Notes under the pieces: generated by a model
What the model was told of the DNA's origin: nothing
Database searches by the model: none
The model's input: the letters and a program-made list of their open reading frames with translations, nothing else
Program-made: the position numbers and the translations under genes
In this document: piece by piece, positions 1 through 64,000 of the stretch
Numbering within the stretch: the first letter of the stretch is position 1
Layout: each line of letters begins with the position of its first letter
Source: Siderastrea siderea
Taxonomy: Eukaryota; Cnidaria; Anthozoa; Scleractinia; Rhizangiidae
DNA length: 64,000 nucleotides
Direction of reading: 5' to 3'
NCBI GenBank assembly: GCA_964030785.1
Contig: OZ034978.1
Span: forward strand, 16,199,453 to 16,263,452

Positions 1-313
1 TCTTGCGGTTTTAACTTCTAAACGCAAAGAAGTTCTTGCAGCTTGCAGTATTCAAGCACAAGCGTCCCGCAAGTAGCCGCAAGAAGTTCCCGGCTTGCGG
101 ACGCAAAAAGAAGTTCTTGCGCGTGCATTAGTTTTGGGCTGTACTGTATGCGCATGCGTCTTATATAAGACAGTACCGCTCTTGAGTATCCGTACCACAA
201 GCTTTATAGCACTTTGTTCGTATATTAAACCAACTGACTATCACGACAAAGCCGTGTCCATTTTATAAACCGGCGGTCGCCATAGCGACGGCCGGTTAAC
301 TACTACCATTATA
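1..313. other. Flank with no supported gene
   Basis: No coding region can be supported here. The first 120 bases repeat the motif AAGAAGTTCTTGC and related GCTTGC/CCGCAAG words in both orientations, so this is probably a fragment of an interspersed repeat. Confidence 0.4.
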
Positions 314-393
314 GCGATCGCCAATCTCGTTCCCAGAGTCCGCGTTACCCTAGACCAGCGGTCGGGAACGAGGGACTCTGGGATAAAGCGTTT
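314..393 (+). repeat. Left terminal inverted repeat, 80 bp
   Basis: It matches the reverse complement of 5298-5378, apart from a one-base length difference and a substitution just inside the GCGATCGC end. It also contains internal CTCGTTCCCAGAGTCC / GGAACGAG / GGACTCTGGGA words that can pair with each other, so each end can fold back. Confidence 0.8.
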
Positions 394-3300
394 CGGATCG
401 CATTTTCATTGGCTGAAGTCTGAGCATGAGCAGTTAGACCGGAAGTGAAAGTAGCTGTAATTCGTCTCCAGATTCCCAGATGTGGCCTCCGTTCCTAGAG
501 CCCGTGTTACCTTTTCCAGCGGAGTCTTGAGACCAAAATGGCGGACAAAACACCACTGAAAGAGTGAAAGCTTTGCCTGGAGGTGTAGAACTACAGTACG
601 TTTGAAGATGTTGTAATTCCGGCCCAATAAGACATGCGATAGATTTGTTTGGGGAAACATCTAAGAACGAGAACCTTTTAAATGTTCTGGAAAAGTTGAC
701 CGGATTAGTTGTTGTGTATGGTGACGGACTTCCGAGAAATGAAAGTTGCAGCAGCTGTTGTAGTCGTGCAAAACACTTTTCTGAATCTGGGAACGAGGTT
801 GTTTAAGGACTTCTTTGTGGCTTCAAACGAAAAACAAGAAAGTCCCTTGAGGCTGTAGAGAGGGAAAAAAGCCAGTGAGAGTCCGAAGACAGAATAACAA
901 TGACAATCGAAGAGAGGTAAACATCATGCTATCGAACTAATATTATTAACACCTCCCCAGCCATCACAGATTTCTCCTTTGAGGCTGGAAGTCCTCAGTG
1001 ATATAAATAATGCTTTCACAATTTAAAAAATTAGCTTGTTCTGTTTGCATAATTTTCAAATTCATTTTTTTATACATTCCAAACTGTCCCTTTTCTTATA
1101 CTTCAAACATATAAAATACACTTTCAACTTTAAAGTAACATTAATATAAAATTTATAACACTGTTTATTGCTGATTTTACTTTCGAAGTAAAACAGAACA
1201 TCATTTTTTGCCAACAACTGAACGTTAATTTTCATTATCTTTTTCCACAGGACAGGTTGTATTCCTGGTCCAAAGACAATCTGAAGGACAAAGAGGTTAT
1301 GATGTACTTGGTGTTGGAAAGGTGTCAGATTCTATCACATCCCATTCACCAGATCTTATTCCTGTTTTTGTTGCTTTAATGTTGAACCTAATAAAGCAGC
1401 TGAATTATTCTCTGTTGGTCAAGTTAGTCTTGTGGCCAAGAACACTAGTAGCGGTCTATGGGAAGAGAATCACTGAAGTACCACCACCTGTAGAGCCCCC
1501 ATCCCCTGTCTCTGCTATTCCTACTAGTTCAAAAGAAAACCGGCAAATGAACTATGTACTTCAGGTCATGTAGCTGAGACTGCTTCTGATGCAGTTGAAT
1601 GACACAGAGACAGAAGGTGATGGGGAAAAAAGTCTAAGGAACTGGAAACTTCTCAAGTTTTATTTTAGGGCACAGCCTAGGGGCATGAAATATGCCTTTG
1701 AGGCTATGCATTTTATAACATTTGTCATAGGTCCTTTACAGTGAACACATGGCACATCATATTCTTCATGGTCAGTTTGTGAACCCCAAAGGTGGGGAGG
1801 GCAATGATTTGTGTGGTGCCAATGACCTTTAAATGGAACATGGTCAAGAATGATAAGGGTGTTCTGAAAGCAATATGTGGGAACAAAACTCTCAAAGCAG
1901 TTCAAGGATCCACTTCTTCTAGTTAACTGCTAAACGAAACATCAAAGCAGTATGACAGGGAAAGCAACATTTCCCCAAGTCAGCAAACCATACTTATGCA
2001 TGTACATCTGATGATATCAAAGAAATGATCTAACTTATCAGCAGTCAAAAGCCCTTCGAACATCAGCCAGGAAAGAGTCTTCAAAGCTTCCCTTCCATTT
2101 CTAAGAGCCCTTTAGATCAGCTGGACAAATTTGCTTTGCACTCCTAGTTAACTAAAAACAAGAAATGACTAGAGAGCTAATCCACACAGCTGCGATGACT
2201 CTGCATGTGATGATGCTCATGAAAGTGATGGGGAGGAAGACGAAGAGATCATTTCTCTAGATGAAGGATTTGTTTAATCTCAGAAAACAAAAACATTAAT
2301 ATACATTCCCTAGGGCATCAGCTTTCTTCACTATGTTACATCAATATTGGTATTACTTTAAATTTGTCAACTGAATAAAATTTATATTTTCAGTCCCACA
2401 AAATGAGGAATTTCACTTGCATAGTGGATCACATATTGCTGATACATGAGTACTTTCCACTCTAACTTACAGTGTAATAAGCACTTCACACCAATGAGGC
2501 AATTTTTGTGGTGGAGGGGGTGGGGGTGCAATTAAGCCCTACTAAACATTCAAAAGGTCCCAGTAACAACATGGAATCCCAAATGACTCAAACTACAGTT
2601 ATTTGCTTGTTAGTTACCCCTGCTCCATAAAATTCTCACTGAAATATTACTGTTATTTTTGTTTCCCCTGGTGGTTCACATTATGGAGATTCTAGTGCAC
2701 ATGTCTTCTTGGGAAGGTGTTTCTGAATAATACTGAAAAAATCTGCAGCCATATCTTTACTGTACACTTCGAAGATGGATTCCTTCTTTTGTACAGAGAT
2801 AAGGTCTGGCATGTGTTCAAGGACCAAAGAAATCATTTCAATCGGAAACCCACTGGACAGGGCCACATTGCGCACAGTGCTTCTCCCAGTATCTTTTTGG
2901 AGTTGAAATCTATATTTCTCCATGTCTTGTTTGATTTTAAGTTTGGCCTCAGAAGTAAATAATTGGGAGTTACCCTCATTCTGTTCAGTGAGGGTCATCT
3001 CAGACTCATCTTGAACACTGAGTGCCTCAACCTGTTCAGCTGCATGCACAAGCATACAGTTTTCACACTGACAGTGTAGCCTGTGAAAGTCACAGCATGT
3101 GTGATCTTGAGGTTGATTGTCTGGAACCTTGTGGTCAAAATGATTTAAAATAATTTGTCTTTTACATTCCTTGGACTGGACATAGGACCGCATGGCTTCT
3201 GGTATGTTTTTTTACAGGCTTTTGGAATGTCATAAGAATAATAATAAGTGTCAGCCCTAGCTGCAAGGCTATTTCTGCCAGCCCTCCCAACTTCGTGTAT

Positions 3301-4109
3301 CTTACCCCAGTGTGAACAATTCTGTGAATGTCATTGCAGTCAATCCCAATTGCAAACGCCACAGTCACGAACAACACACGGTGGCTTGATTTCCCATTTA
3401 CTAGTTCATCTACTATTCTCCTTCTCTCATGCTTGGAATATTGGGTATGATACATGGTAAAAAGTCTGTTCTTTGCTGAAGGCTCTGCTGAAGGGTGGTA
3501 TTGGTCTTTGCCCATTTCATTGGAAAATACAGGAAACAGCCTGAAATTGTTTCTAGATTTCCATAAATAAGAGTGAGGGGCGTTTCCAGCCTCTTTGATT
3601 TGAGTTCTGCAACAATTGGCTGCAAAATTCTATCCAATTTGTCATCGCCCACTATCAGGACGCACATGGGAGGCGTAAGTCCTGTTTGGACTACACTCAA
3701 CTGTTACTGGGGTGGACAGTCCTAAGGCAGTTACAATGCCACTTTTTGTAGCTGCTGTTGCTGTGCCTGTAAGTGCCAGTAGTGACACTCAGATGGGAAC
3801 AAATTTGTTAACAGGCTTATTCTTCCATATGCTGGACAAAATGTGGCCCTTAACAAAAAACAGAAAAGAAGGTATAAATATAAATTTGTGTCCCACGTGA
3901 TGTTTAATTTGTAATTATGTAATGACTGAAGTACACCATCCCATAAAATGGTTCATTTCCCATCCATCTTTCTCTTTTCATGGGGTGCTCTTTATTTAAT
4001 CTCTGAAAACATGAGTTGCATGGATGAAAACCTCTCTCTGGGTATTTACACTTTCTGATTGCTTTCATTTCACAAGCCAGTTATTAACCGGTTTGAATGA
4101 TAAAAAATG

Positions 4110-4110
<1 letters not shown>

Positions 4111-4142
<32 letters not shown>

Positions 4143-4143
4143 T
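4111..4143 (+). repeat. (AGAC)n microsatellite
   Basis: A tetranucleotide run of about eight units, followed by ACTTTATTTATGCACG, which resembles the 3' tail of a retroposon. Confidence 0.9.
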
Positions 4144-4531
4144 TTATTTATGCACGATAAAAGTAAAAGCTGTACAGTCTGTGGGGTCATATGAAAGATT
4201 TTAAAAATACAATAAATGCCTGACTAAAAAAGCTATTGCAAGTTATTAGCCAGTGAGGTACACTGCAGCAAGTTTGTGGTAACAGTCCTTGGATATAAAT
4301 TACAATGGTTTGATATTTTCTAGCTAGCAGGAACCAATTAGAGTGGCGGGGTATTCTGCAGGTAAGCCCAATTAGATATTCAAGGATGTCTATTTATCAA
4401 ACAACATGACTTTTTAACGGTTTAGATTGAAAATAATAACGCATTCAGTAGGAAATTGGTCTATTCTGATCAGATGGTTTTAATATAAGTAATAAAAACT
4501 ATTAGCATTTGCAGTGAACATAATCTTTTAA

Positions 4532-4729
4532 AATGTACATTGTACACGTGCACACTCAGTTACTTCAAGTTTGAAAACAAAGCAACACGACTAGAAGAAA
4601 AGATAATTATTATATTATATAAATACCATGTAATGTACATTGTACACGTGCACACTCAGTTACTTCAAGTTTGAAAACAAAGCAACACGACTAGAAGAAA
4701 AGATAATTATTATATTATATAAATACCAT
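4532..4729 (+). repeat. Exact tandem duplication, 100-bp period
   Basis: The segments 4532-4629 and 4632-4729 are identical, starting at AATGTACATTGTACACGTGC and ending in ATATAAATACCAT. The lack of divergence points to a recent duplication or an assembly duplication. It sits inside the gap of the helicase remnant. Confidence 0.9.
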
Positions 4730-5297
4730 TCAAGAACCAAATGAGCCTCGTCCACAACAATGGCCTGCACCCTTTCGCTTTAAGCATTTTGGCAACATTC
4801 TTGTTGTCCTCGAATCGAATACTTCAGGGTGCCCAAACATCAAACAACATTTCTTGATATCTTCCGGGATGGTGACTTTTCCTTCCCCTTCTTCTTCTCC
4901 CACACTTTGTAAGACACACACATTCAACACTCCTTCCAGTTTTTGCACCTGGTCTCTCATAAACGCGCTCAAAGGCGAAACTACGCTAACAACAGAATCT
5001 TGCCCCACAGTACAGCAGCTTCGAATGTAATCCACCTGAATGTAATCGAACATCGAGGGTAAAATCGGATAAGCGATTTTCCGAAACCTGTCGGCAATGC
5101 CACCAGCACACCTTTTTTCTACACATATAGCTCTTAAATAAGGCATCGTACTGCTCTCTCATTAACACTTTAATCCCTAATTTTTCCATGGAAAACTCAA
5201 TTGCCTCGTGGAATAGTGACCCCATTTGGTAAAACCGGATGTGCGAATACCTGACGCCTGCGCAGTTTGACCGATCACAGGATTCCTGTTTTCCGGT

Positions 5298-5378
5298 AAA
5301 CGCTTTATCCCAGAGTCCCTCGTTCCCGACCGCTGGTCTAGGGTAACGCGGACTCTGGGAACGAGATTGAGCGATCGC
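5298..5378 (-). repeat. Right terminal inverted repeat, 81 bp
   Basis: It is the reverse-complement partner of 314-393, from AAACGCTTTATCCC inward to GCGATCGC at the outer edge. Confidence 0.8.
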
Positions 5379-5403
5379 AAAATCGTGTCAACTTTCAAAT
5401 TAA

Positions 5404-5692
5404 AGCTCGCTAGCACATTCGTCCTTGCTCTCGTCGAGGAGAAGTTAACCCCGTTGAATTCCTTGTAGTTTTCTACACAAACATCCCTAAAGATTGTGGC
5501 GAAGCAAAGCAAAACTGCCAAGAAATGCAAGCATTTCAATATTGAATAATGTCTGTTTAGCAGGCTCGGGTATCGAATCGGCGCCATTTAAAGCTTGTTA
5601 TCATCTTTGTCCTTGCCCTCGTCAAAGAGATTTTTAGGCCATTGTATCCCTAGTAATTTTTTACACCGTCTCTCTTGAAGATTTTAGCGAAT
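5404..5692 (+). repeat. Diverged tandem duplication
   Basis: The stretch 5404-5507 aligns with 5589-5692, sharing CCTTGCTCTCGTC / CCTTGCCCTCGTC, a TAGTTTTCTACAC-like core and an AAGATTxTxGCGAA end. I judge about two thirds identity by eye. No gene is supported. Confidence 0.45.
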
Positions 5693-5748
5693 CGATCCTA
5701 AACGACTGGAGACATTGCTTATCTGGACCGAAAGTTTGCAACGCATAT

Positions 5749-6058
5749 TTGTTTGGCCGAGGGACGTCTGGGGCAAGTGACCACAAAGAAACAAGAAAAG
5801 CCCCAGGGGCATTAGACCCCGCCGTTGTTCTCCCTCCCCTGGGGGTGTAAAATATGTTTCGGTCACTCAAGATAAAAGCCCTTGGCTGTGTAGCGAAAGA
5901 CACGACGAGTATTTCTTTGGCCGAGCGAAAACTGGAGGTCTGGGGCAAGTGACCACCAAAAAAAACACACCACGGAAAAAAAATGGGCATTACTAGACCC
6001 CGTCCTTACGGCGGGGTAAAAAACGGGTATTAGTAGACCCCGTCCTTACGGCGGAGTA
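5749..6058 (+). repeat. Local repeat cluster
   Basis: The words TTTGGCCGAG, GTCTGGGGCAAGTGACCAC and GGGCATTA..AGACCCCG occur near 5750-5825 and again near 5920-6000. The unit AGACCCCGTCCTTACGGCGG is then repeated twice in tandem (about 5995-6055). Short minus-strand open frames here follow the repeats and are not called as genes. Confidence 0.55.
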
Positions 6059-6587
6059 ATAAAAATCACCTATTCATCCCCGCAATTCTATGTCGTCTCA
6101 CCCGCCGATTCGACCAGGAATGCCCCAAGCTGGAGCGTCGCTGAAAAAGTCGCTTGTCAATCCTCTGCGCAGTCGCAGTTAGAAGCGTAAGTACTGGGGT
6201 CGAGAATGCTCGGCGGAACAAAATGTTAGTACATACTTTTTTGCACGAAAATTGGAGCGGTTTTCGAGGCAGGTTCGATCGCCCAGCTGGCGATTGTATG
6301 TTACCTAGTCTCTCTCGTACACCATTAGGGTAGACGACCAAAAACCACTCCAATGACGCTAAAACTTCTTAGAAAGACGTAAATCAACATCAGGTAACCT
6401 TGTTTTACTTAGGAGTAGGCCATTGAGCTCCACTGATGGACATGTTATTGTAATTGATACTACTATTTTATGGTATAAGATTAAACAATTTTAATGTAGT
6501 AGAGATAATTAGGTGTCCCCAATTAGCGTATATGGTTTTCCTTACGCTAGACCTTTTGACACATGAATAAAGTTCATGAATAAAGTT

Positions 6588-6727
6588 TTTCATTCATTCA
6601 TTCATTCATTCATTCATTCATTCATTTATTCATTTATTCATTCATTCATTCATTCATTCATTCATTCATTCATTCATTCATTCATTCATTCATTCGTTTG
6701 TTCGTTCGTTCGTTCGTTCATTCATTC
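6588..6727 (+). repeat. (ATTC)n microsatellite
   Basis: About 140 bases of ATTC units with TTTATTC and GTTC variants near the right side. It follows AATAAAGTTCATGAATAAAG, so it may be the tail of a retroposon. Confidence 0.9.
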
Positions 6728-7064
6728 TTTATTCATGAACTTTACCTCTTAAGGCATATTTATTCATCGATAGGAATTGTCAGTTTCCATTTTTCGTACA
6801 AACTCATATTACACTTGGGCCGCCTGTGATTGAAAATATGTTTTATTGAATACTTCACTAATTATCTTTGCTAACGGTCCACAAGTTCTATTTTTACCTT
6901 TTTACCGGATGACAGACACTAATACCTTTTTCCAGCCCAAGAGATATATAATTCCGCGTTTTATTCGTTTTCAGAATGAAAACTGTCAGTTGATCCATGT
7001 GGAAACATCTGCAATACTCGAATAACCAATGAGAACACTTCCGTCACCTTATTATGTATGCAGC

Positions 7065-7072
7065 TGACGTCA
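7065..7072. promoter_or_regulatory. CRE-like palindrome TGACGTCA
   Basis: A perfect consensus binding site for CREB/ATF-type bZIP factors, about 1.5 kb upstream of the GPCR start codon. Functional use is inferred only from the sequence. Confidence 0.35.
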
Positions 7073-7267
7073 GAACATTAAAAGGCAATCGTCAAATTGA
7101 AGGAAAATACCACGCTTTGAAGGGTATAAAAAGAATTCAATTTGATGTAATAATTTCTACCTTCACCTGAAAGCCAGGATAATTAACTTTAAGTTGACAC
7201 AAAAATGACGCTTCATGCCATCGAAAACGTGACCCAGGTGAAAACATCTGAGATACCTCAATGTTAA

Positions 7268-7275
7268 TGACGTCA
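7268..7275. promoter_or_regulatory. Second CRE-like palindrome TGACGTCA
   Basis: A second perfect copy about 200 bases after the first, about 1.3 kb upstream of the GPCR start. Confidence 0.35.
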
Positions 7276-8422
7276 AAAATAGCACAGTTCTTTGAAAAAA
7301 AAGAATAGATTTCATCAAAGTTGGCCTGCTTTTACTTGAATGCTTGGGTGATAAAAATTTATGTTGACAAAAATTGACAATTTAGGGCTATCTTGATGCA
7401 AACTGACTGCATCTCAGTGGCAAATAAACCCTGCTCGACGGCAGTTTCCGAAACAAGATATAACTTAAACTCGTGCATAAACAAAAGAGGTAAGTAAATA
7501 TATGCATTAGAGGAAACAAGCAAACCGTAGTACGTTTCCGTCGAAAATTTAAGGCCTCCAGAATTTAAGGCTAGGGGGATTGTTTCAAATTAAACTTGAA
7601 TAGATTTGGCGTTCATGTGTAGACGGAGTTAACACATTGTGGTACTGTTCAGCTGAAACACTAGAATTTTCAACTCGACAAGAAGATAATGTTTTTTGTG
7701 TTCGTTTCCAGCATTCTACTTAATTCAAAGTCGGCATCGATTACTTTTAGTAAAGGGGCGATCCCAGTAGTGAATAGAACGGCGATTTACAAATAAAAGC
7801 AACCAATTTAAAGAAGTCTCGTCGACGTACAAAACTGAAGGCAATTTTGATCAGAAAAAAAGGAATATTTGTGAAAACAGGTAAACTGAAAAAGTTAAGC
7901 CGCTCAAATGATACAAGTGTTCAACTCAGTCAATCATCGAGTGTGAAGTTCTTTAGTAAGGCAAAGAGAATAGGATAACAGTAAACACGCGTTTCTGAAA
8001 AATTAGCTTTCTCCATACACATCTTGTTTCCAGACAGCTTAAAAAAACATCTTTCTTCAGAAAATTCCGTTTACTAGTCGGATGTGGCCCTCCATTAAAA
8101 TGATTCTGATTATTAAAAAAAAGTTTTCGAAAATTATGGTGCCCTTAACGAAAGATTTTCCTGAGCATGACCAATAATTAAAGGTGAACTTTTGGAATGA
8201 GAAAAATGAAGTTTGGGAATTTCTTAATATAGGTGCAGACTTGTGTAAATTATATTGAATAACTTATCACTATCAAGATGAATTGAAGCCAAACAGAAGG
8301 TGTACGTTTGTACTATTCAATTTTGCAACATTTCCTCGCCCTCAAAAGAACGTCTCAATGTAGGGGGCTACATAGTTTCTCGACAGTGATGATCGTTACT
8401 TTGTTAAATTTGTATTTCACTA

Positions 8423-8426
<4 letters not shown>

Positions 8427-8481
<55 letters not shown>

Positions 8482-8503
8482 ATATATATATTTATATATA
8501 TAC
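8427..8503 (+). repeat. (TA)n microsatellite
   Basis: A long TA run, lightly interrupted after about 8478, about 100-170 bases upstream of the GPCR start codon. Confidence 0.9.
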
Positions 8504-8593
8504 AAACTACTGAAACTTTTAAACTTTTTTTTTACCTTAGCTTTCGCTCAATGAAGACGTAACAAAACAAGGAATATTTAGATTTTGTTAAGG

Positions 8594-9481
8594 ATGGCCA
8601 ATCAGAATGTTGGAATGCTTTCCCCACAAGAGGAAACAGCTTGGACTGGGGTATTTGTCAGTGAATATGTATTGATATTTGTCATCAACGCCTTCACCAT
8701 CTTCGCCTTTGCAAGAAAACGCCACTTACGCAAGTGCACTACGTACCTGATAATAAACCTGACCATGGCTGATCTGCTGGTGGGAGCAGTGACGGGACCT
8801 TTAAGCATATACTTAGGAAAGATCAAGCCTGGAAATGGTTTCGGCTGGCGACAGTTTATTATTTTAATTTTTACTAACATTTTTCCATTAGCTTCTCAAG
8901 TTAATCTTACTTTAATTTCTTTAGAGCGGTTACACGCAACACTTTATCCCTTTAGGCATTGTTTGGTTGAGAAATGGTTTTACTTTAGAATCATAATTAG
9001 CAGTTGGTTCATAGCCTTGCTTCTGTCATCTGTCGTTACTATTTTTCACCTTTGTGTTGAAGAGGCAATTTCGTACGCATGGCCATCACACATTTTCATT
9101 ACTCTCTTGGTAATCACAATATCATATTTAATTGTTTATTTAAATGTCAAAAGTAACCCTCTTCCCAACTGTTCTAGTTCAGTTGTGTCAGAAAGGAAAC
9201 TGTCTGTAACTTTATTTATAGTTACTGTTGTATCAGTTCTCACCATTCTGCCCGCGGTTATTTGGCTTTCTATTCCTCGCGACATTCGGGGCCAGTTGTT
9301 CCATGGGAGAGGACATCGTATTATGATGAAAGTCCAAGCGCTATATTATGCCAGTTCTTTAGTCAACCCACTGATATATGCCATAAGAATGCAGGAATTT
9401 AGGAAAGCAGTAAAAGAACTCATTTGTAAAAAGACTGTAGGGTCAGCTCCTGTCCAACCAATTGAACTCCGTGCAATGTAA
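8594..9481 (+). CDS. Class A (rhodopsin-like) G-protein-coupled receptor, single exon
   Basis: This is a 295-residue seven-helix receptor. ATG 8594 is chosen because it lies in a good context (AAGGATGG) and no ATG precedes it in frame after the last stop. Helix 2 has NLTMADLLVG with Asp60, helix 3 ends in SLERLHA (residues 109-115) in place of the usual DRY, helix 6 has a proline near 220 but no CWxP, and helix 7 has NPLIY at 258-262. A short basic tail follows. The loop before helix 3 has no cysteine, so the usual helix 3 to loop 2 disulphide looks absent. The size and intronless structure fit the large cnidarian sets of orphan amine-, adenosine- or melanocortin-like receptors. The ligand cannot be told. 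It acts at the plasma membrane and presumably couples to heterotrimeric G proteins. Confidence 0.9.
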   Translation: MANQNVGMLSPQEETAWTGVFVSEYVLIFVINAFTIFAFARKRHLRKCTTYLIINLTMADLLVGAVTGPLSIYLGKIKPGNGFGWRQFIILIFTNIFPLASQVNLTLISLERLHATLYPFRHCLVEKWFYFRIIISSWFIALLLSSVVTIFHLCVEEAISYAWPSHIFITLLVITISYLIVYLNVKSNPLPNCSSSVVSERKLSVTLFIVTVVSVLTILPAVIWLSIPRDIRGQLFHGRGHRIMMKVQALYYASSLVNPLIYAIRMQEFRKAVKELICKKTVGSAPVQPIELRAM

Positions 9482-10539
9482 TGCATGGGAGTAACACTCC
9501 TGCACTCAACAAGCTGCAATGAAGGTTCCAATAGAATTTCAGAATTTCTTGTTATGTAGTTTTTCGATTTACTTGGTATCTAGTGCAATTTTGTGGTCAT
9601 TTTGCTTCATTCTGAAAATTATTTACTGAGGGTGCTAAGCTTCATTCTCCAATTATCATCTTTCTCTGCTAAATGACGTAGAGTGTGAAATTTCGAATTC
9701 CATACAGGCATTATTCTTAAAATATGAATTGAGTATTAATTTGTCCTTACCTGTAGTTTTTTAGCGTCTTAACTTCTTGTTCGTGAAATTGGTGCATGTA
9801 CATTGCTAGAAAACAGTTTAACCTACGGCGTTCAGAACGGAAGGCAATAGCGAGCAGTAGTTTGTCTGTTAGCATACTCCAATCTCTAGCTTCCTCTCTC
9901 TAAAAAGACTTAAGTTTTCGAGGGGGCTGGAGGTGACAACGGTAAGCTAGGAAGCAGTTCTGCTGATGAGCTCTTTCTTTGCTTGTTCGATTTATCACAA
10001 TGTTCTTAAAATAAAAATAAATTGGAATTTTGCAGTGGCATCTCCACAGAGTGGCTTTTCTTTTATGATATGTATTCAAGAACAGATGACGTAATTTAAA
10101 TTGAGCTCAAATAGAGTAACACTATATTAATTAGTATTATGCTAGTAACTAAGTATTAACATCGGCTGTATATTGATATATCCTCTAGGACAGCTACCAA
10201 AGATGTATTCTATTTATCACTGATGAAATAAATTAATTTGCAAACAGTACAAAATGTTAAGCTTTGTCTGTGAGCTCCCATCGAGGGTTTACATCACTAC
10301 TTTTCCTCCCCAGTATTTTTAAACCACCTAGCAATTGCAGGGATTGCGAACGTCTTTGCATGAGCTAGATTTCAAATGTGTGGATTGAAATAATTTGGCC
10401 GAGTTAAAGACAGACTTTTCATAACCAAATAATGAATGATTCATTATCTGCATGGTTGTAATTTACTCCGGGAAATTGCTTTGTTTTTATACCCAGAAAA
10501 GGCCTGAAATGTATGCCTCATTTCTCAGTTGCCGACATT
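9482..10539. other. 3' flank of the GPCR
   Basis: No gene is seen. An AATAAA at 10010-10015 (TTAAAATAAAAATAAATTGG context) is a plausible poly(A) signal for the receptor, which would give a 3' UTR of about 0.5 kb. Confidence 0.45.
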
Positions 10540-11298
10540 CTGTCCCTCTCCTTGGGGGAATCAGGAGCTACTCGCTGTTTTTAACAAGAGTACCGTTTCA
10601 AAACTAAGCACACATCAAACTTACTCTCTTAGTTCTTTTAATTGAGACTTCTTCTTCTCAGCTTCCTTCTTCGTCGTCCAACTTACAATTTTCTGTGTAT
10701 GTGAGTGGTGTCTTATAATTCTGTGCTATTTTTATAGTTTTTCTTAATATTAATTAGATGCTAATAGTTTGACAACAATCTTGAAAGATAGAAACTAATT
10801 ATCATATAATTAAAACGAAAAGCTAAGTTTGCTTGAAAAGTTTTTACAATGTTAAAGAAGCAACATATTAGATAAATGAATAACAATATGTATAGTACAA
10901 CGTACAAGGTTCTTTTTGCCGGTATAATTTCAATGTAAGATTATGTTGTTATAACTAGAAAGTAACGTTTAAACTTACTTTAATTGCAAAACAAGGACAG
11001 CGCCCTATTCATATTCGTGGGAACTTATCTAAACCTTAAAACCCAAGTTTGTTCTAACTAATTAATGAAAGGTTGCAAAATATCTATATTAAAGAAAGTC
11101 GTGTCAAAATTGTAGTCGGCATGTCTCGACCATTAAAATCAATTAGAAAGATATGTCATTTGGTATAGAATTGAGCGCTGCCACTTAAAGGTTGTTGCGT
11201 GATAAGTATGTCTTAAAATTAGCTATAAGCTTATCTTACTGTTATTAATTAGCAGAACTTTCTAGAACCCATAAAACTGTTTTCATTCTATTAAACCT
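10540..11298 (+). repeat. Interspersed repeat, copy A
   Basis: It aligns with 25060-25957 through most of its length: TGTCCCTCTCCTTGGGGGA at the left, GCAACATATTAGATAAATGA in the middle, and TCTAGAACCCATAAAACTG at the right. Copy B is longer, with an added block of about 130-140 bases. No terminal repeats or coding region were identified, so the class is unknown. Confidence 0.8.
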
Positions 11299-11721
11299 CC
11301 CCCTCTTTGAGGAAATGTAGAATTTTGACCTGGCGATCCCGACGGATTCTCACATTGTTTAATATTTACTCCTGCTTTCCTAACGCAATCACCTCCTTTC
11401 AGTCCCATCAAAATGCTCAAAGTTTTTTCCGTGTTCTGATTTGTTTTAAAAAGCTGGCAGTGGAGAGAAAAGAAGAGAACAATTCAAAACTCAGATGACC
11501 GTTGGAATACAGTGCGGGAAAACCTGTCAAATTCCCACGTGCCTGCCGCATGATGTCATGCATTCGTCCAATCAATATTCAGCCAACGGATTGAGTTTCA
11601 TTTTGAATATTTCATTCTTCGTTTGAAACAGGGTTTGAAAAGTGGTTTATTGAATCGAATAATTACATCAGTAATGAAATAGTCAACTTAAAATTTTATT
11701 CTATGGGTGTACGCTTGACCT

Positions 11722-11817
11722 GGCTCGACTTAGCCTCCCACGCAGTCGTTTTTAGGGCAGTCGTATTACCCTCCTCCCCACAAACGCCTGCTTACCCGAG
11801 TTCGACATTCCTTTCCC
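11722..11817 (+). repeat. Repeat, inverted partner of 19807-19901
   Basis: It is the reverse complement of 19807-19901 with few differences (shared words CCTCCCACGCAGTCG, CAAACGCCTGCTTACCCGAG, TTCGACATTCCTTTCC). Weaker similarity continues to about 11850. The pair flanks the tyrosine-recombinase element on both sides. Confidence 0.8.
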
Positions 11818-12119
11818 ATTGTTTTACTTGCGAGGCAATCTAACCAATCACCATTGAGGCATTGTCTGACGAAGACCAATCAAATTAATCGTTACAATGT
11901 ACGCTTCTGTATTTCCCGTGATTGTTTTTGTTCAGAGATGCTGGTGCCGTGAATGGCGAATTATGGCTGAAACATCGGAAAAAATATATTGCGTGTGATT
12001 AAAGTGTTTCCTGTGCGACGCTTTTATCCCGTTATCGATCGAAAGAGTTCGAATTTTCTGACAAAGCGTTGTTGATCTTGCTCGCCTGATCAAACGGACG
12101 GTCGGTGAAGACTTCAGCG

Positions 12120-12300
12120 CTATTCTCACTGCATACATAATTAGCCCGTCACGCGGGAAGGCTTAAGATTTTCAAATTCCAGCATTCTGTTATTGCGCAC
12201 TGTTGGCGTGATGCTTTGCGGCCTTCTGCTTTAAATATCGAAGTTTCAGTCACCTCGTGGTCAGTTTAACGGAGTTCGGTTGAGTCACCATAAAGGTTTC
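12120..12300 (+). repeat. Split direct repeat A1
   Basis: 181 bases, from CTATTCTCACTGCATAC to TAAAGGTTTC, matching A2 (18630-18810) with two differences near 12158 and 12167. It probably includes the 5' end of the element RNA, because gag starts 30 bases after it. Confidence 0.95.
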
Positions 12301-12329
12301 TTCTAGTTTTTTGACCGCCACCAGCACTC

Positions 12330-14705
12330 ATGGCCGAAGCCGACGCCGATCCTGTTTTGCCTTTGCCGCCAGCTCCGGCGGCGCCAGTTCCTGATCCATT
12401 ACCCGTTGTTATACCGGCTGTTGAACCGGCACCTGTTGCACCGGCTCCTGTGGTTGTTCAAGAGGTAGATTTTCATTTCTGTGTTTAGTCTTATGTTACG
12501 TTTTGGATTTTCGCGGCGCGGGTTAGGTTTCGCGCTTTAGTCGTTACGCTGGCCTGCTTGTTCGCCTCCTCGCGTTTTCTTGTCTGGCTTTTTCTTCGTG
12601 TTGTTTGCCTATCATCGTTTTTGGCCGTTATTGCATGCGGGTTTTGGTAGTTTTTTCGCTAGCTTAGTGTCCTTGTTCGGTTTTCTATCTTTAACACTGT
12701 TTTACAGCTTTTTGGCACAAGGTGCGATTCCCTTTTGTTTTATTTTCAACCTCGTTAGTCTTGTTGTGTTTTTGGTTCGCTGTTTTACAAGTTTTTTGCC
12801 CTCTTGGGGTGTTTATTTCTTTTGGGGTCAGTTTTTGGCATATTTGTCCTTTTTCATTCTCTTATTTTAGATTGTTTGTTTCGTAGTTTGTTTCGCGCTT
12901 TTCATTGCGGTTTACTGCGTTATTCCTGTTGTTTCGTTGCTCTTTCGCGTTCATGTAGTCTATGCCGCCACCTTTTGCGTGCCTCGAACTATCTTAAGGT
13001 CGGCGCTTACTGCTTTATACGTTCAAGTTTTTGATGTTTATATGGCCCTTTGGGCCGGCAACCTCTAGGGTTGTATGTTGTTTTTTGAGTGTGGCCCGGA
13101 GAGCCAGAAACCTGTAGCGGTGACACAATTTTTGAAGTATGGCCTGGAGAGCCAACAGCCTGGAGAGCTGTAAATTATTATTTAAGTGTGGCCTGGAGAG
13201 CCAACAGCCTGGAGAGCTGTAAATTATTATTTAAGTGTGGCCTGGAGAGCCAACAGCCTGGAGAGCTGTAAATTATTATTTAAGTGTGGCCTGGAGAGCC
13301 AACAGCCTGGAGAGCTGTAAATTATTATTTAAGTGTGGCCTGGAGAGCCAACAGCCTGGAGAGCTGTAAATTATTATTTAAGTGTGGCCTGGAGAGCCAA
13401 CAGCCTGGAGAGCTGTAAATTATTATTTAAGTGCGGCCTGGAGTGCCAAAAGTCTGTAGAGCTGCAAATTATTATTTAAGTGCGGCCCGGAGAGCCAAAA
13501 GTCTGTAGAGCTGTGAATTATTATTTAAGTGCGGCCTGGAGAGCCAACAGCCTGGAGAGCTGTAAGTTGTTATTTAAGTGCGGCCTGGAGAGCCAACAGC
13601 CTGGAGGGCTGTGAATTGTTATTTAAGTGCGGCCTGGAGAGCCAACAGCCTAGAGCTGTAAATTGTTCTTTGACTGCGGCCTGGAGAGCCAAAAGTCTGT
13701 AGAGAGCTTTGACATAATTTTTCGAGTTTGGCCTAGGGCCGGCCGCCTGGAGGGCTGTGGATTGTTTAGTCCGGGTCTTCAGTTGATTAGGTAAATTACT
13801 TAATTATTGTTAAGCTTTCAGACTCCCTCGGGTTGTAGATGCGTTTTTTTATTTTATTTTATTTTTTTATTTTTTTATTTATTTAGTTTGTTTATTTAGT
13901 TCATAGTCTCTTCTGCTTGTATAGCTTTCCGCAGTCTGAGGGTGTGGCACGTTTTTGGTGCGCTCATTTCGCTTTTGTCAGCTGTATAGCTAGTGGCGGA
14001 GTTTTAAAGTATAAGTGCGTTGAGGCAGTGGACCTAAGAACTGCAGCATGATTTCATTATCTGTTGTGCTGGTTTGGTCGATAATTTTGATTGCTTCCCG
14101 CAGCTTTTGCGTGGTAAACCGTGCAATTTGTGGTTACTTGTGCCGTAGTGTTTATGTCATGGTGACATTCTTTATTCTCCCCTTACGTTTTTCTTTAACA
14201 GCCAGTTGACCGTATCAGGATGTTGGAAGACAAAATTAAACTTCTCGAGCAGGAGAGGTCTGCCGAAAGTTGCACTAATGCGCTGCTAGCCCTTAGAAGG
14301 CATCTGAATAGGCCGTCGTCCCTCTTTGACCGCTTTGAAGCTATCGAGCTTTTGGAGACCCTCGTACGCCTGGCAAGGACGCAGGCGCACGAGAAGGCGG
14401 ACGAATACGCCGCGGCGCTTGAGGAAGTAAAGGCTAGGCAGCCGTCCCTCGGCGCCGACCATCTTCAGCGTTTGATGCTTGGTCTTGTTGGGGATTCCCC
14501 AAGAGCTAAAATGGCCAAGGAGGCTGCGTCGATTCTGAAGGGGATGTCCAAGGCGCCCTCTCCAAGTTTCCAGGCAAGACGTCCCTTGCGCCAGTCTGCC
14601 CCGTATTCGGTCCAGTGTCACGCTTGTGCAGGATGGGGACACATTGCGCGTAACTGCAAATCCAGACGTGGAGGCGGTCCTGGACGTGGGCGTGGACGCC
14701 AATGA
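12330..14705 (+). CDS. gag: Gag-like protein of the YR element, two exons
   Basis: Exon 1 is 12330-12464 and exon 2 is 14202-14705, giving 212 residues. The first exon encodes MAEADADPVLPLPPAP and continues as a Pro/Ala/Val-rich stretch to VVQE. The donor is GAG|GTAGAT and the acceptor TTCTTTAACAG, with phase 0 kept. Exon 2 starts PVDRIRMLEDKIKLLEQE, a likely coiled coil, and ends with one CCHC zinc knuckle (CHACAGWGHIARNC, spacing CX2CX4HX4C) and an Arg/Gly-rich tail (RRGGGPGRGRGRQ). Such Gag proteins bind the element RNA and form the particle. The 1.74-kb intron holds a 49-bp minisatellite. If splicing is not used, translation could start at ATG 14220 and yield only the last 161 residues. 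Confidence 0.75.
13089..13720 (+). repeat. 49-bp minisatellite inside the gag intron
   Basis: About 13 units start near 13089, 13137, 13186, 13235, 13284, 13333, 13382, 13431 and onward. The core is GTGTGGCCTGGAGAGCCAAC, then AGCCTGGAGAGCTG and TAAATTATTATTTAA. The units from about 13137 to 13430 are nearly identical. Those on both sides are more diverged, the usual pattern of expansion from the centre. Confidence 0.92.
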
Positions 14706-14990
14706 TTGTGTCTACAATTCTATAATTCAAGGATTTTGTATGTTTTGTATTAAATTTTTTTCTTTGTTTGTTCAAACTTGTCTTCTTTGCCTTGGGGTGG
14801 GTATTTGCCCTTGCCCAGTTGACCTCGGGGGGACCTTCTCAGTGTCTCAATTTCGGACCTAGTTCGGAGCCTGGGGTCAACAAAGGGTTGGGTTCCCTTT
14901 AAGCTTTTTCGGGTGTTTGTTTCGGCTCATTTTCGTTTCCCTTTCGTTACGTTTTAGGCAAATCATTCTTCGTTTATTTCAAGACTCAGT

Positions 14991-17101
14991 ATGGCTCAGC
15001 TACACGTCTCTGTGGGAGATGTGCCTCTTCGCTGCATAACACAGGGAGCCCCTCCCTTTGTTGGCCCCTTGCCTCCTCTGGAGCTGGTGGCGTCGCGTCC
15101 GGGTTTGGGTAATCTAGCTCATTTGCGCTTCTTCGACCCTGCCCACTTCAGGGCTGGCAATATTCATAACAAGCCGTCCATTTGGCAGGGCCTTCTTGAT
15201 AAATCGCCCTGTTCTGAAGTTGACCTTTTGGAGGTTATCAAAGATGGAGTTCGCGTCGACCGATTTTTCAGGCCTTTTAGGGGGAATATCAAGGGACAGG
15301 CGTACGACTCCGAACATCCTCCTCCAATAATCCTAAAGAACTCGCCTACCACAGCCAAGTTTTCCCAGTTTGTCTCCGATTCCATAATACAATGGGTCAC
15401 CGCGGGGGTTTTAGCAGTTTGGGGCCCAGTGGATAGTGTGGCGCCCCCACGTTTGGTTTTACCACTAACTGTCGAGCCTTCAAAGCCGCGGTTGTGTCAT
15501 GATGAGCGATATCTCAATTTATGGATTCGTGACCTCCCATTCAAGCTTGACCACCTTTGCGATTTGCCGCGGTATGTTCTCCCCGGTCACTTCCAGAGTT
15601 TCTGTGATGATAAGAGTGGTTATCAACATGTCTTGCTTCATCCCTCGTCTCAAACTTATTTCGGCTTCCAGTGGCATGGTTTCTATTTTGTGTTTCGTAC
15701 ACTGCCCTTTGGATGGAAGGCCAGCGCGTTTATTCACCATAAGCTCGGACTTGCAGTTTCGGCCTCCGTACGGTCTCACGGAGTCCCAGTTTCGCAGTAC
15801 ATTGATGATCGGCACGTTGGACAACTTTTTACTTCTCCATTGCGGGTCGCGAGCCATCTCTCGAGCGAGCTAAGGCGGCAGTTTATATTATGTGTTATCT
15901 GCTCATTGAAGCTGGATATTTCATTGGTCTTGACAAATCGCAGCTGGTTCCTTCGACATGGGTTCGTTTTCTGGGTTTTGTTTGCGATTCTGTAAGTCAG
16001 GCCTTCCTTTTCCCTGAGGACAAGAAAGTCAAGTTCGCGGCGTTGAGGGAAGACATTCTTTCGTCTCCATACGTGGGATTGAAAACACTTCAACGATTTT
16101 CGGGGAAGGTCATTTCTTTTAGCCTTGCCATTCCTGGATGTAAGTTGTACGTGCGCGACGTCTTTAGGGGGATCTCCCGCCTTTCAGGATCTACTTGGCC
16201 TTCCCTCAAGGTAGAGGCGACTCTTCGCACCGAGATAGAGTTTTGGCGTTTTCTTGATAATTGGAAGGACTGCCTTCCATGGAGAACTGAACGCCACGCA
16301 GTGGTTACGCTTTATTGTGATGCCTCCAAGAGGGCCTGGGGTGGTACTCTGCTACAGGACGGTCGCAGTCTGGAGTCGAGAGATTACTGGATAGACAGCT
16401 CGCAAGATATCAATGTTTTAGAGACTCGGGCTTTGCTGCATTCGCTCCTTTCGTTCAGACATCATCTCAGCTCGCGTAGGGTGGACGTTCACACTGATAG
16501 CCTCGTTTTGAAGTCTGCTCTGGCAAATGACGGTTGTAAAAACCAAGACATTAACAATGTCCTTAAAGACATTTTTGATTGCTGCAGAGAATTCAATTTC
16601 AGCCTTGATGTGCATTATGTTCCTTCAAGTGAGAACCCGGCTGACATCCCTTCCAGGAAGGTTTCAGATATCGATTGCATGTTGTCAGAAAGGGCTTGGG
16701 AGCCCGTCGAGCGCCTTTCTGGGCCTCACACCTTCGACCTTATGTCTTTGGATAGCAATTGTCAACGTGATGGGGAAGGCCGGTGTTTGCACCATTTTAC
16801 ACCTTGTGCGACTCCAAGCTCTTGCGGAATTAACGTTTTCGCACAGTCTCTGCCTTTGGACCACAACTTGTATGTGTTTCCACCGTTTGTGCTAATTGCG
16901 CCCCTTCTAAAGTGCATGTTCGAGCAAGATTTTCATGGTGCCTTTACGATCATCGTCCCGGATTTAAAGCCTCGACGTTTCTGGTGGGCGTTGTTGCAGT
17001 CGCTTACTGTTGATCGACTCCTTTTGGGGAAGAAAGGCGAAGATGGCATTTTGTTGTTTCCCTCTCAAAACAGCCGTCGCTGGTACTCAAAAGAGCTTTA
17101 G
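14991..17101 (+). pseudogene. Reverse transcriptase-RNase H of the YR element, one frameshift
   Basis: The first reading frame (ATG 14991) carries the RT domain: KPRLCHDERYLN near residue 165, DDKSGYQ at 206-212, LPFGW at 238-242 and the active-site QYIDD at 269-273. It then runs into a wrong frame near 15855-15870. The second frame continues the RT thumb (KSQLVPSTWVRFLGF) and a complete RNase H with YCDAS, LETRA, HTDS and NPADIPSR carrying the acidic residues. A C-terminal block with YVFPPFVLIAPLL and IVPDLKPRRFWW, typical after RNase H in DIRS-group elements, follows. The frame change could be a mutation or a sequencing error. A programmed shift is unlikely inside the RT core. It copies the element RNA and removes the RNA strand. 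The ATG lies 26 bases after a GTTTTAG acceptor-like site. Confidence 0.9.
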
Positions 17102-17165
17102 TGGGATCTGTGGGGTGGGCCTTCCGTTGTGTTTGCTAAGCCAGCCTGATCTCTTCTTTTAGGTT

Positions 17166-18419
17166 ATGCGTCCATGGAAGTCAGCCCGACGCTGTTCCGC
17201 CTGCCTTTACCCTAACGATTCCGATGCGAATTATTGTCAGGCGTGCGGGACATCGACCGGACTTCACCTTGCTGTTACGTCAACTGTTCGCGTGGATGAA
17301 ACGGCGATCAAGGAACGGTTTAAAGAATTTCAATCTGTTATACGCTCTAACCCTTACCAAAGGCAGAAATCCGCTTTGGAGCAACAGCTCTCCCAGTTTT
17401 TGGGTGCATTGACTCCCCCTAGGACAGTGACTTCTTGTACTGCTAGTGACATTGTCAACTTTCTAATTTTTAAGGATAAGTCAGGGAGAACTGTAGTACA
17501 TTCGTCTTTATGTTCAAGGGCTTCCTGCACCTGTCCTAAGCGCTTGGCAGCCGGGTCGGTAGATTCCCTTATAGGTCGTTTGAGGGCCGTGTTTAATAAT
17601 CTAGGACGTCTTAATAATTCTAACCCGGTTGCCCACCCCTTAGTTAAGGACTACTTAAAATTTGTCAGGCAGGAGCAGGCGGGTTTGGCTATAACACCTG
17701 TTCAAGCAGTACCTTTGTTTTTCGATAAATTTCGTAGACTCATAGCTTTCTTACGAGGTTTGCTTTTAAGTCACGCGCCTCTTTCGCGCTCAGGTAAATA
17801 CATACTCGTTCGGGACGCTACGTTTTTTGTGGTGGATTTTTTCACCGGGGATAGGGCCTCTGACCTCGGTCGCCTTCAGTCTTGCAACATTTTTAGGTTA
17901 AGGGATCGGGAAGGCTTTTTGCTCAAGTTTACTCTCACTAAAAATATCCGCAAGGGCTCACCTCGCTCTTTTGCTTTGATTAAGTTTACTCATCCCGAGG
18001 TTTGCCCGGTTGCCTGGGTCCAGCATTATATTACGGTGTGCCAGTGCCTGAAAATTTCATTGGATCAAGGGTACTTTTTTAGAGCCACGGAACGCGATGG
18101 TTCGGTGGGGGACAAACCCTTTACAGGTTCCGCGGTTAACAATCGGTTGAGGAAACACCTTTTAGAGTCCAAACTCCATGCTGGAGAGACTCCGCACAGT
18201 TTTCGGGTAGGATTATCCAACACTCTAAGGCTTTTAGGCTGTTCCCAGGAAGAGGTTGCTCAATACCTAGGCTGGAAAAGTGGGGAAGTCGCGAGTAGAT
18301 ATATGCAGCGCTCACATGCTGACGCTTCCCTTACAATATTAGAAAGCGTGTTCCCCAGAGTGGCTTCCGGCTTGGTAACCCCGGTCTCACATCCCAATAA
18401 TTTGGACGCTGCTGTTTAG
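17166..18419 (+). CDS. Tyrosine recombinase of the YR retrotransposon
   Basis: An intact frame of 417 residues. The N-terminus has a zinc-ribbon-like CX2C...CX2C (residues 10-27, CSACLYPN and CQAC). A helical core-binding region with several extra Cys (about 115-124) follows, then the catalytic domain with Arg230 in FFTGDRASDLGRL, HSFR at 344-347 and the nucleophile Tyr379 in ASRYMQR. These match the R...HxxR...Y set of tyrosine recombinases. The enzyme joins the circular element DNA to the target without a target duplication. It begins 64 bases after the RT stop, behind a CTTCTTTTAG acceptor-like site, so it may be made from a spliced RNA. Confidence 0.93.
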   Translation: MRPWKSARRCSACLYPNDSDANYCQACGTSTGLHLAVTSTVRVDETAIKERFKEFQSVIRSNPYQRQKSALEQQLSQFLGALTPPRTVTSCTASDIVNFLIFKDKSGRTVVHSSLCSRASCTCPKRLAAGSVDSLIGRLRAVFNNLGRLNNSNPVAHPLVKDYLKFVRQEQAGLAITPVQAVPLFFDKFRRLIAFLRGLLLSHAPLSRSGKYILVRDATFFVVDFFTGDRASDLGRLQSCNIFRLRDREGFLLKFTLTKNIRKGSPRSFALIKFTHPEVCPVAWVQHYITVCQCLKISLDQGYFFRATERDGSVGDKPFTGSAVNNRLRKHLLESKLHAGETPHSFRVGLSNTLRLLGCSQEEVAQYLGWKSGEVASRYMQRSHADASLTILESVFPRVASGLVTPVSHPNNLDAAV

Positions 18420-18565
18420 CTAGCTCCGAGATGTACAAGAAGGGGTTGGGGTTCTGAGTAATGGAAGGAATAAAGTTTACGATTCTTTGTGTGAGTGTGG
18501 TATTTTGGTTTTCTGCATTCCTTGCCCCCCTTTCCGAAATTGACAGCGGAGTGTCTGGGGCAGGA

Positions 18566-18631
18566 GCGGGTATCCTCCCATAACTTAGCTTCCCGTGTCA
18601 GGGCAATTGTTTGCGGTGAGAATGTTTTACT
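18566..18631 (+). repeat. Split direct repeat B1
   Basis: 66 bases, GCGGGTATCCTCCC to GAATGTTTTACT, identical to B2. Its last two bases (CT) are also the first two of A2. Confidence 0.95.
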
Positions 18632-18810
18632 ATTCTCACTGCATACATAATTAGCCCGTCACACGGGAAGGTTTAAGATTTTCAAATTCCAGCATTCTGT
18701 TATTGCGCACTGTTGGCGTGATGCTTTGCGGCCTTCTGCTTTAAATATCGAAGTTTCAGTCACCTCGTGGTCAGTTTAACGGAGTTCGGTTGAGTCACCA
18801 TAAAGGTTTC
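18630..18810 (+). repeat. Split direct repeat A2
   Basis: 181 bases, the partner of A1. It directly adjoins B1, and the B1/A2 junction corresponds to the joined ends expected in the circular intermediate. Confidence 0.95.
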
Positions 18811-18885
18811 GCCCCTCCCACCTCCCCTGGTGGCGGTCGATCACTGCTGTATCCTACATTCTACACACCAATTGCCCTGGCAGTC

Positions 18886-18951
18886 GCGGGTATCCTCCCA
18901 TAACTTAGCTTCCCGTGTCAGGGCAATTGTTTGCGGTGAGAATGTTTTACT
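18886..18951 (+). repeat. Split direct repeat B2, right end of the element
   Basis: 66 bases identical to B1. Between A2 and B2 lies CAATTGCCCTG (18870-18880), the inverse of CAGGGCAATTG inside both B repeats. CTGGTGGCGGTC (18828-18839) is the inverse of a word just after A1, so the 3' region can fold onto the 5' region. Confidence 0.93.
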
Positions 18952-19806
18952 TCTCAAACTGCTGGAGCCAATGCAATGCGAAGGCATATAAGAGACTTCT
19001 ACTACTTGAAAAGACAAAGGGTAAGACGACAAAGGACCGAGCGAGATGATAAACCGATGAATGAGATGAAAATATCACACATGGCACAACAACAAAGTGC
19101 GTTTCGGCGGCGAAATCTGTCATACTAAATTCGCTGGCACATCCATTAACGTTTCTACTATCTTTGCGTCGAGGGACGAAGGAGGTTTTTGCAACGTGCG
19201 TTCGCATGCTCTTTTCGCACGATATTCCCTATTTAAAAACAGAAGGGACTGCTAGTCCTACTTTATAACGCGTAGTCTAGTTTACAATCACCATTGTGAT
19301 TACACAGAGCTTATCTCTTGCGTTGAATTTATCAGTTTTAAAATCTCTCAAGGGATTTCTAAGTTTAATGTTGCATTTGAAAGCTTATAGAGTATAGATA
19401 ATCCTACACTTCTAAGTTAAATGAACCATTTGAGAGCTCAGAGAATGTAGTTATAATTATCCCCTCCTTTAATCAGTGATTGAATGCTTTTGGAAAAATT
19501 TAGTGCCGCGTGGGATTGCAACGCGATATCGTAAATATTATGCCTAAACAGGGTTTATCGAGCACATAAATAAAAATTATTTCATCAAAATCTAAGCACC
19601 GATTTTGAAGTTTAAGTTGCCATTTGAAAGCTTAGGAGACTTTGTTATCCCTGCATTCAAGAACGATTTTGAGATGACCTTTTACTGTATATTTTAAAAT
19701 TTATACCGCGCGTCTGTTTATCTGCGTGTGCTCCCGCGAAAGCGTCCTGCGGTCAAGGTCAACCTACCAGCCATAAGTGAGGTACAATGTGATTGGCTAA
19801 GCGGCG

Positions 19807-19901
19807 GAAAGGAATGTCGAACTCGGGTAAGCAGGCGTTTGTGGGGAGGAGGAGATAATACGACTCCCCTAAAAACGACTGCGTGGGAGGCTAGGCTCGA
19901 C
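19807..19901 (-). repeat. Repeat, inverted partner of 11722-11817
   Basis: Similarity to the reverse complement of the left copy is high. It is either a second insertion of the same short repeat or the other end of a larger element into which the YR retrotransposon inserted. A target duplication was not identified. Confidence 0.75.
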
Positions 19902-20001
19902 TGTGAAGCGGACTGGCCCGTCTTATTAATATTCCTCTTTTCCAGGTCTCTCTGATAGAAGACCATTTGATGTCAATTACACGCAGTGTTACGCGGTAGC
20001 C

Positions 20002-20022
20002 ATGTTGGTTGGATATCAATGA
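20002..20022 (+). promoter_or_regulatory. Possible upstream ORF overlapping the SPRING1 start codon
   Basis: ATG 20002 opens a six-codon frame (MLVGYQ) whose TGA stop shares bases with the SPRING1 ATG (ATGA at 20019-20022). If transcription starts upstream, this arrangement would permit termination-reinitiation or leaky scanning. The transcript start is not known. Confidence 0.4.
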
Positions 20023-23000
20023 GTGTTGTGTTTGTTCGTCGGTGGCTCGTGGCTTTTTTCATAGCCATAGGAATCATTCTTATAGTAGTTCTTTCCCTAA
20101 GGAAGGTAAGTGCCCTTTTGACGGACGAGTTGTTCCTCTTAACTCTTAATGTAGCGGCGGTCGAGAGCACAAGAACTCAATATTCAAAGCGATGTTTTGC
20201 CTATGACGTAAGCTTATAAGCTTTTGCAGATCTACAATGTACAGTGTAAGTTGAAATCAAGTCATCTAAACTAGTCATAGCTACCTCTAAGGATAGCCTT
20301 ATAGCTTAAGCTTTTTACAGATGTATAGTGTTATGTTGATTGAAATAAAGTTATCTATTTAAAACTCTAGTTATTTCTCTCAGGGGCCTCTTGTAAATCA
20401 CAGAAAGAAAAGCAATTCTGTTTGGTGATTGTCAAGAAAGCCCTCCTTTTCCGATTTATGTGCTGTGTACGTATATACATGTAGTGCATCATCATGTTCA
20501 ACGTTGTGCTGACAGGATGAACTTGTTCGTAATGTTCAGTCTTATTTAGAGTCTGAAATCTCAGAAGCTTGGCCCACTGCTGAGTTCCAGTGGATTGACA
20601 TTGAGAACTTGACAGAGTTCAGAGCCTGTAGAAACTCCATTCAAGGCGCAGTATTGATTGTTGATGAAAGAGGTGAGATGGTCTTTTTATTACATGTATG
20701 TGTGCTGTCAGTGTTTTAAGTTTGGTTTTACTTCAATATTTATTTCTCATTGTCCTTCTTTTGTTTCAGGTTATGACAGTTTATGATAATAGATGACTAG
20801 GGCAAAGAGGAGTAAAAATTGAAATAAAACCAGATCTTCACCACATAACACAAATATTATATCTGGGTACTGTACTAACGTCTCACTGATGAGCAAGCTA
20901 CATCTTAACATGCTTTTATCCAGGATTTAGTGATAGGCCATCCATAAATTGTTGATTATTGCGAGGGACTGTAGATCATGTGGGAGGCACAATTCCTCTG
21001 GGGGGGTTTGGGGTCATGCTCCCCAGAACATTTTGCTTAAATATTTAATTAAATCAGGCATCCTACCGAGATTTCTAAAAACTTTTTAGGCTATTTTCAG
21101 GCAATTTACCTTCCAAAACAATCAAGAAATATAAAATACAACAAGAAATATAAATACAACAAGGCGTTCTTTCATCACGCTACGCCGCGGTGGCGCCGAA
21201 ATGACTGTCACTGTTTCTGAATTGTTTTCGCAAAGGACTGATTGAATTTGCGAATTAACAAAGAAACTAAATCGTTAAAACTTTCACATGAAAGGCATTT
21301 TCATTCAAGAAAATGCAAGTTCTACGATCTACTTGGTAAGTTGTTGAGAAAAGCAAACATGCCATCAAACACTGTATCAAATCACATTTAGCACGCAATT
21401 TGCATACCGGTACATCTCGGGTTGTGTTTTTGCAGCTAACTTCGAAGAATTTGTGAACCTTTACGGGCAATTATTCACACTACATATTATTAATTAAAGA
21501 CAGAAAAACTGCAGAGATTTTTTAATAAATGAACTCGTTTAGATCGTAAATATTTTATACTGAAGTTTTATTTTGGTTTTATACGCGCATTAATAAAACC
21601 CAATCGAGTTTATCGTGTCACGCAACGTGATTGTGTTTATACATAGATTACAGAGTTTTAATTTTGAGTCAAACTAAGCTTTGGTAAGAAAAAAATAGCA
21701 ACAAATTGGCGACTGTTCGGTATATTTGTATTGCCAAAGAAAGAAATTTAGTTGTATTTTTCATTTGTCTGGCTAGAACACTAGAGATTGAATATTTGGT
21801 TCGTCACAAGATTACGCAATCCCGCACAATTCGCGGCACAATCGCCGTTTTTTCTCGCACAATTTGCCCCCAAGATCCCGCACAATTTTAATTTTTCTCC
21901 CGCACCCTGTCAGAAGGCCTGTTGTACTGAACAGTGCAATCATAATACCCTATGTACTGTATTTTAGGAATCCTGGTGTGTAGTTACAGCAGTTTCCTCT
22001 TTCACACGCCCTTCAAGGAATTTTTCCCAGCAGCCAAATGTGCTTTTGGTAGATGTCAATCATCTGTTTCTGTGACAATTCAAGAACGCTTGCTGATTGA
22101 AAAACAATTTGGCATAAATTTAGCGCCGGGCGAAATAATAAAAAAATCTTGCAAGAAGTTTTAACTGTGCTTTGACAATTTTGTGTGTTTCTAACCAACA
22201 GCAAAATATGGCAGACTATGAATTATTACTTGAAAAGTACCCAAACAAATTGCTCGGCAAAAGTTTTATTCATTGAATCGAGCATGCTTCACAAGTGCAT
22301 TCCAAACACCTGAAAATACGCAATGCAAACCTGTTTTAACGAAAGACTTCGGAAGCAAATTTGTATAAAACTGACCTTTATTCTATTCGAAGATCAAAGC
22401 ACTTAAATCCACAGAATTACCGGTACTTCTCTGAGTTCGCGGTTGATCAGCAAACAACTGATTCTCACCGTTCAAAAATTTTCATTGTCAGGCTATCACG
22501 AATTATCTCTTCTTTTTGCTTTGCAGTTGGTTTCCGAGAAGTTCAGTAATTAAAAGTCAAAATTTATAGGTTACTGGTTGTGTACCAGCGGGCACAGAAA
22601 AGGGCACAACAGATTCGAAAAATCACGGCCCCGGACAGGATTGTGTTACAGGATCAGCAAGAGCCAATCAGCATGCGAGAATTCAGAAAAATTGTCATAG
22701 AAACAGGTGATTGACATCCACCAAAAACACATTTGGATGTTAGGAAAAAATTCCTGGAAGGGCATGTGTTAGAGTAAACTGCAGTAAAACATGTCAAGAT
22801 TGGTACATTTGGTACGTTGTACACGTAATAATAATGGTCATGATTGGTTGTCACCTGTGAGACTATGGAGAGGGGATGGATGAATGATTCTCATGAAGTC
22901 TGACTTTAAGTATTCACGATTAAGCTCGTACAGTCATTCCCTCATATTTACAATTAGACCTCCTTATTTTATCCAGTCATCCCCTTAATATTGTCAGGTG

Positions 23001-23981
23001 GCTGGATTAATAGGGTTCCAGTTTTATTGCATACAATGTACTTGGTCAGACATTGGCTGCATTAGATTGCTTTTTTTTTACCCAAATAATACACAGTTGA
23101 TTGTCATACATGATATATTACATGTAAAAAGGTTTTTGCATTTCACTGTGGGCAATTTCCATTTGCAAGCCAGATCATTTTTAATTTTCCTTAAAAATTG
23201 AGGGATTGCTTTGTAGACAAGCCAAAGATTGGGCATTTTGACTTCTTATTTTGAATGCTCTTTGTAACTGCTGTGACCTGAGTTAACAAAATTACGAAGA
23301 ACAAATCTGAGTCAATAACACCAAGTCCAAGCACCTTATGTACCCGTACGCTGGAAATTTAAAAAATTGGCAGGACAATGTTGGATGTTTTACTGTTGTT
23401 TCCAGCACTTGGAGGGTGGGGGTGGGAGATTACCCTGTTATGGATCATAGATGGGCTATCCCCACCCCACTCTGTCATAGAGGGGGTGGGGATAACCCGT
23501 CACAGAACTATGATGGGGGAGATGAGGTATCCCTGTCATAGATCTGTAACTAGATACATGTACTGTAGGAAGGGGAGAGGTAACCCTGTCATGGATCACA
23601 AGGTGTGAAGGGGGTGGGGGGAATAACTCTTTTGTGAATCAATTACTAAGTGGGAGAGAGAGGGGTAACCCTGTTGTCTACTACATGTATACTGACAACT
23701 AGGAGGAGAAAGGGTAGTCCTGTTTCATATGGATTGACAACTACATGTAGGAGGGGAGTGGGGGTAACCCTGTCATGGATCACCATCCCATCCTGGTGCC
23801 TACAATTAGGTACATGCACAGCTGTATGTAATGGGTTAATTGGTTCTGTGATGCAACCCACCACTGGACTTGGGCTTACAATTTACAGTGCAACATACAT
23901 GTACTGTTTAAATTATCTACATGATGTCAGTTTTTGCCTGTAGTAGTAGTCAAGAGTACATTAAACAATTTGCATGTAATA

Positions 23982-24013
<32 letters not shown>

Positions 24014-26412
24014 TCACAGACTAGTAGAAATTCCGTTTTGGCTAGTAAGTTTTGCGCTTTCACTAGCCATTTTGGCTAGTGAAAATTTCAACGCACTAAA
24101 GCACCGGATGGAAACCAAACTAAATATTGTTTCTGACATTCGGATCCCAAAAGCAAATTGAGTGATTGTAGAAGGATATCATAATGTTCGCATGACACTT
24201 GTTTTGTCCTCTCAACGTTTTCCCCCACTAATTCTTGTATCAGATGGCAACGTTTTCTCCCTGGTTTCTACGTCAGAACGAAATGAGCCATTTTAGAACG
24301 TTTCACCATACGTTTCCTTGAAAGGTCCATTAGTGCGTTCATATGATCTTGTCTACACGTTAGTACAGTGTAGATGTAGGTTCACACAATTTTTTAGTCT
24401 TCTGTTATCGACTTTTTTCCATTTTTGCTACGTTCGACAGTTACTCTTCCCAGCGTTTCTCTCTACGTAACGTCTTCACATTATTCTCCGTACGTAAGTA
24501 GCTTCGTGGATTTATTGGTCTAGCCTTCTCATCGTTTCTTTGTACGTTAGCACGTATGCACGACATTGTTCTGTTCTTCCTAAGGTTTTCAGCGTGTTAG
24601 GTACATTCGTACGATGAGTCGACACTGGCCTTAGCGTTTCTCTGTACGTTAGTATGTTCATACGGTATTAGTCTTGTCATCTCAATGTTTATCCGTACGT
24701 TATAGTGCGATTTTAGTTGTCTCATTTACGTTTCTCCATAATTTGTTGTCCCACTGTAATAGCTCAGTTTGTCCGTTCGGCGTTCTTCCGTACGTCACAC
24801 ACATTCTTACGGAATTAGTTTTGTCTAGTAACGTTTCCCCATAACGTTAGTAGTTGCGTATTTTCTTAGGCTCTGTATCTTGGTACACTGATATGTTGGC
24901 AGCGTTTCTCCCTACTGTAGTGCATTTGCAAAAAGCGTCTTTGATATGACTTATCAACGTTTCTCCGTACCTTAGTAAGTTAGAACCTTATTAGCTTTTT
25001 CTGCTTCTCTTGAAGACGTTTTACCGTACGTGAGTTGAGTGCTGTGTGAAGGGTGCTCTGTCCCTTTTCTTGGGGGATTTAAGAGCTAACTGCTTTTCCT
25101 CTGCAAGAGTACCGTTTCAATACATGTAGTTCAATCACTAGACAAGACTTACTCTTTCTTCACTTTTTAACGAGGTCTTCTTCTTCTCTGCTTTTACAGC
25201 TTCTTAGTTCACTCTTCGCCTTCACTTTCTACTTCTACTCAAACTTACAATTTTCTGCTCTTTTTTATAGTTTGTCTTGGTATTAATTAAATACTAATGG
25301 TTTGACAGCAAACTTGAAAGATAAAAACTAATTATCATATCGTTAAAATGAAAAGCTCAGTTTGCTTGAAAAGTTTTTTTCGATATTAAGGAAGCAACAT
25401 ATTAGATAAATGAATAACAATATGTATAGTACAACTTACAAGGTTCTTTTTGCGGGTATAATTTTAATGTAAGATTATGTTGTTATTATGAAAAGTAACC
25501 TCTAAACTTAATCTAATTGCAAAACAAGGACAGTGCTCTATTCATACCCGTGGGAACTTATCTAAACCTAAAAAACCAAGTTTGATCTAACTAGTTAATA
25601 AGAGGTGGCAAAAACACTTTTAAAACTTTTTAGAAAGGAAACTTATCTCTATTAAGGAAAGTTGTGTCAAAATTGTAGTCAGGGTGTCCCGACAATCAGA
25701 GCCATTCAAAATCTACTTTTTGAGGATCACACAGCTAAAACTCCTTCTTTTTCTTATAAATCCTTTATATGAAAAGTTTCACAACTTAAAAACACAAAAT
25801 ACAAAATAAGGTGTATAGAATTGGACGCTATCACTGACTAAACTTAAAAGGTTGTGACGTGATAAGTATGTCTTAAAATTAGCTATAAGCTTATTTTACT
25901 GTTATTGATTAGCAGAACTTTCTAGAACCCATAAAACTGTTTACTTCCTAGTAAACCTAAAATAACTTGCAATTCGTCCTGTGACAGCTGTATCAGTCTT
26001 GTCTTTTTGACGTTTCTCCGTACCTTACAACGTTCGTACAATGTTAGTCTTGTCTTCCCAACGTTTCTCCGAACGATGACATGCTCATATAAGGTTAACT
26101 GTTTGAGTTATTCGTTATGATCTGACCGAAACGGAAAGGCGTGAGGCGTGAACCACATCGCACCTGGAAATTTGCCCTGAAGGCACATAGTACTTTGTAT
26201 TCCGCGTGTTAGGATCGTTAACCGTTGGAAAGAATAGTCAACATTCAAGTTCTTCACACTTGAGATTACAGATAGAGAGGCATGTTTACAATTCTTAACT
26301 CGGCTGAAAATTAACATATTGAACTTAGTAGGAGATTTTGCAAAAAAAGTCTGGCTAGTGAAAATATATTTTGGCTAGTAAAATCAAACCTCTCACTAGC
26401 CACTTGGCTACT

Positions 26413-26443
<31 letters not shown>

Positions 26444-29113
26444 AGGTTTTAAACAGTGTATGACATTTAATTTTCCATCAGGATTTGTTTGTGAGCGGAG
26501 GGATTTGTCTGCCAGTGGGTGCTGTCACAGTAGTGGGGAAACTACTCGACGTTATGAGTGCACAGACTGCCAGAACAATAACTGTTGCAGTATTTATGAG
26601 CACTGTGTGTCCTGCTGTTTGAACCCTGATAATGTAAGTTCTGGTAATCACTTTGTCCCTGAAGCAAATTTTGCTCCCAGAAGTAGTCCTTGGATCAGTT
26701 TTTTGAGAAACAATGTACTTTCTAGTGAGTGGTTGTCATTGTTGCAGTCAAGTGCATGTTAACATTTTTTATCGAGGCCTAGAATTGTGGGAGGTTTTTA
26801 AGTCATTATATGTACTACATGGACGTAAACTTTTACAACTCTGCATTCCATTCACCCGCATGTGCAACTGTACACTGTACATTTATAAGTCACACACAGG
26901 GTGCAAGCAAGCCTACAATGAATTCTTAAGTCCAGTTTCAATAGCTCGTGAAACAACTAAGAGTTGCTAGGATGGAGTGCTAGTCTATAGCAGGGTTACT
27001 CCCAGCAGGGTTTTTTGCCAGTAGACATTATACTCATGGGTGGAGAGAATGTTGAGTGCATGCAGTTTCTTGTCTAATAAAATTATACAATGCAGAGGTC
27101 AGCCGATCGGAAGTCCAGTCAAAAGTCCAATGTGCTAAGCCTTCTAGATCTTTGCATTCCAATAAACTTCCTGTAGTTTGATTAGCCAGTTGAAAGGACC
27201 TAACAGAAAAAAGGGAGATGTCCAAAAGTTACATGTATAACAAACCTTCAAGAAAATAATAAATGTTCTGGAGTCCACTGCTGTACAGTAGGATGAGAGA
27301 TCATGTTAGTTATCACTAAAGTGGATTAAAAATGTAAAATAATAATGTTAAATTATCAATATTTTGTTTCAGAAAAGCTTACTGGAGCATATTTTAAACC
27401 TTGGATCTTCAGTACCTAATGTGATATCCAAGTCTGTCAGTGATCAGTTTGAACTGTGCTTGGTCAAATGCCGCACCTCATCTAAGGTAAAACATTCTGC
27501 ATGTAAAAAGTTTTTATAGACATGGTATACTATAATCGTTCAAGCATATTACAATGTAAGTATAGGCCTGAATAGGACTGTTGATGACTCACAGTGACTG
27601 ACATTTTGATAACCTTACACCGAAATCATCATCAGAGTGAACAGTGTATCACCAGTTGATGGTAGTCAGTCTCTAGTTATTGACCTGATCATGTTATCAA
27701 AAAGTTAGTTCACAGCTGTCACCAACAGTGCTTTTCATGGCTACACAGTTAACCCAGACAGTCATACACAATCTATTCATGACATGACCCCTAGTTCAAA
27801 ACCATTTACTAAAAGTTACATGTAGTTCATATAATCACATTATTTACTAGTAATTTGTGTTTTTTTTTTCAACTGTTAATTTAAATCTAATGATAAAAAC
27901 AAAGAAAATTGTTTGCTTATTTTAAGTTCTGATATCACAAGGGAAGATTTAAATGATTTACCATGTGTGACATCCAAGGTATTTTTTTTACATTATTCAG
28001 GCATTTCGAAAATGTGATAAATGTCCGGTGAACGGTTTCTGACAGCAGTAAACAACTTGTATTTAATGAGGCTTGCAAGGGTTTTTAGCCGTGAGTGCAT
28101 AGCATACACACAACATGGCTAGAATGCACCTGTCAGCCGAGTAAATTGAAATTTCTAGTAAAAGTCTCGCCTGCAAAATACCAGAAGTGAAAATGCGGCG
28201 TAAAATTGCACAAAACTGAAAATAAAACAAGCACGAAACATTGTTTTTATCTCAAACCTTTTCTTGGTGACCCATCCTGATTTTTTGCAGGCATGTAGCA
28301 TTATGTGTGCCAATTCAAATAATGAAATGTTTGGAGGAAAGTTATGCAATTTGAATTTTTTGTTATTCATAAAACGACTTTTATCATATAACACAAATTC
28401 TACCGAATAACTTTTTGTCATACTGCCAAAAAAGTTAAAAAATTTAGGCAGCTTTCTGAAAATGCAATAAGAAGGGTAGGGCACTGACTTAGCTTTCAGT
28501 CAGATAAATGGCAAAAATTCAAATTTGGAGGGTTTTTTGTGGACCTTGAGTGTTGCCATTGTAACAGCTATTACAATGTCACAATCAGCCTTAGAGTATT
28601 GCTTGACAAAAGAGGTGCTGAGACATTCATAGTTTGTCCACATATATTCAGAATCATGTCTGTATAATGTAGTCTTCCCTCATTTCCAAAGGATTATAAT
28701 AGTTAAAAACCCGTTCGAGCCACCTTTAGTTACATTTTCAGTGCAGGGCTGCATGCTTTACCATTGCCACTTGTGCAAAGTTTTTGATGTCTGCTTTACA
28801 GGTTTTCCTTGGCTTTTGTGTGAGCTGGCAAATTACAGAAAAATGAAAGTTAATACTGTGACATGCAGATTTGATTGGTCAGTAGAAATCCATTAGAAAG
28901 CTGTCAGTAACTTTTACTATGTCCCAAGTGACAGTGGTTTGTCTGGTTTGAGAAGAGTTAAAGTACAATGACATTATTCTAGTTAACAAATATGCTTATT
29001 TTCTTCTGTTTTACTTCTAACTATTGCAGAGTGTGTGGCACGAGAATTCATACAAAGATAAGAGGTTCAAACACTGCTTTGGTTTAAGTGGACCAGTTTT
29101 TGCAGCTGTTTAG
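20019..29113 (+). CDS. SPRING1: SPRING1 (C12orf49) orthologue, SREBP-pathway regulator in the Golgi, 5 exons
   Basis: Exons are 20019-20105, 20516-20672, 26482-26633, 27373-27486 and 29030-29113. They give 197 residues, against about 205 in human, with all phases consistent (0,1,0,0). Residues 8-26 form a single membrane helix after a short basic N-terminus. A luminal part with CRNSIQG, GFVCERRDL, paired cysteines (GCC, NNNCC, CVSCC), then FELCLVKCRTSS and a HENSYKD motif follow; all are hallmarks of the family. The vertebrate protein is a Golgi membrane protein that binds and activates the site-1 protease MBTPS1, supporting SREBP processing and SCAP recycling. The glycosylation-type NLT lies in exon 2 (IENLTEFR). 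The 5.8-kb intron 2 is packed with mobile DNA. A poly(A) signal AATAAA lies at 29742-29747. Confidence 0.95.
21981..22795. mobile_element. Non-autonomous element with about 110-bp diverged terminal inverted repeats
   Basis: About 21981-22090 (TTACAGCAGTTTCCTC, ACACGCCCTTCAAGGAATTT, CAAATGTGCTTTTGGTAGATG) is the reverse complement of about 22650-22795. It lies in SPRING1 intron 2. The interior has no coding potential. Sequence decay hides any target duplication. Confidence 0.65.
23405..23795 (+). repeat. Degenerate G-rich minisatellite
   Basis: The motif GGGGGTGGGGGTAACCCTGTCATGGATCA recurs in varied form at least seven times with spacing of about 50-60 bases. It lies in SPRING1 intron 2. Overlapping open frames here are products of the repeat. 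Confidence 0.7.
24180..26100 (+). repeat. Degenerate minisatellite (CGTTTCTCCGTACGTTAGTA) split by an insertion
   Basis: Units of about 45-60 bases with the core AACGTTTCTCCGTACGTTAG and TTAGTCTTGTC run from about 24190 to 25040. They resume from about 25985 to 26100 after the inserted repeat. The split shows the order of events. Confidence 0.75.
25060..25957 (+). repeat. Interspersed repeat, copy B, nested in the hAT-like element
   Basis: It aligns with 10540-11298 and interrupts the minisatellite of the host transposon. Relative to copy A it has an extra block near 25680-25810. Confidence 0.8.
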
Positions 29114-30003
29114 TTCATTAACAGAAATATTAATCTGTACTTAACTAGAATTTGATGCAAGTCTTAAATTTGTTGAAATATTAACACTATAATTTAATTG
29201 AAGTCACTGTAAATACTTGATTTCTTATGCAAGTTTACAGTGATTTATTAAGATATTTAAAGTTCTCATTTTCTAATTAAGTTCCATCCATCCATTAACT
29301 TAGATTGGTGATTGCTAGTTATTTGTTAATACCCTAATTTCAACCGTTTTGCCAATTTACTTGCTAAGTGAATTAACATTATTAAATTCTTTGTACATTG
29401 AGATGTTTTAACCTATAAAAAAAAAGCTGATAGTGTGAGGAGAATTGCTTCATAACTTTTAGAAGATTCTCTTTCAGCAAAAAAATGGTATTTTTTTATT
29501 CCTTTTCTAAAATATTTAATACCAAGAAGTAATAAGTAATACTTTTTACTGAAATAAGCACAGGAAAAAAAATTTTGTTTCCATTCATGTTGAGGTGTGC
29601 TGTAGACACCACTTAAAGTTTTATTTTGCAATTTTGTACTAAACACATGTAAGGAACTGGTTGCAATTTTTGACAAAACAGTTTTCAGTAAACATTAGTT
29701 TACTTGACTGTACAATTATCGTAATAATTTGTCATTTGTACAATAAATCGTATTTAACCAAAGGCAAACCTTAAATTGCAGTCATTTCTTATGGGCAAGA
29801 TATTACAGATTAGTGAAGTTTAAGATTCAACTTAAAGTTTGTAAAAGATTAAAGTTGCAAGGAATTGTTAACGGTGAACTGCTAAGTAAATTCACCTCTT
29901 TTGCTGTATGATGATAATTTTGTTAAAGTAGTGATCAAGTTAAGGAATATTTGCTCATTAATGTACACTAGTCTTAATACTATACATCAAAATAAAAGTT
30001 GCC

Positions 30004-33000
30004 ATGAGTAACAGTATCCAGAGTGCATACAAGTTGGAGTGGATTGATTCTTGCCTTCAAGAAACACTTTTACCGGGTTCACCATGGAACAAGGTACACT
30101 AACATACATGAATCTACTATTTAACAGAAGTTATATACATGTAATTTATGTTCAATACGGTAGTCAATAAGCAGAGCTCCTAAACAGGAGGCCACAGGCC
30201 ACTCCCATAGATATCTAATAGTAGTGCTCTACAAGAAAGGAAAAGAAGGAGAAAAAAGAAAATGACAGAAAAAAAGCAGAAATGAAATGCTTCTTGACTA
30301 GGGAAATCTACATGTACTCTACCCCTGGCTAAAGTCCTTTACCAGTAGACAAGTAGAATGCATTAGTGCACTAGCACTATAAGCACAAGTTGCAAGGCAA
30401 TTTATGCACTTCTACATAAGTACACTTACATTGTACCTGTGTTTGGGCTACAAGCCAGGAGACACATTCAAAGCAACTCACACATATTTACCCATTCCAT
30501 GAGTATGGTATTTGCTATTTGCTCAAAATGTGAATAACATAATTAGTTGTAATATGTCACAGTTGTAAATGTCACATTACATTAAAATGTACTAAAGTGT
30601 GACTGTTTAAATTATTATTTGCATACTTTGGTGGGTAAGTTGAGGCCCTGTGGTTAGTGATTAATGCCCTGAACTTTTAATTGGAAAATTGGTTGTTCGA
30701 GGCAAGGTTGGCCTCTTCATTGCATATTGTTTCCTGCACAAGACATTTTATTCTATATTCTCTCTCTCTCTCTACCCAGTGTACAAAAATGCTGAGTTAC
30801 CCTGCTATGACTAGCATCCCATCCAGGGGAGGGGTGAGGGGTAGTAATACTTCTAGTTGCTTCATGCTACAGAAACCAGATTTAAGGTTGGGTGGGCCAC
30901 CTACATGTAGTTGTGAAGTGCAACTTTGCCTTCCCCTACTTTTTGTTGGGAGTGACTACAGTATACCCCCTGCTATCTTAGACCCCAGCTATCTCGAATC
31001 TTTGCTATCTTGAACTGAAACTCATTCCCTGTGGTTGAATGTCTCACTTATTTACTATTGCTTGTCTCAAATTCTCATCATCTCAAACAATTTTTGGTTT
31101 CCCTTGTGTGTTGGAGATAGCAGGAGTCTACTATGCACCCTGTACATTGAATCAAATCACAATACAAGGATAGCTCTCGGTAAAACCAGATACTCATAAG
31201 GAGTTGAAACGTGTACTTGCAAAAATGAATAATTACGAGCATCAGTCAAAACCTACATATGCGAGTTACACGTTTCAAGTCCTTATGAGTTTCTGGTAAA
31301 ACATTTCAAGTTTGCCTGGGCTCTAGGGTTGGTTTACTACAAGCTTTATTGAGTTGTGTTTGATAGTGGCTCCCATGAAAGAAATGTGGTCACACTACCA
31401 TGTTGTACTGTACAAAAACGGGACAGGGCAAACCATTTCAATTAGTTTCTTTAATCACTTCTTCAATTGGTTCAGATAAGAGATGCTATAAATGGCAGCC
31501 TTGCCAGCAAAGTGAAGGACTTCTGTAAGAATTCTCCAAGTGAGACAATTCAGCCCCTATTTGATCTACTGGGAAAACAGTTTGTTGAGAAATACCTTGG
31601 GGATGTTGCAGTTTCTTACCACAAGGAGGTGAGTAGTCCATCTGTCTTTGCAAGTCTATCAGTGCTTTATACGAACAAACGCATAACACAACTGTACCAT
31701 ATTTAACAGCCCTGTAAATTTGTGGTCTCTCTCATTTACCTTGTTTTCTTTGACATGAAACTTGGTTTCACAGTCTTCCTCTACCAAAGTGTATGTGCGT
31801 ACGAGACAGGTTCCAGCAAGCCATCAGGCAGACGCTTGATATTTAAGGCTACAGGGTACTCTTTATCCTGTCTAGAGGGGGTGTACCTTGATACTCCTAG
31901 ACTTGCTTCATACTACAGAAATCAGTTCAATTTCCAGCCTTGTGGGCACAGTGCAACAGAAACCTACATGTACATGTACCTATGTGTACAGGTGTACCTG
32001 TGCGGGCGTGCTGTAGTGGCAAATTTCCACTTAATATGTTCTCTTTTACTTATCTTGCAACAAGCACTGTTGTCTTTTCTTTCTCCAGAAGACTTCCCCT
32101 TTTTCTTCTCAAATTTTGTTGTAGATTGATTAATTAGTATCAGGACTTCATGTCATCCAGTTCATTCTGTAATCATACTCGTGATTCCGACTATGCGGTC
32201 GGCGGATTTTGTTAATCACTTGCATGATTACAGACCAAATTGGACTCCACTCAGTCCTGGTTGTCAGTAAGGGCCAGGGGGCTGGGAATTAAATTCCTGT
32301 ACAGTATGGCTATAACAATCCTGAGCCCCAGGTACTTTAGTTAGGCAAACAAGAAATGGCTACTAATGCAAGTGTTTTTTACCCTGGCTACTTTTCCATT
32401 GCCCCTGCTAATTAAAAAGTTAGTGACAGGCTCACCAAGTCATAAAATTCTCAAGTTAAATAGCCACTTTCACTTTCAGCCATTACTTGAGATCGCTTTG
32501 ACCATATCAATATTGAGAACACCATTTCCGCGCCATTTTCTCACAGGGGCTGCACAATGAAATTCTGCTCTGCTAACTATTCCAAATGACTAAAAATTTT
32601 GTTGTATTGAAATACATGTACATATAAAAGCTAACTTGATACAAAAACTTGTTGCAGGGGTAACAGCAAACTCTTTGATAGAGCAATGAATATTACAAAT
32701 GTAGTTGTTTATTTGTTAATTATGATTTTCAAAGGTGACATACACATATGCACATTTAACACTCTCAACAGGATACTCAAGGCTCCTCTGCCTCACCTGT
32801 ATCTCAGTCCAGAAAAGAACAGGCTCAGGTTTGGCTTACAACAGCTCTTGAAGAAATCACAGGGAGGCTTGGGCTGAACTGGAGAGAGGGAGGGGATGGT
32901 GTATCGGGAAATGTCTCTCGAGACATGTTAGAATTTGTTGGATTTACACAGCAGGCAGTGTATCGTGGGATGGAGAGGGAACTGGCAACAGTTGAAAAGA

Positions 33001-36000
33001 AAAATGGCCACCTGCAGGGAAAAGTAAGCTTAACTGGAGATAAACGTACATATAGATATCTTATTCACCAGCCGAAAGGTTCTCATAGGAAAAAAAAGCT
33101 GTGCTTTCGCTCTTCGGCATGCCAACTGCGGCCTCGGGTCGTACTCAAGACCGATCTAGGCTAGTGAACAGCGTTATTTTTTTCTGCTTTTTTGAAGGCG
33201 ACATGAGGCGAATTTGTTAATGAGAATTGGTTTGTAAACAGTCTTTCCACACGCGCTACAATGTACCTCCCACGGCCAAAGTTAAAATTGAGCTTATAAG
33301 AAAGAGCTGTATGTAAACTAAAGGGAAATCACTAACGATGAAACAAGACTCAAAATATACATTTTTATCATGGAGCAATAACCGTAACAAACAAACCCCG
33401 ACTGGACACCTCAAGCAAGCATATATAGAAATATTAAACTACAGTTCTAAACAGGCGAATACATTTCTGCGTAATCTTTCGTTTTGCCGAAAGTTCTGCC
33501 GAAAGTTCTTGAAAACAAGTAAGACTGCGAATCAAAAGTACTTACACTCCACAGTTTCTTCCTTCTTATATTAGTATTTTAAGTAATTCTGTTATTTCTG
33601 TGTTTGTTCTCGATCAACATTTTTTGCAAATTGATGCTTTGAGAAAAGTACCTGCACACTGAAAAAACTTGTTGTCAGCAGTTGTTGTCCAAAATTTGTT
33701 TCCATTAGTGTATGTTGCTATGAAAGGGACAGCTCACGTATTCACTAATGACTACCTATGTCTCGACCTCCCATTGTCTTGAACAAACTTGTGTGTTTGA
33801 GATATCAGGAGTTTACTGTGATTGCAATTTTCATTAGTTTTACATTACTTTGATGAGTTTTGTTTCCAAACCAGTTTGCCAACCAGGAGTTAAACCAAGA
33901 GCCTTTATATTGCTGCTACTTGCTACATCCATTCAAACCTTAACTGGTTCATTGCATTTTTTAGTCTTTCTTTATAAAGGCCAAGTAATACACACAACAT
34001 TTTCGTGCAGCTTGCCGTGCAACAATGTTGCGTTGCAAGGTATGTACCACCTCCGTGCTCAACAAATTTTAATGTTGCAAAAGGTAGAAGCGATGTGTAC
34101 TTTCCGCAATACGAAAATTTGCTGCGCGAGGAGTTAGTAATACGAGCAACAAACAAGCTCAACGTACAGCGCAACTTTGTGGTGCAACAAGTTGCACGAA
34201 AATGTTGACCGTATTACTTGGCCAATATCCAGAAGAAAACTGCTTGATGTTTAACTTGCACGTTTGTCATAATAATTATTGAAAAAAAAATATTGAAGTT
34301 GTTCACTGAATTTTCGTCTTCAGCCTTCGTCCGAGAGGAGACAGCTAGATCTCCTTGGTAACAGTCATCAAAGTGACACACTCGGCAAAGCAGTGTCTGC
34401 TCTACTGAAGAATCACCCCTCACAGTTAAACCGGGTTTGTGAGCAGCTCCAAGGACGACAGCTGCCTAACTCACTAAGGCCGATCATTTGGTCCTTACGA
34501 CTGTACAGCAAAAATACAGTAGATTTACAGTCTCATGAGGACCTGGAGACTCAACTGGAGCAAATCAACTCACAGTTTGAAAGTTCCCTTTCATGGGGTT
34601 TGAAGGAGCTCGGTGTTTCAAGTGCTCTTCATTCTCCAATAGCTGGTGTCATAAGGCATGCTGTAAAAGAGGCGTACAAGTACAGGCCTGGTCTTCAAAG
34701 CGAGCTGGTTTCGGATGCACACATCAAACGAGCTGCAGAAGCATTGAATGTACTGTATGTTTACAACAGGAGCTATGAACCGCAGTACGCCTTGCTGGTC
34801 TTTCCACTGACTTTTGCTCTTCTTAGTGAACATTTAGAATCCAGTAACTGGAATGCACAAGGCAGTTTTGATGCGCCACATAAGCTGGCAGTATCACTTC
34901 ACTTGTTGCTCAAAAACTGCTTCCCAGCAAGATTGCAAATATTTAACATGGCTGACCATGTAATGCAGAGGCTGCATCACGAGGACGAGGAGCTGCACAA
35001 TCATCTCATCAGTGAAACCAAAAAGAACATTTCATCTGATCCACAAGAATTTCTGGTGAACTTTATTTACACTGAAAAAGAGAAGGCGATGTTGGCAGAA
35101 AAGCAAGCACATGGAAGTTCTTTTGGATCGCTGCCTTCAGATGCTAAGGAGCTTCTCTTCCATCCAACTATGTTTATAAAAAAATGGATGGGAGAGGTTG
35201 GTGTATATTGTAGTGTTTGGAAGATACATGTATGGTGGCACAATACTTAATTTAGCACATTTTGTGGACTCTACGAATTAGGTTTGAAGCCTTGCCAGTG
35301 CCTTGCTCTCCGGGAGGGAAACTTGTGATGGAGTACCTAATTAACCAAACTACTGGGGGGAAGGGGATTGTAGCAATGGTTACTTAGTTGCTTCAGTAAA
35401 GTTCGTGATAATTATTACGTGCATATATCTGAGCTTATCGGTATGCTGTGGGACACGTGTACAGAACTTGTGTACAGAGTTCTTGACTTTGCCTACAGGA
35501 GTGAGTAAAACCTACTCGTGTACTTTGTATACCACCTTTTGCGTTGTCAATGTGAAAAGTGGGATTTTAGAGTGGTAATGTTTGCGTTGAAGATAAAGAA
35601 AGGTGACCAGTGTGCCAGTCTTGTCGTTACAGTAGTTTAGGTAAATGCTATTTGCATGTCTTCGGTGCTTTCGCAATGGGTAAAATTAAATTTGTTCAAT
35701 GAAAAGGACAGGGCGATTTCCTACAAGTACAGTACTACACTAAATGTGAAACAAGTCACTTTTGGTGACTTTTTTAATTTTTGTATGTCTTTGTTGTTTT
35801 TTATTACCTACAGGGATTTGTAGGAACTCTAGGAGTCGATGCCGTAATGCTGGTTTGGGATCAGTGCTTCATGTCCAGCTGGCAGCCCAGTGTCATGGAG
35901 AATACGTGCCTTGTTATACTGCAGCTGTTAAGAGGACACATCTTACAAGCTGAGGGGTATGCAGGCATCAGGAGAGTCTTATTAGATCGGCCATCTGAAT

Positions 36001-39000
36001 TGTTCACTTTGGATGTTCAGCAGGGGCTGTCCTACCTGAACAGTGGGGGTGCATTAATGGATGTCGGGACTCTGAGACAGTAAGTATGGATTGGTTTTAA
36101 TACCGTTAATTGTTTCCACAGATGTAGCTGTTGTAGGCAGTATCTGCTAGTGATTGCCCCTTAGCTATTTTAAACATACACTCTTCAAATGCTGGATTAC
36201 ACGTGACCTTTGGATATAGGACTTAACGGCTGCAGTCTGAGGGCACACAACCACACACACAGTGTATGAAAAGGTTTCTACGATCCTGTGCTATATAAAC
36301 CGTTTTCTTTTAATATGTACATGTACCTTTTACATTTCAGAGTCTCAGAGTATAAAATAATTTTTTTGGAAATGCAACTAAAGCAGAATCAACTTCGGGA
36401 AATAGTGCAGTAGCAATGTGTAGTAGTTCAGTAGTTCAATGAGTTTTCCTCGAGTACCTCACAAGGGTGAACGATGGCAAGAGGTGCTTTTGAAAACCAC
36501 TTTTACGTTGTCTTAAATACGTTGTCTTAAGTATTACGCAACTTTTGAAAACTTCAAAAGTCAAGCGACAAACGTATTTTGTCCTGCCATCAATCATAAC
36601 AACCAAAGCAACTAATAAAAAGAATCAAAACCAAAAAAAAAAAGGTTGAAGTGAATCAATGAGCTGTATCAAACAACGTGACATTTTGAGACTGTTGAGC
36701 CCTCTTGTTACTTGAGATGTCTACTAAGATGTTATTAATTGACATTACCATGAAAGAGAACCATTGGCTGATTGAGTGTTGAACGTGTTACTGTAAATTT
36801 TTCGAAGGGAGAGACTTGACAAGTAAGTGAAGAATCCGAGATGTAGTTTGTAAATTTGTATTCATTTCCAGGCCCACCCAGCTTCCTTCCTTATCAGAGC
36901 ATGAACAAATTGTACCCAGCCCAGTACCCTCTGTCCCAGAGTTTCATCAGTCACCAGTGACGAGGCCTGTTAGTAGACGGACAGCTCCAAGTGTTCCACC
37001 TCAAACTGATCCCGAGGAATTGTGGGTTGAGAGGATTGTACGCCGACCCCCCATAGAAGTAACTACCAACCATGATCGATTTGATGTGTACATAGATGAA
37101 GTCAGGTTTATACCTGACAATGCTACCGTGATTAAGGTGAATAATCTTGAAGTTGCTCGCTGTTATCTGAGAAATAGAAAATAGTTCCATGTTTTGTTTG
37201 TGAATTAGAGAAACGGAATAAAAAACTGGAGGAGAACGTGAAACGTTTGGAAACAGATGCGTATTTCCGATGTGAATGTTTATACCTTATAGTGCAGCTG
37301 TAAATAAGGCGGTTTTTGATGTATTGATTGAGAAACCTCGGGTTACTGTAACAGCTTAACAGAACGTGAAACCGTGGTAAAAACAGGCGAATGTTTCCAT
37401 TGTTCTTACAAGTTCTCGTAGTCTTCTACCCAAGATGCTATTTTGTTTTGTTCCGTTTAGAAAATTAGTGTAACATTTGCCACGTTTCTAAGATTTACAA
37501 AAAATGTGCGCGTCTTTCTAGCAATCAGAGTAGACATGTAGGTTATTTGTTTTCCCAAATACATCTTCCTTTTTAATAGAATCTAGTGCCTATCCTTATG
37601 CAACCTTGAACAGAAAGCTGCTTCTCTTTGTTATACTGTTGTGCAGTGATTACTAACTGGTTATTAAACTGGTTTGATTGACTTTAAATGCCGTTTGATG
37701 TAACTTTTAATTGCTGAAAATTATACACCAGGTTACAGGCCGCATCTTGGGGCCTTTTTGGAAGAAACCTGAAACACTGGACATTTCTGATATTGAGGCC
37801 TTTCCACTACTGGATTTTTCAGCACGATGTCCCAAATTCAAGTTCAGATACACTGTTAATGTCCCTGCTGGAGGAGTAACTGGGGAAGCCATGTTGCTGC
37901 TTAGGGTCTATACTCTTGATGTTAATACTGGAGAACTGATTGTTGTTGGAAATGGCATTATCAGGCTTTTCAATAAAAATAATAATGATCAGGTACGACT
38001 GGTGTATCTTCATATTAGTTTTTATTGGAATCGTTACCGTCTGGGACTATTTGTAGATGCTTTAATACCTTCTTTACTATTGACGGAGTGGCAGGCCACA
38101 TGGAAGCCATGTATGGACCTGAAAGGCAGCAATATCTACAGCTTTCATGGCGCCAAGTGGCCGAAATAAGTATCGCATCGGGCGTGAAGATCTAACTTTT
38201 TCATGAGATTTGATATCGCAATTAGCAGCGCCGTCGATAAACAGTAAGAGAGAGTTTCGAATAGTCCACACACACTTAAATAACTGCAATGACGTACTTA
38301 TTGACTGATCGGGAAAATCATTGACCCAAGGTCATGCTTTAAGTCAATACCAAGTCAATATATTTTGTAGTAGACGAAATATGCGGGTCCTAATGGCCTC
38401 AGATCAATCTGGCCTGCGCTACAGTATCGAGTTCTAAGAACTTCAAACTCTAGGAAATAAATTTGTGTGATATTTTCTAGTGGCATTTAAATGGAGGAGA
38501 GCATCAGCTACGGGTGAAGCATATTCTTCCATCCACTGTGGCCAGACTAACGGAGGAAGCGTTTGATGGGATAGCTAACGTCCCAGTCTGCTCCATTCTT
38601 ATTAGGCTGTTGCCTTATTCCGAGGTGAGCTCTAAATTTCCACTTACAGATTTGTCAGTCAGGACACATACATGTAATAATAATTGAATTTCAAGTGATC
38701 ACCATCCAACTTCTCCTAAGCACAGGCGGCCCAAGCTGAAAATGAGAATACGATCGTGTTATATGACCTTCGCAGCTGCAGGCTGCTTGTTGGCGCGTGA
38801 CCGGTGGTTTGAATTGACCAATGAGAGTGCAGAGTGTAATCTGAACTCGTGCAGCCTGCAACGGCCGTGTCCACGCCAAAAGCCCAGCGCACGGGAAGAT
38901 TGCCGATAGATTCTGGCCCAGAATCGGATACTGTCCTCAGCTGACAACAAAAACAAACTATTAATTTGCACCGAACAGCAAGAAAAGTTTGCAGTAACTA

Positions 39001-42000
39001 TAATAATTACAATATTAGATCTGAACTTATGAATAGATGAAATTCATATATTTGAACTGCAGAATGAAGAAATAAATGTAAAGAAGATCCTCGCAGTTAT
39101 TAACGCAACTTATGCAGTTGCGAAAAGAAAGCCTGAAAAAATCAGGCTTGCCGGGATTCGAACCCTGACCTCTGCGATACCGGTGCAGCGCTCTAACCAA
39201 TTGAGCTATCAAGGCAACTGGGAGCTGGTCATTAAATTGGTTCGTAATATACCCGGGAAAGATGAAGATGAAATTATGAATATATGAAATTCATATATTT
39301 GAACTGCAGAATGAAGAAATAAATGTAAAGAAGATCCTCGCAGTTATTAACGCAACTTATGCAGTTGCGAAAAGAAAGCCTGAAAAAATCAGGCTTGCCA
39401 GGATTCGAACCCTGACCTCTGCGATACCGGTGCAGCGCTCTAACCAATAGAGCTATCAAGGCAACTGGGAGCTGGTCATTAAATTGGTTCGCAATATACC
39501 CGGGAAAGATGAAGATGAAATTATGAATATATGAAATTCATATATTTGAACTGCAGAATGAAGAAATAAATGTAAAGAAGATCCTCGCAGTTATTAACGC
39601 AACTTATGCAGTTGCGAAAAGAAAGCCTGAAAAAATCAGGCTTGCCGGGATTCGAACCCTGACCTCTGCGATACCGGTGCAGCGCTCTAACCAATTGAGC
39701 TATCAAGGCAACTGGGAGCTGGTCATTAAATTGGTTCGTAATATACCCGGGAAAGATGAAGATGAAATTATGAATAGATGAAATTCATATATTTGAACTG
39801 CAGAATGAAGAAATAAATGTAAAGAAGATCCTCGCAGTTATTAACGCAACTTATGCAGTTGCGAAAAGAAAGCCTGAAAAAATCAGGCTTGCCGGGATTC
39901 GAACCCTGACCTCTGCGATACCGGTGCAGCGCTCTAACCAATTGAGCTATCAAGGCAACTGGGAGCTGGTCATTAAATTGGTTCGTAATATACCCGGGAA
40001 AGATGAAGATGAAATTATGAATATATGAAATTCATATATTTGAACTGCAGAATGAAGAAATAAATGTAAAGAAGATCCTCGCAGTTATTAACGCAACTTA
40101 TGCAGTTGCGAAAAGAAAGCCTGAAAAAATCAGGCTTGCCGGGATTCGAACCCTGACCTCTGCGATACCGGTGCAGCGCTCTAACCAATTGAGCTATCAA
40201 GGCAACTGGGAGCTGGTCATTAAATTGGTTCGTAATATACCCGGGAAAGATGAAGATGAAATTATGAATATATGAAATTCATATATTTGAACTGCAGAAT
40301 GAAGAAATAAATGTAAAGAAGATCCTCGCAGTTATTAACGCAACTTATGCAGTTGCGAAAAGAAAGCCTGAAAAAATCAGGCTTGCCGGGATTCGAACCC
40401 TGACCTCTGCGATACCGGTGCAGCGCTCTAACCAATTGAGCTATCAAGGCAACTGGGAGCTGGTCATTAAATTGGTTCGTAATATACCCGGGAAAGATGA
40501 AGATGAAATAATTTCATATATTCATAATTTCATCTTCATGTTTCCCGGGTATATTACGAACCAATTTAATGACCAGCTCCCAGTTGCCTTGATAGCTCAA
40601 TTGGTTAGAGCGCTGCACCGGTATCGCAGAGGTCAGGGTTCGAATCCCGGCAAGCCTGATTTTTTCAGGCTTTCTTTTCGCAACTGCATAAGTTGCGTTA
40701 ATAACTGCGAGGATCTTCTTTACATTTATTTCTTCATTCTGCAGTTCAAATATATGAATTTCATATATTCATAATTTCATCTTCATCTTTCCCGGGTATA
40801 TTACGAACCAATTTAATGACCAGCTCCCAGTTGCCTTGATAGCTCAATTGGTTAGAGCGCTGCACCGGTATCGCAGAGGTCAGGGTTCGAATCCCGGCAA
40901 GCCTGATTTTTTCAGGCTTTCTTTTCGCAACTGCATAAGTTGCGTTAATAACTGCGAGGATCTTCTTTACATTTATTTCTTCATTCTGCAGTTCAAATAT
41001 ATGAATTTCATATATTCATAATTTCATCTTCATCTTTCCCGGGTATATTACGAACCAATTTAATGACCAGCTCCCAGTTGCCTTGATAGCTCAATTGGTT
41101 AGAGCGCTGCACCGGTATCGCAGAGGTCAGGGTTCGAATCCCGGCAAGCCTGATTTTTTCAGGCTTTCTTTTCGCAACTGCATAAGTTGCGTTAATAACT
41201 GCGAGGATCTTCTTTACATTTATTTCTTCATTCTGCAGTTCAAATATATGAATTTCATCTATTCATAATTTCATCTTCATCTTTCCCGGGTATATTACGA
41301 ACCAATTTAATGACCAGCTCCCAGTTGCCTTGATAGCTCAATTGGTTAGAGCGCTGCACCGGTATCGCAGAGGTCAGGGTTCGAATCCCGGCAAGCCTGA
41401 TTTTTTCAGGCTTTCTTTTCGCAACTGGATAAGTTGCGTTAATAACTGCGAGGATCTTCTTTACATTTATTTCTTCATTCTGCAGTTCAAATATATGAAT
41501 TTCATATATTCATAATTTCATCTTCATCTTTCCCGGGTATATTACGAACCAATTTAATGACCAGCTCCCAGTTGCCTTTATAGCTCAATTGGTTAGAGCG
41601 CTGCACCGGTATCGCAGAGGTCAGGGTTCGAATCCCGGCAAGCCTGATTTTTTCAGGCTTTCTTTTCGCAACTGGATAAGTTGCGTTAATAACTTCTTTA
41701 CATTTAATATTAGATCTATTAGCAAGGCAGCTGAAATGACCACTAGAGCTAAATTGGTCGGATGGCCATTAAATATTACAATCTGAGAGATGTCAACATG
41801 ATCATTTATAAAATAAAATTCTCCCACATAAATATATGGTACAGAATATACTGAAAGTCCGTGGAAAAGAATTTTCGTCTTGACCAAACGAACGTTAGTG
41901 CGATATTTCGTTCACGACTACGAACTTTCGCGTCATTTTTTCTCCAAGCACCATGTACGCGAAATTTCGCTGAAACGTAAACAGGCAGATCTCTGAAAAA

Positions 42001-45000
42001 TCGGCGAAATTCGCTGCTGAAAGTTCGAAATTCCCGAAATGTCGAAATGTCACGGAAGATTGGCGACTTTTAGCCTGTTCCAGGCGTTCAGATAGTGGAG
42101 CGCGAGCGAAAAAGAAAGCGAGCGAAAGAGCGGGAAAAAATGAGGGGAGACTGGGGAAGAGGACGATGAACGCCTGGAACAGGCTAGGCGACTTTCGTTT
42201 GCATTTACTTTTTCACAGTATTTTACTTGTATTGCCTTTGTTTATGGTAGTGCGTTTATACGTTTGTAGCGCAAATGCCATATTTGCATGTTCAAATGCA
42301 CTTCTTGAGTCCATAGAGAGAGAATTTTTCCAAAAAGCCGAAAGATCGGCATTATACGTCATGTTAGGTAACCCTAACATGAGTTATAATGCCGATCTTT
42401 CGGCGTTGTGGAAAATTCGGAAAAAATTGGAAAAAATGACCTCACAGGAGGTTTGTACCCTAGTTTGTAAGGAGACTGTGTAGAAGACTATATGTTTCTT
42501 TACATCTGACATGAATCGTATGCCCAAAGCTCAAAAGCCCATGCTTTTTGAAACAAAGCTTAATTGTGGAGGAAACTAGTCGAGACACGTAATGCAAACT
42601 CCGTTCGTGTTTCTTCATTTCGTGAATGAAAACATAGACAAGATATTGTCCCATCCCCTCAATCACGTTTTCCCCCTCGATTCTTTTCGGCACCAAAACA
42701 ACATTGATAAAGGGAAGAAGGGGAACGACTGAATAATTTTAACGGTTAAAGTTTTCGCGCAGTTAGAAGTGTCTCGAATATTGAGACATTGCAGTTCTCT
42801 TTGTGTCATGATAGGCAACAGCCTTGGTGAATGTTTCGCACTCGAGTGTGTCTTCAGGTCTTTTGGCCTGAGATGATAACATTTCTGTAGGCGAAACAGC
42901 CTTGGTGAATGTTTCACACTCGAGTGTCTCTTCAGGTCTTTTGGCCTGAGATGATAACATTGCTGTAGGCGAAACAGACCTCTAAACACTGGTCGTTCTC
43001 TTCTCCTGTGCCCCTTGAGCGGTTTCCTTGAGACGGGCCTTTTCTTTACTTGCTCGTTAAGTGGCCAGACAACTGCAACGAGCCAACTTGATTTTGATCA
43101 GTGATATGCAAATTGTTCAACGTAGAGCTGTCTTTGGGGATCATCATTATTATTGTTATGTTATTTCGTTTTACTTTTCTTCCCACAGGAGTACATAGAG
43201 TCGCCTGGCTATTCTAGTGGATACTATTACAGTGATCAGTGTAAACCAAATGAGTCAGAGTGGCGCATATTCAGAAGGTTTCAGAATCATCGAGTTTACC
43301 CACCAACAGTTAGAGAGGCTGTACGGGATGTTAAAGAAGGAGAAGCAGATCATGAAGACGGTAAAAAATCTTGTTAGCTGTTTGCACCAAAAATGACGTC
43401 CCATGTTTACATGTAGAAAACAAAACAGGGTGAACGAACTATGAAAAAACGAACGAACGAGTAGTGAACAAATAGAAAAGATGTTCTGGTTTGTAAGGGA
43501 CTTAACCCTTGACATTTTTTGGAATCCTTGTGCAACACTTTTCCGCTGGGCTGTGAAGCCGTTGCCAATTTGCAAGTAAATGTCATACACGACTAACACT
43601 ATTCATTTTTTAATATATGTCATTTGAGGTGCATGAGAGCAAATTTTTTAGTAAAGGTGGCAATGCCTAGTCTTGTAACATGCCCCTTAAATGGTTAAGT
43701 ACAAAGTACTGTGTTTTGGTTTGGGTTGAACCTACCCTGTACAACTGTCACGTTTACTGTACCTTCGAGACAAACTGATAGTTTGTGTCCCGCATCAGAG
43801 GGAGATCGTGTTACTAGCTGTAAGTTCAGGCATTCTGTCTCTTTTTTAAGGCTTTGACTTCACAAATGACCAAGCTGTTAGTCAGTGGTACAGGCGGAGA
43901 ACAAGCAAACATTTGCTGATGAGACAGCCAGCCAAACCGACGGATCTAGTAAAAGTTGTGCAGTATGAACAAAAACAAGCAAGTGCAATTTTACTGTTTA
44001 TGATTATTTTCAGTTTGAGTTTGATGTCAACTTTGTCCTCGACTTGCTCAGGTCCCGGGGTTTCAGATACTTGAACTGAAAAACCGACAAATTCTTCTTT
44101 TTCTTTGTAGGGTCTAGCGCTGATGGTTGAGCAGGCATTTGGCCTCGTTGGAAACATTCAGTTTGTAAACGTGCTTGTTTATGTTTCTCGTGGACACGAT
44201 GTACAAAATCAACAAGAAACCGAAGAAGGATATGGTGGTGAAGAGAAAGAACTAGTAAAAAAGCGTGACTTCAACAGCTACCAGAAATCTCCCAAGTGGA
44301 CTGACTCACCCACGGTTTGTAAACGTCAATCACAGGCTACACTCTCGCTATTTATCTTAAGCTTTCAATTGATAATAACTGCGTTATAGCCTGTACCCTT
44401 TTAGATAACGCTGTGACGTCAAGGGACTGTCAAAACAGTAAGGAGTCACGAGCGAAGCGAGTGATTTCGCAACTGGTATGCCTAACGTCAGGATTAAAGT
44501 CTTAAAAAACCTTTTGAAAGCAGTGGAAATCGCGGAAGCACTACAAACCATGCAGAATGCGAAGTAAACCCTCTGATAAAACGTTTATTGACCTCTCTGC
44601 CCTGTTCATAACTGGGATACAGCCGTAGTTTCTTCCGGTGATACATTTTTGCTGAGGGCAAATTCCAACCCTTCATGTCCTCTTTATTTAAACTATCACG
44701 TTTACCGGGTTACTGAAGTCCTCAACTCAAAGAAATGTTCCGATTTCTACTCCAAACGTTGGACATGTCACAAGAGTAAACCTTTTACCAGCAAGCGTAA
44801 TTTTGATTAGAAATGGTGAAATTGACTGTAGGAATATCTAAACACATGATATCGGCTCAAGTCAACAAAGTCCAATTTTAGGACACGCTAGTTGGTGGGT
44901 GGTGTTATAAATAAATAACCTTGTTATAGTTTCAAACTTGTAGCACTTGATCGGGGAGACTGAAATCCAGATCGAATTGGAATTTGGAAATGTTGGTTTT

Positions 45001-48000
45001 TGAGGAGAGGGGAAAACCGGAGTACCCGGAAAAAAAAACCTCTCTGAGCAAGGACGAGAACCAACGACAAATCTCCCCCCCCCCCACATATGACGCCGAG
45101 TCCGGGAATCAAACCCGGGCCACATTGGTGGGAAGCGAGTGAGTGCTCTCACTACTTCGCCATCCCTGATCCATGAAGTAATATTGTCCGTAGTCCTGTA
45201 CACAATGGTTTCTGACGTGTGAGTGAATTCAGACTGTCAGTCACAAGGCACAACACGTCCCAACTATTCATGAGGTTGTACAGTAATTCAGTAATTATGT
45301 ATTCTCTTCAATGTAGGTGTTTCACCCCCACATATCAGACATGACGACTATGGTAATCAGGCTGTGCTCTCTTGATGCCACGTACACACCCCGTGCCGAC
45401 AGAGCTGCACCAGGCTCTGTTACAGTCAGCAAGGGCAAAGTGTTGACCGTAGTACCATTTGGATGGACTGTTCTTCAGCTCTTTTCAAAGTAAGGCAAAC
45501 TATAGTGAAACATTAGCTTTCCTTTAGCTTTATCAGTAATTCGTCCTTTAATTGAACCTGATCGGTCGGCCGTTTTGGAAACAACAAAAAAACATCTCAG
45601 ACTTTTCAGATTTCAGGCAGTTCCATGCGGGGGGCACTAGCAACTAAATCAAATCAGATGTTAGCTTACAATGGTTTTCTTTCTATAGCGATGTTTCGCA
45701 TTCCTTCTTTTGTTGATATTGATGTGCCAACCAAAGGCCTGTTGGCTGAACCAACGAATTCTTTTGCCTTACTGTTGGCAATTCTGAATAACAAGAGTTG
45801 ATGACTGTAAACAGCGAACATCGCTTGAGAAATACAGAATGACGAGCAAAAGTTCGCAGATCGAGGACAGAAACTGTAGTGTAAGAAGAAGTGTTATCAC
45901 TACAATTTAAACGTCTACGAGTGTTTACATTAAGTTAATAAAAACACAGATAAAAACTATTTAAGCGTTTTATTCCCTATAAAAAGTAACAACCCATAGA
46001 AAGTCAAAATGTTTCCATAAAAAAATGTAAGATGCGACTTTTGACCAATCAGAGGGCTCATTAACCTGTAGAGAATAGAAAAATATACAGATATATGCTT
46101 TTTGTTATTTACATTGTACAGGGAGTACGTGAATGCAGGAGTGCACTACTTACCCGTCTTTGAAGGATCCCCAAGTCCAGTAAGTTAGTCGAAGTTCATT
46201 TATACTCTTTATTGAACGTCAATAGCGCTGTGTTAAGCAAGTCGTACATCAAGCTAAAGCGATTTGCTGTCGGAATTTTCTGAATAACTGTTACTTGTTG
46301 AATGTGCTCGACTGAATTACATCTTTGTTTTTTACCTCTTAGACCTTCTTGGAATTCTTATCCAGTCACCCAGTGGATGTCAGCTTGAGAGAAGCAGTCA
46401 GTCAACAAATACACAGTTTGCTGGTAATTACAAGGGGAAAAAAGGCTCCAACGACAGACTTATATACATTGCCAACCTCAAGCCTGTCATAACGTTGTGT
46501 ATAAGATCAACGTAGATTGAGGCATGAAACGTTATCCCAAATCGAAAACTTGGGATTACGTGCATGTAAAAGCAAAGCAGTACTCCTGAAACTCGTGTGT
46601 AAAAGTACTTAAGCCCGAAAAAAAAATGATGTTCGGAAGCGTTTGCTTGATTGGTGTTTCGTCCACAGACGTTAGAATAAAATAATTCATAATAGTTTGC
46701 TAGAAATTACAGTCTTGCAACAGGAACTGCAGTTTATTGCTAAAAAATACGAAGGATCACAAACGAAAATAAAAACGGATTTTAAAATGACCTGACTATA
46801 AGAATAGAGGTTAGACTTTTGGAATGAAACAGTTAGAACAAATCCTGAGGCCCGTACCTTTTGTGTCGTGTTCCACCGTTCTAGATGAGTTCACAGAAAG
46901 TATCACTTAAAACTTTCTTTTTTACGGTATGAAATGATTTTACACAGTTCACAAGTCACTCATGAGATGGATGGTGTTGTGTTTGTAGGGCGCTTCCTGT
47001 GTAGCAGTACGTCTTTGGGATGCACATTACTCCTTAGAGGACTGCATTCCATTACCTGTGAGTAGAAACCTGTCTAGTGCCTGCATTGGGTATCACCCGT
47101 ATCTGCCCGTCCCCACATTTGTGCAATCCAATACGAAAAACGAAACAACCTGGCCCCAGCTGTCAAAGACTGGATAGTTGATTTACCCAGCGGATAAAAT
47201 GTATTGGTTGGAGCACATTTTATCCGCTGGATAGCTGTTTACCGAGTGGATAAAGTTATCCGTCCTTTGAACAACTGGGGCCTAGTTTTTGCCCCCCCCC
47301 CCAAAAAAAAAAGCGACGACGGCAACAACAAAAATTAACAAAAATAAGATAAGCAGTAGTGAATAAGATAAGGAGATAAGCAGACTGTGTTCTCTGAACA
47401 ACTAACACAAAATTGATATAGTAAGTGCATTTCACGTTTATTTTAAAGTTGGCAAAACTTAAAGGGGTTATGTCACGTGGATTCTGCTATTTTAGGGCAA
47501 TTCTGTGCTAAAATCATAACCTAGTGCCTTTACTCATACACAAAATGCTCCCATAAAACTACGAGGAAGATATCAAATGAATTTTATCAGGGAGAGCTAA
47601 CTATCATAAGTTTTTGGGTGATTTTTGAGAAAATAGCATCAAAACTGGCCAATTTTTTCAAGTTTCAATCCATTTCCATCCATGCCATCGGTAGCAAAAG
47701 ACGACAGGAAACAGTTGCAGTGCCGAAAAATAGACTTAAATAACAAAGCTAGACCATTATTCTTGGGATTCTATTGATGCCAAGACACTTTTTAGCTTTT
47801 TAAACAGATACTAAAATAGCGTGACATAGTCCCTTTAAATCGAAACAGCTGTGTTCATAAAAAGGTGAAGTCGCACACGTGTCACAAGCACCTCGTACGG
47901 TCAGCGGTTAGTTCCAGTTTCTGTACCATGAAGCAACTAATGCTCCATTCACACAAACAAAACACGTTTAATTAACCCAGGTTTAACAAAATGAAATTCA

Positions 48001-49143
48001 GCAACAGAAAGCTGAATGACTAGTTTAAACAAAGAATTCAAGTGAGCTTTTACCTGTTTTTTCATTTGCACTAAATTCGCAGTAGAAGAAAATCAGCAAA
48101 CAAGTTTTATAAAGAAAACAATTTTAAACCTTGTTTAATTAAAGAGCTTTTAAACATGTTGAAGCTTTGGTGTGAATGGGGCATAAGAGTATTACTACTC
48201 TTTTCTGGCTGGAATCCCAGTCCACCGCAGGGTTAGCCTCATTACTGCTATACATTAATTGCTGTAGCTAAGTTGAGTGTTTGTTGAAGAAATAAGCGTA
48301 GTTGAGCGTTTTTGATTGAAGAAATTGTTTATCTATTTGTTTATTTTTTGTTCCACAGGTCCATGAAGAACTCTTATCAGTTGGGAAACCAGAAAGATAC
48401 AAAAAAGCAATTCAAACAACCTCAGGGAAGCTAATATCTGATGTGGTGCTGCAGAGCCTTACCAGAACGGAACGAAAACAGGGCGTGATAGGAGACACGT
48501 ATCTGGTTGAAAAAGAGCACTACGAAGAGGCCATGAATACCGTATTTAGCAACCTACTGGTGAGACATACCATTTGTCTTACATTTACTAGAATCCAAAC
48601 TACAGCAACCATGATCCTCCAGAATAATTTGGACTTCTATTCTTCCTTTCATGGTACTGAAATACAGCTAAATGTGGAAGCAAAACGGTTTTTGCCAAAA
48701 AAGTAATGCCTGCGACTGTCTTGCTGAAACATTCCAACGTAATACAATGCAACGCAATGCAACGCAATGCAACGCAATGCAACGCAATACAAATCACACC
48801 AGGTACTTTAGGAAACGGCGGATATAAAGTGAGTTTTAATCAGAATTCTTGTTCAGAATGCCTACTGATAAATTAACTGCACATGGCGGAATCTTTTTTA
48901 TCTGTAATGTTTATTACAAACTTTATGTAACCTCCTTGAACAAATATGGTCTGTTCTTTATAATTCACCTTCTTAAATAATCGATATATCAAACGGTAGA
49001 GGTTTTAGTAAATACATGTAGTCACTGATCTGACGCTGATAATGATAGGTTTTATTTTAACCATTTTCATTACATTAAAAAATCTGTCTGCTTACTAGGA
49101 TGATGTTCTTCTGGGAAGCGGCATGGGACCGATGACGAGATGA
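30004..49143 (+). CDS. Large protein with degenerate TBC domain and beta-rich C2-like segment, 17 exons; family not recognised
   Basis: Exons: 30004-30093, 31476-31628, 32772-33023, 34324-35196, 35814-36079, 36872-37136, 37732-37992, 38481-38624, 43189-43360, 43851-43948, 44111-44314, 45317-45489, 46122-46179, 46343-46423, 46989-47057, 48359-48559, 49099-49143. The total is 3405 nt and 1134 residues, with GT-AG borders and every phase consistent. Residues about 205-500 read as a TBC fold: LRPIIWSLRLY near 214-224, the VYNRSYEPQYALLVFPL stretch where TBC proteins have the catalytic YxQ, and W...VDAVMLVWDQ near 471. The catalytic Arg and Gln fingers of Rab GAPs are not visible, so it may bind Rabs without GAP activity. 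A Pro-rich linker (about 545-600) precedes FDVYIDEVRF and VTGRILGPFWKK, a beta-rich region (about 615-760) that may be C2-like, then a long C-terminal half of unknown fold. The fourth exon (873 nt) carries most of the TBC region. A poly(A) signal lies at 49691-49696. Confidence 0.85.
31177..31303. mobile_element. Short MITE with about 36-bp inverted ends
   Basis: The left end (CCAGATACTCATAAGG..TTGAAACGTGTA) pairs with the right end (TACACGTTTCAAG..CCTTATGAG). It lies in intron 2 of the TBC-like gene. No coding potential. Confidence 0.65.
32148..32276. mobile_element. Short foldback repeat
   Basis: CTGTAATCATACTCGTGATT at about 32168-32187 pairs imperfectly with AATCACTTGCATGATTACAG at about 32214-32233, with outer arms around GGACTCCACTCAGTCCT. 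An inner CCGA..TCGG pair lies in the loop. It lies in intron 2 of the TBC-like gene. Confidence 0.55.
33979..34223. mobile_element. MITE with about 46-bp inverted ends
   Basis: The ends GGCCAAGTAATAC... and ...GTATTACTTGGCC pair over about 46 bases (shared AACATTTTCGTGCA). It is 245 bp and ends 100 bases before exon 4 of the TBC-like gene. Target duplication unclear. Confidence 0.75.
39023..41705. mobile_element. Inverted array of 11 tRNA-like 247-bp units flanked by 12-bp direct repeats
   Basis: Six units on the minus strand have tRNA-like parts at 39145-39215, 39392-39462, 39639-39709, 39886-39956, 40133-40203 and 40380-40450. Five on the plus strand are at 40586-40656, 40833-40903, 41080-41150, 41327-41397 and 41574-41644. 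The orientation flips at about 40509. Each unit has an A box (TAGCTCAATTGG), a B box (GGTTCGAATCC), then the hairpin AGCCTGATTTTTTCAGGCT with a T6 Pol III stop, GCAACT/AAGTTGC inverted words and an ATATGAAATTCATAT palindrome. The acceptor stem has two mismatches and position 33 is C, so these are not working tRNAs; the loop would read GGT (Thr). The array lies in intron 8 of the TBC-like gene. AATATTAGATCT occurs on both sides (39011-39022, 41706-41717), so it probably inserted as one piece. Confidence 0.9.
42071..42186. mobile_element. 116-bp MITE with perfect 9-bp target duplication
   Basis: The ends are TAGCCTGTTCCAGGCGTTCA and its exact inverse. GGCGACTTT flanks both sides (42062-42070, 42187-42195). 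A 9-bp duplication fits Mutator-like or Merlin-type transposition. The interior is GCGAGCGAAA-rich. It lies in intron 8 of the TBC-like gene. Confidence 0.9.
42337..42404 (+). other. Long near-perfect hairpin, possible small-RNA precursor
   Basis: GCCGAAAGATCGGCATTATA and its inverse form a stem of about 32 bp with one 2x2 internal loop and a loop of about four bases. Weaker pairing extends to about 42319-42422. The size and pairing resemble an animal or cnidarian pre-miRNA, or a tiny palindromic MITE. It lies in an intron, so it would be transcribed with the host gene. Confidence 0.5.
42817..42972 (+). repeat. Two 78-bp tandem units
   Basis: AACAGCCTTGGTGAATGTTTC starts both units (42817, 42895), and a third start (AACAG) is at 42973. 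Each unit has TCAGGTCTTTTGGCCTGA, which can fold. Differences are few. Confidence 0.85.
44903..45170 (-). mobile_element. tRNA-derived SINE
   Basis: On the minus strand the head reads GATGGCGAAGTAGTGAGAGC..., with B-box-like GGTTTGATTCC inside a CCCGGGTTTGATTCCCGG arm, then GACTCGGCGTC, a body with TTTTTTTTCCGGGTACTCCGG, and an AT-rich tail ending near TTATTTATTTATAAC. It lies in intron 11 of the TBC-like gene. From memory this layout belongs to a very common coral SINE family. Confidence 0.75.
47152..47282. mobile_element. MITE with GGCCCCAG / CTGGGGCC ends
   Basis: The outer ends and the inner AGCGGATAAAAT / ATTTTATCCGCT arms pair, and GGATAAAGTTATCC is palindromic within the right arm. 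131 bp, in intron 15 of the TBC-like gene. Confidence 0.7.
47941..48183. mobile_element. 243-bp MITE with TAA target duplication (Harbinger-like)
   Basis: The ends are TGCTCCATTCACAC and the inverse of TGCCCCATTCACAC. TAA flanks both sides (47938-47940, 48184-48186). A TAA duplication with TGC...GCA ends suggests PIF/Harbinger or IS3EU-type mobility. In intron 15 of the TBC-like gene. Confidence 0.75.
48740..48790 (+). repeat. (AATGCAACGC)n tandem repeat
   Basis: About five 10-bp units in intron 16 of the TBC-like gene. Confidence 0.9.
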
Positions 49144-49517
49144 TGGAAGACTCCAAACCTACCCACTGTTATGAAGGCCAAATGGTTCAGAGTACAAATT
49201 TTTCACCGAAATCTCGCCTTCCTTGGAACTACTACTGCATGTAAAGACCAGAAGAGTGACGGCAAAAGTCCATTGCCGCGTTACTTTTGAAATACCGCAC
49301 ATGAACATACTACTCATGTAGTTTCGTTTGTTGGTAGGACATTTTATCTGATTTAAAGTCTCAATTCCTTTGCAAGAACTACGTGTAAAAATCAGTTAGA
49401 CATAAGCTAATGCTTGTAAAAAAAAATGTACATACATGCTTGAAAGCTTAGTTTCCTCATGGAGTGGTTGTTCATCATTTTGCTTAATGGTGAACTTCAA
49501 CTGAACCAACTGGATTG

Positions 49518-49555
49518 TATCATCATCATCATCATCATCATCGTCATCGTCATCG

Positions 49556-49613
<58 letters not shown>
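49518..49613 (+). repeat. (ATC)n microsatellite in the 3' UTR of the TBC-like gene
   Basis: About 95 bases of ATC with GTC variants. It lies between the stop codon (49143) and the poly(A) signal (49691), so the mature mRNA should carry it. Open frames of poly-Ile or poly-Met here are repeat artefacts. Confidence 0.9.
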
Positions 49614-49690
49614 GTTTCCGTTTGTCCCCAAGTGGGGAATTGGGCTGTATAGTATACTGTGTAGTCGTAGTAATAATGTAAAATGTGAAT

Positions 49691-49696
49691 AATAAA
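49691..49696 (+). terminator. Poly(A) signal of the TBC-like gene
   Basis: AATAAA, 548 bases after the stop codon. The convergent ARL6IP4 gene has AATAAA on the minus strand at 50080-50085, so the two 3' ends face each other about 390 bases apart. Confidence 0.6.
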
Positions 49697-49796
49697 ATGC
49701 ATAATCATATTTACTGTACATTGCTCTGTTTTGCAAAAGTGACTGCTTCAAGAGTACTTTTACATGTATACTACAAGGCTGTCTGATCATCCATTA

Positions 49797-50060
49797 AGGT
49801 CAGGGCACACGAGGCGGCAGGTTGCAGGGATATGACACGGGAACAGGTGCGCAGTCGCAATTCCGTTCGTGTGCCATGCCCGTTTTCACGAAAAATCCCT
49901 GTCGTTGCAGTAAACGTTTGACCCCACGACAAGCTGCATCAAATTCAAGCAGAGGTTTGTACTTGTGCGTCAGGTCGAGGGGACAAAATGCACCCAAAGT
50001 TTCATTGTCGCCGCGTGTACACTGTTCATGCGACCTGCCTCCGCAACCAAATAAAAATCG
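49797..50060. repeat. Possible truncated MITE
   Basis: It starts with TTAAGGTCAGGGCACACGAG and has several CGTGTGCC-like words, as in TTAA-type MITEs of this genome, but no matching right end is present. It lies between the two convergent poly(A) signals. Weak call. Confidence 0.35.
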
Positions 50061-50453
50061 AACAACGAGAAAGCATTTTTTTATTCTAGTTCCCAGATAC
50101 TCTCATCGTATCTAGGATTCCCTTCTTAGAAACCCTCGCGTGCACTGAGCAAGTGTCTTGCCCCCTGCGTGACCTGCCACTGATCCCTGTCGTCTGTGCC
50201 CCGACCTTTATAATTCGAGGTGGGTCCTCAGTTCTTAAGACTTGGCTACGCAAATGATCACCAACATTGCAGAGCTAACATGGCTTTAAAAACTTTCGAC
50301 CTACTGCATATTTGGGAAAGGTAGATGTAATTTTATGTCTTGTGAAAAAAAAAATCGTGTCCAAAGTTCTCGTCTCGGCAAACCAATGTTGATGCCACAC
50401 GTGTACATACTGTACGTTGACGATACCCTTTCTCTCAATGTTGCATAACCGCC

Positions 50454-53400
50454 TCATTTATCCTTCAGACCAAGATTTGCTTGAAAAAACGCTCCATCGC
50501 CTTGTGTAGCCGTCTAAAACGAGAAAAGAGTTGCTGAGGGGTTTGAGAAGTTTCTAATTAAAAATGCGGACCATGCGCAAAGTGTGCGGAACGTTCGTCA
50601 ACTCTCGTTAGTATGGCCCGCGCCTTAGATGTGCATTTTAGGACTTCATGGCATAATTTTTGCGTCCACTGGCACTCGACCTGCACATCAGATCTTTTAA
50701 TTAGGACGCACCTCACAATCTCTTAAGTTTCAATGTTGCTCTTTAAAAAGATAAGCTTTAAAATCCCGTATAACGCGCTTTATTCTCTTTGCACAAAACT
50801 TTGACCATTCAAAACAAACCGTATTAACAACCCTACAGCTCGAAAATTTGTAAAGCACGTTTATAACATTAAGAACAATATGTACACCCATCTCGGTAAG
50901 ACTGCCATCGTAAACATCTCAAGATGACACATGCTCTTGTAGCTGTATTTCTCACTAGACCTATTACCAAGCTCAAGAAAAGTTTTGCAGCTTGAATCCA
51001 ACATTGCCTGATTTCTAGGACTTCAATGTAATGGTAAATCTCCCAGCTTCTCTTGTATCCACGACAATTACAATTAATGACCCTCTCGGGTTATCGATGA
51101 CTCCATACCCCAACCCGCGAAAATATAGTGCCCACGTTTTGTGTCTCAAATTGAAAACAGCGGGCGAGCTTTGATTGGAATCTATGCCACAGCCCTTTTA
51201 TGCTTTGATTAAGTTTTGATTTGTGACCCACCTTGTTGATTGCATTATGTCTGTCTCTACTCACGATCTCTTCCAAGACCTCACCAGTCCCCTTCAAGAG
51301 CCTGTTGAGACATTTAAAGTTCAATCTATTAGTTCTACAGTGCATTCTTGAAACGTCAAGTGGACTATGTGACAGAGACCTTGCTTTATTTTATTTATTT
51401 ATTTTTTAGATGCAAATGCGTCTTTTTCTTTCTCCTATTTACAGTGTCCCCAGTTAGCATTGCAGTGCTAAATAGTAAAGTTATTATTGTGTCTTTCAAA
51501 CTGACATCGTGCGAAAATTGCTGCAGTCACTACTAGTTCTGTTACCTGTGTCGCCCAGTTTCTGGGTCGTACACCCTCCTGACTTGGGCTTGTTGTTTTT
51601 CGTATTCTTCTTTCGTCATCGGAACCATGGATCTATGGAGAACATATCGCATTACCCTTTAACAAGTCTCACCAATCCTACAGGGACCTGGACTTTTGTC
51701 AACTTCTTTAGTTAGTAACTCTACAAAAATACCCCAACTCCCTCCATTCCCTCCCCTTGCAATTCCAGTAATAATTACTACAATTACCCGCCTTCTTCTT
51801 TTGCATCTACCATGAATAAACATGACTTACTAGCATGTTTCCCATGAATTCACAATTAAAAATACACCAATTTTCAATTGATAAAAAGTGCTATATTTTC
51901 AAACCTAAGACAAGGAGAAAAAAAGCAATTAAGTCATATTTTGTAAGAAAAGACCGCTTCCTGAAAGAGTTATGCAATTAAACTATATGCAGACTTGTCA
52001 CAACAATTGCTGGTGGATTATGCTACTGTATGCAACCTGATTTCACGAATTTCTATACACACCAATAAATCTTTTGATTTCTCTTAAGCGTCACTGACAT
52101 CTTGCATGCCAATAGATTAATTTTTTGTTTTACAGGGAGAATTCAACCCAAGGTTCAAGCCCTTACCGTTCGATGTACCAAATTTTATTGAAATGGGACC
52201 CCTTCCACAGAAATTACACGTTTATACCTCAAAAATAAGACAGAAACAGTAGATCATTGTTGGATTTTAGTTGCTTGAAGGCTCCTACATTTCATATACT
52301 TTTTGCAAAGCAAGTTTAACCAAAATGTTTGCAGACATCTATAGCTTTTAGACTAGGCTGCTATCTCTTTTTCTTTCAGGTGCATTTTGGCAACCCTTTA
52401 ACAGCTTGAATTTCCCTATCCTTTCATATACTCCAAGTGCAAAAAGAGTTCACCCATTCGGGCATAGCGTCCCCATATAGCCCAATGCAAGGAGTAACCC
52501 ACCCACACCCAGGGTCGGGTTGTTCGAAAGAGGGTTAACACTAACCTGGGATTAAAATTTCACCAAGGTTCCTGTTTCTGTTGTTCAAAAGAGTTCTCAC
52601 AGCATATAACAAGTGACCGTTTGAAAACAACCAAAGTCAAAATGTAGGGGAAAAGGAATTTACAGGAATCCACATCGCTTGGCTATAAAAACGAAGTAAA
52701 AATTGATGCTAATCCTGGGTTAGCTTAATCCTCTTTTGAACAACCAGGCCCAGGGTGTTAGGTTGGTAGCTTACCTCTTTTTCGTGGCTACATCAAATCC
52801 AGGGTCAGCTGAAACTGGATGATTAAAAGTATCAGTTATTGCATATAAAAATAAAATCAAAACAGTTAAGTGGTGATTAACAGCCTCTTCAAATTTGAAC
52901 CTAAAGCGACTGAATTCTTATCTGAAGATAATATCTTGTTGACCACAAGATGATCCAATGATCCAATTTGAACTTGCATTCATGTTTGTTCAAATATTAA
53001 AAAAAACTCCAAAAAATCGCTTTCAGATAAAGTAAGTGGTTTTCTTTTCCAGCATGTCTAGAATTGCTGTCCAGAGTGAACTTGATAATTCTTGTTCAAG
53101 AAAAACAGCTTTGAGACCTTGCATACCTCATGGCATCCACAACTCAATTATTTAGGAAGTTAAGGGATTGGAGTACCCTCCCCCACATCCTAGGGTCTGC
53201 CGAAAGAGAGCATGTTAGTGGTCTATTGTCTCACAAAAAGCTCTAAAGAACCCCCTCTCCCATCTAGAACACACTAACCCAGACAATGCTTGTGACTCAG
53301 TGCCAGGTCCTAATAATCAAACCAACCAGTACAACAGGAGCCTGTACTGCTCAGCCTAAACAGCATTGATACAAACACAAAAATCTCATCATAATCACCA

Positions 53401-55699
53401 TCTGATGAAAGGGGTGTGCTTTAACAGGATACTCTACAAGTGCCATCATGGCAAACAGTGGTGTGAAGTTCATCGATTAAAGTAAGATTGAGATCGATAT
53501 AACTGTGCAGTTCCAGAAAAATATCCATACCAACTCCAAAGATGGTCATTGGAAATCTGGGGGGAGGGGAGCTCAAAAGACAAACAGCTGGAATTCCCTG
53601 AGTGGTGGGTGTCAAACCCAAAACCCAATCATCTGTGGGAGGGGGTATAGATATTCTCTGGAGCCAAACATTGTTCCTTTTGGGTGTTTGTCTACAGGAT
53701 CTTGGAAACAACAGAAAAATCTCAGGTTGTTTATGAAAATGGCCACTCACAGGAAAGTGTTGTCCCAGAAAATATCCATACACTTACCCCCACAGACAGA
53801 TTTTTGGTTTGAATTCCCCATTCCTCTAGAAATTTCAGTTTAACTTCATACCTAATATTGTGTTGTTTTTTCAAAATTTTGACTTTCCAGACCCCCCTGC
53901 CCCCGCCGATCAATTTGAAACTTCAACATCCCCCCCTCCCAGGCATACCCTGGGCATTTGACTGTGCAATGTGCCCGGGAAGGGGGGATTTAGAATGTTG
54001 CCTTTGAAGGGTTGGGAATTTGAACCAGATTTATCTCTTGTTCTGGCATTATGATCCCCTTGAGTTTTTTTTCGGTTTTTTGCAGGGTTTGATGGATTTA
54101 CAAGATAGAATTTCGCCCTTATTAGTAAATAACTCTTTCAAAAGGGTCTTCAAAAGAAGTTTGAGAGTGTGATCACGGCATATCTCTCTGTGAAAAGCTG
54201 TCTTTCAGGAGAGGTGTTTCAGTACTATTATTGGTGGGGCATTTGAACAGCTTTTTTGCCCCAAGGGGAGGGAATTTGAACGATCCAACCTAATCAAAAG
54301 TTCAAATGCCTGGGGGGTTGCCCGGGGGGAGGATGTTGAAGTTTAGAATTGATCGGCGCATAATATTACTATCCATGGGGTGGGAATGGTTATTTTTCTG
54401 GAACTGCACTATGTGTAAATACAGGGTAGAGTTGTCCATTACTATAAAACGGTGTGGTTTCGAAAGCTTTAACTGTGTGTTAAAAGATTATTTGATAGTT
54501 TTTACTGGGTGAAGAAATTGAATTGAATTGAACACATGTAATTTCTTGGTTCAATATTATTGGTTTTGAATACCAAACCCAGCCAAACCTAATTGTTTAG
54601 ATGTGTTAAACTGAGTATGATAAGGTTCGATTTCTGAAGAGTTCTGTAATTAAATGAGACTGGGAGTCAGTCAAGCCTACAATGAGAGATGCAGGCCTGT
54701 CAATGAAAACCATGACAACCTGTCATAATCATATGAAGGGCCCGGTGGAAAAAGGGTGTAAGTGATGATTTGAGGTTAAACTCGAAATTGCTCCTATTTA
54801 GCTGAACATTGGCACACAGGCTGGTTTTCATGTGAGGAACACTGTAGCGCACTTATTTCTTGACCTGAAATCTAAAATTTGAAGAATTAGCGTATTACTT
54901 TTGCGTGAAAAGTTTTGTTGAACTCAACCCGCTCAAGTGATGCGTGAAAGATTTCTTTTGTTCTCTGCCCGAACTAAAACAAAGGAATTCAACCTAGAAT
55001 CCGCGGTCCTGTTGTTTTCTTTGTGTCAGTTGTAAACAAAAGTAATACGCTAATTCTTCAAATTGAAGCTCTCAGGTCAAGAAATAACTGCACAACAATG
55101 TTCCTTACAGGAAAACCAGCCTGTGTGCCAACGTTCAGCTAAATAGCAGCAATTAAGATTTTCAACCTGCAATCATCACTTACGCCCTTTTTCCACCGGG
55201 CCCTTCATACAGTTTACATTCCTGTAACCCTAACTTATCACCTTTGAAATTAAGTCATCACTTTAATAAACCACTTGAACTAGCAAAAGCTTAAATGATA
55301 GAGCTGACCTTGAACTGGGATTTTCGCGCAGACATCCTTTTCCTTACTATTGTCAGCAATTTTCTTGTCTTCTCTCTCTTTTCGCCTTTTACTCTTCTTT
55401 TCCTTCTTCTTACGTTTTTTCTTTCGTTTTTCTTTCTTTCTTCTTACTTTATCTTTATGCGAATCTTTTCTTTTCTTCTTCCTTTTTCTGTGCTCACTGC
55501 TATCGAAATGTTCGCATTCACTATCACCGGAAGACGTATTGTCATTTTCATTCATTCTTTCATCCTTTGATTTCTTTTTTCTTTTCTTCTTCACAACTTG
55601 TTGCGATTCTGAGCTTTTCCTTGACTTTCCTTTATCGCTAGAACTGGAGTCACTGGAGTTGCTATCGTACCTTCTTTTTCTTCTTTTTCTGTTGTCCAT
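50454..55699 (-). CDS. ARL6IP4: ARL6IP4 (SRp25) orthologue, 5 exons including a 34-nt microexon
   Basis: Exons in reading order: 55699-55309, 52808-52775, 51632-51546, 51301-51232, 50513-50454. They total 642 nt (213 residues), phases 1,2,2,0. The N-terminal part (about residues 1-125) is a Lys/Arg/Ser/Glu-rich, disordered, SR-like region. The conserved C-terminus follows: MVPMTKEEYEKQQAQVRRVY, DPETGRHR, LLKGTGEVLEEIVSRDRH, NAINK and ATQGDGAFFQ. These match the family tail (PMTKEEW..., DPETGRTR, KGDGEVLEEIV, INKQATRGDG). ATG 55699 is the only start in frame before the basic region. In vertebrates it is a nuclear-speckle protein that affects splice-site choice and binds ARL6/BBS3-related partners. 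Minus-strand AATAAA at 50080-50085 is a likely poly(A) signal. Confidence 0.92.
52503..52757. mobile_element. MITE with about 50-bp inverted ends
   Basis: Left GGTTGTTCGAAAGAGGGTTAA...CCTGGGATTAA pairs with right TTAATCCTCTTTTGAACAACC preceded by AATCCTGGGTTAG. It ends about 20 bases before the ARL6IP4 microexon donor, inside intron 2. Confidence 0.8.
53503..54412. mobile_element. Foldback element with nested inverted repeats
   Basis: Outer arms: GCAGTTCCAGAAAAATATCC (about 53508) pairs with a TTATTTTTCTGGAACTGC copy (about 54389-54406). Inner arms: about 53903-53963 pairs with about 54300-54360 (CGCCGATCAATT, CTTCAACATCC, CAGGCAT). It has several G/C-rich internal words and lies in ARL6IP4 intron 1. 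Open frames inside are short and unlike any protein I know. Confidence 0.65.
54734..55207. mobile_element. 474-bp MITE with about 170-bp inverted ends and TA target site
   Basis: The ends TGAAGGGCCCGGTGG and CCACCGGGCCCTTCA are flanked by TA on both sides (54732-54733, 55208-55209). Pairing continues inward to about 54908 and 55030 (AGAATTAGCGTATTACTTTTG). TA suggests a Tc1/mariner-type origin. In ARL6IP4 intron 1, about 100 bases from exon 1. Confidence 0.85.
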
Positions 55700-56042
55700 G
55701 TTCAATTAAATCCTGCCAAAGTCAAATTCGTTTTCACTAGCTACTACAGAAACATCAAATGCTTAAAAACGTCAAGGTAACGGCGATTAACCTAAGGTAA
55801 AAACTCGTGCAAGACAGTTCAATGAAAACATGACTCAAAGGACGCCATTTTGTCTTCCTTCAAACCGAAAGGGACTGGACGCTAGTTCTCATGCCTTTTG
55901 CGGTTTGCGTAAATGAATTGAGAATGGCTGAAGGACCAACTGAGCATCAACTCGAACTCAGAGGGGAAAAATTGTGAGTCAGAAGAAACAAATGAGGCGA
56001 TTTTTGCTTTACCAAACAAACATGTGAAGCAGTCTAAGTATT

Positions 56043-56874
56043 GAAATTATGAAATTCATATATTTGAACTGCGGAATGAAGAAATAAATGTAAAGAATAT
56101 TGAGAGGATCTTCTTTACATTTATTTCTTCATTCCGCAGTTCAAATATATGAATTTCATATATTCATAATTTCATCTTCATCTTTCCCGGGTATATTACA
56201 AACCAATTTAATGACCAGCTCCCAGTTGGCTTGTTAGCTCAATTGGTTAGAGCGCTGCACCGGTATCGCAGAGGTCAGGGTTCGAATCCCGGCAAGCCTG
56301 ATTTTTTCAGGCTTTCTTTTCGCAACTGCATAAGTTGCGTTAATAACTGCGAGGATCTTCTTTACATTTATTTCTTCATTCCGCAGTTCAAATATATGAA
56401 TATTCATATATTCATAATTTCATCTTCATCTTTCCCGGGTATATTACGAACCAATTTAATGACCAGCTCCCAGTTGGCTTGTTAGCTCAATTGGTTAGAG
56501 TGCTGCACCGGTATCGCAGAGGTCAGGGTTCGAATCCCGACAAGCCTGATTTTTTTTTCAGGCTTTCTTTTCGCAACTGCATAAGTTGCGTTAATAACTG
56601 CGAGGATCTTCTTTACATTTATTTCTTCATTCCGCAGTTCAAATATATGAATTTCATATATTCATAATTTCATCTTCATCTTTCCCGGGTATATTACGAA
56701 CCAATTTAATGACCAGCTCCCAGTTGGCTTGTTAGCTCAATTGGTTAGAGTGCTGCACCGGTATCGCAGAGGTCAGGGTTCGAATCCCGACAAGCCTGAT
56801 TTTTTTTTCAGGCTTTCTTTTCGCAACTGCATAAGTTGCGTTAATAACTGCGAGGATCTTCTTTACATTTAGTT
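56043..56874. mobile_element. Second tRNA-like array, 3 units plus an inverted fragment, 12-bp duplication
   Basis: tRNA-like parts lie at 56228-56298, 56476-56546 and 56726-56796 on the plus strand, preceded by an inverted piece of the unit (56043-56099). Here the acceptor stem is better preserved: GGCTTGT pairs fully with ACAAGCC in units 2 and 3. The D stem GCTC/GAGC and the CTGC/GCAG anticodon stem also pair, but the base before the GGT anticodon is C and the T stem has a bulge. Flanks AGTCTAAGTATT (56031-56042) and AGTTTAAGTATT (56871-56882) are a 12-bp duplication with one change. The right end, CTTCTTTACATTT, is the same as in the first array. Confidence 0.88.
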
Positions 56875-57494
56875 TAAGTATTCCTAAAACAAGCTCCCGA
56901 TGTAAACATTTTTGTTCAAGTAGCTATTCAATATAAACAGGATAGACCTGTTACTCTAATGCTGTAATTGCAAACTCAAGGTCAAGGTGAGACAAATTTG
57001 TTAGTCGGCTTGTGGTTTTTATTTATTTAAATCACGTTAATTCAGTTTTTGTTTGTGGTTGAGAAATGACTTAAAGCAACTTATTACTTATTTCCAGTCC
57101 TATTTTTTTTAATTACAAAAACGGCTGAAAACAGAGTTTAATTACAGTGTTGATCCTGAATTTATCTTCTTTACACCACAGAATGTGTTCAAATGATCCT
57201 TTCCTTTTGTTAAGATGGCACCATTATCTTTGTCTTAGATCGAAATGGCCATGATATTCTTTTTATTACATAATATTTTTTTTTATCTGCGAACATATCA
57301 AAAATTGTCTGAGACGTCCCTCTTAATCTGCAACTGATGACACCTGTTTTAATGCTAGTCGTTCCTTCTTGAAAATAACTTTTTACGTCAGCTCGATGGC
57401 TCCAACATGTACCGTGGAGCGAAATTTCATCACTCTGAGTTCAAAATTTTGAGGCTTCATCCAGCAATATTTCCTGTTGTACCGGGATTGTTAA

Positions 57495-57806
57495 GGCCCG
57501 TTTACACATGCGATTGTTTGTGCAATTTTTGTCGCACTTTTCAGTGCAATTTTTGTCGCGCTCGAGCTCGCGATAAAAATTGCAAGTGTAAACTAGCGGC
57601 GATTTCTGTGCGATTTGTTGCCGCGATACTCGCAGAAGTTTCGAACATATTCGAAACTTGATGCAACTTGGCGGCGATTTGGGGGAGATTGCAGCAAATA
57701 TCGCGCTGGAATCGAAGCGAAATCGCTGCTAGTTTACACTTGCGACAAAAGTTGCATTGGAGAGGGCGGCAAAAATTGCACCAAAAATCGCATGTGTAAA
57801 CGGGCC
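57495..57806. mobile_element. 312-bp MITE with TTAA target site
   Basis: The ends GGCCCGTTTACACATGCGATT and its inverse are flanked by TTAA (57491-57494, 57807-57810). TTAA is the target of piggyBac and Kolobok elements. The interior repeats GCAATTTTTGTCGC-like words. No coding potential. Confidence 0.88.
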
Positions 57807-58099
57807 TTAACGAGAGAAGCCAAATCAGTTTTCATTATTCGTTAACCAATCACGTCCCTGGTGTTTTGAACCGAACTTCCCTATCACTTAGCGAGCCCTG
57901 TTCCTATTCCCTGAGGAAAAAAAAGGAGTCCAAGAACCACGTTGAGTATGAGGTTGTCATTCACCAAAAAAGAAAATGACGAGCAAATAGCCTATGCCTA
58001 TGCATAGTACCAGTGAATTGCTCGATGACATGCTTTCCATAGAAGGATCATGTAAGCCAGCATATTTTACTTCGAACTCTGTTCTAAAGGCAAAGGTTC

Positions 58100-59087
58100 C
58101 TAGTCAATTTGAGGTTGTGAGACCTGTTCTTGATCGTTTTCTGATACTATAGAAGCTTTGGGCTGCACAGTCACTTTGCGCGTCTTTCGTTTTGAAAAAG
58201 GAAACCCATATTGTCTCATATAAAGAAATAAATCCAGAGTGAGCAGAATCCAGGACAAGAAACCAAATACCTGGGGGAAAAAAAAGTTTATAAGTTACTT
58301 GTTAGGAAGCAAAACATTCGCGTATAGTCTGCATCACGAGTTCTTTAGCAGAGTAGGCGATGAAGGAAGCTCAGTATTGTTTAAGGAAATGTCACTTGAG
58401 CTCTGTTTTTCACGCCTTGTTAGCTCCTTGTTTGTCTTATGGTGTACTTGGAGATCATTACAAAAGCTTCTATTGAAAAAGTACTGGTGCTTTGTATCAA
58501 AAATGAGGTAGATAACGTAAAGTATAATTGTCCTATGGATACGGGACTGATTATCACTGGTTGGGCCGCATAAACGCTAAAGATTTGTTAACAGTCCTTT
58601 TGTAACTTACCGTGGCAACGTTGATCTTGCTGCACTTGATGCACTTCGCTTGGTTCGACGAATCAGAATGATAAGCATCTCCCAGTTTAACAGCCTCCCT
58701 CACGAGCAAGCTCGAACAAATTAACAAAAGTACAGCAGTTATCAACGTGTAAATGGCCATCTGTGTGAAAACAATAATAATAAATAGATTACTTCTGGGA
58801 AGCTGGACGATGTTTACCACGGCTTTTCCCAGACTGAATCCTTGTGAAGATGAAAGGAGGCTGTTCAGCGATGCTGTTAGAAAAAAGTCCTTAACTCCTA
58901 CAATCTCTAGATTGATGGTATTGATTGATCGAGGAAGTAATTCAAGTGTTTATTTATTTATTTACTTCATTGTTGTTAATAGATTGATGCGATTATTGTT
59001 GTGACATTGCGATCTGTCTCTGAGCTTGATAAGTACCTACCAGAGACGTAAAACTGTTTTTATACTCTCAGGCTGTCGTTGCCAGTA

Positions 59088-59137
<50 letters not shown>

Positions 59138-59420
59138 AGGAAATTGTTCTGCTATCATTACTTACGAAAATATTCCAGTTTTTGGTGGATCTAGTGATTT
59201 TCTGCTGAAGGTTGAATAGAAGTGTAAGGAATAGAATCAGTGTGAGGAGGGACGACACACCCGTAATGACAATATACATTATGTCTGCTATCGTTGTGTT
59301 GCCAACCAACTTGACGTAATGTAGCAGTGCGCCAAGACCAGTTGCAAGGCTCACCTGCGAGAAGAAATAACCAGCCATAAGACACCAAACCTTATCCCAA
59401 GCCAGTTGTTTAACGGCCAT
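58100..59420 (-). CDS. Four-helix membrane protein, MARVEL-domain-like, 3 exons
   Basis: Exons in reading order: 59420-59166, 58760-58611, 58270-58100. They give 191 residues, all phase 0. Four membrane helices are clear: about 11-36, 44-70, 86-109 and 136-157. A short Cys pair (KCIKCSK, near 124-130) precedes helix 4, and the basic C-terminus runs to VSQPQID. The ending VFGFLSWILLTLDLFLYMRQ resembles the last helix of MARVEL proteins (MAL, plasmolipin, CMTM), which organise lipid-rich membranes and traffic, but the match is by pattern only. An internal CAG|GTGAGC near 59354 looks like a donor site. It is read through here because helix 1 needs the sequence that follows. Intron 1 holds a (TCA)n microsatellite. 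Confidence 0.75.
59088..59136 (+). repeat. (ATG)n microsatellite
   Basis: About 16 trinucleotide units in intron 1 of the MARVEL-like gene. A poly-His reading on the minus strand is a repeat artefact beyond the donor site at 59161-59165. Confidence 0.9.
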
Positions 59421-60464
59421 TCAGTTTGCATTCACAATGGCGAGGGAAATGAATGACAATAAGAGATTCGCGATTTTGTTATTATGGTGAAATTTTCTGA
59501 ATATGTTCAAAGGTATCTGAAAAAAACATCGCTCAGCACAACTCTATGAATGTGCCAGGACCTTACACATGTGCATGCGGGTAGGGCTCATCAGCATGTC
59601 ATATCCAAGCATGTCAAGCGTCAGAGTCTCATGGACACATCATTAATCGACTTCGTCGTTTACTCCAGAAGGGACAAGGTTGGTTCAGCAGCTCCTGCGC
59701 ACAAGCCAAACAGGATCAGTGGCTGAGGACCTCAGAACAACTCTTAAAGGCTACGCGTTTGAAAATGTGGACCATGTGTGTCGGCTGGTACTCGTGCAAG
59801 ATGCATCACCTTTGAATGTACTTTACTTGCCTTATTTTGTTTATCGACATAATTTTATACGTACCATCTCTGAAGATTTTAAGATCCCAGCAAATGATCG
59901 GAGAAAATCCTTGTTGATGTGTTGTCGTAAGTTCCAACTTCTTCTCCTCGAAAAGCATGGAGTCGATTTTCCCTCCATTTCTGATGAAAAGAGAGAAACA
60001 TGAAAATGAAACAATTTCGACTGAACATGTTATGTACATTTTGCAGATGATTCAATACATTGGTAACTTGGAAAAACTGATTCCACCATTGCCCACTTTC
60101 GAATATTGTATACTTGAAAAACTTCTCATCCTTGCACTTCCATCGCACTACCATCCCTAATATTTACCAACAAACAACACAATTGACAAGTTTCCTAAAA
60201 TGAACAGATAGATAAGTAAATAAATAAATAAATAAGAACTAGATAAACGGATAAATAAAATAACAAAATACGATGAGATGCACAATGACTAACAAAGCGG
60301 TTCTTTTTCAATAATGTTATTGCCAACTCTAACATCATTATAAGATTCCAACGGAAAATATCCCCCTGTGATGAGATGATATAGATCAAGATTTTAGCTA
60401 GCCACCCTCCCTCCCCCCCCCCCCCCCCTTCTCTGATCCCTCCCTTCTCTTCCTCCTCTTCCCC
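59421..60464. other. Intergenic, no supported gene
   Basis: Open frames near 59680-60003 (plus) and 59879-60154 (minus) have no recognisable family or splice partners. A C-rich run lies at about 60413-60428. Confidence 0.4.
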
Positions 60465-60779
60465 TTAGAATTTGATTGAGTTGGTATCTTCATGGTGTCC
60501 TTTACCCATCTGGGTAGATAGAAAAAAGTTGGGAATATATTAGCTTCTCATAGCTGTTCGGGCCAAACCACCCTTTTGGTCTTCAGTTCTTTGTACCAGG
60601 GCTCTACTGAGCCAGTTGTTCTTTATAGGAAAAGTATCCGTTCGTTGTAAACAAAGAAAAGCTTTAGGTCTCCACCTTACCAGGAAATTGTTTTGCCTCA
60701 AGGAAGCCATATACAACGAAGCATTCTTCTTGATCTCATCGTTTGCGGAAAGGTTCAATATTGTTCTATAACAAGCGTT
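60465..60779 (-). CDS. Candidate last two exons of an unknown minus-strand gene
   Basis: Exon 60779-60681 (99 nt, phase 0) reads NACYRTILNLSANDEIKKNA... to RQNNFL, with acceptor TATTTCAG and donor GTAAGG. Exon 60509-60465 reads MGKGHHEDTNSIKF then stop, with acceptor CTATCTACCCAG. The NLS..D.IKKNA stretch resembles armadillo-type helical repeats. No upstream exon was found in the window, so the gene is partial or the exons are chance. Confidence 0.4.
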
Positions 60780-61210
60780 CTGAAATACAAATATGCGTAT
60801 TAAGTTATTTTTTAAGAAGCTCTCTTAAGGTATCCTGTAGGGAGTTGAGGATTGCAATAAATTGCTTTTTATTATTAGTTCATGTATGACGAAGTATAAG
60901 ATTTTTGTGAACGAGTGATCTGAAAGCTTTTAAATCGCCATTGTTTTCTAACAATTTTCAAAGCTCTACGAGAACTACGATTTGCTACAAATTTTGGAAG
61001 AACCATAAACAAAGACATACAATATTGAGTATTTTAGTTCCCTTTCTGATTCAGAATACCATCAACAAGTTAAAGTTAGTTATCTATTTCGGGTGAAAAG
61101 GGTTTTTAACAACTTGTTTTTAGTGTGACGTTCTAATTATTTAGAAGTAACAGAGACCGTAGATAAGGCATAAGGATATGTATGTTTATTGATAGGATAC
61201 AGCAGTAACG
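60780..61210. other. Non-coding stretch
   Basis: AT-rich with no exon or repeat that I can support. If the exons at 60465-60779 are real, this is intron. Confidence 0.4.
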
Positions 61211-61390
61211 CAGGGGCAGATCCGGGGGGGTAGATTATGTGGCTAGCCAATCCCCTTTTTGGGGTCGTTTAAGCTTGAAATTAAGAAAGGGAACAGACCT
61301 ATCACTGCAGAAGTTGCCTCCGATTGTTCCGATATCGTTCTGTGAGGTCAGCTCACCGCCCCCTTTAAAAATCCTGGATTCGCCATTGTA
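61211..61390. mobile_element. Possible short hAT-like fragment
   Basis: It starts CAGGGGCAGATCCGGGGG and ends AATCCTGGATTCGCCATTG, an imperfect inverted pair of the CAGGGGC..ATCC type common in non-autonomous hAT elements. No clear duplication. Confidence 0.4.
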
Positions 61391-62890
61391 CTGATACAAT
61401 TCACAATGTTTTATTGCAGTTTGGAAAAGTCCTGGGAAAGAACCTTCCAAACGTGACCATGGCTACCTGATCATTGTACATACACCTCAATCAGTTTCCC
61501 ATATCGAATGATCATGTATGCTCTAGTTACAAAAACTACTGAGCAACGACCCTCTTATCGGCTCAATAGCTGTTTACTGTATTTCAGGATAGTATAGTAA
61601 TTTTGTAGCTGTGAACCCAAATCCCAAAGTTTCACGGAAAAAGGCTACATAAAGATTGATTAACGGATGGAGAATTACGCTTTGTTGCAAATTTTGGAGA
61701 GGAAATCAATTTCACACATAAGGCGTGCCTCTAGTACTACAGGCTTGCAAAAACGAATGAATGCAGCATATATTAGCCGGGCCAAAAAACATCATCTTTT
61801 GTTAAAATGACATGAAAAGTGAAACAGCTGCAACACTGCCATGCTAGTATTTTGTCAAAATTTGAATAATTAGGAAGCAAAGTACGCTGTCTCTCTTGAC
61901 TGGTACCTCGGTGACAATTACTTGCATGAATTCGCCGGAGCAAAACAGGATTGACAATAGGTCGACTTAACACTACCAAATTGTTTTATTTAACTCAACA
62001 CGGGACGTAAAAAAATTAGGCATGAAGTTATCCGTTAAACTAGTGAAATAGCAAACAATAACGCTATCGAAAAAGCCTCAACTGCAAACATAATATTTTC
62101 AATTGATATATATTTTCAAATCGCTCTACTTAATAAAATTTTGCAATCGAAAGATAAAATAAAAATACTAAATTCAAGTTAAAGCCAGAAGTTGGTCAGC
62201 ATGTTTTGTCGCATAGTAACTAACAAAGGTGAACTGCTTTGAATGGCGGTATATGTTTTTCTGGAATACATTCTGGCTATAATCCAAAACATTAACATAC
62301 ATTTTTGCAGAATACAATATTCGCGTGTGAAAACCAAAAAGCAATCGAAAATTCAAAAGCTTTGCCATATATAAATTAATCAAAACGTCGACTAGCAACA
62401 AAACCCGAACTTCGTATCAAGAATCGGTTTTAAGACTTCCTATTCTCAATCGGTTACGTAAGTAATATAAATCATAATTTACTTGCCTCACAAAAACCGT
62501 CTATAGTGAACACGTTTTCCGTAAACGTCTACTTAAAGGAAAAATAAAAAAAAATGCTTAACCATGATCTTTTACCTTACCTGTCATATTTTTATGTTCC
62601 GTTATTTCCAAGTTAAATGTGAAACATTCTGGTCATTTCCAAATTTTGACATGTTTTGCCTTTGTGTGAAATGATTAATGTCTCAAAGTCCTTGCCAGAA
62701 AATTTTCACCTGGCGAAGCTTTTGTTGACCGCGTCACAGGGTTAGCAAACAGTGATGGTTGTCAGCGGCCAGTAGATAATTAATAATGTCGTCAATGCGG
62801 GGGAAACAAAATATAAGCTTAATAGTCTAAAATGCTATCTTATATGCCCACACCAGGTTGGCATATATAATACTTATCCATTTGGGCTAG
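61391..62890. other. Non-coding stretch
   Basis: AT-rich. No exon, RNA gene or repeat was recognised. Confidence 0.4.
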
Positions 62891-62899
62891 AGCAACTGT

Positions 62900-62913
62900 G
62901 TTGCCATAGCAAT
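62900..62913. promoter_or_regulatory. RFX X-box-like site
   Basis: GTTGCCATAGCAAT closely fits the imperfect palindrome bound by RFX factors (GTTGCC, two-base spacer, RGYAAC). It lies 106 bases upstream of the candidate first exon at 63019. RFX sites near starts often mark ciliary genes. Confidence 0.4.
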
Positions 62914-63018
62914 AATCGCACTATTATTTTATTGAAATTGTGAACTGGGTGTAAAATGAATTGAAAACGAGTTCGTTGAAATGTAAATGTTTTGCTTCAA
63001 AATGTTTGAAGCGGTCCG

Positions 63019-63082
63019 ATGATAGCTTCAATTCTGTGGATTATTTTATTTGCATTTTTAATCCCAACGTATTTATTTCTAG
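63019..63082 (+). CDS. Candidate first coding exon with signal peptide or membrane anchor
   Basis: It reads MIASILWIILFAFLIPTYLF and L, then a strong donor G|GTATGT in phase 1. The hydrophobic stretch suits a signal peptide or a first membrane helix. Further exons would lie beyond position 64000. Could be chance in AT-rich DNA. Confidence 0.35.
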
Positions 63083-63747
63083 GTATGTTTGACATTTTAT
63101 GCAGTTGCTAAGCAGATAGTCAAAAACAGCGCTTGGAATGACGTTATTAAACTACTGAAAACAAATATTTAGTCTGGGTTATCACAACCAGCAATCATTT
63201 TTGCCACTGTAATAACATAACAACTATAAACAAGGAATTTAGCTTTTGAACACGTTGTAGGCAAACAATTTTCTGTGATTTAAGACGCAAAACAATCATT
63301 TTGTGACACGTGTTATTGTTAGACTAAAATGAATCAATGCACGAGAGTTTACTATTCAATTAACAAGCTTGGAAGACTAAAGAGACCCTAACGGTTTACA
63401 GGGTTTCGCAAATCCTTTTGATTAACTTAAATTTTGGGTAGCTTTGTGTAAGGTATTAAGAAATAACCACTAAAAACGTACAGTTTGGACAATTCCAACA
63501 TTCGTTTTGTAAACAAAATAGATAGCGAAAGTGGTGACGGTGATAATTCATCGTAATTCGTATTCCATTTAAAGAAAGCAAAGTTGCTGAACGCTTGATG
63601 ACTAAGGGAATGCTATTCAAGATATTAACCCTATTTATTTAACGTGGGATTTTTGATGTTCTGAGACTGGGTCCTTAACTCCGAAAGTATTGAAGCTAGA
63701 TCACGATAACAAAACTTCGAGGTTACATGGTATGTCCAAAAATGTTT

Positions 63748-64000
63748 GAGGCAGTAGCCGAGTGGTTAGGGCGCCGGACTTGAAATCCGGGGGTCCAGGG
63801 CTCAAGTCTCGCTGTGACCGCTATCTGGAGTTGTTTCACGGCCGACCCAAGTTCAACTCCTCGACCACAGTAAATAGCCAACTGGTCTGCCCGTTGGGAT
63901 TTTTAACTTGTTATGATCAGTTTAAAATACTTGTTTCTAGCACCTTGCTTTAATCACTTGCGAAGGTAAATAAAGGACATTTATTTGTTTATTTATTTAT
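63748..64000 (+). mobile_element. tRNA-Ser-derived SINE, runs to the window end
   Basis: The head GGCAGTAGCCGAGTGG with GGACTTGAAATCC (anticodon loop TGA, Ser-like) and a decayed B box GGCTCAAGTCT is clearly tRNA-derived. The acceptor and T arms are mutated, so it is not a working tRNA. The body follows, with AATAGCCAACTGGTCTGCCC and a TTTAT-rich tail. A second tRNA-like word, AGTTCAACTCC, lies in the body. Confidence 0.8.

Follow-up and report, generated by a model that had tools for sequence, protein, structure and literature searches.

Head-to-head arrays of a tRNA-like 247-bp unit in Siderastrea siderea and their probable insertion by a Penelope-like enzyme

tRNA-derived SINEs are dispersed, non-coding elements with a tRNA-like head that contains A and B boxes, and Pol III terminates at T runs such as T6. 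Animal retrozymes are built of tandem units of 150-450 bp, have no LTR, form circular RNA and, where target duplications are present, have duplications longer than 4 bp; Penelope-like elements (PLEs) have been proposed as their helpers (PMC7229834, part of the text). For PLEs, biochemistry has described two adjacent internal start sites with a tail between them and the cutting and extension of both strands, with no difference in start site between the strands in vitro; multi-copy PLE mRNA was also proposed, and further insertion steps were yet to be validated (PMC11167929, part of the text). Head-to-head copies of rotifer Penelope have been explained by self-priming on antisense RNA (PMC3846280, part of the text). 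The element reported here is like each of these systems in some respects; no such element was found described in the literature covered, which consisted mostly of papers open without subscription.

Two arrays in one stretch of DNA

The window is the whole stretch of 64,000 nucleotides of S. siderea DNA that was analysed (contig OZ034978.1, positions 16,199,453 to 16,263,452). It had been predicted from the letters that eleven tRNA-like copies lie in one tandem array at 39011-41717. All eleven were found (nine are called by ARAGORN), in units of about 247 bp that are 99% alike, and the 12-bp flanking duplication is exact, but the single tandem array was refuted: six copies lie on the minus strand, followed by five on the plus strand, in two arms which meet head-to-head. 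The overlap of 3 bp at the switch is interpreted as the point where two cDNAs were joined by their 3' ends. A second array of like plan, absent from the original prediction, was identified at 56043-56870, in which about three sense units come after a short antisense stretch. The sites at or near which the outer ends of the arms lie are designated E1 (unit position 0) and E2 (about 51), some 50 nt apart on the unit; they are the edges of the 'tail', and we infer them to be start sites of reverse transcription. The features are as follows.

39011..39022, no strand: left target duplication AATATTAGATCT, 12 bp
39023..40512, minus strand: antisense arm, about 6.0 units long, with its outer end at E2 (near unit position 51)
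39142..39217, minus strand: tRNA-like domain, outermost of six; the others near 39391, 39636, 39883, 40130 and 40377
40510..40512, no strand: head-to-head switch point, 3-bp overlap
40510..41705, plus strand: sense arm of about 4.8 units, terminating ...CTTTACATTT (E1)
40584..40659, plus strand: tRNA-like domain, first of five; the others near 40831, 41078, 41325 and 41581
40728..40779, plus strand: one E1-E2 'tail' (unit positions 1-52), with the hairpin AATATATGA..TCATATATT inside
41706..41717, no strand: right target duplication AATATTAGATCT
56031..56042, no strand: left target duplication of the second array, AGTCTAAGTATT
56043..56096, minus strand: short antisense arm of the second array, outer end near E2
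56101..56870, plus strand: sense arm of the second array, about 3.1 units, outer end at E1
56871..56882, no strand: right target duplication of the second array, AGTTTAAGTATT, one mismatch against the left copy

The Pol III A and B boxes, predicted to be intact in each unit, were seen by eye, although a few units have substitutions in the tRNA-like part. A T6 run follows directly after the tRNA-like part in each unit, and the outermost unit of the 40510..41705 arm has a deletion of about 10 bases. The predicted absence of a hammerhead core held: no hammerhead or other Rfam ribozyme was detected at E <= 10 in 40500-41300 on both strands, on which ground a hidden hammerhead was rejected, nor did any Rfam ribozyme reach the gathering score across the window. 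The only frame of at least 150 aa touching either array is one of 168 aa across the switch, which is too short for a reverse transcriptase (RT) with GIY-YIG.

Elsewhere in the window, a DIRS-like element on the plus strand (14199-18419) has RVT_1 below Pfam's cut-off, an RNase H-like match just below it and, in its tyrosine recombinase ORF, an ALOG domain; a 49-bp tandem repeat of 12.7 copies lies upstream of its ORFs (13084-13704). RecQ helicase-like fragments (weak Pfam matches) and a rhodopsin-type GPCR ORF were also noted at 2681-3629 (minus strand) and 8582-9481 (plus strand), as was an inverted repeat around AAAGATCGGCATTATA..TATAATGCCGATCTTT (42330-42400, by eye), perhaps a short MITE. 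A different tRNA-like sequence at 63748-63819 on the plus strand, followed by AT-rich TTTA-like repeats, resembles an ordinary tRNA-derived SINE.

Arms, duplications and outer ends in the genome

The unit was used for a DNA search of the 831-Mb genome, in which the best 40 of 1180 candidates were scored, giving at least 37 places. With the second window array, 37 places (the first window array included) made a survey set of 38 loci and 39 arrays, each taken with at least about 0.2 kb of flanking sequence; one locus (L044) holds two insertions 148 bp apart. Two arms were read in 35 of the 39 arrays (33 loci, among them L038, entered by hand with an antisense arm of about 16 nt, plus L044a and L044b), and the order was antisense-then-sense in 35/35. 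The remaining four are one-armed (L020, L021, L027 and L043).

The flanking duplication that had been predicted for the window array was present, mostly at 12-13 bp, in 32 of the 35 two-armed arrays, 29 of them by script together with L038 (12 bp), L044b and L044a (with a one-T indel). The scripted lengths (n=29) were 12 bp in 14 arrays, 13 bp in ten, 10 bp in two, and 14, 15 and 18 bp in one each, with one mismatch in L010, L031, L034 and L040. Three two-armed arrays (L014, L023 and L037) have neither a duplication nor one of the expected ends. Flanking duplications in the family are beyond chance: a duplication score of at least 9 was reached in 30/38 loci, compared to 41/1406 mismatched flank pairs from different loci used as a control. 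One of these 30 loci, L043, appears to be a false positive, its repeat lying away from the ends of the array, and was left out of the count.

The two outer ends of an array differ. Among the 29 scripted arrays, the first lay at unit position 246-255 in 24 and at 209-237 in the other five, which stop 10-38 nt short of E1, and the second at 43-56 in 28; the exception, L034, starts about 16 nt short of E2, and its duplication call extends into the element. One E1-side and one E2-side end were thus found in 31 of the 32 arrays with duplications, the last, L034, being near E2. No E1/E1 or E2/E2 pair occurred in the 29 scripted arrays, with which L038, L044a and L044b agree. The side bearing E1 varies between arrays. 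At the outer ends, one to three bases are often common to element and target, and an added ATTT or the like is present at many E1 ends.

Assembly of long palindromes is difficult, and one small contig (C19) has a mirror structure. Even so, the probability that the arrays are an assembly artefact is close to negligible, given that the 35 two-armed arrays have different flanks and joints, 32 have duplications of their own and many contigs are involved.

A second subfamily was represented by the L060 array, which is 76% identical to the window unit and has a near-perfect cloverleaf and a 13-bp duplication. With L060 as the query, the best 40 of 1705 candidates were scored and 20 loci were taken, some for their high rank and others for additional matches (n=21 with L060). 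Two arms were found in 11/21 loci, antisense-first in 11/11, and the duplication score was reached in 12/21 (null 7/420). Seven clear cases combine two arms and a duplication with one outer end of each type, E1 and E2 (L060, L093, L096, L098, L099, L103 and L107), and L100, whose E1 arm is a few bases long, may be an eighth. Two loci, L092 and L106, break the E1/E2 rule: they lack a duplication, and each of their ends lies at E1 or close to it; L094 has E2/E1 ends and no duplication, L108 is complex, L097 and L104 (and L102 by eye) are one-armed yet have a duplication, and the duplication of L109 sits in a simple repeat. Between the subfamilies 70/73 positions of the tRNA-like part, 45/52 of the tail and 25/36 of the spacer are kept, and in the predicted fold three pairs are changed on both sides and six are broken.

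Target site, joints and template

With the 29 scripted sites put in one orientation, the E1-side nick was preceded by A (18/29), A (22/29) and C (24/29), and at the other nick a T (21/29) was followed by G (14/29). The target consensus is AAC^W-N10-T^G(T), with AAC^W at the E1-side nick and a weaker T^G(T) at the other. From this geometry 12-nt 3' overhangs would be expected, both able to prime, and the E1 nick would presumably come first because its motif is the stronger. An AAC target common to the second subfamily was not borne out once its sites were oriented, the motif being present in 1/7 clear cases (by eye) and T^GT at the other nick in three.

The palindromic layout, the near-constant target duplication and the near-palindromic target would also suit a foldback-type DNA transposon with tandem repeats in its inverted ends. 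This is scarcely plausible: E1 and E2 differ in sequence, unlike terminal inverted repeats, the length of the arms is unconstrained, they meet at random unit positions, and the genome's elements with RT and GIY-YIG obey the same end rule (see below).

Inner arm ends were uniform over the unit (68 ends from 34 two-armed arrays, Rayleigh p about 0.5), on which ground run-off from the fixed end of a linear monomeric RNA was rejected. The joints of these 34 arrays had a 1-9 bp overlap in 15 and a 0-16 bp gap or filler in 19, and the phases of the two inner ends were unrelated in nearly all, being equal only in L046. If a PLE primed itself on antisense transcripts, the mechanism put forward for rotifer Penelope palindromes (PMC3846280, part of the text), the arms should be in phase where they meet in a hairpin joint; besides, the outer ends of these arrays are not the same. 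We regard self-priming as very improbable here, and two-sided priming fits the differing ends and random joints better.

At least one arm exceeded one unit in 33 of the 34 arrays, and both did in 15, with 11 units in the longest arm. Where three or more units of an array cover a site, 28 variants were fixed in all units, 182 were confined to a single unit and 19 were intermediate (8 of the 19 at CpG). Among the 28 fixed variants, 26 were seen in both arms and five in one array only; several (112T, 13T) are subfamily markers rather than array-specific, 112T being found in 12 arrays. Unit divergence was 0.0097 within an arm, 0.0086 between the arms of one array and 0.0206 between arrays, or 0.0117, 0.0108 and 0.0196 as per-array averages without CpG, with some pairs of arrays nearly identical. 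Because the variants are shared and the between-arm divergence is low, both arms seem to derive from one template sequence, although gene conversion between arms could also homogenise the units.

Growth in place, by unequal crossing-over or replication slippage after a short insertion, would leave a flanking duplication and homogeneous units too. It would, however, spread later mutations to some of the units, where only 19 intermediate variants were counted against 182 single-unit ones, and it would need many separate expansions, given the number of arrays with one or both arms above one unit. We therefore hold it to be improbable.

The variants shared by both arms favour a circular, mostly monomeric template, of which a monomeric circle is the simplest form consistent with a single template sequence. 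The unit as a circle has a predicted fold better than its shuffles (z about -7). Intermediate variants in L009 and L014 are at odds with a purely monomeric circle; a sign of a multimeric circle was sought by eye in these two arrays as variants of period 3 or 5, and the patterns were not consistent. The intermediate variants suggest that some templates had non-identical units, as could a linear multimer, in which read-through RNA of an existing array is copied from both nicks by a PLE enzyme and for which the multi-copy PLE mRNA of PMC11167929 (part of the text) is a parallel. Several observations argue against such a template. Variants fixed across both arms (26/28) would need a bottleneck of one unit. 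In a palindromic array a sense transcript extends over one arm at most, so that daughter arms could only shrink, yet arms of 11 units exist. The T6 run in each unit should stop Pol III, and multi-unit Pol III transcripts are unlikely because the run stands directly after the tRNA-like part. A linear multimer is thus a possibility to which we give limited weight, and a circular template is likely. The original prediction, that multimeric RNA from a circular template or from read-through of a tandem source was reverse transcribed and inserted, is in part supported.

Penelope-like elements, retrozymes and SINEs compared

A GIY-YIG search (150 of 1600 candidates scored) gave at least 149 matches. 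Neighbours no more than 12 kb apart among the matches listed were oriented (-,+) in 23 cases, (+,-) in one and on the same strand in five. Outer ends were examined for 19 of the 23 (-,+) pairs; 16 of the 17 informative pairs had one E1 and one E2 end, the other (C10:16139376) being E2/E2, while C7:42881406 (nested) and C12:20218973 (truncated) were uninformative. The two end sites are about 97 nt apart in PLE family A, 83-92 nt in B and at least 41 nt in C, whose E1 merges with TA repeats. Duplications of 11-12 bp are found in four family B pairs, and many copies of A and C end in (TA)n, those of B as a rule not (L047-L062, L067, L068, L071). Two full PLE ORFs (RVT_1 and GIY-YIG) have an E1-E2 tail directly before the ORF and another copy after it, which is the PLE anatomy given in PMC3846280 (part of the text) and agrees with the two internal start sites seen in vitro in PMC11167929 (part of the text), and both elements have a minimal hammerhead-like core by pattern. 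Folding of three PLE tails showed no significant structure (z -0.3, 0.8 and -0.1).

Families A-D have end motifs similar to those of the unit (ACATT, AATTCA) but differ from it in tails and targets, none of those looked at having the unit's own tail or AAC target. A search for a helper by tail similarity among the PLE loci taken returned only an older array in L060 and a chimaera at C19:110586-116501 (L066, L059), in which a unit array is joined at E2 to the ORF end of a family A PLE, mirror-wise, in both arms. The chimaera suggests that a transcript holding a PLE end and the unit was once copied, and it is possible that it is an assembly error, the contig being small and mirror-like.

We consider it probable that the unit is a non-autonomous element mobilised by a PLE RT-endonuclease which copies circular unit RNA from both nicks; of the parts of this proposal, two-sided target-primed copying by a PLE enzyme appears well supported. 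The enzyme would nick the strands at points 12 nt from each other and so create 3' overhangs. Both overhangs would prime reverse transcription on tRNA-sense RNA, the first at one edge of the tail hairpin and the second at the other; the antisense-first order would make both cDNAs antisense and hence the template tRNA-sense. Both copies would run round one small circular RNA to give tandem cDNA of random length, and the joining of the two cDNA 3' ends would produce the head-to-head array. For the completion of PLE insertion, the array scars suggest that both nicks are primed, usually one from each adjacent start site, and further that one repeated template is used and the cDNA ends are joined; dozens of such scars were read and the genome probably holds hundreds. 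The rule of one start site per strand comes from the arrays of this genome and is absent from the account in PMC11167929 (part of the text). Confirmation of the circle would also show that a hammerhead is dispensable for a circular-RNA retroelement of animals, and would make the tRNA-like fold a testable candidate for its replacement.

More speculatively, and in our judgement on the unlikely side, this may be a ribozyme-free circular-RNA retroelement in which the tRNA-like fold replaces the hammerhead as circle-maker and a PLE dimer copies the single circle from both DNA ends. Each unit would be cut once in its tRNA-like domain, for example if tRNA splicing endonuclease or a stress ribonuclease acted on the anticodon loop; the cut would yield a 5'-OH and a 2',3'-cyclic phosphate, and ligation by RtcB would then give back a scarless unit.

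The genome holds at least 61 hammerhead matches. Six hammerhead loci were taken, five palindromic and one (L116) one-directional with an 11 bp duplication; L114 and L117 have no duplication at their ends. Only three retrozymes could be scored for the E1/E2 rule (n=3): L112 has one E1 and one E2 end and a 13-bp duplication, and L113 and L115, in which both arms end at the same site with 11-bp duplications, break the rule. Two-sided priming therefore looks general, and the one-of-each rule does not. The L112 retrozyme and PLE family A share the E1 end motif TCACTAATAWACAT, a hint of a retrozyme-helper pair.

Compared to tRNA-derived SINEs, the 247-bp unit has the tRNA-like head with Pol III boxes, is dispersed and is non-coding. 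It differs in its tandem, palindromic arrays, which end at E1 or E2, and in the T6 directly after the tRNA-like part; single-direction copies with a LINE-type or simple-repeat 3' end, as in SINEs, are not the pattern among these arrays. The predicted likeness to retrozymes stands in the short tandem units of 247 bp, the lack of an LTR and the target duplications over 4 bp (PMC7229834, part of the text), and may extend to circular RNA and a PLE helper. It fails in the self-cleaving hammerhead, which was not detected, in place of which the unit has a conserved tRNA-like domain; the head-to-head arms and the two end sites are absent from that part of the retrozyme account. The element is therefore not a retrozyme by definition, although it seems to work like one. 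With PLEs it shares the head-to-head copy, the optional tail on one end, the E1/E2 signature and probably the cutting and extension of both strands (PMC11167929 and PMC3846280, parts of the texts), and it differs from an autonomous PLE in having no PLE ORF, no hammerhead and arms with as many as 11 repeats of a 247-bp unit. It is accordingly filed as a ribozyme-less, non-autonomous variant of the PLE/retrozyme kind, and not as a retrozyme.
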